Assembly (NCBI GenBank): GCA_019694975.1
Contig: JAIBAY010000001.1
Coordinates: forward strand, 502,732-566,731
DNA from: Chitinophagales bacterium
Lineage (GTDB): Bacteria; Bacteroidota; Bacteroidia; Chitinophagales; UBA10324
Direction: 5' to 3'
DNA length: 64,000 nucleotides
The notes beneath the pieces were generated by a model that was not told the origin of the DNA, did not search any database, and saw only the letters and a list, made by a program, of their open reading frames with translations. Each line of letters starts with the position of its first letter. Position 1 is the stretch's first letter. Made by a program: the position numbers and the translations under genes. Positions 1-64,000 of this stretch are shown piece after piece.

Positions 1-203
1 TGATCAGGCTGGCGGTGAGCCTTGGCGGAACTGAATCATTGGCGGAGCACCCTGCAACCATGACACATGCAGGCGTTGAACCACATCAGCGGATGGAGAT
101 GGGAATAACGGATAAACTTATCAGGCTTTCCATTGGTGTGGAAAACTATAATGATATCATCTGGGATCTGGAGCAGGCATTAGCCAAATTACAATTGCAG
201 TAG
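1..203 (+). CDS. Cys/Met-metabolism PLP-dependent lyase, C-terminal end (partial)
   Basis: Only the last 67 codons are in the window; the reading frame is open back to base 3 and the stop is TAG at 201-203. The peptide carries the C-terminal signature of the cystathionine/methionine gamma-lyase family: SLGGTESL, then [10 protein letters not shown], then a closing segment rich in RLSIGVEN and ending in a short helix. In this family the block forms part of the small domain that closes over the PLP active site and contributes a substrate-carboxylate contact. These enzymes cleave or form C-S bonds in Met, Cys or cystathionine. Which substrate this copy uses cannot be told without the N-terminal two thirds. 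The GTG at base 15 is an internal valine, not a start. Confidence 0.85.
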
Positions 204-578
204 TCAGCGCAATTAAATGTTTATAATTCCGGATCTACCAGTAAAAATCCGTGAGGCTATTGTACGAAGTGTACACAGCGTGCTCATTATTGCAGGTAAG
301 AAACTGATTTGCAGTCACTGAATATTTCAACGTGAGTGCTAAAGCGAATGCTGCTTTGAGTTACTGCATACAGAAGGATGCAACCGGTTGCATCACAGCG
401 CCTGTTCAGCGAAAATCGCCATTCCTTCACTAATCGTTATACTGTTGCATCTTGGTGAATGGTGCTGTTCACTTTGCTTTCGGGCAATAACTTCCCTATT
501 TATTCTGCAAAATGACCATTGTCATTTTTCATGGCTGGCAGCAGTTCTAATTTTATGCTTCAATAAATCACTTTAGCC
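204..578. other. Intergenic region with an 18-bp palindrome
   Basis: No credible gene was seen in these 375 bases. The one open frame (388-576) has no family resemblance and mixed composition. At 377-394 there is a perfect 18-bp palindrome (GATGCAACCGGTTGCATC), about 185 bp upstream of the next start. Its size fits a dimeric regulator site, but no regulator is assigned. Confidence 0.4.
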
Positions 579-1595
579 ATGAAACTCCTGCTAACCTTTA
601 TTCTGGCATTATGGCTCACGTTGCCCTCTTATGCGCAGATTACCATTACATCAGCCAATACCCCTGATGCAGGTGACAATTTTGTTGCACAGGGTTGTGA
701 TACTACAGGTGTTGAACCCGGAAACAGTGGAGCGAATATTACCTGGAATTTCAGTTCGCTTGTCCCATCTGGCGAAACAGTTACTTATGAATATGTTGCA
801 CCGGAAGGAACGCCATTTGCATCCTCTTTCCCTTCTGCCTCCATCGTTCAGAATGTACTGAACAGTTTATACATATACTACAATGTCAATGAATCCTCTC
901 AGAGTTTATTAGGTATAGGAGGAAGCGTGATGGTGGAAGTATATGACAATCCTGAATTATTGATTTCATTTCCATTCACTTACAATTCCACTTTAACAGA
1001 TCCCTTTTCAGCTTCATATGAGATACTGGGCCTTACAAACTATCATTTCGGCACTCATACACTTACTGCTGATGCCTATGGAACACTCATCCTTCCAACA
1101 GGTACATATAACAATGTGCTTCGCGTAAAATCCAATACCGATGCCAAAGACTCCATGTACATCTTCGGTTCATCAACAGTCAACCATGATGTTACGTCAT
1201 CATGGATTTGGTACACCGCCGGTGGTAAAAGTCCCATATTGGAAATCGTAAAAACAACAACAACTTCGCAAAGCGAAACCATTCATAGCAAATCGGTAGC
1301 TTATAAGAGCGAGGGCACCTTCATTGCTGAAAATAATGCCGTGCAAAATATCAGCATCAGTCCTAATCCGGTTGCAGATGCAGCAATCATCACCGTCAAT
1401 TTTAAAAATGCCGGTGCTGCTGTAATCAATGTGCTCGACATGGCCGGAAATAATGTGCAGCCAGTATACAGCGGACCCTTTCATCGCGGTGTAAATAATT
1501 TTCAGTTTAACAGGGTTCAGCTATCTGCCGGTATGTACCTGTTGGAAGTCAATGCAGGCGGAGTACGTGAACTGGTAAAATTTGTTATCTGGTAA
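579..1595 (+). CDS. Secreted protein with T9SS type A sorting domain
   Basis: This 338-residue protein starts with a classical signal peptide (MKLLLTFILALWLTLPSYAQ), with cleavage expected after YAQ. The middle (about 20-250) is a Ser/Thr/Gly-rich beta region with no recognised enzyme motif. The last 80 residues are a T9SS type A sorting domain: ISPNPVADAA, then a strand with VINVLDMAGN, then LSAGMYLLEVN and a basic end. Proteins of this kind cross the inner membrane by Sec, leave through the type IX system, and are released or attached to surface lipopolysaccharide. It stands alone, with over 300 bp of non-coding DNA on each side. The function of the mature domain is unknown. Confidence 0.85.
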   Translation: MKLLLTFILALWLTLPSYAQITITSANTPDAGDNFVAQGCDTTGVEPGNSGANITWNFSSLVPSGETVTYEYVAPEGTPFASSFPSASIVQNVLNSLYIYYNVNESSQSLLGIGGSVMVEVYDNPELLISFPFTYNSTLTDPFSASYEILGLTNYHFGTHTLTADAYGTLILPTGTYNNVLRVKSNTDAKDSMYIFGSSTVNHDVTSSWIWYTAGGKSPILEIVKTTTTSQSETIHSKSVAYKSEGTFIAENNAVQNISISPNPVADAAIITVNFKNAGAAVINVLDMAGNNVQPVYSGPFHRGVNNFQFNRVQLSAGMYLLEVNAGGVRELVKFVIW

Positions 1596-1923
1596 GCAGA
1601 AACTAATGCATAGCAATGATGAGCGGCGGCTAACAAATTCCTTGCACAAGTTTGCAGGCGGCATGAAGGTATCCGGTGGTGATGTTGGGAGATCGTGTGG
1701 TGATCTGTATACATTATGCAGGAACAATGAAAACAGGCCAGAGCGTAAGAAGATGGGTGATTCCATTAAACACAACAGCTAACATCTTTTGCCACCGTCA
1801 CGGTTCGGCTCCGTTGGCTGAACGCAGTGTTCACGGTGGAATCATTTCATTTTCACAATCCAGTATTGACAACCGGTTACAACATCATCGGCCGTTTTAT
1901 ATGCATCCATCAACCAGCAATCC
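1596..1923. other. Intergenic leader with long hairpin
   Basis: These 328 bases hold no convincing gene. A nested inverted repeat lies at 1792-1839: outer arms CCACCGT/ACGGTGG (7 of 7 paired), inner arms GTTCGGC/GCTGAAC (one mismatch). It sits about 84 bases before the Ca2+-ATPase start, so it would be in that gene's 5' leader. It lacks a trailing T-run, so it is not a simple intrinsic terminator. Confidence 0.35.
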
Positions 1924-4497
1924 ATGAATCATCATCTCTTACCGGTGGCTGAAACTTATGAATTGTATAACAGCAGCGCTGACGGATTGAGCACTGATGA
2001 ATCCGAACTGCGTTTGCAGCAATATGGGGAAAACAAGCTGGAAGAAAGGAAAAAGGTTTCTGCAGCCTTAATACTATTGCGTCAGCTGAAGCAGGTAATG
2101 ATACTGATACTGATAGCGGCAGCAGTGATATCAATAATTACCGGCGATATAAAAGATGCCATTGTAATTATGGCCATTGTGGTACTGAATGCCGTGATCG
2201 GTTTTGTTCAGGATTACCGTGCGGAAAAAGCAATGGAGGCATTGAAGAAATTATCTGCATCATTCGCGGCGGTGCGGAGGGCAGGATACATACATCAGCT
2301 TCCGGCTGCATCACTGGTTCCGGGCGATGTGGTTTTGCTGGAGGCGGGTACCATAGTGCCCGCTGACATCCGGCTGACACAGGTTCATTCATTAAGAATT
2401 GAAGAAGCTATGCTCACCGGTGAATCAGGTGCCGTGGAAAAACGCACGGATGCAATCAACCTGCCCAATCTCCCGCTGGGCGACCGGCTTAACATGGCTT
2501 ATAAATCCACGATTGTCAGCTACGGCCGCGGGGAAGGCATTGTAGTAGCCACCGGCATGAATACGGAAATCGGCCGCATAGCGCAGCTGCTAAGGGAGAA
2601 GGAACAACTGACGCCATTGCAAAAACGATTAGATGACTTTGGAAAGAAGTTGTCCATCATCGTCATCGCCATCTGTATAGTCCTTTTTACAGCAGGATGG
2701 AAACAGGGAGCAAACGCCATTACTATGCTGCTCACTTCTATCTCTGTCGCGGTGGCTGCTATTCCCGAAGCCTTACCTGCCGTCATCACCATCGCCCTTG
2801 CATCAGGTGCCAAACGAATGATACGTCAAAATGCACTTATCAGGAAACTGATGGCAGTGGAAACATTAGGTGCTGTCACCTACATCTGTTCAGATAAAAC
2901 CGGCACCATCACACAAAATCAGATGAAGGTGACTGACCTCTGGCTCTCACCCTCTTCCACCGGACTCCATGATTTATCTTCCAAAGAACTGTTGCTGCTT
3001 GCAATGGCTATGAACCATGATGTGGTAAAAGATGAAAACGACCTCCTCATCGGCGATGCAACGGAAATTGCCCTTGCCAGCTATGCAAGCAGCAATTTTG
3101 ATCACCCGGTTTACTCCCATGGGAAAAGGACACATGAGCTGCCTTTTGATGCTGAAAGAAAAAGAATGACCACCATTTATCCTTTTAATAACAAGTGGCT
3201 GATAGTGACAAAAGGCGCCGTCGAAAGTATATTGGAAATCTGCCATCCACGCCTGGATGATCCTGTGGCAGAAAAAGCTATTCAGTTTGCGCAAGAAGGC
3301 AAGCGCGTGCTGGCTTATGCCATTGGCATACTCAACACTTTGCCGAATGTAATTGCCATTGACACCATTGAATGCAGGTTACGCTGCATCGGGCTGGTAG
3401 CCATGATGGATGCGCCCAGAGAGGGCGTAAAACAAGCAATCATGGATTGTTATACGGCAGGCATCACACCGGTGATGATTACCGGCGACCATCCTGTCAC
3501 GGCAAAAACAATTGCCATGGAAACAGGTATCATGCGCAAAGAATCAGACAGGCTCATGACCGGTGCGGAGCTCGACGCTTTAACAGATGATGCATATGCT
3601 GATATCATAGGTGATGTAAAAGTGTATGCGCGTGTTTCACCTGAACAGAAACTCAGGATCATCAGGATACTGCAACAGAAAAACGAACTGGTGGCCATGA
3701 CCGGAGATGGCGTGAATGATGCCCCGGCGCTGAATAGCGCGAACATCGGAATTGCCATGGGCATCACCGGCACAGATGTTTCGAAAGAATCCGCTCATAT
3801 GATCCTGCTCGACGATAACTTTACGTCCATTATTCATGCGGTGCGGGAAGGAAGAAGGATTTTTGATAATATCAAAAAATTTATAAAGTATGTAATGGCA
3901 TGCAATGGGGGTGAGCTTTGGACCATTTGCCTTGCCCCGCTGGCGGGATTGCCGATACCCTTGCTGCCGGTGCAGATACTATGGATCAACCTGGTGACCG
4001 ACGGGTTACCTGGCCTTGCCTTAACTGCGGAACCTGCAGAAGAGAATGTGTTAAATCGACCGCCAAGAAAACAGGGAGAAGGATTTTTCGCCGGTGGGCT
4101 TGGCATTCATATACTATGGGTAGGTTTCCTGATGGGCCTGGTGTGTTTTGGCATACAAGCCTGCGCTTTGTTCTTTGGTAACGACAACTGGCAGACGATT
4201 ATCTTTACTGTGCTGAGTATCTCCCAAATGGGCCATGCCATGGCAATAAGAAGTGATACAAAATCACTTTTCAGCCAGGGTGTCTTTGGCAACAGGCAAC
4301 TGTTTGTTGCTGTTTTATTTACATTAGTATTACAGGTTGCCTCGATCTATGTTCCATTTATGCAGGAAATACTGGGTACCCGTCCGCTTTCATTTTCTGA
4401 ATTGATTTTTTGCCTTATCATGTCGGGTATCGTGTTCTGGGCAGTGGAAGCAGAAAAATACTTTAAAAGAAACCGCATGAAGAAAGGCTGTGCCTGA
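1924..4497 (+). CDS. Ca2+-type P-type ATPase (P2A-like cation pump)
   Basis: This is an 857-residue P-type ATPase that couples ATP hydrolysis to cation export across the inner membrane. Order of domains: N-terminal cation-ATPase segment, two TM helices, actuator with MLTGES, two TM helices with PEALP at 281-285, phosphorylation site CSDKTGT (Asp324), nucleotide domain, hinge TGDGVNDAP (Asp595), then six C-terminal helices. The ion-binding residues known from SERCA pumps are in place: Glu of PEALP in M4, the Asn and Glu of CNGGELW in M5, and Asn, Thr and Asp of NLVTDG in M6. This argues for Ca2+ (possibly Mn2+) rather than K+ or a heavy metal; there is no CPC motif. Length is normal for bacterial family members. 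The ATG at 1924 follows an AT-poor leader with a hairpin. It appears monocistronic. Confidence 0.93.
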   Translation: MNHHLLPVAETYELYNSSADGLSTDESELRLQQYGENKLEERKKVSAALILLRQLKQVMILILIAAAVISIITGDIKDAIVIMAIVVLNAVIGFVQDYRAEKAMEALKKLSASFAAVRRAGYIHQLPAASLVPGDVVLLEAGTIVPADIRLTQVHSLRIEEAMLTGESGAVEKRTDAINLPNLPLGDRLNMAYKSTIVSYGRGEGIVVATGMNTEIGRIAQLLREKEQLTPLQKRLDDFGKKLSIIVIAICIVLFTAGWKQGANAITMLLTSISVAVAAIPEALPAVITIALASGAKRMIRQNALIRKLMAVETLGAVTYICSDKTGTITQNQMKVTDLWLSPSSTGLHDLSSKELLLLAMAMNHDVVKDENDLLIGDATEIALASYASSNFDHPVYSHGKRTHELPFDAERKRMTTIYPFNNKWLIVTKGAVESILEICHPRLDDPVAEKAIQFAQEGKRVLAYAIGILNTLPNVIAIDTIECRLRCIGLVAMMDAPREGVKQAIMDCYTAGITPVMITGDHPVTAKTIAMETGIMRKESDRLMTGAELDALTDDAYADIIGDVKVYARVSPEQKLRIIRILQQKNELVAMTGDGVNDAPALNSANIGIAMGITGTDVSKESAHMILLDDNFTSIIHAVREGRRIFDNIKKFIKYVMACNGGELWTICLAPLAGLPIPLLPVQILWINLVTDGLPGLALTAEPAEENVLNRPPRKQGEGFFAGGLGIHILWVGFLMGLVCFGIQACALFFGNDNWQTIIFTVLSISQMGHAMAIRSDTKSLFSQGVFGNRQLFVAVLFTLVLQVASIYVPFMQEILGTRPLSFSELIFCLIMSGIVFWAVEAEKYFKRNRMKKGCA

Positions 4498-4608
4498 ATC
4501 ATCATCAGTAGCATATCTACCGGCAAAAAAAATAATGCAGTCCGTAAAAACAGATGCCTTTTTCCCCAATCGCATCTTACCTTCGGCAGCTGAAAGAAAA
4601 CAATCAAT

Positions 4609-5370
4609 ATGACAACAAATAAAATAGCACTCATTACTGGAGGCAGCAGGGGCCTGGGAAGCAATATGGCTGTTCGCCTGGCGGAAGAAGGGCATGATGT
4701 AATCATCACCTATCGCTCGCAAAAAGAACTTGCTAAAAATGTGGCCGGCACTATTGAAGCCATGGGCAGGCAGTGTGGAATAATCCCATTTGATGCTGCG
4801 CATTTTAATGCCTTAGACGGATTCATTCAAATGCTGCTGAAACTACTTGATGATAAATGGCAGCGGTCAAATTTTGATTTCCTGATTAATAATGGCGGCA
4901 TTGGAGCAACGATTCCGTTTACAGAAGTAAAGGAAGAAGACTTTGACCGGTTCCTCAACATCCATTTTAAAAGTGTTTACTTCCTCACCCAACGTGCGCT
5001 GCCATTTATGAATAACGGAGGAAGAATCATTAACATTTCTACAGGCACGACACGGTTTTGCGTTCCGGGATATTCAGTTTATGCATCCATGAAAGGAGCC
5101 ATAGAAACCTTCACCAGATATCTCGCGAAAGAAGTTGGTGGCAGGGGAATTACCGCTAATGTACTGGCACCCGGACCGATTGAAACGGATTTCAATAATG
5201 CCGCACTCAGAAGCAACCCGGAAAGGAAAGCAATGATGGCAACACTGACGGCACTGGGCAGAGTCGGACAGGCATCGGATATTGGCGGCATCGTTTCATT
5301 TTTGTGCTCTGATGCTGCAGGTTGGATTACCGGTCAACGCATTGAAGCTTCCGGCGGCATTAACCTCTGA
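4609..5370 (+). CDS. SDR-family NAD(P)-dependent oxidoreductase
   Basis: This 253-residue short-chain dehydrogenase/reductase has the nucleotide-binding motif GGSRGLG near residue 10, the structural NNGG, and the catalytic pair Tyr158/Lys162 in YASMK, preceded by a Ser (INISTG). Thr/Ser after the second glycine and the Arg near the end of beta-2 (TYRSQ) favour NADP(H). The final NITAN..APGPIETDF segment is the usual substrate loop region. The family acts on alcohol/ketone pairs in lipid, sugar or secondary metabolism; the substrate here cannot be inferred. It stands alone, 111 bp after the ATPase and about 240 bp before the next gene. Confidence 0.92.
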   Translation: MTTNKIALITGGSRGLGSNMAVRLAEEGHDVIITYRSQKELAKNVAGTIEAMGRQCGIIPFDAAHFNALDGFIQMLLKLLDDKWQRSNFDFLINNGGIGATIPFTEVKEEDFDRFLNIHFKSVYFLTQRALPFMNNGGRIINISTGTTRFCVPGYSVYASMKGAIETFTRYLAKEVGGRGITANVLAPGPIETDFNNAALRSNPERKAMMATLTALGRVGQASDIGGIVSFLCSDAAGWITGQRIEASGGINL

Positions 5371-5610
5371 TCACCTGCGCTGTTAATAAGCGAACATGCT
5401 GTTACCATCTATACATGCACGGCTAAGTATCAAACTAACTTTCATTTTCAGGTTCATCCTGCATTTTGAAATGGAAAAATTCCATGATGCTAAGACGTTG
5501 TTTCTTTGAAGGTTGGCAGTTTTGCTGAAAAAAAGAACAAGCTTTGCCGGTCACAGCTAGTGTAATACCGGAGCCATTCGCAACAACCTTCTCACCTGTA
5601 AAATCTGATC

Positions 5611-6156
5611 ATGCTCACACTGAACTTTACCCCATTTCCGCTACTAACCACCAAGCGGCTTTTACTGCGGCCATTGACGATTGCAGATGCAGGTGAAGTT
5701 TATGTTCACCGCTCCGATGAAAGAATCCTGGAATTTATTGACTCGCCGAGAGCAAAAAGCAAGGAAGATGCAATTGCTTTCATTGAGAAAATAAGCAAGG
5801 CCATTGCTGCCAATGAATCCATCTTCTGGGCCATTCAACTGAATCCAATGCCTGCAATGATCGGAAGCATCTGCATATGGAATATCAACAAAGCCGAAGA
5901 AGAAGCGGAAACGGGTTACGTCTTACACCCCGACTACCAGGGCAAGGGGCTCATGCAGGAAGCTTTGAACGCCGTGATTGATTATGGCTTTCACGACATG
6001 CATTTGAGGCGTATACTTGCTGATGTCCATCCGCAAAATATAAGATCGCTGGCTTTGCTGATCCGGAACGGATTCAGGCAGGAGTCCGCTGCGGATGGAT
6101 TTGTCATTTATGCATTAGAACAGCAATGGCGGAAATCGCAACAAGAAGTTCCATGA
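5611..6156 (+). CDS. GNAT N-acetyltransferase (RimJ/RimL type)
   Basis: This 181-residue acetyltransferase uses acetyl-CoA to acylate an amine. It starts with the RimJ/L-type pattern LLTTKRLLLRPL, has a central IGSICIW strand, and carries the acetyl-CoA pyrophosphate loop HPDYQGKGLMQEA (motif A), followed by LRRILADVHPQNIRSLALLIRNGF, typical of this subfamily (cited in part). In RimJ/RimL relatives the substrate is the N-terminus of a ribosomal protein, but many Bacteroidota paralogues act on small molecules or toxins. The last codons run to within 7 bp of the convergent agmatinase gene. Confidence 0.9.
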   Translation: MLTLNFTPFPLLTTKRLLLRPLTIADAGEVYVHRSDERILEFIDSPRAKSKEDAIAFIEKISKAIAANESIFWAIQLNPMPAMIGSICIWNINKAEEEAETGYVLHPDYQGKGLMQEALNAVIDYGFHDMHLRRILADVHPQNIRSLALLIRNGFRQESAADGFVIYALEQQWRKSQQEVP

Positions 6157-6163
6157 TACTGTT

Positions 6164-6955
6164 CTAATACATCTTGCTCATCAGTTCCTTAAATAGTTTA
6201 TACGCCACCATTGCAGTCACCTGATGTGTATCACGCAGCGGATTATATTCCACAATATCAGCACCCACAACAGGCACATGTATCCGCTGAATCATGTCAA
6301 TAACTTCCCGCGTGCTCAGCCCGCCCGGTTCATGATGCGAAACGCCGGGCGCAAAGGCCGGGTCAAGTGCATCAAGGTCGAGAGAGATATACAACGGGCC
6401 TTTCAGTTCGTCAACAAATGAATGGCTGAAGCCTGCTGCTTCAATGATGCTAACACCAAATTTTTTTGCCTGCTCCCGCTGATGCGTGGTTAACGTGCGT
6501 ATACCGGCCTGCGTCAGCGATGCAATAAGATTGCGCTCCAGGATTCTTGCAAAGGGGGAAGCGTGCGAATATGGGTTATCATCGAAATTATGGTAAAGGT
6601 CGGCATGTGCATCAATATGCAGCACATGCAACGGATGATGAAAGCCTGCAACAGCAGCGATGAGCGGATACGAAACAGAATGATCTCCGCCCAGCGAAAA
6701 TATTTTTTTCTCACGTTGTAATAACCTGCCAGCGCTTTGCAGGATATTTTCAAACGCTGTAACAGACTGCTGATCCGGAAACTCAAGATCGCCGCAATCT
6801 ACAAAGCTGATCCCTTCCCTGATTTCCATTCCCTGCTCTGAAAAATCATTCGACGAGCCATCCATCCACATCTTACGGATGAGCGCAGGCGCCAATGCAG
6901 GTCCGCGCAGGTAAGAAGAATTTGCATCGAAAGGTATACCGAGAAGTTGAACCAT
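6164..6955 (-). CDS. Agmatinase/arginase-family ureohydrolase
   Basis: This 263-residue protein belongs to the arginase fold, binuclear Mn2+ hydrolases that split guanidino or formimidoyl groups. Metal ligands are visible: GGDHSVSYP (His), HIDAHADL (Asp, His, Asp), and SLDLDALDPAFAPG (two Asp), followed by the SHHEPGG substrate loop. The HHEPGG form is common in agmatinase-like members; true arginases have slightly different loops. Expected reaction: agmatine to putrescine and urea, or a related guanidine. It is transcribed towards the convergent GNAT gene. Its 5' leader contains a strong hairpin (6982-7023). Confidence 0.9.
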   Translation of the reverse strand: MVQLLGIPFDANSSYLRGPALAPALIRKMWMDGSSNDFSEQGMEIREGISFVDCGDLEFPDQQSVTAFENILQSAGRLLQREKKIFSLGGDHSVSYPLIAAVAGFHHPLHVLHIDAHADLYHNFDDNPYSHASPFARILERNLIASLTQAGIRTLTTHQREQAKKFGVSIIEAAGFSHSFVDELKGPLYISLDLDALDPAFAPGVSHHEPGGLSTREVIDMIQRIHVPVVGADIVEYNPLRDTHQVTAMVAYKLFKELMSKMY

Positions 6956-6981
6956 ATTTTAAAGATATAGCAAATAAGTAC

Positions 6982-7023
6982 TGCCTGCCTCTTGTCAGTA
7001 CGCGGCATGACTGACGGCAGGCA
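6982..7023 (-). promoter_or_regulatory. Stem-loop in the agmatinase-family gene leader
   Basis: Two nested arms pair perfectly: TGCCTGCC with GGCAGGCA (8 bp) and, inside a 4-nt asymmetric bulge, GTCAGT with ACTGAC (6 bp), with a 10-nt loop. It begins 26 nt upstream of the agmatinase start on the same strand. It could be a leader regulatory element or a small repeat. No T-run follows. Confidence 0.4.
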
Positions 7024-7217
7024 ATCGCTTAACAACCTGTTAATATACAGTTCTTGCTGCTGAACGACATTGCTTTTCAAGCTATATCGTAAAATATAAT
7101 TAACTATTTTCACCATCCATAGACTGATGATGACAGGATACCAAAAAAGATGCTCAGTCCTCCTGATTGCAATGGCCGGCCACACCACAAAAAATTGTTA
7201 ACCCAATCGATTTTCTG

Positions 7218-7646
7218 ATGATCAAAAAATATGCTTTCTGGATCAAAGGAGCCATTCTGTTTCAGGCAATCACTGCATTGGCACATTCAGCAAGTTTCTT
7301 TTTTACACCTGTCGGAGCGAATGACACTGAACGGCAGTTGATAGCGCTGATGCAAACCTACAAAACGGATATGGGTGCCGGCTTCACACCTTCCACGCAG
7401 GATATTTTAACGGCATTCAGCGCGTGCTTCGCCTTGCTTTACCTGTTGGGAGCACTGATGAACTGGCATTTGCTGCGAATGAAAACAGCGCCGGACATAC
7501 TAAATGGCGTCATCATCATAAATTTACTGGTGTTTGGAATCTGCTTTGCTGTCATGGCTTATTTTACTTTCCTGCCTCCCATCATACTTACCGGCCTTGT
7601 GTTTCTGTGCCTGCTGATTTCAAGGATCACCTTACCAAAGTCATAG
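7218..7646 (+). CDS. Small four-helix membrane protein, unknown
   Basis: This is a 142-residue protein with four hydrophobic helices (about 8-28, 65-85, 98-120, 120-140) and an N-terminal Lys-rich start (MIKKYAFWIKG). I chose the ATG at 7218 because the frame upstream (from 7167) adds a non-membrane peptide that overlaps the agmatinase promoter region. No motif identifies a function. The stop is followed after 3 bp by the next ORF, so the two are probably co-transcribed. Confidence 0.7.
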   Translation: MIKKYAFWIKGAILFQAITALAHSASFFFTPVGANDTERQLIALMQTYKTDMGAGFTPSTQDILTAFSACFALLYLLGALMNWHLLRMKTAPDILNGVIIINLLVFGICFAVMAYFTFLPPIILTGLVFLCLLISRITLPKS

Positions 7647-7649
7647 CGT

Positions 7650-8270
7650 ATGCCTGTTATCGCACAGCTGGCGACTTCGATGAACCGCCGCGACGAAGAA
7701 CCGAATATTGCTCTTGCAAAAAAGATAACCGCCAAAGCTGATCATGCGGCAGTAAAAGAGCTCGTTTCCTATCTGTGGCACAAAGACAAAAACATCAGGC
7801 ATGACAGTATAAAGGTCTTGTATGAAGCAGCAGCCATTCATCCTGCCATGATTGCTCCTTATTACAATGACTTCATCAGGTTAATTGAAACCGGCAATAA
7901 CAGGATGTTGTGGGGTGCCATGACTGCACTTGACTATGTGGCACAGGAAATTCCGGGTGAATTATTTAAAGTGCTGCCTAAAATTGAAGCCGGCGCAGAG
8001 AAAGATTCCGTTATCGCCCGTGATCATGCTGTTGGTATTTTTGCAAAGCTGGCATCGTCGGAAAAATATGCCAAAAAAGTTTTACCCGTCCTGATTAGGC
8101 AACTGCTGACCTGCCCGCTTAATCAGCTTCCCATGTATGCAGAGATAACATTGAAACATATTCAGCAACGCGAGAAACCGCTTATCAGGGAAGCGCTGTT
8201 AAAAAGACTGCCGGAAGTGATCAAGGATTCGCAGCGCAAGCGGCTGGTGAAAGTGATTGGTAATCTATAA
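7650..8270 (+). CDS. HEAT-repeat-like helical protein
   Basis: This 206-residue, all-helical soluble protein has repeated two-helix units of about 40 residues, such as HDSIKVLYEAAAIHP, ALDYVAQEIP and DHAVGIFAKLASS. The pattern matches HEAT/Armadillo scaffolds, which usually bind other proteins. It lies 3 bp after the membrane protein and about 65 bp before a CPBP protease gene, all on the same strand. No catalytic motif was seen. The partner is unknown. Confidence 0.75.
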   Translation: MPVIAQLATSMNRRDEEPNIALAKKITAKADHAAVKELVSYLWHKDKNIRHDSIKVLYEAAAIHPAMIAPYYNDFIRLIETGNNRMLWGAMTALDYVAQEIPGELFKVLPKIEAGAEKDSVIARDHAVGIFAKLASSEKYAKKVLPVLIRQLLTCPLNQLPMYAEITLKHIQQREKPLIREALLKRLPEVIKDSQRKRLVKVIGNL

Positions 8271-8336
8271 GTTGTTCCGGCACTTTACAATTTACAGCTT
8301 GCACATATTATCATACCCAACAGACCAGCAATTTAT

Positions 8337-8903
8337 ATGATGACTGAAGAAATCAATTCCGCCCTGATCAGGATTTCACCCTTCATTGTCCTGATATCAG
8401 TTATCTACCTGTTTTTGCGCCTGAAGCGATTCAGCCGCAATGACATTTATTTACAACCACCCGTTTCCCTGTTCAGGTATGCAGTCTGGTGCCTGTCATT
8501 TTTGATCTTTATCATTTTCATTGAAATAATAATGTACAAAACCGCTTACCTGCAGGTTGATACATGGCAACATAGCTGGTTGCCTTCTGTCATCCGTATA
8601 ACAGGGGCCGTATTACTGGCGCCGGTGGCAGAAGAACTTTTTTTCAGAGGGCTCCTCTTGTACAGGCTGGAGAAAATGAAGTTGAATATCCATCTGGCCA
8701 TTGCGCTGCAGGCTGTTTTATTTGTAATCGCCCATAACTTCGCTTATGAAAATACCCTGCAATCAAATATTGCAGTGGCACAGACCTTCTCTGATGCCAC
8801 CTTGTATGCATATGCCAGGCAACATACAAAATCACTGCTGACTCCTATTACCATGCACATGACAGGCAATATCATCGCTACACTGGAACGCTTTGTAGTG
8901 TAG
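8337..8903 (+). CDS. CPBP-family intramembrane metalloprotease
   Basis: This 188-residue membrane protein of the CAAX/bacteriocin-processing (ABI) family has motif 1 EELFFRG with Glu99-Glu100, and a later FVIAHNF whose His belongs to motif 2; a final MHMTGN supplies motif 3. These residues bind the catalytic water or metal in the family. TM helices flank the motifs. Bacterial members process membrane peptides or protect against self-made bacteriocins; the substrate is unknown here. Start MM at 8337; the second ATG at 8340 would serve equally. Confidence 0.85.
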   Translation: MMTEEINSALIRISPFIVLISVIYLFLRLKRFSRNDIYLQPPVSLFRYAVWCLSFLIFIIFIEIIMYKTAYLQVDTWQHSWLPSVIRITGAVLLAPVAEELFFRGLLLYRLEKMKLNIHLAIALQAVLFVIAHNFAYENTLQSNIAVAQTFSDATLYAYARQHTKSLLTPITMHMTGNIIATLERFVV

Positions 8904-9049
8904 GGTTACATTGCATGCGTCGGCAATCATCTCCCTCCTGTCACCGGCAGTGCTTTTACCCTTTCCGGTGTCATCAAATTTTCATAAAATGAATATCTTT
9001 AAGTGGAATTTCAAACAATTCATCATTCACCCAATAAACTATTGAAACA

Positions 9050-9439
9050 ATGAAAAGAGTAACAGGCATCGGTGGTATCTTTTTTAAATGCGATGACACG
9101 GCTAGTCAGAAATCATGGTATGAAAAACATCTTGGCATGCAGATGAATGACTGGGGAGGAGCTATCTTCCGTTGGCGCGATGCAGAACATCCGGAAAAAG
9201 AAGGAAGCACTTCCTGGAGCACTTTTAAAAAAGATACTTCCTATCTTGACCCAAGTACAAAATCATTCATGATCAACTACCGTGTTGAAAATCTCGAAGA
9301 ATTACTGAAGGTGCTGAAAGAAGAAGGTGTGGAGATTGTTGGTGAGATGCAGGTTTATGAATACGGGAAGTTTGGCTGGATCATGGACCCTGAAGGCAAC
9401 AAAATTGAATTGTGGGAACCTGTTGATGAAAAGTTATGA
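9050..9439 (+). CDS. VOC-superfamily (glyoxalase/bleomycin-resistance-like) protein
   Basis: This 129-residue protein has one pair of beta-alpha-beta-beta-beta modules. The first begins IGGIFFKCDDTASQKSWYEKHLG and the second FMINYRVENLEELLKVLKEEG (both cited in part); it ends DPEGNKIELWEP, whose Glu is the usual metal ligand of the superfamily. The first-module ligand position is Phe/Lys rather than His, so metal binding may be incomplete. Members range from glyoxalases to antibiotic-binding proteins. It is monocistronic, and the start ATG follows a TTGAAACA leader. Confidence 0.85.
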   Translation: MKRVTGIGGIFFKCDDTASQKSWYEKHLGMQMNDWGGAIFRWRDAEHPEKEGSTSWSTFKKDTSYLDPSTKSFMINYRVENLEELLKVLKEEGVEIVGEMQVYEYGKFGWIMDPEGNKIELWEPVDEKL

Positions 9440-9669
9440 AATGACGGTTGTCCTGAAAAAATTATCCTTACAGGATTTTGTCCTGTTGCAGCTAAGCTGA
9501 ATCACGAACTTCTGCCATGAACGGAATCCATTGTGCAGGCTCCGGACGGCGACTGTCAGCATGACACAAATTCATAACCAGTCTAACTTTTCCGCGACTT
9601 TTCCTCGATGCTGCTACCGGAACATGATTGAATGATAACGGCAAAAACTTCAACTGGATCATTTAATGT

Positions 9670-10875
9670 ATGATGAAACATAAACTGCGAGGTCTACTGA
9701 TTATTCCCCTGCTGCTATTGCTGCTGGCAGCTTATCAGTACCTCGTTTGTCCGAAATACAACTTCCCGTCCGCTAAAAAATTCTCCGGGCCCTTATTCTA
9801 CAATCCCTATGCAGGTATTGACAGTTGCAGCTGGATCAAATGTAATTTTCATACTCACACGAGTGCCTGGTCAGGTATCACCAACGGTAAATCTACTCCC
9901 GCGGCGGCAGACAGTCTGTACAAGAAGCTTGGTTATACGGTACGGTGCATTTCAAATTATCATTGCATTGAGGAAGATAGAACCGGTAACCCCGCTTATG
10001 TGGAGGCTTATGAGCATGGCTTTGGTTTGCTGAAGACTCATCAGAACATATTGGGAGGTACGAAAATAACCTGGTCAGACTTCCTGTTTCCGCAAACCAT
10101 TCATAACAAGCAATACATCCTCACACTTTTGCAGGATGGCGACAGCAATGTCATTGCCATCAATCACCCCAACAACAGGAACGCTTACAGGCCGCATAAT
10201 TTCTCCTTCCTGAGAGGCTATCATTGTATTGAAATCTTTCCGTCGGGTTCCATTGCAGCATGGGACTCCGCACTATCTGCCGGCAAGCCTGCATTTTGTA
10301 TTGCCAATGATGACGCACATGATATAACCAATCCAAAGCAGGTGGGGCGCAACTTTACATGGGTGGCGGTAAAAGAAGTAAACAAAAAAAACATCCTTGC
10401 GTCTTTAAAGGCCGGTCGTTGCTATGCCGTTTCGGTACCTGAAATCCCGGGTGAAACCATGGATGAAAAAGTGGCCCGTGCACAACAGGGCCATGTGCAT
10501 ATTAAATCAATCAGCACAACCGGTGATTCATTGCATATTACAGTAAGCGATACCGCTTCCTTTCGCTTTGTAGGTCAGGGAGGAAAATTGCTTGCATCAG
10601 TCGACCGGAACAAGAAAGCTTCCTATGGCATGCAGCCCAGGGATTCTTATGTGCGAACGCGCATTTTTTTCCCCGACGGCAGTGAGATCAATGTGAATCC
10701 GGTATTCAGGTATGACGGACGTTTTCCTTCACCGATGATGCCACTCATTGATGAAAACAAAACGAAGTGGTTCAGGATGGCCGGCATTGCCGCTATAGCA
10801 ATTGTCAGCATCCTTATGAGCATTCTGCTCTTCAGCTATTTTTTTCAGATACGGCCGATGCGAAACAGGTTGTAA
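9670..10875 (+). CDS. Membrane-anchored PHP-like metal-dependent protein
   Basis: This 401-residue protein has an N-terminal TM/signal anchor (LLIIPLLLLLLAAYQYL) and a C-terminal TM helix (about 370-390, IAAIAIVSILMSILL). Between them lies a PHP-type region: CNFHTHTSAWSG (first His-x-His metal pair), ISNYHCIEE, AINHPNN and IANDDAHD, the spaced His/Asp motifs of PHP phosphoesterases. PHP domains hydrolyse phosphate esters at a tri- or binuclear metal centre. The anchors suggest the domain faces the periplasm. The start is the first of two ATGs (9670). The substrate is unknown. Confidence 0.75.
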   Translation: MMKHKLRGLLIIPLLLLLLAAYQYLVCPKYNFPSAKKFSGPLFYNPYAGIDSCSWIKCNFHTHTSAWSGITNGKSTPAAADSLYKKLGYTVRCISNYHCIEEDRTGNPAYVEAYEHGFGLLKTHQNILGGTKITWSDFLFPQTIHNKQYILTLLQDGDSNVIAINHPNNRNAYRPHNFSFLRGYHCIEIFPSGSIAAWDSALSAGKPAFCIANDDAHDITNPKQVGRNFTWVAVKEVNKKNILASLKAGRCYAVSVPEIPGETMDEKVARAQQGHVHIKSISTTGDSLHITVSDTASFRFVGQGGKLLASVDRNKKASYGMQPRDSYVRTRIFFPDGSEINVNPVFRYDGRFPSPMMPLIDENKTKWFRMAGIAAIAIVSILMSILLFSYFFQIRPMRNRL

Positions 10876-11117
10876 GATCAGCTTGCCTGTTGCATCTTAC
10901 CCTTAAGCCAGGTTCCAGTGAAGTGAAGAGGCAAACGATTTTTTCATTTAAAAAAATAACACTTTACGATTAAAGACATGATGAAATCAATGACTGCCAC
11001 CAGATATTTCATCCATTAGTGTATATTTATCAGGAACATATAAAGCAGATGAAATTGCCGCGCACTGCGTGCTGAATGCACTAAAACAATTCAGGTTAAC
11101 CGCCAAAACAGCTGATA

Positions 11118-12785
11118 ATGCCCGCCAGATCATTTCCGTTCGCTTTGCTGATTGCTTTGGCAGGTGCATTATTCTTCATCCCTTTTTTGGGCGCCGTTCA
11201 TTTGTTTGACTGGGATGAAATCAATTTTGCGGAAAGTGCGCGCGAGATGATTGCCAGCGGCAACTATGCGCAGGTACAAATCAACTATCAGCCATTCTGG
11301 GAAAAGCCTCCGTTGTTTATCTGGTTACAGGTAATCAGCATGCAATTGCTGGGCATCAATGAATTTGCAGCCAGGCTGCCTGATGCCATAACCGGTATTA
11401 TTACCCTGATGACATTTTACTTAGTAGGAAGAAAATATTACAGTGCCCGCCTTGGTTGGCTATGGTGCCTTTGCATGGCAGGTTCATTGCTCCCACATCT
11501 CTATTTCAAGTCAGGCATTATTGATCCGGTATTTAACTTCTTCATCTTCCTCGGCATCTTTCAGCTTCAGTTGCTGACGGCCGATCAGTACCGCTCCATA
11601 GCTTATAAGGAAGCCATTCTGGCCGGAATTTTTATCGGACTGGGAACACTTACTAAAGGCCCGGTTGCGCTCCTCGTCTTTATTCTATGCGGCGGCGCTT
11701 ACTGGATCGTTACACGCTTCAGGCCCTTGATCAAAATCAAAGAGCTGTTGCTTTTTGCCTTCGCATACATTATTACCACCGGCACATGGCTCCTGACTGA
11801 TGTCTATCAAAACGGATGGAATTTCACCTCACAGTTTATACAGTACCAGGTAGAACTGCTTACCAAACCTGTAGCCGGCCATGGTGGTCCGCTCTATTAC
11901 CATTTTGTGGTGGTTTTTCTTGGCTGCTTCCCAATGTCTGTTATAGCACTTCCGGCACTGTTCAGCGGCCATCCAAAGAAAGAAAAAACGGACATGCATC
12001 GTTGGATGCTGATTCTATTCTGGGTGGTGATTATATTGTTTTCGCTGGTTAAAACAAAAATTGTTCACTACTCTTCCCTCACCTACTTTCCGCTTTCATT
12101 TTTAGCGGCTTTAACACTGGACAAGTCATGGCAACAAAAACAGCGTGTCAGCAAATCGGTGTTGCTGCTGACACTTGTTATTGGAACAATCATTTCCATC
12201 GCATTTACTGCTGCACCGTGGGTAGCACAACACCCTGAGTTAATTATTCCGTATATCAACGATCCTTTTGCCGTTGACTGCCTTCACACACCTGTTGCCT
12301 GGAACGGTTATGAAGGTATGATTGGCATTGTTTACTGGCTGTTAATCATCGTTGCCGTATGGTTGCTGTGGACCAATCAGACGCGCAACGGAAGCCTGGT
12401 GCTTTTTGGCGCCACCGCTTTATTTCTCCTGGTATATCTGAAAGCTGTTGTTCCTAAAATAGAATCCTACTCACAGGGGCCTGCCATAAAATTTTATCAG
12501 CATCTGAAAGGAAAAGATGTTTATGTTATACCTGTTGGATTTAAAAGCTATGCCCACTATTTCTATTTTCAAAAGCCACCGGGCCGCAGGGAAGAGAGTA
12601 ATTCAGAGCAATGGCTGACAGAAGGACCATTGGATCGAACCGCCTATTTTGTTGTTAAAACAACTTCACTGCCGCAAATGCAGGATCGTGAGCAGCTGAC
12701 ATTTTTGTATCGTGAAGGCGGTTTCGCTTTCTTCAAACGCGAACCGCCGGTATCAACAAATCCTATACTGCCTGCAGGTAAGTAA
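11118..12785 (+). CDS. GT39/ArnT-like membrane glycosyltransferase
   Basis: This 555-residue polytopic protein carries the early periplasmic motif FDWDEINFAESAREM, in which the Asp-Glu pair is the catalytic signature of lipid-phosphate-sugar glycosyltransferases (PMT/ArnT family). It has eleven or twelve hydrophobic helices, the conserved EKPPL..W and TKGP segments, and a soluble C-terminal domain after residue 440. Family members move a sugar from a polyprenyl phosphate to a lipid or protein on the periplasmic side; Bacteroidota use several for surface glycans or glycoproteins. The acceptor is unknown. Confidence 0.88.
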   Translation: MPARSFPFALLIALAGALFFIPFLGAVHLFDWDEINFAESAREMIASGNYAQVQINYQPFWEKPPLFIWLQVISMQLLGINEFAARLPDAITGIITLMTFYLVGRKYYSARLGWLWCLCMAGSLLPHLYFKSGIIDPVFNFFIFLGIFQLQLLTADQYRSIAYKEAILAGIFIGLGTLTKGPVALLVFILCGGAYWIVTRFRPLIKIKELLLFAFAYIITTGTWLLTDVYQNGWNFTSQFIQYQVELLTKPVAGHGGPLYYHFVVVFLGCFPMSVIALPALFSGHPKKEKTDMHRWMLILFWVVIILFSLVKTKIVHYSSLTYFPLSFLAALTLDKSWQQKQRVSKSVLLLTLVIGTIISIAFTAAPWVAQHPELIIPYINDPFAVDCLHTPVAWNGYEGMIGIVYWLLIIVAVWLLWTNQTRNGSLVLFGATALFLLVYLKAVVPKIESYSQGPAIKFYQHLKGKDVYVIPVGFKSYAHYFYFQKPPGRREESNSEQWLTEGPLDRTAYFVVKTTSLPQMQDREQLTFLYREGGFAFFKREPPVSTNPILPAGK

Positions 12786-13089
12786 TCGTGTAATAGCTGC
12801 AGAGTAATAAGTCCGCGCTTTACATAAAAATAATTGTACCGCCGACCCGAGTTTTTGATGCCTTGTATTTTTTGTAAAACAAAAGATGAACAACTTCCCT
12901 TCCGCCTGTCCGTAAATGATGTTTTTATTTTTGAGTTTCAGTCAAGCGCCGGACTATGGGCTTGTATTTGAAAAAATCCGGACTTTACCAAGCAGCAACA
13001 CTGCTTAAGAAAGATGAATCATTTTCCATTTCAGCATCAATGCGTCAGCCAATTGTTGTTGCAGGATATTTGCGGGACTTAACTCCGTG
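12786..13089. other. Gap between convergent genes, nothing recognised
   Basis: These 304 bases lie between the GT39 gene and the convergent gene ending at 13090. I see no ORF with family resemblance, no RNA gene and no strong hairpin. Confidence 0.4.
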
Positions 13090-13983
13090 TTAAAAACCAA
13101 ACCGCAATGCAAATGAAACGGCAATACCAAACCTTGTGGCAAATGATTCACCGTTCAGGTACACCTGCTTGCTGATTTTGCCCTCTATATTGGCAAAGAG
13201 GCTGAGCTGATCAGCAATGCGTAATGAGCCGCCGAATGGAAATCTCATCTCCAACAGGAAAGAGGTGACGGCAGGAATTGTGTTCTTCGTATCCGATATG
13301 CCTTCAAAATACTGCACCGTATTGATACCATTTGAAAACGTATCGGATACGATGGTTTGCGAAAAGCTGCCGTAATTCTCCAGGATAACAGGATGAACAG
13401 CAATACCGGTTGCTGCACCAAAACCAAAATAAGCGCCAGCCCGCTTCGCCGGATCAGTTTTAAAAATATAATCTGCGGAAAGCCCTAACATGGGAGACCA
13501 CTCTGTATAATAAACGTAATTGCCCAAAATGGAATCGGTACGAATTGTATCACGATTCATGAAATTGGTACGATGCACTACATACGGCTGGTAATAAAGT
13601 CCGAATAAAAGTTCACGGTTATAAAGGTATTGCTCCTTTCGCTTGCTGTATGGAACAAAACCGGCCTGGCAATAAAACCGCATGGATTTAAACGCCCCCG
13701 ATGTATTCACCTTATCGTCGGGCAAAACAAACGGCACTCCGTTCTTACTGCTTCCGCTGATACTGATCCATCCCTCATGGTATTCATCAAGTTCAATGGG
13801 CGTAAAGTCATCCGTCTGGCTGGCTAACAACATTATTTTATTCAGCGTTGCCGGCTCCGACGGCGACCACAGCTGCAACCCGGCATTCAGCGATGAAAAT
13901 TGCAGAAATGTTGTTGCCTGCCCAAAAGCAATGCATGGAGAGAACCAAATGAGCGGCAGTAAAATTAACCGGATGAACTTCAC
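13090..13983 (-). CDS. Probable outer-membrane beta-barrel protein, unknown
   Basis: This 297-residue protein has a signal peptide (MKFIRLILLPLIWFSPCIAFGQ). The rest alternates polar and aromatic residues as in a small outer-membrane barrel, with GAYFGFGAATG and a terminal strand that ends ALRFGF with Phe as the last residue, the BAM recognition hallmark. No specific family was recognised. It follows gldD on the same strand after about 90 bp and may share its transcript. Confidence 0.7.
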   Translation of the reverse strand: MKFIRLILLPLIWFSPCIAFGQATTFLQFSSLNAGLQLWSPSEPATLNKIMLLASQTDDFTPIELDEYHEGWISISGSSKNGVPFVLPDDKVNTSGAFKSMRFYCQAGFVPYSKRKEQYLYNRELLFGLYYQPYVVHRTNFMNRDTIRTDSILGNYVYYTEWSPMLGLSADYIFKTDPAKRAGAYFGFGAATGIAVHPVILENYGSFSQTIVSDTFSNGINTVQYFEGISDTKNTIPAVTSFLLEMRFPFGGSLRIADQLSLFANIEGKISKQVYLNGESFATRFGIAVSFALRFGF

Positions 13984-14072
13984 AGGGATCAGTTACAAAG
14001 TTGCTGAATGAAAGTATCACAAATATACTGTGAGCGGATCAATGGCAGAATGAATTATCATGTTGCAGGGTG

Positions 14073-14714
14073 TTAATCCTTCCACTGCAGTGTACTGATC
14101 AGTTTTATGATATCGGGCTTGATAAAATCCACCACCGGCGCAATGGAATCGGCATTTGGTGTATTATAAAAATAGAGCGAGCCGCGTAAAAAATGCCTTA
14201 TGCTGTCGGTGACAAAAAACTGCACTGCCGATGCGGCGTTTCCACCTACTTCATAGTAAATGCCCGAAACATGATTAGGTGTGTGCAGCAGGTTTTCATC
14301 TATGTAATCCGCTTTAATGGTGTGCTTGAAGGTAAGCTGATGGGCGTCTTCCACCAGTTGCTGCAACATCTCCTTGCCTGCTATCTCCTTATAACTCAAA
14401 TACAAATTCCCATTCAAAGCAGGAAAGGAAATATTGAACCAGCAGGGATTGTCGGGCACGGTATCCAGGAAAACCGTGTCGCGGTTGATGACGCCATAGG
14501 TAGGATATTCAAAAGTAAAAGGGCATGTGGCGCTTTCGAAATGCTGATAACCTCTTTGCGGCATAACAATCTTAAAATAACCTCTTGGCTTCGGCGTATA
14601 GGAATTACCGCAACCCATCACAAATAAAAAAATGAGGATAAAAGAAATCGCGGAGACGCGTGAACTGCCTGCTAAGACGGATGTAATCACTGACTGTGCC
14701 TGCCTGCTTTTCAT
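14073..14714 (-). CDS. gldD: Gliding motility lipoprotein GldD
   Basis: This 213-residue protein has a hydrophobic leader ending in a lipobox (FLFVMGC) and the GldD hallmark region starting YTPKPRGYFKIVMP and continuing to the CPFTFEYPTY block. GldD is required for gliding and for T9SS output in Flavobacterium johnsoniae; its exact role is not settled. The start ATG overlaps the gldE stop (ATGA at 14711-14714), showing tight translational coupling with gldE, the order found across the phylum. Confidence 0.93.
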   Translation of the reverse strand: MKSRQAQSVITSVLAGSSRVSAISFILIFLFVMGCGNSYTPKPRGYFKIVMPQRGYQHFESATCPFTFEYPTYGVINRDTVFLDTVPDNPCWFNISFPALNGNLYLSYKEIAGKEMLQQLVEDAHQLTFKHTIKADYIDENLLHTPNHVSGIYYEVGGNAASAVQFFVTDSIRHFLRGSLYFYNTPNADSIAPVVDFIKPDIIKLISTLQWKD

Positions 14715-16069
14715 GATAATATATCAGGCTTAGGTTCCAACCTCGTCACCTTCACCGAAGTGATGCGGTAATTTTCTACCGATAATACGGTGAACAGGAA
14801 ATTCTCATACTGAACGGATTCATTCGGCTGCGGTATTGTGCCGCGAATCTCCAGTATCAACCCGCCCAGTGAATCAGTGTCGCTTTTCACATCATCGAAA
14901 AAATCTTCAGGCAGGCTCATCATCTTGCAGAAGTCGTTGATTGGTGTTTTAGCTTCGAAGATGAAATTGTTATCATCCACCTTCGTGTACTCCAGTTCAA
15001 TTTTTTCATCGGTTTCATCGCGTATGTCGCCGATGATCTCTTCCACGATGTCTTCCAGCGTTACCAGCCCTGCCGTGCGGCCATATTCATCAATGACAAC
15101 CGCCATATGGCGCTGATTGCTTTGCAATTCTAAAAGCAGTTGTGAGATTTTTTTTCCTTCCGGAACAAAGTAGGCCTCGCGGATCAGTTGCTGCCAGTTC
15201 TGATTCGCCGGTTCCTGTAAAAATGCGAGCAGGTCTTTCGTGTAGAAGATGCCGATGATGTGATCGAGGTTATCACGATAAACAGGCAATCTTGAATAAC
15301 CCACTTCGCGAATAGTTTTAAGCAATTGTGTGAATTCCGTTTTTTCATTCAGGCAAAACATATCTATGCGTGACTTCATGATCTGCCTGACCACTATCGT
15401 CCGGAACTTAAGTATGCCCTGCATGATAGGAATGCCATCATCATGCCCTGTTGTCTCTTCCACCAGTTGCTCTTCGGGTTTTTCCATCACCTCTTCTTCA
15501 AGGCCTTCATTGGCCCTGCTGAAGCGCTTTTCGATGAAGTAAGATGATTCAATAATAAATTCCGTAAACGGGAAAAAGAGCCGGCTCAGCAGGAAGAGCG
15601 GAGTACCCATGGTCTTTGACCACATGATATTATTTTTACCGCCGAAAAATTTGGGAAGTATTTCCTGGCAAACGAGCAGCAATAAGATTAATGCCAGTAT
15701 TTCAAGCAGGTATTCCAGCCAGGAAAAAGAAGAGCCCCCAAACAGGTGAATGCCGATTCTTACCGCAATGAATAGCACGGTTACATTCACCACCATCTGC
15801 AACATCTTAACCAGCACCAGCAGCTGACGCGGCCTTGCCATAAGGTGTTGTATATGGCGAAACGTGCGGGGACTCTTCTTCTCTAAATCAGCCAACTCAC
15901 GGGACGTAAGGGAGAAAAGTGCATGCTCTCCCCCGGAAATCAGGAAGGTGATAAACAGCAGCAGTATCACTGATATAATAAGTAACGATACATCTACCGG
16001 AACCGAATAAATAAGTGCCAGTGGCACTATCAACCGGTCCGAAACTGCCACACTGCCTGTAAGATCCAA
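14711..16069 (-). CDS. gldE: Gliding motility-associated protein GldE (CNNM/CorC-like)
   Basis: This 452-residue protein has four N-terminal TM helices (DUF21/CNNM domain, about 20-190), a CBS pair (about 215-335, containing VGYSRLPVYRDNLDHIIG and MAVVIDEYGRTAGLVTLED) and a C-terminal CorC/HlyC transporter-associated domain with DSLGGLILE. GldE is a partial paralogue of magnesium/cobalt efflux proteins; in Flavobacterium its overproduction suppresses some gldD defects. It lies directly between ssb and gldD. Confidence 0.92.
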   Translation of the reverse strand: MDLTGSVAVSDRLIVPLALIYSVPVDVSLLIISVILLLFITFLISGGEHALFSLTSRELADLEKKSPRTFRHIQHLMARPRQLLVLVKMLQMVVNVTVLFIAVRIGIHLFGGSSFSWLEYLLEILALILLLLVCQEILPKFFGGKNNIMWSKTMGTPLFLLSRLFFPFTEFIIESSYFIEKRFSRANEGLEEEVMEKPEEQLVEETTGHDDGIPIMQGILKFRTIVVRQIMKSRIDMFCLNEKTEFTQLLKTIREVGYSRLPVYRDNLDHIIGIFYTKDLLAFLQEPANQNWQQLIREAYFVPEGKKISQLLLELQSNQRHMAVVIDEYGRTAGLVTLEDIVEEIIGDIRDETDEKIELEYTKVDDNNFIFEAKTPINDFCKMMSLPEDFFDDVKSDTDSLGGLILEIRGTIPQPNESVQYENFLFTVLSVENYRITSVKVTRLEPKPDILS

Positions 16070-16095
16070 ATGAGTTTTGCTTTAGTCAGACAACT

Positions 16096-16497
16096 TTAGA
16101 AGGGAAGGTCATCCGCTGCCCCGACCGTTTCAGGTTCAGGCTCACTAGTCCCGCCAGAACCTTCGGGCTTGCGATCGAGCATGTTAAAAGTGTCGGCAAC
16201 GATCTCGGTGCGGTAACGCTTGATGTTATCCTTGTCTGTGTAGTTGTTTGATTTGATTTTCCCTTCCAGGTAAATAGCACTCCCTTTTTTAAGGTACTTC
16301 TCGGCAACTTCAGCAAGTTTCCGCCAGCACACAATGTTGTGCCATTCGGTTTGTTCTTTGCGTTCGCCGTTTTTGTCATTGTACACCTCAGTGGTGGCTA
16401 ACGTGAACTTTGCAACGGCAATACCACCTTCGAGGTGGTTTACTTCGGGATCTTTTCCAAGATGCCCAACGAGGATAACTTTGTTAATGCCTCTCAT
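16096..16497 (-). CDS. ssb: Single-stranded DNA-binding protein
   Basis: This 133-residue SSB starts MRGINKVILVGHLGKDPEV, followed by the OB-fold with WHNIVCWRKLAEVAEKYLKKG, and a short acidic tail ending DDLPF, the tip that binds partner repair and replication proteins. It is shorter than the E. coli protein because the linker is brief, as usual in this phylum. Its place between mutY and gldE is a conserved Bacteroidota arrangement. Confidence 0.95.
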   Translation of the reverse strand: MRGINKVILVGHLGKDPEVNHLEGGIAVAKFTLATTEVYNDKNGERKEQTEWHNIVCWRKLAEVAEKYLKKGSAIYLEGKIKSNNYTDKDNIKRYRTEIVADTFNMLDRKPEGSGGTSEPEPETVGAADDLPF

Positions 16498-16748
16498 AAG
16501 AATAAAATTTTGGGTTAAGAAATAAATACAGAGCTAAAATAACATTTTTTTGATTCGATGCCTGAAAAAATTACTCATACAAGGCAGACTTGCCATCTTG
16601 TTTTAACAGGTACGATGACAATATGGAGAGTGCATAACGAGATGGACATTTGCGTTACATGCATTTCATATTAACAACATGGAAATTTCCGGGAGATGTT
16701 GAAATTATGCCAGTCCACGGCTTCGCATAACAGCGTGACTTACCTGTT

Positions 16749-17807
16749 TCAACTTTCTACTGCTGCCAGATATTTCCTGATCACCACCGGGAAAGCCAAG
16801 CCTGCCAGCGATTTTTTTTTCACCTTCAGCCATCCTTCCGGCAACTGCAGACGGCTTTTCTTCAGCTTTACACTGAAAAAACGCGCATGAATAGACTGGT
16901 GCGTCAGCTGTTGACGCATTACGCCGGAAGCTGATCTGATGTTCAGCTTCCTTCCGTCAAAAAATGTATTTCGCTTCCAATGCTGCTCAAACCGACTTCC
17001 TGACATTGGTGCTTTTGATTCGAGCAGCGGAAACTGATACAAACCTTTCCAGATATCCTTACTGTCACGCCTTTCCACAATGATTTCCTCCTCATTTTCC
17101 AGCACCAGGAAATTGAACCACCGGTTACGCATCGTTACCTTTTTTTCCTTCACCGGAAAATCAAACACTGCATTTTTTGAAAAAGCAACACATTCCATTT
17201 TAAAGATGCAGGCATCACAGGAAGGATTGGCAGGCTTGCAAACCAGGGCACCAAAATTCATGATGGCCTGATTGTAATCTGCCGGATATTTTTTATCGAG
17301 TAGCTCTTGTGCCAGCGCTGAAAATATCCTTTTACCGCTTGTGGAATCCGCCGCTTCCCTGATGCCGAAATACCTGGCAAGCACACGAAAAACATTTCCA
17401 TCCACGACCGCATACGGCAGGCTGTAAGCAAAGGAGGCAATCGCTGCCGCTGAATAAGCGCCAACACCTTTGAGCTTCAATATTTCATCATATGAAGACG
17501 GGAATTGCCCATCATATTCATTCACTACCTGCCTGGCAGCTGCGTGCAGGTTGCGGGCACGTGTGTAATAACCGAGACCTTCCCATAGCTTCAGCACTTC
17601 ATCTTCGGCCGCACCGGCAAGATGACGAATCGTAGGAAATCTTTTCGTCATGCGCTCATAGTATGGCAGTCCCTGCTCCACACGCGTTTGCTGCAGAATA
17701 ATTTCCGACAACCATATTTTATACGGATCGTGCGTATTTTTCCACGGCATGCTGCGCGGGTTTGCTGCATGCCATGCTAATAGTTTTTTGGCAAAGGAAT
17801 TATTCAT
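16749..17807 (-). CDS. mutY: A/G-specific adenine glycosylase MutY
   Basis: This 352-residue protein removes adenine mispaired with 8-oxoguanine. The HhH-GPD core contains LSEIILQQTRVEQG (catalytic Glu), LKGVGAYSAAAIASF and VDGNVFRVLARYF (catalytic Asp). The 4Fe-4S cluster ligands are spaced C-x6-C-x2-C-x5-C in CKPANPSCDACIFKMEC. A NUDIX-like C-terminal domain (after about 230) recognises 8-oxoG. It marks the left edge of the accessory islet that separates it from hup. Confidence 0.95.
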   Translation of the reverse strand: MNNSFAKKLLAWHAANPRSMPWKNTHDPYKIWLSEIILQQTRVEQGLPYYERMTKRFPTIRHLAGAAEDEVLKLWEGLGYYTRARNLHAAARQVVNEYDGQFPSSYDEILKLKGVGAYSAAAIASFAYSLPYAVVDGNVFRVLARYFGIREAADSTSGKRIFSALAQELLDKKYPADYNQAIMNFGALVCKPANPSCDACIFKMECVAFSKNAVFDFPVKEKKVTMRNRWFNFLVLENEEEIIVERRDSKDIWKGLYQFPLLESKAPMSGSRFEQHWKRNTFFDGRKLNIRSASGVMRQQLTHQSIHARFFSVKLKKSRLQLPEGWLKVKKKSLAGLAFPVVIRKYLAAVES

Positions 17808-17875
17808 TGCTGTGCAAGAAGCACAAAATTGAGAAAGGTTTTATAAGTTGTTTACTGCAGGAAGCTGCTGCCGGA

Positions 17876-18295
17876 TTACATTGCTTGTGGCTGAACCGGT
17901 TTTCCTGCAAGGAAAAGTTTCCATGGATTCCAGTAATAGGTAGTCCATCCTTTCTTGATGCTGTCAGCATGCTTATCCGGAAGATTCGCATGCACCATTT
18001 GCAGTATTGCATCCTTACCGCTTTGTTTAATAGTGAGCAGGAAAATGGAATCCGGATCTTCCTGCTCCCATTCCGAAGCCCGCCATGTTTGAACAATCAT
18101 CTTATTTTTCACCAGCAGCAGGTTTTTGCCCGTGATATATCCGCCGCTTGCCGTAAACTTAGTCCCCTCCTTTTCCGTAATCCTGGTGGGATAGCCTGTT
18201 GACGCCGTATGCTTTTTTGCATCCATGTACAATTCATATAGCACATTAGTGGCAGTGTTTTTAAACACGACTTTTTGTGTGATGGTTTTTGCCAT
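17876..18295 (-). CDS. SRPBCC (AHSA1-like) small-ligand-binding protein
   Basis: This 139-residue protein has the START/Bet v1-type helix-grip layout of the AHSA1 family: an opening strand (ITQKVVFKNTATNVLYELYM), GGYITGKNL, VQTWRASEWEQED and a final helix (LPDKHADSIKKGWTTYYWNPW). Such proteins bind hydrophobic ligands or assist Hsp90-like chaperones. It lies about 70 bp from mutY on the same strand, as the first gene of the accessory islet. Confidence 0.85.
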   Translation of the reverse strand: MAKTITQKVVFKNTATNVLYELYMDAKKHTASTGYPTRITEKEGTKFTASGGYITGKNLLLVKNKMIVQTWRASEWEQEDPDSIFLLTIKQSGKDAILQMVHANLPDKHADSIKKGWTTYYWNPWKLFLAGKPVQPQAM

Positions 18296-18834
18296 GACAA
18301 TAGATTATTTGTACGGGCTAAAATAATGCTTTGGAAGAAATATCGGCAAGGTGAAATATGTTGTCGCTGCCACGACTGTTTGTTTTAGCCAAGGCTTGAG
18401 TTAGGTATACACCAGCAGCCTATGATTATTTAATAAAAGGAATCATCAATGTATAAGCACAAGGTTATTTTAATAAAACTGACAAAAGTTGATACAAAGC
18501 ACGAACCGCTAAACTTGCCTGGGCCACTAACAATACCGGTAACCTTTTGCAGCTTGGCGAAGGTGCCGATTTTTAATGCAAATGGTGTTGCAGAGAACAA
18601 AACATTTATTCCCGCACAAGTCTTCCTTTCCTTGAGGTTATGCTTCGATTTGTGTTAGCTACGAGTTAGAGTGATAGAACGCGGACGCTGTAAAATGGAA
18701 AACACCGGCGGACGCTGGCGCCATGCGGTGTTCTCTTTATTAGTTGTGGCTTCGACAGGCTCTGCCACCGGCTAAGATTCAGGCACTGAACTTGTCGAAA
18801 TGGTATTGTTCGTTTCAACAAGCAAAATGAACGA
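18296..18834. repeat. Repeat-rich intergenic region of the accessory islet
   Basis: No gene was supported in these 539 bases, but three repeat types are visible. (1) 18379-18415: a copy of the 37-nt unit centred on GGCTTGAG. (2) 18554-18660: repeat A, whose first 53 bases match 19779-19831 at 42 of 53 positions and which ends in GTTAGCT. (3) 18749-18865: inverted copies of the TTCGACARGCTC/GAGCTTGTCGAA element, two forming a hairpin and a third extending the end of the GIY-YIG relic. GAGTTAGGTAT and GAGTTAGAGTG also recur here. Confidence 0.6.
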
Positions 18835-19176
18835 TTACTCTTCGGTACCCTGAGCTTGTCGAAGGGTGCGATCAGGTGCACCAAATCGGGCATAGTTTTT
18901 TGAAAGCTCCGGTAATTTGCCGTACTGTCCATTTATCAACGCTTACTTCTTTTTGCGACTCCAACCCTGCACTTACTTTTCACACTAGAACGCTTCATCT
19001 ATTTTCTCAGACTCTTCGCAAAAAAGCAACTTCACAGGCAAATGTTTCTTAGTGAAATTTGCCCCCTCACCTTTCTGATGTTGCTGTAAACGCAACTCAA
19101 GATTATTGGTGCTTCCTGTATAGTAAGCGCCATTGCCACATTCCAATATGGACATCCGGCCTTTAGACATCAGCAA
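18835..19176 (-). pseudogene. GIY-YIG nuclease-like gene with three in-frame stops
   Basis: The 5' part encodes a UPF0213-type GIY-YIG domain: ILECGNGAYYTGSTNN, LELRLQQH and KKHLPVKLLFCEE. After DEAF the frame meets TAG (18985-18987), TAA (18973-18975) and TAA (18943-18945), yet the residues between still match the family: CEK, VQGWSRKKK, ALINGQYGKLPELSK. The frame then runs into the TTCGACAAGCTC repeat, giving the tail TLRQAQGTEE and a final TAA at 18835-18837. Intact relatives are small putative DNA nucleases. No frameshift is needed, only three point changes. It is most simply a decaying gene. Confidence 0.8.
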
Positions 19177-19371
19177 TATTTAAATAGAGTGCCAGAGGAT
19201 ACTCTCTCACCGGTGCTGAAATGAAAACACGCTTTATGTCGCTAGTCTTAACAGCGCTTACTGTAGGCTAAGACATCCTTCCCTTCAGGCCCTGGTAAGA
19301 ATAACGCTAGCCTGTAGCTGACATCAGGCAGCATTGGCGACCATGCTTTGACCGCTGCTTTTTTGATATGA

Positions 19372-19734
19372 TTATATCCAGTCCAATACAGCTTTTGTGA
19401 ATTCAGCGTCTTCCACATCTCCAGTGTTGCGTGTTGTTGCCGGTTCAAAAAGCATTATGCTACATTCCACCGGTGCGACCGGACGATGAATCACACCACG
19501 AGGCACTATCAAAAATTCCCCTTTCTCGAGTCTCACCGTATGGTCTTCAAATTCCATATTAAACCAGCCATTCAATACGAGAAACATCTCATCTTCATGG
19601 TCATGCTTATGAAAAATAAATTCTCCTGAAAGTTTAACCAGTTTAACGTGTTGCCCATTTAGTTCAGCCACAATTTTTGGGCTTCGGTGCTCCGAAAAAA
19701 GTGACAATTTTTCTTCAATATTTACTTTATTCAT
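19372..19734 (-). CDS. Cupin-domain protein
   Basis: This 120-residue single-domain cupin has motif 1 HKHDHEDEMFLVLNGWFNME (metal-binding His, His, Glu) and motif 2 LIVPRGVIHRPVA (His). Such small cupins act as metal-dependent dioxygenases, isomerases or sugar-binding proteins; substrate unknown. It appears intact with an ATG start, and lies about 45 bp downstream, on the minus strand, of repeat B. This is the arrangement expected of a single-gene cassette. Confidence 0.85.
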   Translation of the reverse strand: MNKVNIEEKLSLFSEHRSPKIVAELNGQHVKLVKLSGEFIFHKHDHEDEMFLVLNGWFNMEFEDHTVRLEKGEFLIVPRGVIHRPVAPVECSIMLFEPATTRNTGDVEDAEFTKAVLDWI

Positions 19735-19778
19735 TACTTGTTGTTTTTTGCTGATAATTTCCTAGAACGATTTTCGAT

Positions 19779-19893
19779 TTGGCGAAAGTTGCGATTTTTA
19801 AGACAGATGTTAATGCACAGAACCAAACATTGACTAATTGCCAATATGCTTGCGGAGCGCTGAACCGCCACGCTGCCCAAACCACTGTTAGCT
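19779..19893 (-). repeat. Repeat B (cassette-boundary-like unit)
   Basis: The segment 19779-19831 matches 18554-18606 at 42 of 53 positions (TTGGCGAA..CGATTTTTAA and AGAACMAAACATT conserved). Both units end in GTTAGCT (19887-19893 here). A shorter, gapped relative is at 27182-27222. On the minus strand it begins 19 bases after the natural stop of the dioxygenase-like gene and ends 45 bases before the cupin start, so it separates two minus-strand genes. Its inner part GCGGAGCG..CCGCC can pair locally. Confidence 0.55.
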
Positions 19894-19911
19894 GTAGTTT
19901 TTCTTTTATCA

Positions 19912-20573
19912 TTAAAAAGCTGTCATTATTTTACTGTCATCAAATATCCCATTACGATTCTTGACTGTCACTTGATATACTTAATTAGCTGTTGCAAGTG
20001 CTGATGCACGCATATTCAGTTCAATGTTTTGTTCACCGGCAGGTAAATCGTTTCTCTGCATTGTTCTTGCTTTTTCCCTTGAAGGTCATACAAGTCCAAA
20101 ATCAGGTCAGCAGGTTGCACTAAGTTAATTGGAATGGTAGTTTGATTGGTATATGGGTTTTGAAAATTTTGTCCGAGTGCAAAATTCCTGGTGTTTTCCT
20201 TTTCCGGGTGTCCGATAACTGCTGTACCTGAGACTTGTACGGTAACTTCGAAATAACTTTCGTAATCACCCGTGGCGGTATGTGGCGTTAACGTGGCCAT
20301 TTGATATTGGTAACCGTCAGAAAAAACATTGTCAGATGTCAAAGACATCGGGCCTGCTCCAGAAGTATATAAATCTGAGTTGGCAGCATACTGTGCTTGT
20401 TTGTCGGCTATTGGAAATGTAAATTGGGATATAGCCGCGTAAGAAGAACTAACAAAAACCTGAAAATGAATATGACAAATTCTGCCATTATACCAGCCAT
20501 GAAATATGGATATAAACTCCACTTCTCCATTAGCATTTGTGAACTGAAAACCACTTAGATAAGTTAATCCTGC
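19912..20573 (-). pseudogene. Intradiol dioxygenase-like T9SS protein, truncated and frameshifted
   Basis: The surviving part resembles secreted intradiol ring-cleavage dioxygenase-like proteins: TYLSGFQFTNANGEVEFISI, FHGWYNGRICHIHFQV (the Arg and His-x-His region of the iron site) and SDNVFSDGYQYQMATL. The 5' end, including the first Tyr ligand region, is replaced at 20574 by a mobile-element end. Near 20045 a one-base loss shifts frame: the T9SS tail continues in another frame as GEQNIELNMRASALATAN, meets a TAA, then VYQVTVKNRNGIFDDSK and a natural stop at 19912-19914. It is therefore at least triply damaged. Repeat B starts directly after this stop. Confidence 0.75.
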
Positions 20574-20693
20574 TACACCGCCCCCGTGCTTCCTCCTGAA
20601 GGCTTGCGCAGCGAGGTGGCGGGACACGTGGGAATTCTTGGTCTGTATCTCAAAATTAGCAATACACTTTCTTATCTTACATCGCCGCTGCGT
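20574..20693 (+). repeat. Solo left end of the RAYT-like element
   Basis: These 120 bases match the left end of the element at 23468-23585 almost throughout, from TACACCGCCCCCGTG to CATCGCCGCTGC, with a handful of substitutions. It contains the terminal hairpin (CCCGTG..GGTGGCGGGACACG). No transposase follows. It fuses to and truncates the dioxygenase-like gene. Directly after it lie two tandem copies of GGAGGACATCCCG (20700-20727) and a small hairpin GAGGATTAAAAATCCTC (about 20733-20749). Confidence 0.8.
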
Positions 20694-21089
20694 CAAAATC
20701 GGAGGACATCCCGCGGAGGACATCCCGTGTTACGAGGATTAAAAATCCTCTTCTCATAAAGCCCGGATTACAAATCATAGGTGTTCGAAACCTTCAGAAC
20801 CCATAACTGGCGTAACTTTCATTCATATTTCTATTAGGAAAAGTGAACATAAAATTCTATCTCAAATAGTCATGAACTATTCTCCCCTCAGGAAAAGCAT
20901 GGTGCCAATTGTAACCCATTGCATTTTCAGTATAAAAATCTCTAAAGCAGATTGCCTGTAACGTATGCCCAGCAAGCTTTTGAGCATGTTCCGAACAGAA
21001 GTGATTACAAATCCGGACTAACGGGGAAAGAAGTTTGACCTTCTTAAATCATTTACTGAAAACTTCTAAATAGTCACAAAGAGCATCTC
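20694..21089. other. Gap with no gene recognised
   Basis: Apart from the tandem 13-14-mer and the small hairpin next to the solo element end, nothing was recognised in these 396 bases. The missing N-terminal part of the dioxygenase-like gene is not here. Confidence 0.4.
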
Positions 21090-22535
21090 CTATTTCGAAT
21101 AGACGATTACTTTCCGGCTTAAACTCAGACTTCCGGATTTAGCATTCAATATTAGAATACAACTTGGCAAGTTATAGGGTAATTGAAATGTGTAAGAGGC
21201 ATTTGCAGTTAGCGGGATTGTTACAGTTTCTAGAACCCTTTGTCCGAGAGCATTTAGAACATCAACCGAAATTCCATTGGGATAATTATCATTCCCACTA
21301 ACAAGTTGGACAGTATGAGTTTCTGCTTCATACACCATTGAAAAATTGATTCCATCCTGTTCTGAAATTCCAGAGCAGACAACCTGAATTACACTGATTG
21401 AATCAGTGGCAAAGCAACCGTTCGTTTCAACTGTAACAGCGTATGTACCCGGATTAGTAATGGTAATTGACGCGGAGGTTTCTCCTGTCGACCAAGAATA
21501 ACTATCATAAAAATTTCCGACATCAATTAATAGGGACCCACCAACACAAATCACAGTGTCCTCCGGTAAATTTACTATAACAGGCTTTCCCATTATCACA
21601 TTTATTGTATCATTTGCATAACTGCAACCATCAAAAACAGAAACCCAATATTGTCCCGGTTCATTTACGGTAAGTGTCGAAGATTGAGAACCATCAGACC
21701 AGAGATAAGACTGAATATCTCCGACAGTGGTTGGTGCAAGTGTTGTTTCGCCACCGGAACAAATACTCACATCAGCTCCAAGACTTACGGACAATACTCC
21801 ATAAGGGCTTGGGTAAGAATGAATGGTTTGCAAATCACTTAAAGAAAGTTCACGATGATAAAATCTAAGCTCATCCATCGAGCCTTTATAATAATATGTT
21901 CCTGCCACAACATCATAAATTCCAGAGGCACCATTTGCTGAGGTGTATTCCATATCACTTCCTGAACCATCGTAAAACCCAGGGTCATATCCACAATCAA
22001 CATACAAATCCATGTCTGTAGGGCCTCGCACCACACAAGCTATAAAATGCCATTGGTTATCATTTATCGGATAGATTCCACCTTTCGAACGTCTGTGTTC
22101 AGGACTAGTAGTTCCACCGTCACCATAATGTACTTCCAGCACACCTCCCCAGGAAACCTGGATTTGAAAGATTAATCCTGTGTAAAGATTTGTCGCGTTA
22201 TCATTTCTAAAAAAAGTTCCGACATCTGAAGGAGTGTTGGGTTTTATCCAGGCTGTCAGACTTACAGGAAATGTCTCAGGCTTATATTTTGATCCAGCAA
22301 TGTATTCAATGTAATCATTAACGCCATCAAATTTATAGGCAGCATTTGGGTTTCCAAACCGGTCTGTAGTGAGCGTCGCACCGTTCGCAGTTCCGTGATT
22401 TCCATTTCCGGATGCATCAAGAGCATCACCATCGAAGGGATAGTAGGCAATTAAACTGTCCGTCAATGGATTTTGAGAATAAGCATTGCATCCGAAGATG
22501 ACTAAAGTTGCAAACATGAATAAGTTGTGTTTCAT
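21090..22535 (-). CDS. Secreted LamG/concanavalin-like T9SS protein
   Basis: This 481-residue protein starts at the ATG at 22535 (MKHNLFMFATLVIFGCNAYSQ, a signal peptide); the longer frame to 22637 adds an unlikely leader. Residues about 28-225 are a LamG-type jelly roll: LIAYYPFDGDALDASGNGNH, FDGVNDYIE, SLTAWIKP, DELRFYHRELS. Two Ig-like/PKD-type units follow (CSGGETTLAPT..YLWSDGSQSSTLTV and CVGGSLLIDVG..YSWSTGETSASITI). The last 75 residues resemble a T9SS sorting domain ending VIVYSK. LamG domains bind sugars or proteins, so a surface adhesin role is plausible but not shown. Confidence 0.88.
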   Translation of the reverse strand: MKHNLFMFATLVIFGCNAYSQNPLTDSLIAYYPFDGDALDASGNGNHGTANGATLTTDRFGNPNAAYKFDGVNDYIEYIAGSKYKPETFPVSLTAWIKPNTPSDVGTFFRNDNATNLYTGLIFQIQVSWGGVLEVHYGDGGTTSPEHRRSKGGIYPINDNQWHFIACVVRGPTDMDLYVDCGYDPGFYDGSGSDMEYTSANGASGIYDVVAGTYYYKGSMDELRFYHRELSLSDLQTIHSYPSPYGVLSVSLGADVSICSGGETTLAPTTVGDIQSYLWSDGSQSSTLTVNEPGQYWVSVFDGCSYANDTINVIMGKPVIVNLPEDTVICVGGSLLIDVGNFYDSYSWSTGETSASITITNPGTYAVTVETNGCFATDSISVIQVVCSGISEQDGINFSMVYEAETHTVQLVSGNDNYPNGISVDVLNALGQRVLETVTIPLTANASYTFQLPYNLPSCILILNAKSGSLSLSRKVIVYSK

Positions 22536-22802
22536 AAGATATAGTTTAGATTCGAAAGATAACAAGTTTTTTAATTGTAGGTCGCGTTTATGAAAAAAAA
22601 ATATACATGCAATCAGGCTTACTTTTGTATCAAGCATTCAGATTTATTCTGATTAATGTTTATTCACATAACAAGGTATTTTTGGGGAAATTATCGCATC
22701 ATGAAACGCAGTCTCTTCCACTCATTGCTGAATTGCAGCGATTTCGGAATTTGTAAATGAATCAGTTTTCTTGAAACATTTGCATTGATGCAAATACTAT
22801 AC

Positions 22803-23066
22803 ATTCCAATTTGGAACATCTATGAAAAAGCAAAAACTCCCTAAGCCACACCATTTATAATTATCGCAAATAGCAATATGTTCTGCCGGAACACCACCAG
22901 CTGACTTAAAAGGCCCTGCAGCATATAGTTTATCTTCTTACGTAGTAATATCATAAATATTTCCATTTGCCCATCCTGGAACTGTGCCAGTGCCTCCACC
23001 CATTGAATGCCATGTTGTGCCATCCCATGCCTGAATATTATTATCCGCATTACCTTCTAGTGTGGA
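22803..23066 (-). pseudogene. Fragment of a propeller/SBBP-like secreted protein
   Basis: On the minus strand a frame reads QAWDGTTWHSMGGGTG, VPGWANGNIYDITT, a stop (TAA, 22938-22940), then EDKLYAAGPFKSAGGVPAEH and IAICDN. These are repeat units seen in large T9SS propeller proteins (expressions of the LYVGGxFxxAGG kind). No start, sorting domain or further repeats remain. The right end stops at the IS21 terminus (23078), suggesting the IS inserted into, or recombined with, this gene. Confidence 0.6.
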
Positions 23067-23077
23067 TAATTCGCGTA

Positions 23078-23466
23078 TGTTGACCACCCCAATTCGCCGC
23101 AAACTGACCACCCAAAGTTAAGTTGGATTAGTTGCGATAAAAAGGTTGTTTCATTTTGTTAAAAATAAGATTTTAATCGTTGCTGTTTTCTGATTTTTTC
23201 TGTTGATTTTTTCTTAAGGATTCTCCTTTGAGTTCTATCCGTTGTGCATGATGCAGGATTCTGTCAAGGATAGCATCTGCCACTGTTTTTTCTCCAATCA
23301 CTTCATACCATTGTTTGACTGGAAGCTGTGAAGTAATGATAATAGAACGTTTGCCATGCCGGTCCTCTAAAATCTCCAGTAGAGAAGTTCTGCTTGCCTG
23401 ATCAAAGGGCTGTATTCCAAAATCATCCAGGATGAACAAGTCCTGTTTTTCTACTTTGGCAAACTC
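23078..23466 (-). mobile_element. IS21-family remnant (end plus 3' part of istB)
   Basis: The left edge begins TGTTGACCACC and repeats TGACCACC at 23105-23112, as in the multiple terminal repeats of IS21 elements. The istB 3' part follows on the minus strand. The other end of the IS, istA and the 5' part of istB are missing: the element is cut at 23466, where the RAYT-like element begins. Confidence 0.8.
23173..23466 (-). pseudogene. istB: IstB-like transposition ATPase, C-terminal fragment
   Basis: About 97 codons of the IS21 helper ATPase remain: EFAKVEKQDLFILDDFG (Walker B), ASRTSLLEILEDRHGKRSII, ITSQLPVKQWYEVIGE (sensor 1) and DAILDRILHHAQRIELKGES (arginine region). The Walker A part is lost because the frame is interrupted at 23466/23467 by the inverted repeat of the next element. 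IstB works with the IstA transposase, which is absent here, so this copy is inactive. Confidence 0.88.
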
Positions 23467-24336
23467 TTACACCGCCCCCGTGTCTCCGCCTGAAGTCTTG
23501 CGCAGCGAGGTGGCGGGACACGTGGTAATTCTTGGTCTGTATCTCAAAATTAGCATTACACTTTCTTATCTTACATCGCCGCTGCATCTCCACTTGCGGG
23601 TAGGTGTTGTTAAGGACGAGAGATTGGGTTATTATGATTGACTCTTATTTCCCAAATATATTTATCATCTTATTTATGCCGGTAAAAACTATTAAGGATC
23701 TTCCCAATGAACTTTACTGCTGTACATTTACCTGCACTAATTGGCTGTCGTTGTTTGAAATTACCAAATCGTATGATAGAGTTTACAATTGGTTCAGCAT
23801 TGCACACAAGTGTGGATTCCGAACTTGTGCTTTTGTCATTATGCCAAATCATTTACATTTTATCATCGCCACACCCTATCGCAATTCGAATTTGAATAAG
23901 CTTATTGGCAATGGTAAAAGGTTTCTGGCATACGATATCGTTGAACAGTTAAAGAAAACTGTATAAGCAAATTTGCTTCAGCAATTGGTTGATGAAGTTA
24001 TTCCCAGTGACCGCAAGAGAGGCAAACTTCACCAGGTGTTCAAACCTTCATTTGATGGGAAGTCTCATTACCAGCGAAAAGATGCTTTTCCAAAACATAA
24101 CCTACATACATCACAATCCGGTAAAAGGTAAATGGAACCTGGTTAGTGATTATGTTTTATTGGAGCATTCAAGCGCTGCATTTCATGAATCAGGAATATC
24201 CTGCAAATTTCCGCTAACCCATTATTCAGAAATTTTAAGTGGTTAGATGATAAATTATTTAAGACACCTATGAATTCCCCCGTGTCCCGCCACCGCTCAG
24301 CACAAACCTGCAGGCGGAGACACGGGGGCGGTGTAA
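23467..24336 (+). mobile_element. RAYT/IS200-like element with perfect 26-bp inverted ends
   Basis: The ends at 23467-23492 and 24311-24336 are exact inverted repeats of 26 bases starting TTACACCGCCCCCGTGTCTC. Each end also folds internally, the CGTGTCTCCGCC arm pairing with a nearby GGTGGCGGGACACG, giving REP-like palindromes. Between them is a Y1 (HUH) transposase relic. The element is 870 bp and interrupts the IS21 remnant. A solo left end lies at 20574-20693. Confidence 0.8.
23676..24246 (+). pseudogene. Y1/RAYT-type transposase, nonsense plus frameshift
   Basis: The frame from ATG 23676 reads MPVKTIKDLPNELYCCTFTC and contains the HUH motif MPNHLHF and LNKLIGNGKRFLAYDIVEQL. It meets TAA at 23964-23966, yet the same frame continues with LLQQLVDEVIPSDRKRGKLH and QVFKPSFDGKSHYQRK. 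Near 24080 a shift moves the coding sense into another frame, YIHHNPVKGKWNLVSDY, LLEHSSAAFHESG, which is the usual end of this family. HUH transposases nick single-stranded hairpins through a Tyr. This copy is inactive unless helped in trans. Confidence 0.85.
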
Positions 24337-24538
24337 AAAAGGCTGTGTTGGCAGTTAAATCAAGTGGAAATAGTCCTGCTGATTCAGCTGGAATGAAAGT
24401 GCAACCGGAAACCTTATTTCCATCATGCACATCCGCAAATATTTTGTTGGCAGTAATGTTACAGAAAGCCAACTGAATGACGATTATCATATAGCATACT
24501 GACAAAAGTCAACAAATGTTTTAAGAGTATAGCGACCT
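24337..24538. other. Right flank of the mobile element, nothing recognised
   Basis: The rest of istB does not resume here, so the insertion was accompanied or followed by a deletion or rearrangement. Short frames on both strands have no recognised family. Confidence 0.35.
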
Positions 24539-24937
24539 TTGACCCGTAAAGTAGTGAAACAATTATCGCACATATTATTGATAATCATTTTCCTTCCATA
24601 CCTATTTCAAGGATTGGCATTTGTTGACTATTATGTTCGCCTTGAGTACTATTCGACAGTGCTTTGTGAGAACAAAGAAAAACCTGAATTGAAATGCAAC
24701 GGAAAATGTCAAATTAAGCATTTTATCAATGATAATTATGGCGAAAGTAAAAAACCGACATTGCCCCCAAGTCAATTTAAATTTGAGGCATTGATTACCG
24801 ACCCATCTGTAAAGAATGATTATAAATATTTAGTCAAGGCCTCTTCATTCAATATCTTCTATGATAAATTAATCGTGGAAGAAGGGGTTATCTTTAGAGT
24901 GTGGCAACCGCCAGAAAAAGAGTTTAATCAGGCATGA
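24539..24937 (+). CDS. Small membrane-anchored protein with CNGKC motif
   Basis: This 132-residue protein has one N-terminal TM helix (HILLIIIFLPYLFQGLAFV) followed by YYVRLEYYSTVLCENKEKPE and the motif CNGKC. Bacteroidota carry an uncharacterised family with the same TM - LCENKxKP - CNGKC layout, often near metal-uptake or copper genes. The paired Cys could bind a metal or form a disulfide in the periplasm. The frame starts at TTG 24539; a GTG at 24554 is an alternative. It lies 81 bp before the MbnP gene and probably belongs to its operon. Confidence 0.75.
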   Translation: MTRKVVKQLSHILLIIIFLPYLFQGLAFVDYYVRLEYYSTVLCENKEKPELKCNGKCQIKHFINDNYGESKKPTLPPSQFKFEALITDPSVKNDYKYLVKASSFNIFYDKLIVEEGVIFRVWQPPEKEFNQA

Positions 24938-25018
24938 GATTTCTATTTCTGTCCGATTAAACTAAATAATGGAAAGCATTTGCATTAAAAATATTCAAAA
25001 CTTTAAAAGTTAATAAAC

Positions 25019-25783
25019 ATGAAATCATTTTCAAAAATACCGCTATCATTAAGTTTATTCTTTATGATAGCCATTGTTTCCTCTTGTAAAAAGGAGGAAC
25101 CCACACCCACACCCACAAAAGGTGATGTTAAGGTAGAGGTAAATTATGTGTTTGGTTCCAGTGCTTTGCCTTGGGATGTTAATCAAACCATGGTACATCC
25201 TGCAACAGGCGACACTCTTACTTTCACTGAATTTGCATTTTATTTGTCAAACGTAAAACTGAAAAAGGAAGATGGCACTTGGTGGTCTGAACCGGAGAGC
25301 TATCATTTAATTTGTGCTAAGTGCACAGAAAAAAACATGTTTATCATGAAAGATGTACCTGCCGGCATATACACCGAAATGGCCTATACCTTAGGTGTTG
25401 ACAGCCTTCGCAATGTATCTGGCGCGCAAACTGGTGATCTGTCGCCAACAAAAGGAATGTTTTGGGATTGGAATACCGGCTACATTATGATAAAAGCCGA
25501 GGGTTCATCTCCTCAAAGTCCTACTGGAACATTTACATTTCACCTTGGAGGCTTTTCAGGGCCGAATAATATAGTTACACCCAAAACTATTACATTTGGA
25601 AGTGCTGTAGTTAATGTTGCAGAACCAGCTATACCTACTATTGTATTACAGGCAAATCCTGCTCGACTTTGGCATACTTCACCGAGCGTGAGCGTAACCA
25701 GTGCTATTCACATGCCTGGGCCCGAAGCAAAAATTATGGCTGACGATTTCTTTGGAAATATTTCATTTACAGAAATTAAATAG
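25019..25783 (+). CDS. MbnP-like lipoprotein
   Basis: This 254-residue lipoprotein (leader ending FFMIAIVSSC) has the MbnP-like domain: VKVEVNYVFGSSALPWDVNQ, TLTFTEFAFYLSNVKLKKED, GTWWSEPESYHLI, the segment with GMFWDWNTGYIMIKAEG, and FHLGGFSG. MbnP proteins occur with the di-heme enzyme MbnH, which in a studied methanotroph pair oxidises a Trp of MbnP to kynurenine and creates a copper site. The conserved WDWNTGY supplies candidate Trp residues. The di-heme partner follows immediately. Confidence 0.88.
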   Translation: MKSFSKIPLSLSLFFMIAIVSSCKKEEPTPTPTKGDVKVEVNYVFGSSALPWDVNQTMVHPATGDTLTFTEFAFYLSNVKLKKEDGTWWSEPESYHLICAKCTEKNMFIMKDVPAGIYTEMAYTLGVDSLRNVSGAQTGDLSPTKGMFWDWNTGYIMIKAEGSSPQSPTGTFTFHLGGFSGPNNIVTPKTITFGSAVVNVAEPAIPTIVLQANPARLWHTSPSVSVTSAIHMPGPEAKIMADDFFGNISFTEIK

Positions 25784-25784
25784 T

Positions 25785-26840
25785 TTGCCTTCTTTTTCTT
25801 TAGTAGTCTATTTAATCAGGAAGAGCAGTGCGCTGCTCTTCCTGATATTCCTTTTGTCATCATGTCAAAAAGATCTTGCCGAACCGCAAACGATTGACCC
25901 ACTGAACAATCCTATTCGTCCGGCTCATTTTCCCCCTGCATGCTATAATTACGAAAACAATGCTTACTCCAAAAAGGGCTTCGAGTTAGGGCGTAAACTT
26001 TTTTTTGATCCTATACTTTCAGTAGATAATAGTATTTCATGTGGAAGTTGCCACCATCAAAAAGATGCATTTGCTGATGGAGGTCGGAAGCTAAGTATTG
26101 GCGTCTTTGGGCAAACTGCAGATAGGAACAGCCTGGCTATTATCAATATGGCATGGAATACTTCTTTTATGTGGGATGGAGGAATAAATCATTTAGAAGT
26201 TCAGCCATTTTCACCAATTATCAACCCTAAAGAAATGGGTGAAGATTTAAACAACGTAATTACTAAACTTCGCAGCCATTCTGAATATCCAGCCCTTTTT
26301 CAAAATGTATTTACGGAAACGCCCCTAGATGATCAACAATTGTTTTTTGCATTAGCTCAATACATGGGTAATCTTGTCTCTGCTAACAGTCGCTATGATA
26401 AATATATAAAGGGTGAGATTTCATTTTCACAAGATGAAATCATTGGGTTGAATGTTTTTCGAGCGAACTGTGCTGGATGCCATGAAGAACCATTATTTAC
26501 CGATTACTCATTTCAAAATAATGGGTTAGATACTTTGTTTCTGGATAAAGGAAGATATCGAATTACTCAGGATAGCAATGACTTGGGTAAATTTAAGACA
26601 CCGACACTTCGAAACATAATGCTTACAGCACCTTATATGCATGATGGAAGATTTGAAAATATTCAAGATGTAATTAATCACTATTCCGCTGGAATAAAAT
26701 ATTCCAATACATTATCTTCTTTATTACAAAATCATGTTGGGGGTATTCAAATGAGCAATTCAGAGAAACAGGCCTTAATTGATTTCTTGCACACTTTAAC
26801 TGATTATGAATTTATAAGTAATGCAGATTTATCAGAATAG
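25785..26840 (+). CDS. MbnH-like di-heme cytochrome-c peroxidase, lipoprotein
   Basis: This protein has two c-type heme sites, CGSCH (Cys86, Cys89, His90) and CAGCH (Cys229, Cys232, His233), in the bacterial cytochrome-c peroxidase/MauG fold; a DGRF and a QMSNSEKQALIDFLHTL end are family-typical. A lipobox (LIFLLSSC) sits about 20 residues in. I chose TTG at 25785 as start because it gives a proper leader one base after the MbnP stop; the upstream ATG at 25701 would overlap MbnP by 83 bases and add a non-leader peptide. It probably modifies MbnP in the periplasm. Confidence 0.88.
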   Translation: MPSFSLVVYLIRKSSALLFLIFLLSSCQKDLAEPQTIDPLNNPIRPAHFPPACYNYENNAYSKKGFELGRKLFFDPILSVDNSISCGSCHHQKDAFADGGRKLSIGVFGQTADRNSLAIINMAWNTSFMWDGGINHLEVQPFSPIINPKEMGEDLNNVITKLRSHSEYPALFQNVFTETPLDDQQLFFALAQYMGNLVSANSRYDKYIKGEISFSQDEIIGLNVFRANCAGCHEEPLFTDYSFQNNGLDTLFLDKGRYRITQDSNDLGKFKTPTLRNIMLTAPYMHDGRFENIQDVINHYSAGIKYSNTLSSLLQNHVGGIQMSNSEKQALIDFLHTLTDYEFISNADLSE

Positions 26841-27375
26841 TATATTACGATAGCAAAATAACCTTTTTGTTAGGTGCGTAACTAAAAAATTGACTTGATG
26901 ATGCTAACAAGGTAAACACTACTGCCAACAGCACCTACAAGAAATTGGCATTCCAGTGGTTAAATGAAGCTTTGTGCCTCTATTCAAATTCAGTGCAAGT
27001 TGAAAGTTTTGTGCTCCGAAATCGCCAACTTCTTGTAGCTGTAAACCGTTGTAAGGCATTAACGATGCCGCCCTTAAAAGTCCTGTTGCTTTGATCCAAT
27101 CTCTTTTGCTCTTGCTCATTTTGCTATTTTTTTGCCATTTTATTTACGTATATAAAATTAATCCGATTAAAATTTTTGAGGGGGCAAGTGCCGATTTCTC
27201 AGTTGAATGTGTTGGATAGAACTGCAGCCAATGGTTTGCCTCTACCTGTAAGATAGATTTTCAGCATCAAACTTCATTCGGAGAGTTGAACTTTCAGTTT
27301 TCGCAAATGCGTCTGCGAACTATGTATCCCACCTTTAGGGTAAGTGCCGCTATGTTGTGTTTTTATTCTTTGGTT
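26841..27375. repeat. Islet intergenic region with a third boundary-like repeat
   Basis: No gene was convincing in 535 bases; a 66-codon minus-strand frame at 26919-27119 has no recognised family. At 27182-27222 there is a gapped relative of repeats A and B (GTGCCGATTT, then AATG, GTTG, AGAAC). It lies about 150 bases downstream, on the minus strand, of the membrane-protein gene that stops at 27376. GTTAGGTGCG occurs at about 26870. Confidence 0.45.
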
Positions 27376-28050
27376 TCAATTGCCCTTTGTGAGCTGTCTG
27401 ATTGCTACCAAGTGTCCAAATAAAACTGTCGGGACAACAATTGCAGGTAATAGATTGAATGGAAAATATAAAATAGCAACGTTCGGCTGGTCAAATGCTA
27501 ACATCTGGAATGGTGATGGAAATGCAAATATCGCCGTAATAACCACGTTTAGCAGAAGCAACAGGCAAATGATATTCCATAGCAACAAGAGCTTTTTGTT
27601 TTGGCCGGTTGTCCGAAAAACCAAATAGCCAACAATAGGCGCAGTAATACCGGAAAACAAGTCAAAGTTTGTCCCCTCAAATGTCATAAACACAGATACA
27701 AGGCCTTGATGAAAAAGCGAAGCCAAAACAAATTCTACCGGTATGCGAATGCTGTGGAAATATGTCAGCGTTTGTAAGTTAATATTGTCTATAAACCTTC
27801 TGCCTTTTGATGTCATAAAAGTGCATGCAATAGACGCCAAAGCCGGGAAAATTCCAAACAACATCAGTCTTGGCGGCATGGCTTGTGTGTCCTGGTAAAT
27901 TCTACTAAGCGCAATCACAGATTGTATAATTGTCCACCCGATTGCCACAAGCAAGAAAGCTTTTGATCCGGATGCAATGTAGAACCAAATAATTGTCCCG
28001 ATTACTGTTAATCCGAATGAAAGGGAGATGTATACCTGCACATTTTCCAT
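27376..28050 (-). CDS. Polytopic membrane protein, unknown
   Basis: This 224-residue protein has about seven hydrophobic helices, starting VYISLSFGLTVIGTIIWFYI and ending LPAIVVPTVLFGHLVAIRQL. The N-terminus MENVQ is outside the first helix. Charged loops are short, with KGRRFIDN and TGQNKK on what is probably the cytoplasmic side. I recognise no transporter motif. It is a lone AT-rich gene of the islet with a repeat relative downstream. Confidence 0.75.
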   Translation of the reverse strand: MENVQVYISLSFGLTVIGTIIWFYIASGSKAFLLVAIGWTIIQSVIALSRIYQDTQAMPPRLMLFGIFPALASIACTFMTSKGRRFIDNINLQTLTYFHSIRIPVEFVLASLFHQGLVSVFMTFEGTNFDLFSGITAPIVGYLVFRTTGQNKKLLLLWNIICLLLLLNVVITAIFAFPSPFQMLAFDQPNVAILYFPFNLLPAIVVPTVLFGHLVAIRQLTKGN

Positions 28051-28101
28051 TATTGTTTAGATGTCATTTTAAAATGCCAAATCATAAGCCGGAGCCTTTC
28101 G

Positions 28102-28509
28102 ATGGCAGTTATTGTGAAGCGCTACACAGTCGGCAACTCCAGACCGCTACAACTCTTTGCAGAACTCAAATGGAAGGAAGACTTGTGCCCGTCAATTCCA
28201 TCACCAAAGCCCTTCAATTTTTATCAAGCCTTTTTCGATAGCATAGTCTGCAACGCAGGTATAAAGTTAATCTCCAGCCCGGAATACCAACCCGAGCTTC
28301 AACAGGTCTTTGACGAATATAAACTACCTTTTGTTCAATCCTGTCTGTTGCAATCAATTCAGTTCAATGATTATCCTGCAGCAAGCACTGTGGGATATAT
28401 ATTTCCTGTTCACAGGTCTATTCATTTATACAAGTGCAACAAAAATATAGCAACACAGATTGCCGCTCAATTCTCCCAGCATATGAGGCTCTCATACTAC
28501 TTGCGCTAG
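28102..28509 (+). CDS. Hypothetical protein, weak support
   Basis: This 135-codon frame starts 51 bases from the divergent membrane-protein gene. Composition is protein-like, with a helix-rich middle (SPEYQPELQQVFDEYKLPFV), and a Cys-containing end. No family was recognised. The opening codons overlap a stretch that could be intergenic repeat (a GCGCTACACAGTCGGCAAC segment), so the true start may be later or the gene may be a 5'-truncated fragment. Confidence 0.4.
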   Translation: MAVIVKRYTVGNSRPLQLFAELKWKEDLCPSIPSPKPFNFYQAFFDSIVCNAGIKLISSPEYQPELQQVFDEYKLPFVQSCLLQSIQFNDYPAASTVGYIFPVHRSIHLYKCNKNIATQIAAQFSQHMRLSYYLR

Positions 28510-28600
28510 TTGCGGGTTAGAGAGGCAGAAAGCAGACGTGTTAGAATACAAGACAGCAGCAGCCACCAGGGCCACACGATGATTAAAAAAAAAAGATGAT

Positions 28601-29407
28601 TCAAAAAAACACCTTCTCTCCAATTATTTTTATACCGTTTCCGATTTCAATCTTTTTCCCAATTTCTGTTGCCGGAATGTAACAATTAACCGTCAGGTAA
28701 TAGTGATGGCCGTATTCATCAAGAGTTGACCATTGAGGAAGAGTATAAGCACGTCGTCTTGAAAATATTTTTGGGAAGCCATGTAACACTTCGCCGGTTT
28801 CCGGATTACGTGTCGGGACAACACACCTTGCACGGGGGCTCATGCCAATCATCGTAACATCGCCAACTTTAAATTCGATTCCCTTTCCTTCTCCGGAGAA
28901 TAAATGATCTTCCCAAAAAGCAGGCACATCCTCGATTTCTATCGTTGCCCTGAAGCGCTTCCTGGTTTCCGATAAATCCATATTATCAAACCATGATGAA
29001 ACTTCTTTTAAACTTGAACTGGAAAGTACTGTAACACCGCTTATATCAGGGATGTCCATAAAACGACCCTGTTTATTCTGTAGAAATAAAGTCTTTACAC
29101 CAAAATAGTCTGACAAGAAGGATTGTATAGCTAATTTTTCTTTTTGCAGGTGGAAATCTCTCCAACTTTTTTCAGATATAGAACGAAACGAAATAATTTC
29201 CTTTTCAAAATCAACCATAGATCGTAATGCATGAACCAGGTGATTTGATTTTCCAATAATAAAATTTCCTGCATCATCGCTCATTGCATATTCTCTGTCA
29301 TGCAAAAGACAGCCGCCATCAGAAATGACTGCATTTTGCAGTTCCATCCCATCCAGCGATTTAACCGGATAGATTGTTATTCTACTCAAATAAGGTTCAA
29401 TCTTCAT
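28601..29407 (-). CDS. MOSC-domain protein
   Basis: This 268-residue protein has a MOSC N-terminal beta-barrel (ITIYPVKSLDGMEL, DREYAMSDD) and a MOSC domain with ARCVVPTRNPETGE, whose Cys is the proposed molybdenum-cofactor ligand, and a closing AKIxIGN-like strand. Relatives (YcbX, mARC) reduce N-hydroxylated compounds or carry sulfur on the cofactor. A redox partner is not encoded nearby. It appears intact. The downstream side carries GGGTTAGAGAGG at about 28512. Confidence 0.88.
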   Translation of the reverse strand: MKIEPYLSRITIYPVKSLDGMELQNAVISDGGCLLHDREYAMSDDAGNFIIGKSNHLVHALRSMVDFEKEIISFRSISEKSWRDFHLQKEKLAIQSFLSDYFGVKTLFLQNKQGRFMDIPDISGVTVLSSSSLKEVSSWFDNMDLSETRKRFRATIEIEDVPAFWEDHLFSGEGKGIEFKVGDVTMIGMSPRARCVVPTRNPETGEVLHGFPKIFSRRRAYTLPQWSTLDEYGHHYYLTVNCYIPATEIGKKIEIGNGIKIIGEKVFF

Positions 29408-29496
29408 CCGTGGTTAAAAAGTAATTTAAGCTTGAAGCACAACTAATCTATGTCCTGCCAAATCAGAACAAACTTTGGCAAAGTTTTCCGCCGTTA

Positions 29497-29533
29497 TTGG
29501 TCTTAGCGGGGGCTTGAGCGAGGCACCGACCAA
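29497..29533. repeat. 37-nt hairpin repeat centred on GGCTTGAG (copy 2)
   Basis: Arms TTGGTC (29497-29502) and GACCAA (29528-29533) pair perfectly. It matches the copy at 32198-32234 at 29 of 37 positions, with GGCTTGAG at the same offset. A TTTGGCAAAGTTTTCCG segment just before it (29473-29489) resembles the start of repeats A and B. It lies between the VOC and MOSC genes. Confidence 0.65.
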
Positions 29534-29652
29534 CAAACTGTGTCGCTTCAAATAAAGCAACTATGGCTGAAAAAGCCGGATGCTGACGCAAGGTACTGTC
29601 TTCCCCTGCTCCAGGCTATTCATAGACTTGCGCCGGTTGTGTTGTTCGTCTT

Positions 29653-30105
29653 TTATTTCAAATACTCTTCAATGAAAATTTTTTTCTGCTTCATCATTAT
29701 TTCCCAAGAATCAGGTTTACTCATTAATTCACGCAAGTTTTTCGGAATGATTTGCCAGCGAAGTCCGTATTTGTCAATGCACCATCCGCATTGCGATTCA
29801 GTTCCTTCTTGTGTAAAGTAGTCCCAAAAGTGGTCGATTTCCTTTTGGTCATCGCAGTTAATCATAAATGAAATGGCATCATTTAGCGGGTGATGTTCAC
29901 TTTCGGTGCTCATCAGCGAATATTTCTGTCCGAATATTTCCACTTCGCACATTTCTGTATTGCCGCTTGGTGTTTGTCCAAGCGGAATAATGTGTCCTGA
30001 TTGAATTTTATTGTCAAATACTTTTTTGTAATACGCAATGACATTTGAAAGTTGTCCTCTGTCTGCGGTCAACCAAATGCAAGGCACAATTTTGTTGTTG
30101 CTCAT
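29653..30105 (-). CDS. VOC-superfamily PhnB-like protein
   Basis: This 150-residue protein resembles the PhnB/3-demethylubiquinone methyltransferase-like group of VOC proteins: VPCIWLTADRGQLSNVIAYY, the pair NDAISFMINCDDQKEIDHFW, and the ending segment CGWCIDKYGLRWQIIPKN (metal-ligand strand), all normal for the group. Function is unassigned in most of these proteins; some act on toxic or halogenated small molecules. The C-terminal helix is rich in Lys. It is an AT-rich islet gene. Confidence 0.88.
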   Translation of the reverse strand: MSNNKIVPCIWLTADRGQLSNVIAYYKKVFDNKIQSGHIIPLGQTPSGNTEMCEVEIFGQKYSLMSTESEHHPLNDAISFMINCDDQKEIDHFWDYFTQEGTESQCGWCIDKYGLRWQIIPKNLRELMSKPDSWEIMMKQKKIFIEEYLK

Positions 30106-30421
30106 TTTTTTAGTTTTTCAGTTGTCTGTTTGCCGCGCTGTTTGTTACAACAACCGCCAACGAAGAAAAGATTACAGATTAAACAAGTACAAAAAAAAGG
30201 GATCAGAAGCACGACAGTTCGTTTACCTACATGGTTTATTAGTAGCTCAACTGTTTGATTACCGAACAACGCCCTTCCTTTTTCTTTTCTTTAATCATAC
30301 AATTATCAGCCGTTTTGCTGTTGAGAAAATGATTATCCCCTTTAAGTCCGCATTAAAGATTGTTAGATGTATTATTATACACATTAATTGTTCGCTGAAT
30401 CTATTAGCGGGCTGATTTTTT
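30106..30421. other. Gap, nothing firm recognised
   Basis: These 316 bases are AT-rich and include CAACAACCGCCAACG near 30153, which recalls islet boundary sequence, but no full repeat and no gene were supported. Confidence 0.35.
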
Positions 30422-30943
30422 CTATTTCATAACTGAGGGGTTTGCAGTAAAAAATTCATTGGGTATATTACCTTCAGCTTCCACTATTCTGCTTGTGGTT
30501 TCATCTACAATCCATGCACCATAATTAATACCGGTACAGGCATCAAGGGTATATCTATGGCCTTTTTCGGCCTGGAAGGTCAGGCAGATTATCTTATAGG
30601 TTAATGTAGTTCCATTCATGACAACACCCGCCATCATGTCAACCTGTAAACAGATATCCGTTTTACCCGGGAGCACAGCAACACATTTATTATTTTTGAT
30701 TGTTATTATTCGAACCTTGGTTTTTAACGAGTCCTGAATATAGGTTTTAAAATGGCCGCCAAATTTTATTGAATTCATTCCTTCTGGACAATAATCAATT
30801 CCCTTACATATTATCGCAACTTCAGCAGGCGATTTTTTTTCTCCTTCGTATAATTTGGTTGCTTTTATCTCAGCTTGATTGTTTTGGCAATAAATATTGT
30901 TACACAAAAAGCAGAAAACAATGCAGGGAAAAAAATTTTTCAT
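30422..30943 (-). CDS. Secreted protein, unknown
   Basis: This 173-residue protein has a signal peptide (MKNFFPCIVFCFLCNNIYCQ). The mature part is beta-rich with four Cys (IICKGIDYCPEG, KNNKCVAVLPGKTDICLQVD) and a C-terminal DACTGINYGAWIVDE segment. No family was recognised. It lies 24 bp downstream of the next secreted gene on the same strand, so the pair is likely an operon. Confidence 0.7.
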   Translation of the reverse strand: MKNFFPCIVFCFLCNNIYCQNNQAEIKATKLYEGEKKSPAEVAIICKGIDYCPEGMNSIKFGGHFKTYIQDSLKTKVRIITIKNNKCVAVLPGKTDICLQVDMMAGVVMNGTTLTYKIICLTFQAEKGHRYTLDACTGINYGAWIVDETTSRIVEAEGNIPNEFFTANPSVMK

Positions 30944-30967
30944 AAATGTTATTTTAATTTCATTAAA

Positions 30968-31888
30968 CTATTTAATTGATGCAGGGTATTCAATTAATTG
31001 TCTATTCATAAATACAAAATCATAAGTATTAAACTTAATGATAACTTTTTCATCCGGCTTGGCTTCATTGACTGAATTTATAATCATGAACCTACCCTGA
31101 TCTACTGAATATTTGCTGTGTCCTTCTGCAATTAACTTCTGATCAGGATATCCTAAAAACTTTTGCATAAAATCATACAGATCATCAATTGACATTCCAA
31201 CGGCTATTTTGCTTGTCCGACTATCAACAATTGAAAGACTATCCAATGTATTATTTGCCTGCAATGCATATTTCCCGTTTGGATTATCGGCAATATATTT
31301 TTTAAGAATGGTAGTCCTGAAATCTCCATAAGCCAAGGGCGAACAGAGTGCAAGAGGAAAGGGCCAAAACACGAAGGAAATATCTGCTATGGTCTTATTC
31401 TTATCGCTAAAACTGAAATTTACCCCGATCAGGTCACTATAATATAAGATAGTATCTTTAAAATTTAAAGATGGTAAATTGGCTTCTGCAAAAGATTCAT
31501 CAATGTTGATTCCATTTATTTTAAGAGTGCCGGTAAATGTTTTTTTAGGACCTTTTGCTGGCTTTTGATAAAAGATAAATAATTCCAGGCGCTCAGGAAT
31601 AGAATAACCATTAGAATGCGATGCAGGATATCTTGCCACCCGAATTCCTTCATCCGTATATGTGAAACCGATGTGTCGGGAGTTATTTTTCGTATTGCTA
31701 TAAAAGAAGCCATCCCAGTATTCTCCGGGAGAATTAATGCGATCTTGAATTTCATTTAATTTTGGATCAACACTTAACTCAACGCCATTTATTAAACAAT
31801 GTCCGTTGGACAATTCAATATTTATTTGAGAAAATAATAAAAACGGAATCAAGAGAAATAAAAATCCAAAAAGAAATATTTTTTTCAT
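30968..31888 (-). CDS. Secreted protein, unknown
   Basis: This 306-residue protein starts at ATG 31888 (MKKIFLFGFLFLLIPFLLFSQ, signal peptide); an ATG two codons earlier is also possible. The mature part is beta-rich, with GKYALQANNTLDSLSIVDS and a conserved-looking VGMSIDDLYDFMQKFLGYP segment, typical of small periplasmic domains that measure lipid or peptide ligands, but I cannot assign it. It may be co-transcribed with the 173-residue gene downstream. Confidence 0.7.
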   Translation of the reverse strand: MKKIFLFGFLFLLIPFLLFSQINIELSNGHCLINGVELSVDPKLNEIQDRINSPGEYWDGFFYSNTKNNSRHIGFTYTDEGIRVARYPASHSNGYSIPERLELFIFYQKPAKGPKKTFTGTLKINGINIDESFAEANLPSLNFKDTILYYSDLIGVNFSFSDKNKTIADISFVFWPFPLALCSPLAYGDFRTTILKKYIADNPNGKYALQANNTLDSLSIVDSRTSKIAVGMSIDDLYDFMQKFLGYPDQKLIAEGHSKYSVDQGRFMIINSVNEAKPDEKVIIKFNTYDFVFMNRQLIEYPASIK

Positions 31889-32484
31889 TTGCATATAGTT
31901 TTTGTTTTTTTCATTCTGGTATTATCACTACAGTTCATTCGGAGCGTTAAAATGGCTGATAGCACCTGTATAATCGCACCCCCATCCTCCCAACCTCTTG
32001 CTTTTCCACACTACCGCTACCCGGATATGCGAAGTAACAGACAACCGGAAGTTTCACTTTTTGTCATAACAGTTTGTAACCGGCCATTTGCGCCTCGCAG
32101 ATCTTCTTCCTCAAGATATACATAAATAACAATTACATGCTATTTTTTTATCATGAATGTGCTGCCGTTTCTGCTAATTGCCATACAATGGATGACGTTG
32201 GTCTAAGCAATGGCTTGAGAGAGGAATAGACCAAGAATGCACCAATCAACTGTTCCCGGTAACCGGGAAGCCTCATGCAAAGCAGCAGCAACCCACCGAT
32301 CGGCAGCCAAGGCAAAGGAATGCAACCCAATTCCGCCACCGCAACCCTTCCCCAACCCGAAAAAAGGCGGGGTGTCACTTAAAATTGAACTTATTCTTCC
32401 CCGTTCAGATTTTTTTTCGAAATTTGCGCCCTTAACTTTTACAAAACCAATTAATAGTTAGTCAGTTATAAATCAAATTACTCC
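31889..32484. repeat. Right end of the accessory islet, with hairpins
   Basis: No gene was supported. At 32198-32234 is the best 37-nt hairpin (arms TTGGTCTA/TAGACCAA, 8 of 8 paired, GGCTTGAG inside). At 32253-32269 is a second hairpin, TTCCCGGT-A-ACCGGGAA. The segment after 32400 (a T-run, then CGAAATTTGCGCCC) is probably the hup promoter region and is shared chromosome rather than islet. Confidence 0.6.
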
Positions 32485-32778
32485 ATGAGAAAAGCGGATT
32501 TGATAACAAAGATTTCAGATAAAACCGGTATCGCCAAAGTTGATGTATTGGTAACACTGGAGTCTTTTTTCAAGGAAATAAAAGAATCGCTGAAGCAGGG
32601 CGAAAATATCTATGTGCGTGGCTTCGGAAGCTTTATTGTCAAGAAACGCAGGCAGAAAATAGGGCGCAACATCAAGAAAAACGAAGCCATTATCATCCCG
32701 GAACATTTTATTCCCGCCTTCAAGCCTGCAAAAACCTTCATGGATAAGGTGAAAAGTGCTGTTCCTGCGAAAAAATAG
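32485..32778 (+). CDS. HU-family DNA-binding protein
   Basis: This 97-residue HU protein carries MRKADLITKISDKTGIAK at the start, VRGFGSFIVKKR (the turn before the DNA-binding arm), and the arm KIGRNIKKNEAIIIPEHFIPA, with Pro at its tip. HU bends and compacts DNA as a dimer. It stands directly before a TPR gene and rng, a conserved Bacteroidota order. Confidence 0.95.
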   Translation: MRKADLITKISDKTGIAKVDVLVTLESFFKEIKESLKQGENIYVRGFGSFIVKKRRQKIGRNIKKNEAIIIPEHFIPAFKPAKTFMDKVKSAVPAKK

Positions 32779-32784
32779 GATGTT

Positions 32785-33636
32785 TTGAGAATTCAACAAA
32801 TTATTCTGCTGTTAACAGGTGCCGCTCTGGTAGCGGTGCTCTACGTTTTTGGCATTACCAAAGCGCCAAAGAAACCGGAAGCAGCGATGCCGGGCGCCAT
32901 GGAAGCTATGGCCAGTTCCGGCAGTTCTACCATTGATTTCCAGTCTATCCTCGATAAAGCCATGACCACCTTGCCGGAAAAGCTGCGTGATTCCGTAGCC
33001 ATGGCCGCCCTGAGCCTGGAAAAAGTGCGCGGTGAGACAGAAAAGGTAAAAGCGCTGCAAAGTCTGGGCGACGACTGGACCAAAACCGGGAACATCATTG
33101 TTGCCGGCAGATACTATGCAGACGCTGCTGCCATTAATAACGATATCAAACTCTGGGAAGCGGCTGCCGACCGGTTTTTCATGGGTTTCCCCACGGCAGC
33201 AGATTCACTTGTGAGGATGTATGCCGTGCAGGAAGCCATCCGGTGCTACGACCAGTTACGCAAGCTGGATTCTTCCAACATGACCTATCCCGTACGCGAG
33301 GCCATCTGTTATGTTGACGGACAGGGTCAGATTATGCAAGGGGTAACTTTGCTGAAAGCCGTTGAGAAGAAGGATCCCGACAACAAAGACATGAACCTTA
33401 TATTGGGCCGGCTATCCGTTGTTTCCGGTCAATACGATAAGGCCGTTGCCCGCCTGGAGCACCTTGTTAAGACCGATCCGGGTAATGCCGAAGCCTATTT
33501 TCACCTGGCAGAGGCTTATCGCGCCCTGGGCAGAAAGGAAGATGCCATTAAAGCACTGGAAACGTGCAAGTCGCTGGTAAAAGATGACGACTTTCGCGCT
33601 CAGATAGATTCATATATTAACCAAATAAAAAATTAA
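32785..33636 (+). CDS. TPR-repeat membrane-anchored protein
   Basis: This 283-residue protein has an N-terminal TM anchor (IILLLTGAALVAVLYVFG) followed by a linker and TPR units, the clearest being VARLEHLVKTDPGNAEAYFH and LAEAYRALGRKEDAIKALET. The only start I can place 6 bp after hup is TTG at 32785; the ATG at 32780 is out of frame. The family's location between hup and rng is widespread in the phylum, but its role is unknown. Confidence 0.82.
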   Translation: MRIQQIILLLTGAALVAVLYVFGITKAPKKPEAAMPGAMEAMASSGSSTIDFQSILDKAMTTLPEKLRDSVAMAALSLEKVRGETEKVKALQSLGDDWTKTGNIIVAGRYYADAAAINNDIKLWEAAADRFFMGFPTAADSLVRMYAVQEAIRCYDQLRKLDSSNMTYPVREAICYVDGQGQIMQGVTLLKAVEKKDPDNKDMNLILGRLSVVSGQYDKAVARLEHLVKTDPGNAEAYFHLAEAYRALGRKEDAIKALETCKSLVKDDDFRAQIDSYINQIKN

Positions 33637-33642
33637 TAAACA

Positions 33643-33738
33643 ATGCCATCAGGTAAGAAAAGAAAAAGACATAAAATGGCTACCCACAAGCGGAAAAAAC
33701 GCTTGCGCAAAAACCGTCATAAGAAGAAGTCACGATAG
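33643..33738 (+). CDS. 31-residue extremely basic conserved-type protein
   Basis: A 31-codon ORF lies 6 bp after the TPR gene: it opens MPSGKKRKRHK, then MATHKRKKRLRKNRHKKK and SR. About 60 percent of residues are Lys, Arg or His. The start ATG at 33643 follows a short AT-rich spacer, and the stop is TAG at 33736-33738. Similar short basic ORFs recur before rng in Bacteroidota and are often missed by gene callers. The composition suggests an RNA- or ribosome-bound peptide; equating it with a named ribosomal protein (for example bL38) would need a direct comparison. Confidence 0.75.
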   Translation: MPSGKKRKRHKMATHKRKKRLRKNRHKKKSR

Positions 33739-34181
33739 ATTTCTTTGCTGCAGTTTTTTGCGGGAAGAGTATCTGCCGTTTGCCGGCTTTTCAGGATTCA
33801 AACCACCACTGCAATAACCGGATTATCAGTACATCATTCCCGGCAACTCTTCCATCAAGACTTTCCCGGCATGCCATACCATTCAGACAGTGCTACAGCC
33901 CGTGTGCAGCATATCCAGCTGCATGAACAGGTGCAGCGCCGGCATACCCGGAATTTTTTAACCGCCGTAATCACACTGCCTTCTGTCAGCCGTCACCAAA
34001 TCCCGTGATGAATGGATAGCGACCAGTTTCAGCCATGATCGCTTTTCGCGTCAACTGCGCAGTTGTATTGCACCCGTTTGCCTGTCGTGCTGCTGACTGC
34101 ACAGACAAGGTTATGCTGATTTCTTTTTGATATGCTGCATGGCACATTTCCCGCAAGGGAATCACCTTTAATTGTGGTGTC
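33739..34181. other. Leader region before rng
   Basis: These 443 bases carry no convincing gene; an 87-codon frame at 33745-34008 is Arg/His/Cys-rich without family likeness. RNase E/G genes often have long 5' leaders used for autoregulation, so the length may be functional; no specific structure was identified. Confidence 0.35.
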
Positions 34182-35732
34182 GTGAACAGGGAATTAATTA
34201 TTGACTCCGGAGCAAACGGAGTAGAGATTGCGTTGCTGGAGGATAAGGTACTGGTGGAGCTTCACCAGGAGAAACTGAACCAGAATATCGCAATAGGCGA
34301 TGTTATTCTCGCCAAGGTCGGTAAGATATTGCCCGGCCTGAATGCCGCCTTTGTGGATATAGGGCAACCGAAAAATGGCTTCCTCCATTATTCTGACCTT
34401 GGCCCGCAAATCAGGTCTGCACAGAAATTTACCAGGCTGGCACAGGAAGGCGCAATGCCTCCCGACCTGAATGATTTTAAACTGGAACCGGAAACGCAGA
34501 AAACCGGCAAGATCGCCAACACCATTTCGAAAAGAGTTCCGTTGCTGGTTCAGATTACCAAAGAACCCATTTCCACGAAAGGCCACCGGTTGTCATGCGA
34601 CATTTCATTGCCGGGCCGTTTTATCGTGCTGATCCCATTCATAAATACCATCAGTATTTCCAAAAAGATTAACTCGCCTGAAGAAAGAAAGCGGCTGAGC
34701 CGGCTGATGGAAAGTATACGGCCTAAAAATTTTGGCGTGATTGTACGCACGCTGGCCGAAGGCAAATCGGTGCAGGAACTGCATGAAGACATGACGCACC
34801 TCACGGAAAAGTGGAAACAGCTCACCTCCGAACTGAAAGGTGCGGAGGCACCAAAGAAAGTGATGAGTGAGATGAGCAAGACCTCCACCCTGCTGCGTGA
34901 TATGCTCAATCCTTCTTTCAACCGCATCATGGTGAATTCGAAAGAGATGTTCCAGGAAATAAGGAACTATATCGGCCGCATCGCACCGGAAAAAGAGAAC
35001 ATCGTGCAGCTCTATTCAGGCCGTACACCCATCTTTGATCAGTATGATATTACCAAGCAGATTAAAGTCGCTTTCGGAAAAACCGTTAACCTGAAAAGCG
35101 GTGCCTACCTGGTGATTGAACATACGGAAGCACTGCACGTGATTGATGTGAACAGCGGTCATAAGATGGCCGGTGATGACACACAGGAAGCCAATGCCAT
35201 GACGGTCAACATGGAAGCAGCGGAAGAAATTGCCCGTCAACTGCGGCTGCGCGATATCGGCGGCATCATTGTAATTGATTTCATTGATGTGAGAAGCCCG
35301 GAAAACAAGAGGTTGCTGAATAAGAAGATGACTGATATGATGAAGCTGGATAAGGCACGTCATACCATTCTACCACTGAGCCGCTTCGGCATTCTGCAGA
35401 TAACCCGTCAGCGGGTGAAGCCACAGGTCACCATCGTAACCGATGAAGACTGCCCGGCATGCGGCGGTACCGGCAAAATCGGGCCTTCCATTTTGGTGAT
35501 GGACGATATTCAGAAAAACATCGACCACCTGATCACCAAAAACAGTCAGCGCAAAATCACCTTGCTGGTACATCCTTACCTGGAAGCGTTTATCCGGCAG
35601 GGATTGCCTTCTATCAGGATGAAATGGTTTTTCAAATACCGGCAATGGATCCATCTCGACTCCAGTGATAATATCAGCATCATGGAGTATCACTTTTATG
35701 ACAGGCAGGGCGAAGAGATCCTGACGAGCTGA
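34182..35732 (+). CDS. rng: Ribonuclease E/G family protein
   Basis: This 516-residue RNase starts at GTG 34182 (MNRELIIDSGANGVEIALLE). It has an S1 domain (VILAKVGKILPGLNAAFVDI), a 5'-sensor/RNase H-like region, and two catalytic Asp residues, Asp322 in VIDVNSG and Asp366 in VIDFIDV, with 44 residues between them, as in RNase E. The Zn-link CPACGGTGKIG (Cys424, Cys427) follows. It processes rRNA and turns over mRNA. The short length and absence of a disordered tail favour RNase G over RNase E. Confidence 0.93.
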   Translation: MNRELIIDSGANGVEIALLEDKVLVELHQEKLNQNIAIGDVILAKVGKILPGLNAAFVDIGQPKNGFLHYSDLGPQIRSAQKFTRLAQEGAMPPDLNDFKLEPETQKTGKIANTISKRVPLLVQITKEPISTKGHRLSCDISLPGRFIVLIPFINTISISKKINSPEERKRLSRLMESIRPKNFGVIVRTLAEGKSVQELHEDMTHLTEKWKQLTSELKGAEAPKKVMSEMSKTSTLLRDMLNPSFNRIMVNSKEMFQEIRNYIGRIAPEKENIVQLYSGRTPIFDQYDITKQIKVAFGKTVNLKSGAYLVIEHTEALHVIDVNSGHKMAGDDTQEANAMTVNMEAAEEIARQLRLRDIGGIIVIDFIDVRSPENKRLLNKKMTDMMKLDKARHTILPLSRFGILQITRQRVKPQVTIVTDEDCPACGGTGKIGPSILVMDDIQKNIDHLITKNSQRKITLLVHPYLEAFIRQGLPSIRMKWFFKYRQWIHLDSSDNISIMEYHFYDRQGEEILTS

Positions 35733-36160
35733 GCGATGGCACCATAGCTGACTTTCGATTATGTTTCAGCGATACGCTTTTTGTAAAAGAATCAGCAGCA
35801 TTGCCGGATAATCCTTGATAAATCATCGATGGAAATTTTGTTAAACAATGGAAGGTATTCAATGACCAACCTGCTTTTCCATTCCGGCAACTATACTGAT
35901 CTTCAAATTTCAGGTGCCGGCAACATCAATATTTAAAACCTCAAAATATATTCCGTGAAGAGTATATGGACTGATTAGCGGCAAGCCTTCACTTTCATGG
36001 CTGCCTGTATTTTCAACAGGCAGGCAGTAGTTTCTGCAGACAGATGGTTGCAGGATATTCGCGGCAATATGTATCTTGTTGGAGTTAATATACCTGCGCA
36101 TTGATTACCGAAAGGTTACATCAGCGGGAATCAGCGCTTCAACACTTCCGGAAAACACAG
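35733..36160. other. Gap, nothing recognised
   Basis: These 428 bases show no supported gene, repeat or strong terminator. A near-palindromic stretch CTGCCTGTATTTTCAACAGG..GGCAG near 36000-36030 is short and without a T-run. Confidence 0.35.
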
Positions 36161-37108
36161 ATGTACTGCTATCATAAAATTTTTGCTCTACTTTATTTCA
36201 CGGCCATCCTGTCATCGGGTTGCACTTATGAAGTTGCGGTACCTGAATCGGCCGGCAACAACATCATTGTTGTAGTGATAGACGGACCGCGTTATACGGA
36301 AACGTGGGGCGAATTAACCCAGCAACACATTCCTTATCAGGCCGGCATCTTAAAACCAAGGGGCGCATTCTTCACTCATTTTATAAATGACAGCATCACT
36401 TACACCACTGCCGGCCATGATCAGCTGTTAACCGGCGTAAAGGAATCAATAGAAAATACAGGATTGCAGTTGCCGGGCTTCCCTTCCTTTTTTCAATATT
36501 GGCTGAAACAAACAGGCGCATCAAAAAACGATGCATGGATCATCACTTCCAAAGACAAACTGGAAGTACTGGCGGACTGTAACGATGACGCCTTTCATCA
36601 GCAATACAACCCATCAACCGATTGCGGCGTAGCGGGACTTACAACTGGCTATCGCGAAGATACCATTACACTGAATCATACGCTGCAGTTAATGAAGCAG
36701 TATCATCCGCGACTCGTACTGATAGAGTTTAGAGAACCGGACTACAGTGCGCATAAGAATGACTGGGAAGGTTATATCAGCGGCATTCAGCAAACAGACG
36801 GATACATAAAAGTGATTGATGAGTTTCTGCAGTCTGATTCATTTTATAGTGGCACCACCGATCTCATCATTACCAATGATCACGGGCGGCACAGTGAAGG
36901 ATGGAAAAATGGATTCATCAGCCATGGTGACAGCTGCGAAGGATGCCGTCATATTTCATTGCTGGCAGCCGGCCCTCATTTTAATGCTCAACAGGTAGTA
37001 ACCGACACCTTCAATCTCTGTGACCTCAACGCTACAATCAACTATCTGCTTGCAATCAATAATCCATACAGCCAGGGAGAGGTCATGCATATTGCGCTGA
37101 AAAAATAA
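36161..37108 (+). CDS. Alkaline-phosphatase-superfamily lipoprotein
   Basis: This 315-residue lipoprotein starts best at ATG 36161, which gives a leader ending FTAILSSGC; the frame is open from 36101. NNIIVVVIDGPRYTETWGE holds the first metal Asp and, in place of the catalytic Thr/Ser, a Pro-Arg region, so the nucleophile may be a nearby Thr. Later blocks TTAGHDQLLTG, IEFREPDYSAHKNDW, TDGYIKVID and LIITNDHGRHSEG (metal Asp-His) match phosphodiesterase/sulfatase-type family members. It probably hydrolyses phospho- or sulfo-esters at the cell surface. Confidence 0.82.
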   Translation: MYCYHKIFALLYFTAILSSGCTYEVAVPESAGNNIIVVVIDGPRYTETWGELTQQHIPYQAGILKPRGAFFTHFINDSITYTTAGHDQLLTGVKESIENTGLQLPGFPSFFQYWLKQTGASKNDAWIITSKDKLEVLADCNDDAFHQQYNPSTDCGVAGLTTGYREDTITLNHTLQLMKQYHPRLVLIEFREPDYSAHKNDWEGYISGIQQTDGYIKVIDEFLQSDSFYSGTTDLIITNDHGRHSEGWKNGFISHGDSCEGCRHISLLAAGPHFNAQQVVTDTFNLCDLNATINYLLAINNPYSQGEVMHIALKK

Positions 37109-37387
37109 CAGGCGGCTCATGCGGCCAATAACGATCGTTTACTCTTGAATCCAGGATGTCCTGCCGCCGCGGATATACAATGATGATTCCTATTCTATCT
37201 CTTGCAATGGCGCAGTATGCAGACTTATCAATTAATTAAGATTCATAGCGTGTTGTGCTACAGACAACTTCATAAAGCGGTTTGATCTTCATCATTTTCC
37301 CGGATGACGAAAGTCATGATCCTCCACAATCAGGCGAGCTACTTTTGTATTGACTTTCCTCTCAACATTCATCAAAAATTTTATTCC

Positions 37388-39382
37388 ATGAAAACAAAAA
37401 TTGTAGTATTCATCTTCAGCATGCTGATAGCGGCAGGTGCTTCTGCGCAGTGGACCATTGATTCGCTGAGCAATACGGGGTTGTATCCTTACAGCGCAGC
37501 AACAACAGGCAAAGCAGTTTTCACCAATGGCGGTACCTGGGACATCTTCGATGCAACCAGCAACATACACACAACAGGTCTTTTGTCATTTTCGCGGCCA
37601 CAGATAAGAGTGGTCAGCTATGGGGAAAAAGTGTACCTCGGTGGCGGCAAATACGGTTCTTTCGCCGATCCGCAATATTCCAAAAATGTTGATGTGTATA
37701 ACGCTTCGACAGACAGCTGGACCACACTCTACCTGACAAAAAACCGCGAAGTGGGCGGTGCCGGTGCTGCCGGAAATAAAGTTGTATTCGCGGGTGGAAC
37801 CGGCAGAACTGATATTGGCGGACCTGTATACATGTATGCTACAGCCGATATTTTTGATGCAACAAGCGGTGCCAGAACAACAGGCAAACTTTCCAAAGCA
37901 CGCACGAATATTTCGGTTGGCGCTGCCGGAAACAAAATAGTTTTTGCCGGTGGCTGGTTTTGGGATATGAGCTACAATGTCATACCCTCCAATGCAGCAG
38001 ACATTTATGATGCTTCAACCGGTACATGGACGAAGGCCACACTCTCAATCAAACGGGAAAATATGGCCGTCGCTGTTGTAGGCAGCAAAATAATTTTTGC
38101 CGGCGGTTCCGGCACTACCGGCAATGTAAAAAATGTGGATATATATGATGTCGCTTCCGATGTATGGACCACTTCTATGTTGCCCACGGCCAGGTACGCC
38201 ATGAAATCTGCCGTGATTGGTTCCAATGCATATTTTGGCGGTGGTTACTTTGATCCGGTGGAAAATGAAATAGATATATGCAACACTGCGGCAGATAGCT
38301 GGAGCACAATCTACATGCCTGTTGCACTATCCGCTTTTTCGATGAGTGTGATTAATGACAAGCTGTATTGTGCCGGAGGCTATATATCGGCTACAACCAC
38401 CTATTCCAATCTCGTACAAGTGTATGATCCGGCAACTTCTACCTGGACCACCGATTATCTCTCCATTGGAAGAAGCAACCTGGCTGCACTCGTTTGCGGT
38501 AATAAGGGTTACTTTGCCGGAGGAACAATTGCTTACGGTTATCCAGCTTCACCCACCACCAAACGGGTTGACATACTTGGAACGCTGAGTCCAGTAGCTG
38601 CTTTCAGTGCCAGTATAACCAACATCACTGCCGGTCAGACGGTGGATTTCACCGATCTGAGCACCAATTCACCTTCTTATTGGTCATGGACTTTTACCGG
38701 CGGAACACCTGCGGCATCCAACCTGCAAAATCCATCTGTTGTCTATAATACTGCAGGCACCTATGATGTGACGCTGACCGCAGGCAATGCTGTAGGAGCA
38801 GGCAGCATCACGAAGTCAGGTTTTATCACAGTGAATCCTGCGCCTTGCTTAGTTCCGGACGGATTACTTACAACAAATGTCACCACTACGTCTGCCACCT
38901 TCAACTGGAATGCCATGAACGGGGCGATTAAATATAAAGTGAGTTATAAGGTCTCCGGAAATAACCCGTGGCTTACTACCACTGCTAACACTAACTCATT
39001 TACATTGAATGGTCTGGCACCCAATACCAACTATTACTGGAAGGTGAAAACCATCTGCAGCAATTCACCCAATGTAAGCTCTGATTTCTCAGCCAGCATA
39101 GGATTTAAAACTAACCCTGCGAAGCTGACGGAATCAGCGATGCAGACCGGTATAAAAATTTATCCAAACCCGGTTGATGATCAGTTGCATATTTCTTTCA
39201 GCAATGACGCTGCATTCCCGCTTATCTGCATGATCTATGATGTTTATGGCAGAATGCTGCTATCAGTCATGATCACGGAACCGATGCAAACGATTGATGT
39301 GAAGGAGCTGACTTCCGGTAACTACTTCATATCCGCAGTTGCCCGCGATAACCAAAGGTGGAGTTCGAAATTTATGAAGTAA
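37388..39382 (+). CDS. Kelch/PKD/Fn3 protein with T9SS sorting domain
   Basis: This 664-residue protein starts at ATG 37388 (signal peptide MKTKIVVFIFSMLIAAGASA). Residues about 30-400 are eight Kelch-like units, each with VFAGGxx, VDIYDxxT and WTTxxLxxxR elements, which form a beta-propeller. A PKD domain (about 405-480, SPSYWSWTFTGGTPAASNLQ) and an Fn3 domain (485-580, ATFNWNAMNGAIKYKVSYK) follow, then a T9SS type A tail (IKIYPNPVDDQLHISF). It is likely a surface adhesin. A strong terminator follows. Confidence 0.9.
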   Translation: MKTKIVVFIFSMLIAAGASAQWTIDSLSNTGLYPYSAATTGKAVFTNGGTWDIFDATSNIHTTGLLSFSRPQIRVVSYGEKVYLGGGKYGSFADPQYSKNVDVYNASTDSWTTLYLTKNREVGGAGAAGNKVVFAGGTGRTDIGGPVYMYATADIFDATSGARTTGKLSKARTNISVGAAGNKIVFAGGWFWDMSYNVIPSNAADIYDASTGTWTKATLSIKRENMAVAVVGSKIIFAGGSGTTGNVKNVDIYDVASDVWTTSMLPTARYAMKSAVIGSNAYFGGGYFDPVENEIDICNTAADSWSTIYMPVALSAFSMSVINDKLYCAGGYISATTTYSNLVQVYDPATSTWTTDYLSIGRSNLAALVCGNKGYFAGGTIAYGYPASPTTKRVDILGTLSPVAAFSASITNITAGQTVDFTDLSTNSPSYWSWTFTGGTPAASNLQNPSVVYNTAGTYDVTLTAGNAVGAGSITKSGFITVNPAPCLVPDGLLTTNVTTTSATFNWNAMNGAIKYKVSYKVSGNNPWLTTTANTNSFTLNGLAPNTNYYWKVKTICSNSPNVSSDFSASIGFKTNPAKLTESAMQTGIKIYPNPVDDQLHISFSNDAAFPLICMIYDVYGRMLLSVMITEPMQTIDVKELTSGNYFISAVARDNQRWSSKFMK

Positions 39383-39780
39383 TAATTGTAGCATTTTAGT
39401 TTGAGAAAAACGGCAGTGAACCTGCCGTTTTTTTTGAAGAAGGCACAGTAAATACAACATCAAAACCAGTCGTTGGATGGTTACCGGTTAACGGATTCCG
39501 AATTTCACGAATCAAAAATGAAAGCACATTGCTGACACTTTCGCAAGATTTAGTTATACGCCTCTGCAGTTTGATACCAATTCAACGCGACGCATAACAA
39601 CTGTCTGCCCGGCTGTAGCTGAAGCAGAACGATCACCTGTAGATAGATTCATCCTCTTATGGTCAGCATCATAAAGCGTGAAAAGCCACTTCCATGAAAA
39701 GTTGAAGCAGGCGGTTAATGGTTCAGCATTTACTGCTATTTTACCATCCATTTCCCTGTTGAATTAACGCTTTTTTTTCG
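39383..39780. other. Gap between terminator and signalling operon
   Basis: Apart from the terminator I saw nothing firm in these 398 bases. The stretch is the probable promoter region of the kinase operon. A minus-strand frame (39554-39751) has no family likeness. Confidence 0.35.
39406..39435 (+). terminator. Intrinsic terminator after the Kelch gene
   Basis: The hairpin AACGGCAG / CTGCCGTT (39409-39416 and 39422-39429) with a 5-nt loop is followed by eight T residues. It lies 27 bases after the stop. An A-run precedes the stem, so it may also work in reverse. Confidence 0.85.
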
Positions 39781-41925
39781 ATGAAACGTAAATTCATACT
39801 ACTGGTTTTCACGACTTGTTTCATCTCCTTCAGCCTGCGTGCGGGAGACCGGCAGAATGTCTTTTTTCTTTCCGACAGTCTTTTCCATGAGATCACACTT
39901 TTTAATAACGGATATGCTGAGATAGTCAATATCTGGAAATACAAACGTGACAGCGCCGGCATGCCGCCGGCAGCGTATGCGGGTCCGGCTGTTGATGATA
40001 CAGGCTGGGAGCTGGTTAATTCAACATTACCTGCTGACAGCTTACCCGCATCAGGATGGCACGGCGGCGGCTGGTTCCGCTTACACCTGGTAGTTGATTC
40101 AGCCCTACTCAATAAAGCACTTGCAGTGACAGTGCTGCATCATGGTGCGTCAGAGCTTTACATCAACGGTAAATTATTATACAGTCATGGTCATATCGGT
40201 ACTTCAGCTGCCGATGAAGTGGGCTATTTCGCCCTGACGCAGGCTCCTGGCAGCGTAGTCTTCCACAAAACAGATCAGCTTGTTGCTATTCATTATACCG
40301 GTTACAATGTCTTACACAACAAGCCGCCTAACCTCGATGAATTGGGCTTTAAGCTGGCAATCGGAGATCCTGACATTGTAAACAAAACCATCATCAGTAA
40401 CCAACGTTTCTTCAAGGTGATTGAGGCGCTGGTTATTGCCGTACCCTTCACATTCATGTTAATACACCTGTTGCTGTTCCTGTTTTACCGGCGGGAAAAA
40501 AGCAACCTTTATTTTTCCCTTTTTGCCGCTGTAATGGCCGTATGGGGAATCATCGAGCATGAATCGATTGCCAACCGCAATGCTGAACTGGGATTGTTGC
40601 TGCAAAGAATGATGGTTCCTTACGTTGCCCTGATGCCTGTTGCCGGCTTATTGTTTCTCTATTCTCTTTTCTACAAAAAAATACCGGTCCGGTTTTACAT
40701 CATTTTCAGCGCGGCAACGGCATTAGCCATTGTATCATGGTTTTACCTGTTTGCCTGGGTTTCCCTTTTCCTGTTCGTCGTGTCGATTGCCGAAATGCTC
40801 AGGATTGTGGTAATGGCCATCCGTAAAAAAATGGATGGAGCATGGATCATCGGCATTGGGTTTGGTTCATTTTGTCTCAGCCTGTTAGTATTGCTTGTGG
40901 TAATGGTAACCGGAAATTTTTCAATTCAGTTTTGGTACACACTGCTGTATATAACAGGTTTGCTGCCGGTACTGCTGTCCATGTCCGTTTATCTCTCGCA
41001 GCGCATTGCCGGTACACAACGGACGCTCGAGTCGCAGATGCGAAAAACGATGGAGCTCGAAATAGAAAATGCCCGTAAGGAAGCGGAACTGCAGAAAGCG
41101 GCAGAACTGCAGGATGCCTACCATGCTTTGGAAAACGCTCACAGCACGCTGAAAGCGACACAGGCACAGCTTGTTCATGCGGAGAAGATGGCATCACTCG
41201 GTGAGCTCACCGCAGGCATTGCGCATGAAATTCAGAACCCGCTCAACTTCGTCAATAATTTTTCTGAAGTAAACAAAGAACTGATTGATGAAATGCAGCG
41301 GGAAATTGAACAGGGAAATTATGACGAAGCAAAAGTGATAGCCAATGACATTGCGGACAATGAACAAAAGATAATCCACCATGGCAAACGGGCTGATGCC
41401 ATTGTGAAGGGAATGCTGCAACATTCACGCAGCAGCAATGGCGTTAAAGAATTAACCGACATCAATGCTCTGTGCGACGAATTCCTGCGCTTAAGCTATC
41501 ATGGTTTAAGAGCAAAAGATAAGACCTTCAATGCTGTCATGAAAACTGATTTTGACCCGTCAGCCGGCAGTATCATCGTGAATCCGCAGGATTTCGGCAG
41601 GGTGATACTGAACCTCCTCACCAATGCTTTTTACGCTGTAAATGAGAAGAAGAAATCAGGCGCCGTGAACTATGAACCCACTGTTACGGTGAGTACCCGT
41701 AAGCAGGATGGCAAAACGGTGATTTCCGTTACGGATAACGGCAATGGCATACCACAGAAAATAATCGATAAGATTTTTCAACCCTTTTTCACCACCAAGC
41801 CATCCGGGCAGGGAACAGGCCTCGGCTTGTCCCTGTCATACGACATCATTACCAATGGCCATGGTGGTGAACTGAAGGTGGATACGAAAGAAAATGAGTT
41901 TACAAGGTTTACAATAACCTTGTAA
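39781..41925 (+). CDS. Membrane sensor histidine kinase with extracellular jelly-roll domain
   Basis: This 714-residue kinase has a signal peptide, an extracellular region (about 25-205) with a carbohydrate-binding-like strand pattern (HGASELYINGKLLYSHGHIG), seven TM helices (about 212-410, 7TMR-DISM-like), a coiled coil (415-465, ELEIENARKEAELQKAAELQ), a HisKA segment with GIAHEIQNPLNFVNNF (His482) and a HATPase domain ending QGTGLGLSLSYD. The last glycines are the ATP lid. The core is almost the same as that of the next gene, 26 bp away. It probably phosphorylates one or both downstream receivers. The sensed signal is unknown. Confidence 0.9.
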   Translation: MKRKFILLVFTTCFISFSLRAGDRQNVFFLSDSLFHEITLFNNGYAEIVNIWKYKRDSAGMPPAAYAGPAVDDTGWELVNSTLPADSLPASGWHGGGWFRLHLVVDSALLNKALAVTVLHHGASELYINGKLLYSHGHIGTSAADEVGYFALTQAPGSVVFHKTDQLVAIHYTGYNVLHNKPPNLDELGFKLAIGDPDIVNKTIISNQRFFKVIEALVIAVPFTFMLIHLLLFLFYRREKSNLYFSLFAAVMAVWGIIEHESIANRNAELGLLLQRMMVPYVALMPVAGLLFLYSLFYKKIPVRFYIIFSAATALAIVSWFYLFAWVSLFLFVVSIAEMLRIVVMAIRKKMDGAWIIGIGFGSFCLSLLVLLVVMVTGNFSIQFWYTLLYITGLLPVLLSMSVYLSQRIAGTQRTLESQMRKTMELEIENARKEAELQKAAELQDAYHALENAHSTLKATQAQLVHAEKMASLGELTAGIAHEIQNPLNFVNNFSEVNKELIDEMQREIEQGNYDEAKVIANDIADNEQKIIHHGKRADAIVKGMLQHSRSSNGVKELTDINALCDEFLRLSYHGLRAKDKTFNAVMKTDFDPSAGSIIVNPQDFGRVILNLLTNAFYAVNEKKKSGAVNYEPTVTVSTRKQDGKTVISVTDNGNGIPQKIIDKIFQPFFTTKPSGQGTGLGLSLSYDIITNGHGGELKVDTKENEFTRFTITL

Positions 41926-41951
41926 TTTTAAACATCACTAACACGTCGCGC

Positions 41952-43316
41952 ATGCCTGTTACTTTATTACCGCTGCTGGTGAGCATGCTTCTTTCACAAC
42001 GGCTCAGGAAATTTGCCTCGGTCAATAAAAAGAAAACGTGGGAGATCATTTTTACAGCGAACCTCTACTTTTCATCCATCCTTTTCGTAGCTCAGTTTCT
42101 TTTCGATTCAAGCCTGTATGTCAAGCTGGTCTGGGATATTTTACTCATCGCCATCATCACGTTCTGCCTCGTGCAAAAGGAACTGCGCCCGTTGCGGATG
42201 TTCGTATGGGCTTTTATACCCGTGGTGGCAGTAATGGTTGCCGGCCACCTGGTGGAAATCATCAGTAATGATTTTTATAATCAATGGATAACGTATTTCA
42301 ACAACGTGCGATCGCTGATGCTGATCTGGATGGCCGCCATATTGTTCAGTCAGAACAGGATGCAAAAGGCGCAGGAGAAGGAACGGATCAAGCGGCACCA
42401 GGAAGATGAACTGAACAGGGCCATAGCAATACGGAAAGTGGAGCTGGAAGGATTGGTGGCTGAACGTACTGCAGAACTGACCGGTCAGAAAGAAGAGCTG
42501 CAAAAAACACTCACGGAACTGCGCAGCACGCAAAACCAGCTGATACAATCGGAAAAAATGGCATCGCTGGGTGAACTTACCGCCGGTATCGCCCATGAGA
42601 TACAAAACCCATTAAACTTCGTGAATAACTTTTCGGAAGTAAGCAATGAGCTGCTTACCGAAATGAAAAATGAACTGGCCAATGGCCATACGAGTGAGGC
42701 GATAGCGCTGGCCGACGATGTCAGTCAGAATCTTGAAAAGATTATTCATCATGGCAGGCGCGCCGATGCCATTGTAAAAGGCATGCTGCAACATTCCCGC
42801 GCAAGCACCGGCAAGAAAGAGCTGACAGACATTAATGCACTGGCGGATGAGTACCTGCGGCTTGCTTACCATGGCCTGCGGGCAAAGGACAAATCATTTA
42901 ATGCCACCCTGAAGACCGACTTCGATCCGTCGCTGGGCAAGATCAATATCATTCCGCAAGACATCGGCCGCGTGATTCTCAATATGCTGACTAATGCATT
43001 TTATGCCGTTATGGAAAAAAAGAAACTGCCGGGCAACACGCCTCAGGCGTCTTCCTTTGAGCCCATCGTGTCTGTTACTACGAGGAAGAACGGCAGCAAT
43101 GCCGAGATCAGCATCAGTGATAATGGTAATGGCATACCACAACAGGTCATGGATAAAATATTTCAGCCCTTTTTCACTACGAAGCCAACAGGGCAGGGTA
43201 CCGGCTTAGGGCTTTCGATCTCGTATGACATCATCACGAAAGGACACGGTGGAGAACTGAAAGTGCAAACAGAAGAAGGATCAGGCACTACCTTCACTAT
43301 TGTTTTACCCATTTAA
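41952..43316 (+). CDS. Membrane histidine kinase, paralogue of the preceding kinase
   Basis: This 454-residue kinase has about five TM helices in 130 residues and no large extracellular domain, then a coiled coil (VERTAELTGQKEELQKTL), HisKA with His215 in GIAHEIQNPLNFVNNFSEVS and a HATPase domain ending QGTGLGLSISYD. From the HisKA motif on, it is nearly the same as the previous protein, with shared blocks such as IIHHGRRADAIVKGMLQHSR. Its first residues (MPVTLLPLLVSMLLSQRL) also recall the last TM of the upstream kinase, so it may be a duplicate that lost the sensor domain. Confidence 0.9.
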   Translation: MPVTLLPLLVSMLLSQRLRKFASVNKKKTWEIIFTANLYFSSILFVAQFLFDSSLYVKLVWDILLIAIITFCLVQKELRPLRMFVWAFIPVVAVMVAGHLVEIISNDFYNQWITYFNNVRSLMLIWMAAILFSQNRMQKAQEKERIKRHQEDELNRAIAIRKVELEGLVAERTAELTGQKEELQKTLTELRSTQNQLIQSEKMASLGELTAGIAHEIQNPLNFVNNFSEVSNELLTEMKNELANGHTSEAIALADDVSQNLEKIIHHGRRADAIVKGMLQHSRASTGKKELTDINALADEYLRLAYHGLRAKDKSFNATLKTDFDPSLGKINIIPQDIGRVILNMLTNAFYAVMEKKKLPGNTPQASSFEPIVSVTTRKNGSNAEISISDNGNGIPQQVMDKIFQPFFTTKPTGQGTGLGLSISYDIITKGHGGELKVQTEEGSGTTFTIVLPI

Positions 43317-43331
43317 AAAAATAACAGCTGC

Positions 43332-43709
43332 ATGAAAATCCTGGTGGTCGACGATGAGCATGACATACAACTTCTTTTCGAGCAGCGCTTCAGGAAAGAA
43401 ATCCGGGAGCACCAGATGGAGTTCGCCTTCAGCTTCTCCGGGGAAGAAGCGCTTGATTATCTCCGGCAGCATCACCACGAGGCGGTGCTGATCCTTTCGG
43501 ATATTAATATGCCCGGCATGAGCGGACTGGAATTGCTGAAACAGATCAAACAAAAGTATGCCACGCCACCACCTGTGGTGATGATCATTACCGCCTATGG
43601 TGATGAGGAAAACTACCGGCAGGCGATGAAACTGGGGGCTGATGATTTCCTCACGAAACCGTTAGACTTCACTGCACTAAAGCAAAAACTGAAATCCAGA
43701 ATCCTATGA
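43332..43709 (+). CDS. Single-domain response regulator (CheY-like)
   Basis: This 125-residue receiver has the acidic pair in LVVDDEHD, the phospho-acceptor Asp57 in [10 protein letters not shown], the switch Thr in MIITAYGD and Lys in FLTKPLD. It has no output domain, so it acts as a phosphorelay intermediate or protein-binding switch. Its stop overlaps the start of the next gene by 4 bases (ATGA), so the two are co-translated. Confidence 0.93.
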
Positions 43710-44740
43710 CAAAAATACTGGTTGCAGATGATGAAGCGGACCTGGAAGTGCTCATCAAGCAGAAGTTCCGCCAGAAGATAAGAGAGAAAAAATATGAATT
43801 TGTTTTCGCCATCAACGGCAAAGATGCGCTGATAAAGATTCAGCAGCATCCTGATGTGTCGGTCATTCTGCTTGATATCAATATGCCTGAGATGGATGGG
43901 TTGACCTTGCTCTCGAGGCTCAGTGAAGATTGCCCGCTGATCAAAGCCGTGATGGTATCGGCGTATGGCGATATGGATAATATACGCACTGCCATGAACC
44001 GCGGCGCCTTTGACTTCGTGACCAAACCCGTGAATTTTGAAGACCTGGAACTGACCATGGAGAAAACCATTCAGCATGTGAATCAGATCAGGAAAACATT
44101 GGAGGCTATTAAAGAAAACAATATCCTCAAGATGTACGTGGATGAAAATGTGCTGAAGTTCATGGGCAGCATCGAGTACGAAGCATCGCTGATGGCGAAT
44201 GAAACAGTGGAGGCCACCGTCGCATTCGTGGATATCTGCAGCTTCACTTCCATCAGTGAGAAAGAGACACCGGACGTAGTCGTGTCGCTGTTGAACCGTT
44301 ACTTTGACCTGATGGCAAAAGAAATTATTGCACAGAATGGCATCATTGATAAATTTATCGGCGACTGTGTGATGGCGGTTTTTAAAGGTGCTTATCACCT
44401 CGACCGTGCGATCGATGCCTGTCTCTCCATTCGCGACAAGATAGAAGCACTGCCTGCAGCAGGTGATAACTTCTCCGCAAAAGTTTCTATTGGCATTAAC
44501 AGCGGCGAAATGATCTCCGGCAATATCGGATCGGCTACTATCAAACGCCTGGATTATACGGTGATAGGTGATGCGGTAAATACGGCACAAAGACTGCAGT
44601 CAGCAGCCGGCGTCAGCCAGATCCTGATTAATGAAGCCTGCTATGAGAAAGTGAAACAGTCATTTAATTGCAGGCTGATTGGACCCGTGAAGCTTAAAAA
44701 CAAATCACAGGCAGTGGTGGTGTATGAAGTCGTTAATTGA
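43706..44740 (+). CDS. Response regulator fused to class III nucleotide cyclase
   Basis: This 344-residue protein has a receiver domain (acceptor Asp57 in [11 protein letters not shown], switch Ser/Lys), a short helical link (about 120-165) and a class III adenylate/guanylate cyclase domain. Catalytic residues are complete: metal ligands Asp176 (AFVDICSF) and Asp220 (KFIGDCVMA), transition-state Asn292 and Arg296 ([10 protein letters not shown]). The substrate pair Lys216 and Asp283 (LDYTVIGD) fits ATP, so cAMP is the likely product. Phosphorylation by the kinases upstream should control dimerisation. Cyclases are not common in Bacteroidota signalling operons. Confidence 0.92.
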
Positions 44741-44782
44741 GCAGTGATATTGATTTGAAGGATGTAGGGTGAAAAGTGAATG

Positions 44783-44975
44783 GTGGATATTGAATATTGA
44801 ATATTGAATATTGAATATTGAATATTGGATATTGATTATTGATTATTGGATATTGGATATTGGATATTGAATATTGGATATTGGATATTGAATATTGATT
44901 ATTGATTATTGAATATTGAATATTGAACACTCAATATTCAACACTCAATAATCAATATTCAATACTCGCTACTCA
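44783..44975. repeat. Degenerate heptamer array with inverted arm
   Basis: About 20 tandem copies of a 7-mer of the form RATATTG or ATTATTG run from 44783 to about 44930. They are followed by CAATATTC / CAATAATC units in the opposite sense to about 44970, so the ends can fold back on each other. The array fills the gap between the cyclase gene (stop 44740) and the convergent gene (stop 44976). It has no intervening unique spacers, so it is not a CRISPR. Confidence 0.8.
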
Positions 44976-46613
44976 CTACTCACTAATCACTACTTTCAAC
45001 ACGGAATGCCTGCCTTCACCGGTAACCGAAACAAAATATAACCCTGCCGGAAAATCTGTGGTTTGCACTTTAAGCAACTCACCGCCGGCTTCTTCACTGA
45101 AGACTTTTCTTGCTTTCATATCAAATATTTCCACATGGCTGTTGGCGGGAAGGCCCTGTATGAATACATAACCGGCAGCGGGATTCGGATATACGGAAAT
45201 GGCAACGGCCTCCGTCGCATCATCCACCACGCGCAACTGTGGATCGGCGAGGCGTGCCACATACAAATTTGATTTGTTCACTTTGATGGCATCAAAATAC
45301 ATGGCTGACCCGCCGATGCCGGCAATGCCGGCGAATTTCTTTTTCTGATAGATATCGAGGCAACTGACGGCATCATAATTTTTACCGCCGTTAACTGTTG
45401 CCCATTGCTCCGTGCCGTTATTGTTATATTTCACCAGTGCAATCTCATTGGATCCGGGATGGGCAGTAGTGGCGCTTACCGTTCCAAACGTTACTGTGGC
45501 GCCTGATGTAAATGCGATATAGGCGTCACCATCATTTGCTACCGCAAGATCATTTGCAAAATCACCGGTCGAAGCGCCGCCACCGGTTCGCAGCCATTGC
45601 ATCACATAGTCAGCATTATACTTGGCAATAAATATTTCAGCGTTGCCCGGTGAAGTGACCGTTGTGCCGCTGATAGTGGCAGTAAATGGCGCGAAGCCGC
45701 CGAAATTACCCGCGAGATAAATATTTCCCGCCACATCGGCATCAATATTACAGATATAGCCATTGGGCAGATCACCTACATCGCTGGTATAAATAAAATT
45801 GCTTGACTCATCAAAACGTGAAACAAAATAATCGTTGAACGTACCGTAGATCGTGTAATCGCCAAACGTGGTGTATCCTTCGCCGAAATTGCCAAGCACA
45901 TACGTATTGCCCAAACCATCAACAGCAATCCGGTTGCCGGATGAATTGCCCCCAAACTGGCTATTGGTCTGTCGTGCCCATGACAATGCACCGGTGCCTC
46001 CGTTATACTTTATCACGCACATATCATACACCGTTGCAGGTGAACCAAAATAATACACCCCCTGCACATTCATGGATCCGGCAAATTTGCCGGTTACGTA
46101 AGCATCACCGGCAGGGTTTACCGCCACATCATAAAAGAACTCTGATCCTGTTCCAATAGTGTGATCCCACCACTGCAGGTTTCCGCTGTTATTGATTTTC
46201 AGGATGAAGGCATCATTTTGACCTGTACAAGGCAAAGTATTTCCATCATATACGAGGTCTGCCTGGTAGTATCCGCATAAAAACACATTGCCCGCACCAT
46301 CTGCTGCGATTCTCTGCACGGTTGAACTTTCATTGCTGCCGATTGTCTTCACCCAAAGCACAGCGCCACTCTTACTGGTCTTGGCCACAAAGCTGTTGTA
46401 TTTGAATGGAGTGGTGGATGTGATATAGTTTCCGCCGACATAGTTATCACCATAAAAAGTTCCTGCAACAAACATGTTGCCGCTATTGTCAAAAGCAAAT
46501 CCGTTGACGGATGAACAACAACTGATATTCTTGGCGGCAGCCCAAGTGTAAGATTGTGAGAATGCTGTTCCGGAGAATGACAGCAACAGCAAAATGATAG
46601 TGAAGGTCTTCAT
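44976..46613 (-). CDS. SBBP-type beta-propeller T9SS protein
   Basis: This 545-residue protein starts at ATG 46613 (signal peptide MKTFTIILLLLSFSGTAFSQ). It has about nine repeats of 45-55 residues with the signature GNxYxxGxF and WARxxxG (for example AGDAYVTGKFAGSM and NTYVLGNFGEGY), a propeller of SBBP/NHL type. The end is a T9SS type A domain: ISVYPNPAAGYVFIQGLP, then VEIFDMKARKVFSEEAG and PAGLYFVSVT. It is probably a surface or released protein. It converges on the cyclase operon across the heptamer array. Confidence 0.88.
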   Translation of the reverse strand: MKTFTIILLLLSFSGTAFSQSYTWAAAKNISCCSSVNGFAFDNSGNMFVAGTFYGDNYVGGNYITSTTPFKYNSFVAKTSKSGAVLWVKTIGSNESSTVQRIAADGAGNVFLCGYYQADLVYDGNTLPCTGQNDAFILKINNSGNLQWWDHTIGTGSEFFYDVAVNPAGDAYVTGKFAGSMNVQGVYYFGSPATVYDMCVIKYNGGTGALSWARQTNSQFGGNSSGNRIAVDGLGNTYVLGNFGEGYTTFGDYTIYGTFNDYFVSRFDESSNFIYTSDVGDLPNGYICNIDADVAGNIYLAGNFGGFAPFTATISGTTVTSPGNAEIFIAKYNADYVMQWLRTGGGASTGDFANDLAVANDGDAYIAFTSGATVTFGTVSATTAHPGSNEIALVKYNNNGTEQWATVNGGKNYDAVSCLDIYQKKKFAGIAGIGGSAMYFDAIKVNKSNLYVARLADPQLRVVDDATEAVAISVYPNPAAGYVFIQGLPANSHVEIFDMKARKVFSEEAGGELLKVQTTDFPAGLYFVSVTGEGRHSVLKVVISE

Positions 46614-46791
46614 TTTTAGATTTGATTTTATTATCAATTGTGAAATTTAGTAAAAAATCCATGCGGCAAATATTTTACTTTCTTTATCGCAATTTGTCGC
46701 CGAACCGCTCATGGCAGCAACAATTGAATAATAACGTGCCTGCATTAAATAATCAGGCGCAATAGCTTATATTCAACATTTGAGAACGCTG

Positions 46792-49700
46792 ATGGAACTG
46801 ATGAAACGATTATTCCCATTCCTGATAATTTTCAGTTATTGTTTACCAGGGCATGCCATTTTCGCTCAGTCGGAAGTACCGCACTTTGAATACCTGACCA
46901 TTTCAGAAGGACTGCCGCATAACACTGTTTATTGCATTGCGCAGGACAGAAACGGACTGATGTGGTTTGGTACACAGGATGGACTTGTTCGATTTGACGG
47001 ATATACATGCCAGGTCATCAGGCAACAGGAACCGGATACTGCAGGCTTTCTCGGGAAAAGCATTCATTGCCTGCTGCAGGACAGCCATGGCAACTTATGG
47101 GCAGGCACACGCGGCAATGGCATCAATTTTCGCGACAACAGAACCGGTACATTTTTAAATCTTAAAAGTGAGCCGGCTCTGCAAACCATTTCCAAAAGCT
47201 GGATCAATACCTTATGCGAAGATCATTCCGGCTGTATATGGATCGGAACCATCGACAATGGTTTATTGATTTACGACCCAAAAACACATACATCAAGGCA
47301 CTTCGATAAATCAAACAGCCAGTTAACTGATAATGCCATTTCAAAAATAATCATTGATAAGACTGGTAAAGTATGGATTGGCGCCAGCGGCAAAGGCATT
47401 TATTATTACGATGAAAAAAGCAATGATTTTGTAAAGTTGCATTCATCGGTCAGCGGCGATACGGATTTTGAAAGTTTCCGTAAGACAATGCATGCAGATG
47501 ACAAAGGTCACTTATGGATTGGCACGGAAGGTTCTGGATTGTATCAGCTTGATCTTGCTTCCGACAAGCTGCAACGGTTTACGATGGAGAACGGGCTTGC
47601 TTCCAACAACATCATGGGTATTGCAGAAAACAAACAGGGCCATTTACTATTGGCGACCGATGGTGGCGGACTGAACATACTTGATCCGTCAACGCAGCAG
47701 TTTTCCATTTACAAAAGCAATCCGGGACAGAAATCATTAAACACAAATGCATTGTACAATGTATGTATCGACCGTGATCAAAATGTCTGGATTGGCACTT
47801 ACAACGGCGGAGTGAACGTGAATAAAATCCACAAAACATGGTTTGAGACCATATCGCTCACCGGAATTAAAAGTGCGGAACCGACAACACAATCTGTGTT
47901 GAGCTTATGCGAATCAATAGATGGTTCCATCTTCATTGGCTCTGATGGCGGAGGCCTTTTTATACTGGATAAAAAAGACAAGGTAATGCAGGCCATACCC
48001 AACCATCCTGCGGGCTACGGCAACGTGGTGAAAACAATATTGGAAGACAGCCACAACCGGCTTTGGCTGGGATACTTCAATGACGGGCTTAGTTATTATG
48101 ACCGTAAGTCGGGCACCTTCTGTCATTATCGTGCGAATGCCGCCGATACAATGAGTTTAAGCGGCAACAATGTATGGTCCATTACTGAAGGAGAGGATGG
48201 AAAGTTATGGATCGGAATTATTGGCGGAGGCGTGAATCTCTTCGACCCGGAAACCGGACTTTTTAAAAGATACCGCCATCATTCAAACGACACTTTCAGC
48301 ATCACCAGCGATGACGTGATGACGGTGCTGGTTGACCGGCAATCGGAAGTCTGGATTGGAACGGCAACGGATGGACTTAATCTTCTCGATAAAAACACCG
48401 GGCATTTCAGGCACTTTGTACACGAACAGGCAAAAGACAAAAGTCTTTCGGCCAACGATATAAGATGCATTTTTCAGGACAGTAAAAACAGGATATGGGT
48501 GGGAACGGAAAGCGGAGGGCTTAACCTGTGGCAAGGCAAGAATGAGTTTGCGCACTTTACCATGGAAGACGGTTTGATTTCGAATGCGATCATGGGGATT
48601 GTGGAAGACAGCGACGGTTATCTATGGCTCAGTACGTTTAAAGGCATCACCCGCTTTGAGCCGGCAACAAAGAAGTGTCTGAATTTTGATTTTCATCATA
48701 ATCCTTTTATCACCGCCAACCAATTTAACCAGGCGGCGATTTTAGCAGCTGCGAACCGTACCATTTATTTTGGTGGCATTAACGGATTAACATTTATTCA
48801 TACTGATGATGTCCGGATCTACGAAACCAAACCATCCGTCGCCTTCACCGATTTCAGGATATTTAATAAATCGGTACCGGTCGGTCTGTTGGCTGATGGC
48901 CGCACCATCTTAAGCCAAAGCCTGCAGGAAGTTTCAGAGATTCATTTATCCTATTACGACAATGTATTCTCATTTGAATTTGCAGCGCTGGATTACACTG
49001 AACCGTTCAAGAGTCAATATGCTTTTAAAATGGACGGCTTTGACCGCGGCTGGCGCAACACGTCAAGCGATCAGCGGGTGGTGACTTATACCAATCTCGA
49101 TCCCGGCACCTATTTTTTCAGGGTGAAAGGAACCAACAGCATAGGAATATGGAGTGATGAGAAAATCATGAAAGTAATTATCGCCCCGCCGTACTGGCAA
49201 ACATGGTGGTTCAAGACTATCGTACTGTTGTTGATGGCTGCACTTGTATGGCTGGCACTCCGCATCTATACCACTCGGCGGGAAATGACTTTGAAACAAA
49301 AGGTATTGGAATCAGAACGGTCCATTCTTGCCCTTACAAATGAAAACCTCGTATCAGAACAGACCATTTTGCAACTCCAGAACGAAAAGCTGGAAGTGGA
49401 AATTAAGTCGAAGAGCGCTGAACTGATGTCCAACGCTGTGCAGGCCGCGCATAAAAATGAAATCCTGATCGGCGTGAAAGAAAAACTGGAAGAAATTCAA
49501 ACTGCTTCAGACCAGGAGAAGGCCAGCCGGCTGATAAAAAGTCTGAAGTCAATGCTCAGTACTGAAATTGAAGGTGAAAAAAGCTGGGAACAATTCACTA
49601 CCTATTTCGACCAGGTGAACCAGAACTTTATTACCGAATTGCTCAGGAAACATCCCTCCCTCACGCAAAATGATCTGCGAATGTGTGCTCTCACCAGGCT

Positions 49701-49836
49701 CAATATGAGCAACAAAGAAATGGCCGCTTTACTGAATATATCTGTTCAGGGCGTGGAGAAAAGCCGTTACAGGTTAAAGAAACACCTGGGACTGACCGCT
49801 GAAGATGATCTCGGAGCCTATTTAAGAGTCATCTGA
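46792..49836 (+). CDS. Propeller/Y_Y_Y transmembrane regulator with LuxR-type HTH
   Basis: This 1014-residue protein (start ATG 46792, with another at 46801; TTG 46780 also in frame) has a signal segment, then 14 or so reg_prop repeats (blades of the form LWIGTxxxGLxxxD, for example NGLMWFGTQDGLVRFDG), a Y_Y_Y domain (about 690-800, FKMDGFDRGWRNTSSDQR), one TM helix (about 806-825), a coiled coil and a C-terminal helix-turn-helix: SNKEMAALLNISVQGVEKSR. It resembles Sus-type hybrid sensors but has no kinase or receiver; the HTH is joined straight to the coiled coil. It should sense the glycan product in the periplasm and control the downstream locus. Confidence 0.9.
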   Translation: MELMKRLFPFLIIFSYCLPGHAIFAQSEVPHFEYLTISEGLPHNTVYCIAQDRNGLMWFGTQDGLVRFDGYTCQVIRQQEPDTAGFLGKSIHCLLQDSHGNLWAGTRGNGINFRDNRTGTFLNLKSEPALQTISKSWINTLCEDHSGCIWIGTIDNGLLIYDPKTHTSRHFDKSNSQLTDNAISKIIIDKTGKVWIGASGKGIYYYDEKSNDFVKLHSSVSGDTDFESFRKTMHADDKGHLWIGTEGSGLYQLDLASDKLQRFTMENGLASNNIMGIAENKQGHLLLATDGGGLNILDPSTQQFSIYKSNPGQKSLNTNALYNVCIDRDQNVWIGTYNGGVNVNKIHKTWFETISLTGIKSAEPTTQSVLSLCESIDGSIFIGSDGGGLFILDKKDKVMQAIPNHPAGYGNVVKTILEDSHNRLWLGYFNDGLSYYDRKSGTFCHYRANAADTMSLSGNNVWSITEGEDGKLWIGIIGGGVNLFDPETGLFKRYRHHSNDTFSITSDDVMTVLVDRQSEVWIGTATDGLNLLDKNTGHFRHFVHEQAKDKSLSANDIRCIFQDSKNRIWVGTESGGLNLWQGKNEFAHFTMEDGLISNAIMGIVEDSDGYLWLSTFKGITRFEPATKKCLNFDFHHNPFITANQFNQAAILAAANRTIYFGGINGLTFIHTDDVRIYETKPSVAFTDFRIFNKSVPVGLLADGRTILSQSLQEVSEIHLSYYDNVFSFEFAALDYTEPFKSQYAFKMDGFDRGWRNTSSDQRVVTYTNLDPGTYFFRVKGTNSIGIWSDEKIMKVIIAPPYWQTWWFKTIVLLLMAALVWLALRIYTTRREMTLKQKVLESERSILALTNENLVSEQTILQLQNEKLEVEIKSKSAELMSNAVQAAHKNEILIGVKEKLEEIQTASDQEKASRLIKSLKSMLSTEIEGEKSWEQFTTYFDQVNQNFITELLRKHPSLTQNDLRMCALTRLNMSNKEMAALLNISVQGVEKSRYRLKKHLGLTAEDDLGAYLRVI

Positions 49837-50013
49837 TTAGTCAAATAAGCTGTTTAAGAGTTCAATTCTGCACAAATATTTACTGCTTTCGCAAAAATTT
49901 CAAGCTGTCCAGCATTTGTCCGGCCACTCAATTAGGTTAAGGGTGCCTGTCTGATTTACATTCGCCTCAACCTTTTTACGTCCTTTTTGTTCATCATCTC
50001 TAAACTCAAAAAC

Positions 50014-51396
50014 ATGGAAAAAATCATTACAAAAGCTTTCCTGATTATTTGCTGCTTAAGCAGTTTCTCTTTGCAGATCGCCAGGGCGAGTGATCCCACT
50101 TCCTCTGCCCCAACCCCCACGCAGCCTGCGGCCAATGTCATCTCCCTTTTCAGCAATGCATACAGCAATGTCACTGTTGACACATGGTCTGCAGTCTGGG
50201 ATGCTGCCGACCTCAGTAATTATGTAATCGGCACAAGTGATTCAGTAAAAAAGTACAGCAACCTTCAGTATTGTGGTATTGAATTCACCTCTCAGACTAT
50301 TGATGCCACCAATATGACACATTTTCATACTGACCTGTGGACGCCTGATGCAAGCATCTTCAGAATCAAACTTGTTGATTTCGGTGCCGATGGCGCTTAT
50401 GGTGGTGGAGATGATACCGAACAGGAACTCACTTTCGATGCCACTACTTCACCTGCCGTAACTACCAACAGCTGGATCAGTTTTGATATCCCGCTTTCCC
50501 TTTTTGCCGGCATGACTTCCAGGCAACATGTTGCACAACTGCTCTATGTTTCTGAAAGTAACACTGCCTTTATTGACAATGTTTACTTCCATAGTGGCGG
50601 AACCTCTGCACCAGAACCAACATCCTCTGCGCCTGCTCCCACAGCAATACAGTCCGACGTAATTTCCCTGTTCAGCAATGCTTATAACAATGTAACTGTG
50701 GATACCTGGTCAGCTTCCTGGGATGCTGCCGACCTCAGCAACTATGTGATCGGCACCAATGACTCTGTGAAAAAATACAGCAGCCTTGTGTTTTGTGGTA
50801 TCGAATTCACTTCACAGACCATTGATGCTACCAACATGTCTTATTTCCATACTGACATCTGGACACCGGATGCCACCACCTTTGGTATGAAGTTGGTTGA
50901 TTTCGGTGCCGATGGTGTTTTTGGCGGCGGAGATGATACCGAACAACAGCTGGATTTTAATGCAACCACCTCGCCGGCTATCGTTACCGGTAGCTGGATC
51001 AGTTTTGATATTCCGCTTTCACAGTTCACCGGTCTGGCATCACGGTCACACCTGGCACAATTAATTTATGTTGCCGGAGGCAGTACCGTTTATGTAGACA
51101 ATGTATATTTCCATAAGCTGTCAACAGGTATCCAGGATATTCAGCCTGTCAGCAATCTTTTCAGTGCATACCCTACCGTGGCTGATGCCGGCATTAATAT
51201 TCAGATGAATAATATTTCTTCGGCAAAGAAAACCACGCTTACCATGTCGAACATGCTGGGTCAGGTTGTTTACAATGGCACCATTGAACTTCAGCTTACA
51301 ACTATTCCGGTGCATGCAATGCCGGCAGGGTTATACCAGGTTACAATCCTTTCGGGTAACCAGATACAGTCACAAAAAGTGATCGTACGCCATTAA
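50014..51396 (+). CDS. Secreted protein with duplicated domain and T9SS tail (PUL)
   Basis: This 460-residue protein starts at ATG 50014, giving a signal peptide MEKIITKAFLIICCLSSFSL. Two near-identical domains of about 165 residues follow (bases 50098-50600 and 50627-51118), each starting TSSAPxPT and containing NAYxNVTVDTWSAxWDAADL, CGIEFTSQTIDATNM and GGGDDTEQ. A T9SS sorting domain ends it (LFSAYPTVADAGINIQMNN, GLYQVTILSGNQ). Domains of this kind occur as non-catalytic parts of Bacteroidota laminarinases, so a beta-glucan-binding role is likely. It lies between the regulator and susC. Confidence 0.85.
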   Translation: MEKIITKAFLIICCLSSFSLQIARASDPTSSAPTPTQPAANVISLFSNAYSNVTVDTWSAVWDAADLSNYVIGTSDSVKKYSNLQYCGIEFTSQTIDATNMTHFHTDLWTPDASIFRIKLVDFGADGAYGGGDDTEQELTFDATTSPAVTTNSWISFDIPLSLFAGMTSRQHVAQLLYVSESNTAFIDNVYFHSGGTSAPEPTSSAPAPTAIQSDVISLFSNAYNNVTVDTWSASWDAADLSNYVIGTNDSVKKYSSLVFCGIEFTSQTIDATNMSYFHTDIWTPDATTFGMKLVDFGADGVFGGGDDTEQQLDFNATTSPAIVTGSWISFDIPLSQFTGLASRSHLAQLIYVAGGSTVYVDNVYFHKLSTGIQDIQPVSNLFSAYPTVADAGINIQMNNISSAKKTTLTMSNMLGQVVYNGTIELQLTTIPVHAMPAGLYQVTILSGNQIQSQKVIVRH

Positions 51397-51436
51397 GCTG
51401 CATACTTTAAGATTCCTTCATCATTGCTGAGCCTGA

Positions 51437-51460
51437 AGGGTGGGAAATTTTTCCCACCCT
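51437..51460 (+). promoter_or_regulatory. Perfect hairpin between the first PUL gene and susC
   Basis: Arms AGGGTGGGAA and TTCCCACCCT (10 of 10 paired) close a 4-nt loop. It lies 41 bases after the upstream stop and 32 bases before the susC ATG. There is no T-run after it, so it is more likely an mRNA-stabilising or partial-attenuation element than a full terminator. Confidence 0.65.
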
Positions 51461-51491
51461 GATCAGGCCGGTTAAAGTAAGATAACCCACC

Positions 51492-54400
51492 ATGATAAAA
51501 TCATTGAAGCTCGGCATCATACTGCTCTTATGGCTGAGCAGTTCATTAGTAAAGGCACAAGGCACCATGGCTGTTACCGGCACAGTATCTGATGGAGCCG
51601 GCCCGCTGATCGGTGCAGTCATCGTAGAAAAAGGAACACAGAATGGAGTAGTCTCCGATGAAAATGGAGATTTTGCCATTAACGTGGCAGGCAAATCATC
51701 CATACTCCTATTTTCCTATGTCGGCCATAAAGACCAGGAAATAGCCGTAGGTAATCAGTCCACCATCAATGTTTCGCTGCAAAATGAAGACCTGCTTAAT
51801 GAAATTGTAGTAGTGGGTTATGGTACGCAGAAGAAAAGTGTAACCACCGGCGCCATTTCAAAAGTGCGCGGCGATGATCTTGAAAGTATGCCCGTCATGC
51901 GCATTGAGCAATCGCTGCAGGGCAGAACCTCCGGTGTTTGGGTTACTTCCAGCTCCGGCTCACCCGGCGCTGCGGCTACGGTAAGGGTGCGCGGCACAAC
52001 ATCCATTAACGACTCCAATCCGCTCTATGTGGTAGACGGCGTACCGATTAATGGTGGCATTGACTACCTGAACCAGGGCGATATTGAAAGTATTGAGGTG
52101 CTGAAAGATGCAGCCTCTGCAGCAATTTATGGTGCAAGGTCGGCTAACGGCGTCATCCTGGTTACTACCAAAAAAGGCAAGAAAGACATGATGGAAGTGT
52201 CATTGAACAGTTATTATGGAATACAAAATCCAACAAAAAAACTCTCCCTGCTGAATGCTACGCAATATGCCATCCTCATGAATGAATCATCGGTAGCAGC
52301 AGGTGGCGATGTATTGTTTTCCAATCCTGATTCTCTAGGGGAAGGCACAGACTGGCAGGATGCAGTGTTTGAAAAAAATGCACCTGTTCAGAATCATGAT
52401 CTCAGCATCTCGGCAGGATCAGGTAAATCATTGTATTATGGTTCCTTCAGCTATTTCGATCAGACCGGTATCGTATCCTCCAGCCAGTCCAGTTTTCAAC
52501 GTTACTCCGTTAGGTTCAATGGCACACATAATATCAGTAAATACATCACGGTAGGGCATACGCTGGGATATACCCGTAATAACGGCCAGGGTGTTCCGGA
52601 CAATACCGAATATGGTTCACCGCTCGGACGCGCCATCAACATCGATCCCATCACGCCGCTGATTGAAACAAGGCCCGATGTATTGAACAGCAATATATTT
52701 CAAAATTTTGCCGTGGTGCTCGATGATAACGGACAGCCCTATGGCATTTCTCCCTACGTAACATCGGAAATTGTAAATCCTGTTGCAGCCATTAAAGTGA
52801 ACCAAAGCAATGGCTGGGGTGATAAGATTGCAGGAAATGTATTTCTTGAGTTGATGCCTTTCAAAGGATTCAAATACCGTAGCGCTTATGGTGTTGACTT
52901 TGCGTACTGGGGCGCCGAAAGCTTTTCACCCGTCTATTACCTGAATGCCTCCAACCGGCTCGATATTAACCGGTATGCCCGTTCACAAAACCGCGGTGTG
53001 TATTGGAACTGGGATAACACTATTTCTTACCAGAAAACATTCCTTGAAAAACACAACTTCAATTTCCTCGCCGGCATGGTGGCAGAACATAACCAGGGCG
53101 AAGGCCTCAGTGGTTCTGTGCAGGACATTCCCGCTGATGATATTTCAAATGCTTCACTGTTGTATGCCGTTTCCCCCGAAAATCAGGGCTTTGGCGGTTA
53201 TGAATATGAAGGTGCACTGGTTTCCTACCTCGGCCGAATCACTTATGACTATGCAGGTAAATATCTTTTCTCTGCGCTTTTCAGGGTGGATGGATCACCC
53301 AAATTTGGCGAGAATTATCGCTATGGAACTTTTCCATCCGTATCCGCAGGATGGGTGGTTACAGAGGAAGAATTCTTAAAGTATAATGACTATATCAATT
53401 TCTTAAAGATCAGGGGCTCATGGGGCATAAACGGTAATGATAAGATCGGCGATTTTCGCTTTGTCTCCACCATTGGCGGCTTCCGCAATTATACTTTCGG
53501 TGTTGACGAATCACTCATCAACGGTTCCACACCTAATGCACTGGCCAATCCTGACCTTCGCTGGGAAGAGACGAAGCAGACCAATTTCGGTTTTGATGCA
53601 AGAATATTCAAAGACTTCACGCTGACCTTTGACTGGTTCATCAAAAAAACCAGCGGCATGTTGCTGGACATTGCAGTGCCGGGTTATGTAGGCAATGCCG
53701 GACCGGTTGGCAATATTGCATCGATGGAAAACAAAGGAATTGAATTTGAATTAGGCTACTCCAAAAAAATCGGGGAAGTGGCGCTGGATATAAGCGGTAA
53801 CCTGTCGCACTTTACAAATGTTGTAACAGACCTTGGTCCTGACAAAGAATATATTGTCGGACAAACATTCAGTCCGCAGGCTTTGGAAATCACACGCACC
53901 TCAGTGGGTGAGCCATTTGGTTATTTTTTTGGTTATCAGACTGACGGCATCTTTCAGAACCAGGACGAAATCAACAGCTACGTGGGTAACGATGGCATGC
54001 TCCTTCAACCGGACGCAACGCCCGGCGACTTCAGGTTCGTTGATATCAATAGTGACGGCATTATTGATGCAGACGACCGTACAAAAATCGGTGACCCGGT
54101 TCCTGACTTAGTGTATGGGTTCACTGTTGGAGCAAGCTGGAAAGGCTTTGACATTCTTTTATTCGGACAAGGTGTAGCCGGTGTGCAGGTATTTGATGCC
54201 ACCCGCAGGTTTGATCTGCAAATGGCCAACATGACGACTGATGCACTCGACCGCTGGACGGGAGAAGGCACTTCAGATGCCTATCCGCACCTGGTGATGA
54301 ATGACCCTAACAAGAACTTCAGCAGTTCCTCTGATTTTTATGTGAAAGATGCATCCTTCTTCCGCATCCGCACCTTACAACTGGGTTATACCCTGCCACT

Positions 54401-54581
54401 GGAAATCACTTCAAAAGCCGGCATCAAAAAAGTACGGGTTTATATTTCAGGAAACAACATTGGCACCATCACAAAATATGATGGATTCGATCCTGAAATC
54501 GGCGGCAGCAGTTTTGGAGTGGACCGGGGCGTCTATCCACAGGCGACGTCGTTCCTCATCGGTGGTAATATCACATTTTAG
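51492..54581 (+). CDS. SusC/RagA-type TonB-linked outer-membrane transporter
   Basis: This 1029-residue protein has a signal peptide, a carboxypeptidase-D-like N-terminal domain (GTVSDGAGPLIGAVIVEKG, about 27-105), a plug domain with NEIVVVGYGTQKKSVTTGAI and DGVPINGGIDYLNQGDIESI (SusC signature), and a 22-strand barrel ending FLIGGNITF. It imports oligosaccharides using the TonB proton-motive force, with SusD as lid. Stop and susD start are 41 bp apart. Confidence 0.96.
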   Translation: MIKSLKLGIILLLWLSSSLVKAQGTMAVTGTVSDGAGPLIGAVIVEKGTQNGVVSDENGDFAINVAGKSSILLFSYVGHKDQEIAVGNQSTINVSLQNEDLLNEIVVVGYGTQKKSVTTGAISKVRGDDLESMPVMRIEQSLQGRTSGVWVTSSSGSPGAAATVRVRGTTSINDSNPLYVVDGVPINGGIDYLNQGDIESIEVLKDAASAAIYGARSANGVILVTTKKGKKDMMEVSLNSYYGIQNPTKKLSLLNATQYAILMNESSVAAGGDVLFSNPDSLGEGTDWQDAVFEKNAPVQNHDLSISAGSGKSLYYGSFSYFDQTGIVSSSQSSFQRYSVRFNGTHNISKYITVGHTLGYTRNNGQGVPDNTEYGSPLGRAINIDPITPLIETRPDVLNSNIFQNFAVVLDDNGQPYGISPYVTSEIVNPVAAIKVNQSNGWGDKIAGNVFLELMPFKGFKYRSAYGVDFAYWGAESFSPVYYLNASNRLDINRYARSQNRGVYWNWDNTISYQKTFLEKHNFNFLAGMVAEHNQGEGLSGSVQDIPADDISNASLLYAVSPENQGFGGYEYEGALVSYLGRITYDYAGKYLFSALFRVDGSPKFGENYRYGTFPSVSAGWVVTEEEFLKYNDYINFLKIRGSWGINGNDKIGDFRFVSTIGGFRNYTFGVDESLINGSTPNALANPDLRWEETKQTNFGFDARIFKDFTLTFDWFIKKTSGMLLDIAVPGYVGNAGPVGNIASMENKGIEFELGYSKKIGEVALDISGNLSHFTNVVTDLGPDKEYIVGQTFSPQALEITRTSVGEPFGYFFGYQTDGIFQNQDEINSYVGNDGMLLQPDATPGDFRFVDINSDGIIDADDRTKIGDPVPDLVYGFTVGASWKGFDILLFGQGVAGVQVFDATRRFDLQMANMTTDALDRWTGEGTSDAYPHLVMNDPNKNFSSSSDFYVKDASFFRIRTLQLGYTLPLEITSKAGIKKVRVYISGNNIGTITKYDGFDPEIGGSSFGVDRGVYPQATSFLIGGNITF

Positions 54582-54621
54582 TCTTTCTGCATTTGAAATC
54601 ACTTCTAAAAAAGTTAGCAAA

Positions 54622-56136
54622 ATGAAATATCTCAATAACAAAATCCTGATGTTCTCCCTGGTGATACTTTCGCTGATGTCTTGCAGCAAAAGTTTCCTGG
54701 AGCTGGAACCTATCGGCACACAGCTCGAATCCAATTTCTACCAGACGGATGAAGAGATTTTTGAAGGTGTTGTGGCAGTGTATGATGTAACACAATGGGG
54801 CGGCACCAATGGCTGGACCATGAAACTGGGATTACTCAACGCCGCCTCCGACGATTGCTATGCAGGAGGCAGCGATGCATCGGATCAGCCAAACTGGGTG
54901 GCCTGGGACAACTTCACGCTCGATCCGTTTCTCGGGCCCCAGCGTGGATTATGGAATAAAAATTACACAGGCATTTACCGCGCCAACCTGATACTGGAAA
55001 AAATGGAAAATCCTGATATCAAGGACCTGACACCGGAGAAAAAGGCGCGCTACATCGCCGAAGTGAAATTCCTGCGAGCTTATTTTTACTTCGACCAGGT
55101 GCGGCTGTTTGGCAACATTCCGCTCATCACAAAAACGCTGGGTGCGGATGAAATATATAATCAAAAGCAGACCACGCCGGCAGCTATTTATGCGCAGATT
55201 GAAGCCGACTTGCAGGCTGCAGTGAATGAATCGCAGCTTCCCGAAACAGTTTCTCCTGATGAACTCGGGCGCATCACCAAAGGCGCGGCTAAAGCCCTGC
55301 TCGGAAAAGTAATATTGTTTCAAAATGATAATGCAAGGATGGCAGAGGCGGCTGCTTTACTCGAAGATGTCATCACTTCCGGCATCTATGCGCTGGAATC
55401 CAACTATGCCGACATCTTCAAACCGGATAATAAATTCGGTGTTGAGTCTGTTTATGAAATTGTTCACTCCGATAATCAACATGGCGGCTACGAAAACTTT
55501 AACAATTTCACGGAAGGAAATTATAATGTTCAGTTTTTCGGTATCCGCGATTTTGTAGGACCTGATTATGCAAACGGTTGGAGCTTTTGCCCGATCACCG
55601 AAGACCTCGTTGATTTTATGAAAGATGATCCTCGTTTTGCCGCAACCATTATTGACGGCAACGCATTAAAAAATGCCGGTGCATCCTATACGGCAAGTTA
55701 TCAGAATACGGATTACTTTATTAACAAGTATGCGCCGCTGCAGGAGTTTAAAGCCACGTCCGGTGAGCCTGCTCTCAACTGGGGATACAATATCAAAGAG
55801 ATCCGGTTGGCGGATGTGATGCTGATGGCTGCAGAAGCTTTTGCCAGGTCGGGCGACGAAGGAAAAGCAAAATTCTACCTGAACCAGGTTCGAAACCGTG
55901 TTGGCTTGCCCGACAGGGTTTCCAGCGGTGCTGCATTACTCGATGATATTGCCACAGAACGCCGCCTCGAACTGGCCACAGAAGGGTTGCGCTTTTGGGA
56001 TCTGATCAGGACCAATAAAGCAGTGACGGTTTTAGGACCACTTGGATTCCAGCCTAACAAGCATGAATATTTACCAATCCCCCAGCAGGAAATTGATATC
56101 TCGCAGGGAGCAATGGTTCAAAACCAGGGTTACTAA
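54622..56136 (+). CDS. SusD/RagB-type surface lipoprotein
   Basis: This 504-residue lipoprotein starts at ATG 54622 (leader MKYLNNKILMFSLVILSLMS with lipobox SLMSC); the frame is open upstream into susC but without a signal. It has SusD landmarks: FLELEPIGTQLESNFYQTDE, RAEVKFLRAYFYFDQVRLFG, DVMLMAAEAFARSGDEGKAK, YLNQVRNRVGL and the closing RLELATEGLRFWDLIRTNKA. It binds glycan and closes the SusC pore. Confidence 0.95.
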   Translation: MKYLNNKILMFSLVILSLMSCSKSFLELEPIGTQLESNFYQTDEEIFEGVVAVYDVTQWGGTNGWTMKLGLLNAASDDCYAGGSDASDQPNWVAWDNFTLDPFLGPQRGLWNKNYTGIYRANLILEKMENPDIKDLTPEKKARYIAEVKFLRAYFYFDQVRLFGNIPLITKTLGADEIYNQKQTTPAAIYAQIEADLQAAVNESQLPETVSPDELGRITKGAAKALLGKVILFQNDNARMAEAAALLEDVITSGIYALESNYADIFKPDNKFGVESVYEIVHSDNQHGGYENFNNFTEGNYNVQFFGIRDFVGPDYANGWSFCPITEDLVDFMKDDPRFAATIIDGNALKNAGASYTASYQNTDYFINKYAPLQEFKATSGEPALNWGYNIKEIRLADVMLMAAEAFARSGDEGKAKFYLNQVRNRVGLPDRVSSGAALLDDIATERRLELATEGLRFWDLIRTNKAVTVLGPLGFQPNKHEYLPIPQQEIDISQGAMVQNQGY

Positions 56137-56206
56137 AGTGTTTCAATAAAACAACCTTTATTCATCACAACATTCATTTTCTAAAAATAATAAGACGTTG
56201 GTGACC

Positions 56207-57076
56207 ATGAAAAAACTGATTTCCTGCAGCTTCCTGCTTGCAACCCTGCTCAACATGACCGCATGCAATAAAGAAAAAGTTACCGAATTGCCTGTTCCGC
56301 CAGCCGCTGCCTTTGACGTACAGACTACCAGTGATCCTAACAGGTTGTTATTGGTGGATCAGACACCGGGCGCTTTCCTGCATAAATGGGATCTGGGCAA
56401 TGGTGAAAAAGCGGATTCATCCGTAGTGACCGCTTACTATCCTTACCAGGGAACATACACAGTTACATTACAGTCATTCAATGCCGGTGGCTTTGGAACT
56501 GCTTCCAAACAGGTAACGATTGACCAGGATGATCCCAATGCATGCTTTGGCAATCTCCAGTTGCTCACCTCCTGCAGCACCAAAACATGGGTACTTGAAC
56601 CGGCGGCAGGCGCACTGAAAGTGGGGCCGGATGCAGACTTCACAACGGTATGGTATCAGACCGGCCTCTCTGATGTCGGCGTCCGCAGCTGCATGTTTAA
56701 CGATGAGTACAGCTTCAGCTTAGACGGAACTTTTTCTTATGACAACAAAGGTGATTTTTGGGCCGACACTGATAACTCCGGCAATGTTACACCTGCAGAT
56801 TTAGGATGCGCTCCTGGATGCCAGCCATCATCTGCATGGCCGCCTCAATACAGCGACTGGAACTCCAACATCAACAGTTTCGTCGTTAATGAAACGGAAC
56901 TGACCCTCAGCGGGCCGGGTGTGTTTTTAGCGCTGTACAAAGTAGCCAACGGGATGGAAGTAACAACACCTCAGAGCAGCATCACCTATCAGATCAAAGA
57001 ATTAACAGAAAGCAGACTCGTGGTGCTTATTAATTTTGGTCCTGGCTTCTGGCAATTCACTTTCGTTCCCAAATAG
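56207..57076 (+). CDS. PKD-domain surface lipoprotein (SusE-position)
   Basis: This 289-residue protein starts at ATG 56207 with a lipobox (LNMTAC). Residues about 25-105 are a PKD domain (GAFLHKWDLGNGEKADSSVV). The rest (110-289) is a beta-sandwich with three Cys (CFGNLQLLTSC, CAPGCQPSSAW) and Trp-rich loops suited to sugar binding (STKTWVLEPAAGALKVGPDA). It stands where SusE/SusF-type glycan-binding lipoproteins are found, between susD and the glucanase. Exact ligand is unproven. Confidence 0.82.
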   Translation: MKKLISCSFLLATLLNMTACNKEKVTELPVPPAAAFDVQTTSDPNRLLLVDQTPGAFLHKWDLGNGEKADSSVVTAYYPYQGTYTVTLQSFNAGGFGTASKQVTIDQDDPNACFGNLQLLTSCSTKTWVLEPAAGALKVGPDADFTTVWYQTGLSDVGVRSCMFNDEYSFSLDGTFSYDNKGDFWADTDNSGNVTPADLGCAPGCQPSSAWPPQYSDWNSNINSFVVNETELTLSGPGVFLALYKVANGMEVTTPQSSITYQIKELTESRLVVLINFGPGFWQFTFVPK

Positions 57077-57133
57077 TATTTGCCGCAGGTAATTTTTCCA
57101 AACGCGGATAACAAAAATTAAATTAACCCGAAG

Positions 57134-58312
57134 ATGAAAAACATGTTGCTCGTCCTTTCTTTGTTCATCTGCGCTTCTTGCGGCGACAAGAATACAGAGG
57201 CCCCACTCCCGACATTGCCTACCGTTTCTATTAACAGTGTCACGCTCTTCGAAGGAGATGCCGTCGCCACCTTTCCTTTTAAAATAAACTTAAGCAAGGC
57301 AACCGACAAAGATGTTACTGTAAATTTTATGACGAAAGACAATACCGCCTTAGCAGGAATAGATTACGAGATGCAGAATGGCAGCATAACGATTCCTGCC
57401 AACAGCACGGAAGCCACCATCAGTATTGTGGTGATTGGAGATACGGTGAAGCAGCCCGATAAACAATTTGACGTGGTACTGTCCGATCCTGTAAACGCCA
57501 CACTTAATACAGATAAAGGAACCGGAACCATCCGTAACGATGACACTTATGTGTATGTGCCGCTTGACGGTTATATCACACCCGAAAGCTATGCGGGTTA
57601 TGTCAGTCTCTGGAAAGATGAATTCAGCGGCACAGCCATTGATAATACAATCTGGGGTTACGACATCGGTAACAACGGATGGGGAAACAATGAGTCACAG
57701 TATTACACTAATAGCCCAAACAACTCATTTGTTTCCAATGGTAACCTGGTGATAGAAGCAAGAAAAGAAAATTACCAGGGCAGTGAATATACTTCAGCAA
57801 GGCTGCTTACAAAAAACAAGCAATCGTTCACATTTGGCAGAGTTGATATACGTGCCGTTCTACCCAAAGGGCAAGGCATCTGGCCTGCACTGTGGATGCT
57901 GGGTTCAAAGATTGATCAGACAGGATGGCCCAATTGCGGTGAGATTGATATCATGGAAATTATCGGAAGCCTGCCGGCTGAAGTTAACGGAACCATTCAT
58001 TTCGGACCGCAGGGCGCTACACAAAGCACAAAGCTGACAGGCACCTACACATTGCCCTCAGGTGATTTCTCTGAAAAGTATCATGTGTTTTCACTGGTAT
58101 GGTCAGAGGATAATATTCAGATACTGGTGGATGACATCTCCTACTTCCAGGCTACCAAGGCACAGGTTGGTGCCATTTATCCATTCAATGAACCCTTCTT
58201 TGTCATTTTCAACATTGCAGTCGGTGGCAACTGGCCTGGCTACCCGGATGCTACAACAATTTTCCCGCAGCAAATGCTGGTAGATTACATCAGAGTATTT
58301 CAGAAAATATAA
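57134..58312 (+). CDS. Calx-beta/GH16 endo-beta-glucanase lipoprotein
   Basis: This 392-residue lipoprotein (LFICASC) has a Calx-beta domain (about 33-140, EGDAVATFPFKINLSKATDK and GTGTIRNDD) followed by a GH16 domain (about 155-390). The catalytic motif EIDIME has nucleophile Glu270 and acid/base Glu275; WPALWMLGSKIDQTGWPNCG, before it, and NEPFFVIFNIAVGGNWPGYP, near the end, form the substrate cleft. The form of the motif (with the extra Met) fits laminarinase or lichenase activity on beta-1,3(4)-glucans. It should cut the polymer on the cell surface before SusCD import. Confidence 0.93.
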   Translation: MKNMLLVLSLFICASCGDKNTEAPLPTLPTVSINSVTLFEGDAVATFPFKINLSKATDKDVTVNFMTKDNTALAGIDYEMQNGSITIPANSTEATISIVVIGDTVKQPDKQFDVVLSDPVNATLNTDKGTGTIRNDDTYVYVPLDGYITPESYAGYVSLWKDEFSGTAIDNTIWGYDIGNNGWGNNESQYYTNSPNNSFVSNGNLVIEARKENYQGSEYTSARLLTKNKQSFTFGRVDIRAVLPKGQGIWPALWMLGSKIDQTGWPNCGEIDIMEIIGSLPAEVNGTIHFGPQGATQSTKLTGTYTLPSGDFSEKYHVFSLVWSEDNIQILVDDISYFQATKAQVGAIYPFNEPFFVIFNIAVGGNWPGYPDATTIFPQQMLVDYIRVFQKI

Positions 58313-58442
58313 GATACCTGTACATTATTTCATGACAGGGAATGATCGGGCTGTCCGTGCGTATGAAACGTGCTGATACGGGCGGCGCCTGAGCAATGTG
58401 CCGGCTGGTGTTTTCAAAAAGATGGTAATAAAATCACAACCG

Positions 58443-60719
58443 ATGAATTATAAAAAATACACTTTGCATCCGGGTGGCTTGTTGCTCCTTTTAATATTGT
58501 GTTCAGGTCAGCGTACACCGGAAAATAAAAACCCGCTAACCGTTTCAGCAAAAGATGAGTTTATTGAATCGCTGCTTTCAAAAATGACATTGGAGGAAAA
58601 ATGCGGCCAGTTAAATTTTGTTGTTGGCAGTATATTAACCGGTCCGGCCGCTACTGCTGATGTGAACGTGTCTGACTATGATGAAGCCATCCGCAAAGGA
58701 AGAATAACCGGCATATTCAATACCAACGGCGCTAAAAACATCCGTCATCTTCAGGAAGTGGCGGTGAAAGAATCGAGGCTTGGCATTCCATTACTCATCG
58801 GTGCCGACATCATTCATGGCTATAAAACGATTACTCCCATTCCGCTGGGCGAGGCGGCGAGCTGGGACCTTGCAGCCATCGAAAAGTCGGCCCGCGTTGC
58901 AGCCATTGAGGCCAGTGCTTCCGGCATCAACTGGACCTTTGCTCCCATGGCTGATATCACACATGATGCACGCTGGGGCCGTATTGCCGAGGGTGCAGGT
59001 GAAGATCCTTTTCTCGGCGGCCTGATTGCCGCCGCACGCGTAAAAGGTTTCCAGGGTAACCTGAAAGATGCGAATACAATTGCTGCTTGTATCAAACATT
59101 TTGCTGCCTATGGAGCGCCGGAAGGTGGCCGTGATTACAACACAGTTGATATGTCGGAAAGGCGGTTGCGCGAAACCTATCTGCCGCCCTACAAAGCGGG
59201 ATTGCAGGCCGGTGCTGCTACCATCATGACTTCCTTCAATGAACTGGATGGAGTACCTGCATCAGGCAATCCATTCTTGTTAAAAGAAGTGCTGCGTAAG
59301 GAATGGAACTTTGAAGGCCTCGTGGTTTCTGACTGGCAGTCGATTGAAGAAATGATTTCACATGGAAATGTAGCCGACCGGAAAGAAGCTGGTAAACTGG
59401 CAATCAAAACAGGTGTGGATATGGACATGATGGCCGACATCTACATTAAGGAACTACCGGAACTGGTGAAGAACGGCAGTGTTGATATTGTGTTTGTCGA
59501 TAACGCCGTGCGCCGCACACTGGCACTAAAGTATGACCTCGGATTGTTTGAAAATCCATATCAGTATGGCGATGAAAAAAGGGAAGCCACTGAAATTCTA
59601 TCCAAGGAAAACCGGGCCGCTGCGCTTGACATTGCAAAAAAATCCATCGTGCTGCTGCAGAACTCATCCGGTATCCTGCCTTTGAACAAATCAGTTAAAA
59701 GCATTGCACTGATTGGTCCGCTGGCAGAAGATAAAGCCGAACAAAACGGCTGCTGGGCATTTTTTGGAGAAGCAAAAGATGTAGTATCAGTGGCTGAAGG
59801 CATAAAAGAAACAGCTGGTGCGAACAGCAAAGTCATGATTGCAAAAGGTTGCGACTTCTATAGCAGTGATACGAGCGGATTCCGTGAAGCAAGAAAAATT
59901 GCACAGCAGGCAGAGGTGATTATCCTTGCCGTTGGTGAGTCAGCGGTGATGAATGGCGAAGCCGGCAGCCGGTCAGATATCCGCCTTCCGGGCGTACAGG
60001 AACAACTCGTAAAGGCGATGATGGCTACGGGAAAACAAGTGATCGTATGTGTGTTTCATGGCCGGCCGCTCGACCTGAGCTTTTTAGAAGACAAGTCTCC
60101 GTCCGTGCTTGCCTGCTGGACACTCGGATCAGAAACAGGCCACGCCGTGGCAGCGGTGATTTTTGGAGATTACAATCCATCCGGAAGGTTACCGGTTTCA
60201 TTTCCACGCAGCGTTGGCCAGGTGCCTGTTTACTATTACACCAAACAAACCGGCAGGCCTTATTCCGGAGCATACAATGAACCGGCTACTGAACGTGTCT
60301 ACCGTTCAAAATACCGCGACGTGGAAAATTCACCGCTGTTTCCTTTTGGATATGGATTAAGCTATACCACTTTCAAATATGAAACGGTGGAAGTAGACCA
60401 TTCAACAATAAACAGTGATGGTATTGTAACCGCTTCAGTGAAGGTCAGCAACACCGGAGGCCGCGATGGTGAAGAAGTGGTGCAACTGTATATCCGCGAC
60501 TGGGTTGGCAGTACCACAAGGCCGGTGAGGGAGCTGAAAGGTTTTCAAAAAATAATGCTGAAAGCAGGAGAATCAAAAACCGTTTCCTTCACTATTAATA
60601 ATGAAATGTTATCCTTTTACAGGCAGGATATGACGTGGGGTGCTGAACCGGGAAAATTCACTGTTTACATTGGAGAGAATTCCGCTACCAACAACGGGCA
60701 TGATTTCTTTCTCCGGTAG
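58443..60719 (+). CDS. GH3 beta-glucosidase
   Basis: This 758-residue protein has the three GH3 parts: a TIM barrel (about 40-375) with nucleophile Asp297 in GLVVSDWQSIEEM and the substrate Lys-His pair in CIKHFAAYG, an alpha/beta sandwich (about 400-610, with IILAVGESAVMNGEAGSRSD) and an Fn3-like C-terminal domain (WGAEPGKFTVYIGENS). The start ATG 58443 gives a leader with lipobox-like LILC. Such enzymes (BglX-like) release glucose from oligosaccharides left by the GH16 enzyme. A longer start at 58398 would hide the leader. Confidence 0.92.
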   Translation: MNYKKYTLHPGGLLLLLILCSGQRTPENKNPLTVSAKDEFIESLLSKMTLEEKCGQLNFVVGSILTGPAATADVNVSDYDEAIRKGRITGIFNTNGAKNIRHLQEVAVKESRLGIPLLIGADIIHGYKTITPIPLGEAASWDLAAIEKSARVAAIEASASGINWTFAPMADITHDARWGRIAEGAGEDPFLGGLIAAARVKGFQGNLKDANTIAACIKHFAAYGAPEGGRDYNTVDMSERRLRETYLPPYKAGLQAGAATIMTSFNELDGVPASGNPFLLKEVLRKEWNFEGLVVSDWQSIEEMISHGNVADRKEAGKLAIKTGVDMDMMADIYIKELPELVKNGSVDIVFVDNAVRRTLALKYDLGLFENPYQYGDEKREATEILSKENRAAALDIAKKSIVLLQNSSGILPLNKSVKSIALIGPLAEDKAEQNGCWAFFGEAKDVVSVAEGIKETAGANSKVMIAKGCDFYSSDTSGFREARKIAQQAEVIILAVGESAVMNGEAGSRSDIRLPGVQEQLVKAMMATGKQVIVCVFHGRPLDLSFLEDKSPSVLACWTLGSETGHAVAAVIFGDYNPSGRLPVSFPRSVGQVPVYYYTKQTGRPYSGAYNEPATERVYRSKYRDVENSPLFPFGYGLSYTTFKYETVEVDHSTINSDGIVTASVKVSNTGGRDGEEVVQLYIRDWVGSTTRPVRELKGFQKIMLKAGESKTVSFTINNEMLSFYRQDMTWGAEPGKFTVYIGENSATNNGHDFFLR

Positions 60720-60793
60720 GTATGTTGTATTTTTTCAAAGCCGGGCAATTGTAACAATCATATTTCCCTTCTTTCATTTTTACCAACTGACAA

Positions 60794-60821
60794 TAAAAAA
60801 CCCGGGCAGATAGATACCCGG
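60794..60821 (-). terminator. Terminator between GH3 gene and convergent gene
   Basis: The stem CCGGG/CCCGG (60802-60806 and 60817-60821) has a 10-nt loop. On the minus strand it is followed by a run of six or more T residues, so it should end the minus-strand transcript of the gene at 60845-62131. On the plus strand it may help terminate the PUL transcript. Confidence 0.65.
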
Positions 60822-60844
60822 ATTTATTATTGCACGGTTGACAA

Positions 60845-62131
60845 TCAGTCTTTCAACAGTTTAATATTTCCGGATCCTGATGTAGTGTTCATTCTCAGCA
60901 GGTAGATTCCTGTTGCGTATGCTGATGCATCAATGATTACTTCGCGGCTGCCCGGACTTACATTGTAAACCTCTTTACCCATTGCATCATAAATTGCTAT
61001 TGAAGAAATTTTTTCACCGGAGGAAATGATCCAACTGCTATTGGAAGGATTAGGATAAACAACGATTCTTTCAGTTGCAGGATCATGAAGCCCAACCGGC
61101 GATTCACCAAATGCCACATCATCAAAATAATAAGTCTTTTCACCGGCCGCAGTGCCATCAGTTCCAAAATTAAAAAACAGAGAAGCCATATTGTAGTACC
61201 AGCCCATGCTCAGGCCCACACTGAGTAATTCAGTTCCTGGTGCCTGGTTAAGAAAATCAAAAACCAGTGTTTCCCAATTGGCCGTTACAGTGGTATTCAC
61301 TTCAGTTTCGCAGGTGTGTGTCGGATCATTGGCATCCTCTACTTTCAGTCGAATCGGCGTACCGGCAGCCGGCGACCATACGCGAACGTTCATCTTACTG
61401 TCTATTAGTGTTAATGGAATATTGGTGGCGAAGCCTGCCGGTGTGCCAATGGTAGTGCCGGCCCATGTGGCAGCGCCTGCTGTTTTTATCACCTTCACCA
61501 CTGTATTGCCGGCATTAACCGGATCCGCTGACAGTGCGGACACATTGCCTCCAAAATCTGTAGTGCTGTAATTGGTGGTGCTTCCTTCAAAGTTAACCGG
61601 TAAATCAATCTGCGCGCCGGTATACAGCTGTTGAATATCATCGAACAGAAAAACGGAGCCGGCTGAACCATTGCCTACATTGCCAAAGTCAAACATAAAA
61701 ACCAGGTTGTTGTAAATCGCCGGCTGCCCAGAGAAATTCCACGACAAAGTTTCCCATTGATTCGCCACTGTTGTTGGTACATCAAACTCTGCTGAGCCGG
61801 TACCGTTCTCCAACTTCAATTTTACAATCGTTCCAACAGGAGCAGCGGTAAACACTTTCATCGTGATGATGCCGGCAGTTGAAAAATCAAGATTGTTATC
61901 CAGGATCAGCTTGCTGCCTGCCCAAACCTGACCTCCGTTACGGATGATTTGTGCAACAGTTGAACTGGTGTTACTACCCGAAGATTGAGGATTTGCAATG
62001 ACGGTGGCAGTTCCACCATCAAAATTGATAAAGTCGGCTGTAGCGACGGCTGACTCAAAGTCGATGGGCAATGATTGTGCGCGGACAAATGATCCGGCAA
62101 ACAGAAAAATAATCAGCGTAATTTTTTTCAT
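60845..62131 (-). CDS. Secreted protein with two binding-type domains and T9SS tail
   Basis: This 428-residue protein has a signal peptide (MKKITLIIFLFAGSFVRAQ), then two related beta-sandwich domains of about 165 residues each: LPIDFESAVATADFINFDGG, WAGSKLILDNNLDF and VFLFDDI in the first, LPVNFEGSTTNYSTTDFGGN, WAGTTIG and YYFDDVAFG in the second. The layout, with an opening xPVxFE and closing FDDV, is that of non-catalytic modules in Bacteroidota glucanases. The last 80 residues are a T9SS domain (IVVYPNPSNSSWIISSGEK). It converges on the PUL and probably acts in glucan binding. Confidence 0.85.
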   Translation of the reverse strand: MKKITLIIFLFAGSFVRAQSLPIDFESAVATADFINFDGGTATVIANPQSSGSNTSSTVAQIIRNGGQVWAGSKLILDNNLDFSTAGIITMKVFTAAPVGTIVKLKLENGTGSAEFDVPTTVANQWETLSWNFSGQPAIYNNLVFMFDFGNVGNGSAGSVFLFDDIQQLYTGAQIDLPVNFEGSTTNYSTTDFGGNVSALSADPVNAGNTVVKVIKTAGAATWAGTTIGTPAGFATNIPLTLIDSKMNVRVWSPAAGTPIRLKVEDANDPTHTCETEVNTTVTANWETLVFDFLNQAPGTELLSVGLSMGWYYNMASLFFNFGTDGTAAGEKTYYFDDVAFGESPVGLHDPATERIVVYPNPSNSSWIISSGEKISSIAIYDAMGKEVYNVSPGSREVIIDASAYATGIYLLRMNTTSGSGNIKLLKD

Positions 62132-62325
62132 GAACGATATTTAAATAATTACAAAATTGTCCATGTAAAATACGCATAGTATTCCAGCTTTGGCTTTATT
62201 AAATTCAGCATTTTGAACTGCAGGTTGATCGTCGCAATCAGATCAGCAAATTCCTGTATCAATCTGTCCGGTGAATCATAATTAGGAAGAGATATTATGA
62301 AAAAAACTGTTCAATAAAACATGAA

Positions 62326-62359
62326 AATCCCGCCGGACAGTATAACGCCCGGCGGGATT
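62326..62359 (-). terminator. Terminator after the M4 peptidase gene
   Basis: An 11-bp perfect stem (AATCCCGCCGG, 62326-62336, with CCGGCGGGATT, 62349-62359) closes a 12-nt loop. On the minus strand a T-containing stretch follows (TTTCATGTTTTATT), 8 bases after the stop of the peptidase gene. It is imperfect in its T-run but well placed. Confidence 0.75.
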
Positions 62360-62367
62360 ATGGTACA

Positions 62368-64000
62368 CTAATGTTGTACAATCAGCTTCTGTATGTAAGA
62401 GGCATCGCCTGATCTCAAAACACACAGGTATATGCCATTGGGAAATTCAGTTGTATTAACATCAGCTTTATAATGAGGCGTTTCAAGCTGCTCGTCATGA
62501 AGCATCCATTGCATCACCCTTCCTGTTACATCGGTTACATACAAATCAAGCGGTTGCGTGTCATTCCAGTCAAACTCAATTGTTGTATTGTTGCCGGCCG
62601 GATTTGGATAGATGCTGACTACCCGGTCGGCGGCAGGTTCATTCAACGCAGCTGCATTATCATGATCCGTTTTGAGATCACCCGGATTATAATCGCTTTT
62701 CTCACAAGGATCAATCAAAGCGGTAAACAAGCTGCCGCTGAGTGCCGTGAATCCGGGATGGAACGAAATGATGCTACCGCTTTCCACGGTCACAACTGCT
62801 CCGGTATTGACCGTAGTATTGCAGTCGGATAAAAAATTATTAAACAGGATCGATGCATTGCGCACTTCTTCGGCGGCATCAATGGATGCTACGGTGGCAT
62901 AAGTGCCGCACATGGAAGCAAGGTTATAGGCAGTGTAATGCGTAATACCGGCTGCCATAAACGCTTCTCCTACTGAAATCACCTGCTGCGAGCAGCTGCC
63001 AAATAAATCCTTAGCCGACTGAATCCATGCATTGCGTGCCGTGACATATCCATCATCGCCATCCAGGTAGCTCATCATTGCCTGCCATGCAATATCACGT
63101 GCATCGGACCATCCGATACCTGTTACGTTGTACTCCCAGCCCTGATCATTGGTGCCGCTTCCTCCTTCAGCCAGGAGATAGAAGATATGGTTCTGCACGC
63201 CGCTGTTGGTATGCACGCCGCCGTTATCAGCACTGCCACTCTCCCAGTTCACACCCAGGTAGGTATCCGGTTGTCCCTGTGACTTGGGATCGGAAAAAGA
63301 GCGCAGGCCGCCATCTGATTTATCACCGCCAACATTCCAGTCAATAGAACCTTCCACATAGTTCTCCACCATTTCACCAAAAATATCAGCAAATGATTCG
63401 TTCAGCGCTCCGGACTCATCTGAATAATCCAAAGCATCAAAATGCGCATACTCAATAACGCCATGCGTGTATTCATGCCCAACGATATCGACTGTGTTGA
63501 AGTCATCTGTAGTACCAGATGAACAATCCCATCCGGCGCCAAAATTCAGGTTGTCGATGATGTTGGTGAAGTTGGCATTATGACAGTGTTGCGTGCCATC
63601 CGTGTTGGTGTATTTCCGGTTACTGAAAACGTCAATCAATCCATCACTGCCATCAAAGCTCTCATGGCCGTGAACATTCAGGTAATAATTATATGCCTTC
63701 TTGGTTGACCATAAAGAAGTCATTGTCATCTTGCTGCTGCCCGTCGCTGTCCAATTGTTGTCGGCGTCACATTTGAAGTAATCATCACCGGTAAAAGAAT
63801 CGGCAAACCAGCTTTTTATTTCCGTATCCGGATTACAATCGTCCCAGGAGAAATAGGCAATTTCCGTATCACCATCATAATCACAGGCAGCAACTGTGAA
63901 TTTAGTCTGCACGGTTTGCGTGCCGTTGAAGGTGGTTTGCGCTGTACCGTTTGAACAAAACACATCCAGTGAGCGGGACCGGAGTAATGCACCGGATTCC
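62368..64000 (-). CDS. M4-family (thermolysin-like) metallopeptidase with T9SS tail, 5' end outside window
   Basis: The frame remains open to the window edge, so the signal and most of the pro-region are not seen. The catalytic part has the zinc motif HEYTHGV, then SGALNESFADIFGEMVE, which gives the third ligand Glu, and VHTNSGVQNHIFYLLAEGG, with ITHYTAYN later. These match thermolysin relatives. After the catalytic domain, a beta segment (VESGSIISFHPGFTALSGSL) precedes a T9SS type A tail (VSIYPNPAGNNTTIEFDWN). It degrades proteins outside the cell. The transcript ends at the hairpin just downstream. Confidence 0.92.
   Translation of the reverse strand, partial: ESGALLRSRSLDVFCSNGTAQTTFNGTQTVQTKFTVAACDYDGDTEIAYFSWDDCNPDTEIKSWFADSFTGDDYFKCDADNNWTATGSSKMTMTSLWSTKKAYNYYLNVHGHESFDGSDGLIDVFSNRKYTNTDGTQHCHNANFTNIIDNLNFGAGWDCSSGTTDDFNTVDIVGHEYTHGVIEYAHFDALDYSDESGALNESFADIFGEMVENYVEGSIDWNVGGDKSDGGLRSFSDPKSQGQPDTYLGVNWESGSADNGGVHTNSGVQNHIFYLLAEGGSGTNDQGWEYNVTGIGWSDARDIAWQAMMSYLDGDDGYVTARNAWIQSAKDLFGSCSQQVISVGEAFMAAGITHYTAYNLASMCGTYATVASIDAAEEVRNASILFNNFLSDCNTTVNTGAVVTVESGSIISFHPGFTALSGSLFTALIDPCEKSDYNPGDLKTDHDNAAALNEPAADRVVSIYPNPAGNNTTIEFDWNDTQPLDLYVTDVTGRVMQWMLHDEQLETPHYKADVNTTEFPNGIYLCVLRSGDASYIQKLIVQH

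Follow-up and report, generated by a model that had tools for sequence, protein, structure and literature searches.

The window analyzed here is a 64,000-nucleotide stretch of the genome of a Chitinophagales bacterium. An earlier reading of this DNA (here, the original prediction) described a three-gene unit in which a small membrane protein precedes an MbnP-like lipoprotein and a di-heme MbnH-like enzyme, and these three genes are present at 24539 to 26840 on the forward strand. The first gene (24539..24937, +) starts with TTG and encodes a membrane-anchored protein of 132 aa that probably is a copper-sensing leader (uORF), as argued below. The protein has a hydrophobic helix at the N-terminus followed by LCENKEKPELKCNGKC; it matched the profile of its own family with E=1.8e-24, while no Pfam or NCBIfam family matched at E<=1. 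The original prediction had pointed to a paired-Cys CNGKC motif; this motif is real but is better described as three cysteines, C43-x9-C53-x-G-x-C57, encoded at 24665..24709 (+). A second feature, absent from that prediction, is P124-P125 (24908..24913, +), which lies in the sequence W-Q-P-P seven residues before the stop and is a proposed arrest motif. In an AlphaFold model of the protein based on a 41-row alignment (mean pLDDT 69.6), residues 2 to 33 form a long helix followed by two short helices; confidence is low after approximately residue 70, and no folded domain was seen beyond the N-terminal helices.

The small gene is separated by 81 nt from the gene for the MbnP-family lipoprotein (25019..25783, +; 254 aa), which scored above the gathering threshold of PF20243 (158.6 bits versus a cut-off of 27; E=2.2e-46) and has the lipoprotein signal ...SSCKK. 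The third gene (25785..26840, +) encodes an MbnH/MauG-like di-heme enzyme with two CXXCH motifs, the lipoprotein signal ...SSCQK and a match to CCP_MauG (PF03150; 181.3 bits, E=2.3e-53). Its top match in the PDB is 6e1c, annotated as "Di-heme enzyme" (1.3e-41), which we take to be MbnH of Methylosinus. Using phmmer against solved structures, we found no relative of the MbnP protein, and none was found for the small family. The single-base spacing between the mbnP and mbnH genes in the original prediction holds if mbnH starts at the proposed TTG at 25785, whereas the longest ORF starts at 25701. A TonB receptor was predicted not to be nearby; profiles built for this analysis matched the window only at 51492-54581, ~25 kb away.

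The kynurenine/copper chemistry of MbnP/MbnH is established in other species. The pair described here resembles the methanobactin-linked pair in that a PF20243 MbnP adjoins a di-heme, MauG-like MbnH. It differs in that both proteins are lipoproteins and both score below the NCBIfam equivalog cut-offs (MbnP, 45.9 bits versus 140 for TIGR04052; MbnH, 232.7 bits versus 362.85 for TIGR04039, its best NCBIfam match).

The small protein belongs to a large family in the Bacteroidota

A profile built on six members (A1) detected the small family in 185 of the 298 genomes of the order, and PF20243 was detected in 254 of 298. A second profile built on 67 members (A2) detected the small family in 160 of the 395 genomes sampled from the phylum. 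The small family is a large one within the Bacteroidota and is not named in Pfam or NCBIfam. Among the best 80 of 475 matches to its Cys motif, the genera include Chitinophaga, Pedobacter, Flavobacterium, Hymenobacter, Spirosoma, Mucilaginibacter and Dyadobacter.

Closer to the window, 4 of the 16 genomes of the taxonomic family, the window's own included, have a match. In three loci of relatives (L008, L009 and L010), the order of small protein, MbnP and MbnH is the same as in the window, while a fourth locus (L011) has the small protein and an outer-membrane-type protein without MbnP. The window's own genome has a second operon on another contig, which encodes a small protein (with CDGKC), an outer-membrane-type protein, a small lipoprotein, MbnP and MbnH. 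Because of this paralogous operon and the recurrence of the arrangement across the order, we do not consider the unit in the window a chance association, and the proposal that MbnP/MbnH units recur together with a linked small Cys protein was borne out.

For the analyses of motifs and gene order, we used two sets of loci. The first comprises 106 loci, i.e. six from the taxonomic family and 100 drawn at random from the 144 listed matches outside it; because the draw was made from listed matches, it leans toward the better ones. The second comprises the 80 loci that are the best of the 475 found by the Cys motif.

Three cysteines and a C-terminal Pro-Pro are held at a near-constant distance

In the first set, CxGxC is present in all 106 proteins, and a third Cys lies exactly 10 residues earlier in 105 of them, giving the motif Cys-x9-Cys-x-Gly-x-Cys just past the membrane helix. 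At the opposite end, Pro-Pro lies 1 to 11 residues before the stop in 185/185 complete proteins of both sets. It is followed by <=10 residues in 105 of the 106 proteins of the first set and by 11 in the remaining one. In the second set, it was placed in 79 of 80 proteins, and the sole exception runs off the contig. By comparison, only 16 of 993 neighboring proteins have Pro-Pro in their last 12 residues, as do 2.9% of shuffles. Because profile A1 already included the Pro-Pro columns, we considered separately the 18 loci in which the match ends before the C-terminus; 17 of these have Pro-Pro, and the exception is the same contig-edge locus. These motif counts include duplicate tails, with 104 and 79 distinct tails in the two sets, three of which are shared.

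The distance from the last Cys to Pro-Pro varies little, i.e. 60-73 residues (median 66, sd 1.9, n=106) in the first set and 63-76 residues (median 66, sd 2.2, n=79) in the second, while the stretch in between is poorly conserved. Across 67 divergent members, only the residues C, C, G, C, P and P are invariant. The residue before Pro-Pro (n=185) is H in 115, R in 23, Q in 17, P in 16, K in 11 and another residue in 3 proteins, and the second residue before it is F in 136 of 185. Thus, the family mostly has FHPP, and the copy in the window reads WQPP.

The small gene lies upstream of MbnP/MbnH and of other copper-type genes

In 104 of the 106 loci, the small gene is followed by a gene on the same strand (1 opposite, 1 off the end), as it is in 79/79 loci of the second set; the gap between the two is <100 nt in 58 of 104. 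On the upstream side, the neighbor is divergent in 39 loci, on the same strand in 62 and off the end in 5. Because a same-strand ORF ends <60 nt upstream in 22 of 101 loci, other genes may in some cases precede the small gene in its operon.

The downstream operons of the 106 loci encode MbnP (41 loci), MbnH (32), a TonB receptor (36), an unnamed outer-membrane-type protein (42), a YtkA-like lipoprotein (17), another lipoprotein (16), a BNR/YHS protein (10), PepSY_TM (7) and SCO1 (4). Where two copies from one genome were sampled, they mostly lie at the head of copper-type operons of different kinds; in one such genome, MbnP-MbnH follows one copy and TonB-PepSY the other. When the best 150 matches to the small family were compared with the best 150 MbnP matches, 31 small genes had a listed MbnP within 8 kb (<=8 kb), and in all 31 listed pairs MbnP is downstream on the same strand, with no opposite-strand pair.

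In the reverse direction, we analyzed 40 MbnP loci drawn at random from 150 listed, excluding the window's own locus. In 18 of these, MbnP is preceded by the small gene, which occupies no other position in any of the 40; MbnH is downstream in 37, of which 20 are without the small gene. The original prediction had allowed that the small family might seldom be next to MbnP/MbnH, in which case its presence here would be chance; the frequencies in both directions (41/106 and 18/40) speak otherwise. We conclude that the small gene is strongly linked to MbnP but neither specific to it nor required by it, because it also heads other types of operons and because MbnP loci without it are common. The 20 MbnP loci with MbnH alone rule out that the small protein is an obligatory third component of the MbnP/MbnH system.

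In a tree of MbnP proteins, those with an upstream small gene cluster together (3 changes versus 14.2 in shuffles), with the MbnP of the window in a separate clade. We observed that the leader-headed and leaderless groups of MbnP/MbnH pairs among the 40 loci (L234-L273) track this tree, hinting at two functional classes.

Two of the partners deserve description in their own right. The outer-membrane-type protein present at 42 of the 106 loci (e.g. the ORF in L145 and L007:4745-5797 (-)) has an N-terminal Cys cluster (CEICGCG, CLGSCC and ACCCTS); one member had no Pfam match, and there was no convincing NCBIfam match. This protein is a candidate copper channel. A BNR-repeat protein with a C-terminal YHS domain (a 493-aa ORF in L141; 10 of the 106 loci) is found mostly in TonB operons headed by the small family.

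RNA and DNA signals around the small gene

In the window, an RNA hairpin (24921..24963, +) begins 8 nt past the codons for Pro-Pro and extends over the stop codon of the small gene (z=-2.56, computed on 24860-25060); it is a possible switch element in this copy only. Across the family, hairpins are not enriched after the small gene, and the z-scores of the intergenic regions match those of control gaps (159 versus 159; Mann-Whitney p=0.44); we therefore rejected a CutF-style hairpin switch as a family-wide feature.

The last 150 nt of the small genes have a C>G bubble (>0.05 in 80% of 186 small genes versus 11% of 1019 controls), which resembles the Rho site of CruR. This bubble arises from codon positions 1 and 2, with no C bias at 4-fold sites, and is missing from the small gene of the window. 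Because it is driven by amino-acid composition and absent from the window gene, we did not count it as support for or against Rho-dependent attenuation.

We found no Rfam match (riboswitch) at 23500-27500. A Bacteroidota-type promoter pattern was not found upstream of the unit, and its sole match in the window lies elsewhere. At 23467-24336, shortly before the operon, two ORFs are flanked by inverted arms of 65 nt (86% complementary), and one of these ORFs is weakly IS200/REP-transposase-like (PF01797, E=0.015, below the cut-off); a third related copy lies at 20574-20694. Within the first codons of mbnH, a perfect inverted repeat of 14 bp followed by a T-rich tail (25815-25846) is terminator-like and could set the MbnP:MbnH ratio; in the scan as a whole, such sites were no more common than in shuffles.

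The small family resembles CruR and CutF and is probably separate from both

The comparisons in this section draw on four papers (PMC9426467, PMC12992588, PMC9973294 and PMC10987492), beyond which our searches for work on FHPP, CNGKC or copper leaders of Bacteroidota found nothing. Both CruR and CutF are leader proteins of proteobacteria that control copper operons by way of a C-terminal proline motif. CruR of Bordetella pertussis (bp2923, DUF2946/PF11162) heads copper operons with TBDT, PepSY_TM, SCO, PCuAC and MbnPH-like genes, and its regulation involves Rho-dependent termination and depends on a CXXC motif, an RAPP motif and the spacing between them, which is kept within one or two residues and which, when lengthened by five residues, causes loss of regulation (PMC9426467). 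Translational arrest of CruR at Pro codons was observed in vitro (PMC12992588). Similar to CruR, the members of the new family are small, exported-type and poorly structured proteins with a Cys motif and a C-terminal Pro-Pro at fixed spacing, and they lie upstream of copper operons with a similar list of partners, i.e. TBDT, PepSY_TM, SCO and MbnPH (PMC9426467). The traits that the new family shares with CruR thus include a Cys-to-Pro-Pro spacing that is constant to within a few residues. The two families differ in that the new one has C-x9-CxGxC and FHPP-type motifs instead of CXXC and RAPP, and a spacing of 66 instead of ~45 residues. Moreover, PF11162 did not match the protein in the window at E<=1 and is absent among the 25 of 34 families listed for the 67 members; we therefore do not assign the new family to DUF2946.

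In CutF of Rhodobacter capsulatus, copper delays export and a hairpin over the next start is used, and no stalled product was observed with the proline motif alone (PMC9973294). The new family shares with CutF and CutF-like proteins the short exported-type protein, the Cys motif and a downstream copper gene on the same strand. As described, CutF differs in that its Cys motif is CxxxC, its end is rich in proline and a hairpin covers the start of cutO. The protein in the window fits those of the rules for collecting CutF-like proteins that concern length (<150 aa), position of PP (in the last 15 residues) and the downstream gene (same strand, within 1000 nt; PMC9973294). Because list D of the CutF-like proteins is rich in Bacteroidota (40% after normalization; PMC9973294), the new family may already be on it. 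Finally, the family resembles RAPP-type peptides and the Bacteroidota Sec-pathway arrest peptides, which lie upstream of secA/secDF/yidC, in combining a short uORF, a localization signal and a C-terminal arrest motif (PMC10987492, PMC12992588).

According to PMC12992588, copper-related RAPP/RGPP uORFs are missing from groups such as the Bacteroidota. We found no match to PF11162 in the window's own genome; in the order, 2 of 149 genomes matched, one of them over the cut-off. The latter match (L274:1417-1824 (+)) ends in RGPP, has CXXC, lies directly before a gene for a TonB receptor and is oriented divergently from a new-family member. Two further short ORFs with RGPP and CXXC (L067:10869-11219 (+) and L120:2131-2457 (+)) also directly precede TonB receptor genes, and at both loci the new family heads the neighboring operon for an outer-membrane protein. 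In all three ORFs, CXXC and RGPP are separated by ~45 residues. Judged by their sequences, these ORFs are CruR-type leaders in Bacteroidota. Both types of leader thus occur side by side in these three clusters and appear to hold the same post.

The small protein probably acts as a copper-sensing leader while being made

We propose, with a probability of roughly 70%, that the small protein is a cis-acting, copper-sensing leader (uORF) of mbnP-mbnH that acts while being made. The observations behind this proposal are the gene order, the motifs, their fixed spacing, the poorly conserved middle, the diverse partners and the co-occurrence with CruR-type leaders. During synthesis, the N-terminal helix would bring the nascent chain to the membrane, after which the three-Cys motif would emerge; the ribosome would then slow or stall at the near-terminal Pro-Pro, and copper bound to the cysteines would alter this stall. 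The outcome of the stall would set the expression of mbnP and mbnH, through either termination or access to the downstream start. As in CruR, stalling and expression would be expected when copper is scarce, and release and shut-off when copper is plentiful. We expect this direction given that the roles of MbnP, TonB receptors and SCO1 appear to lie in the acquisition or delivery of copper.

The opposite sign, in which copper would reinforce the pause and thereby switch the operon on, appears unlikely. CutF, which is exported and senses in the periplasm, behaves in this way (PMC9973294). The short gaps downstream of the small genes (<100 nt in 58/104) are as in CutF-like genes, and the window copy has a hairpin just past Pro-Pro; however, hairpins are not generally enriched, and the partners look like acquisition or delivery genes, which are expected to be repressed by copper.

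Less likely still is the function suggested in the original prediction, that of a copper carrier or assembly factor; anchored in the membrane, the protein would use its three cysteines to pass copper to MbnP or to partners of the TonB/SCO type. A CxGxC just past a membrane helix could plausibly bind Cu(I), the link to copper-type genes is constant, and a membrane-anchored Cys protein could also work in trans. Yet, what is conserved is the Cys motif and an invariant Pro-Pro at a fixed distance from it, with a poorly conserved middle; the residue before Pro-Pro, although mostly H, is R, Q, P or K in 67 of 185 proteins and hence is not a fixed metal ligand. Likewise, the small gene precedes MbnP at every locus that shows both, half of the 40 MbnP loci have MbnH without it, and the wide range of partners includes operons for TonB receptors, PepSY_TM, SCO1 and outer-membrane proteins that are without MbnP. 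Together, the anatomy, the partner range, the upstream position and the leaderless MbnP loci fit a cis-acting leader better than a chaperone. Least probable is a leader for a cue other than copper, such as the periplasmic redox or disulfide state, Zn or heme: a disulfide could form among the three cysteines, the enzyme MbnH contains heme and some His-only CutF-like groups adjoin Ni/Co genes (PMC9973294), but what MbnP, SCO1, YtkA-like, YHS and PepSY_TM proteins and TonB receptors share is best described as copper.

Returning to a copper-sensing leader, we conclude that the new family likely works like CruR and CutF yet is separate from them, with (F)(H/R/Q/K)PP as its motif. For this family, we infer copper binding, arrest, the direction of the switch and the mode of coupling. 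A more specific and tentative suggestion, which we hold with less than even confidence, is that its members are nascent-chain copper switches of the Bacteroidota's own, in which arrest at (F)(H/R/Q/K)PP is combined with a 66-residue ruler through ribosome and translocon and with sensing in the periplasm. A nascent chain takes ~65 residues to reach from the P-site across a translocon, and the ruler argument rests on this figure. With Pro-Pro at the peptidyl-transferase center, the three cysteines would be just at the periplasmic face. Given such a ruler, the leader would read periplasmic copper during its own export and set the MbnP/MbnH, TonB and SCO1 operons. The 66-residue spacing would fit periplasmic sensing, while the 45 residues of CruR fit sensing in the cytoplasm, which is where its authors place it (PMC9426467).

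Copper control in the Bacteroidota is little described in the literature that we searched. If our proposal is correct, a single unnamed family, present in 160 of the 395 genomes sampled from the phylum, would serve as an immediate marker of many copper operons, among them MbnP/MbnH units of bacteria other than methanotrophs. The Bacteroidota gap in RAPP/RGPP copper leaders, as described in PMC12992588, would then be filled by a different motif, and the family would offer an arrest sequence that can be tested directly on ribosomes of Bacteroidota.
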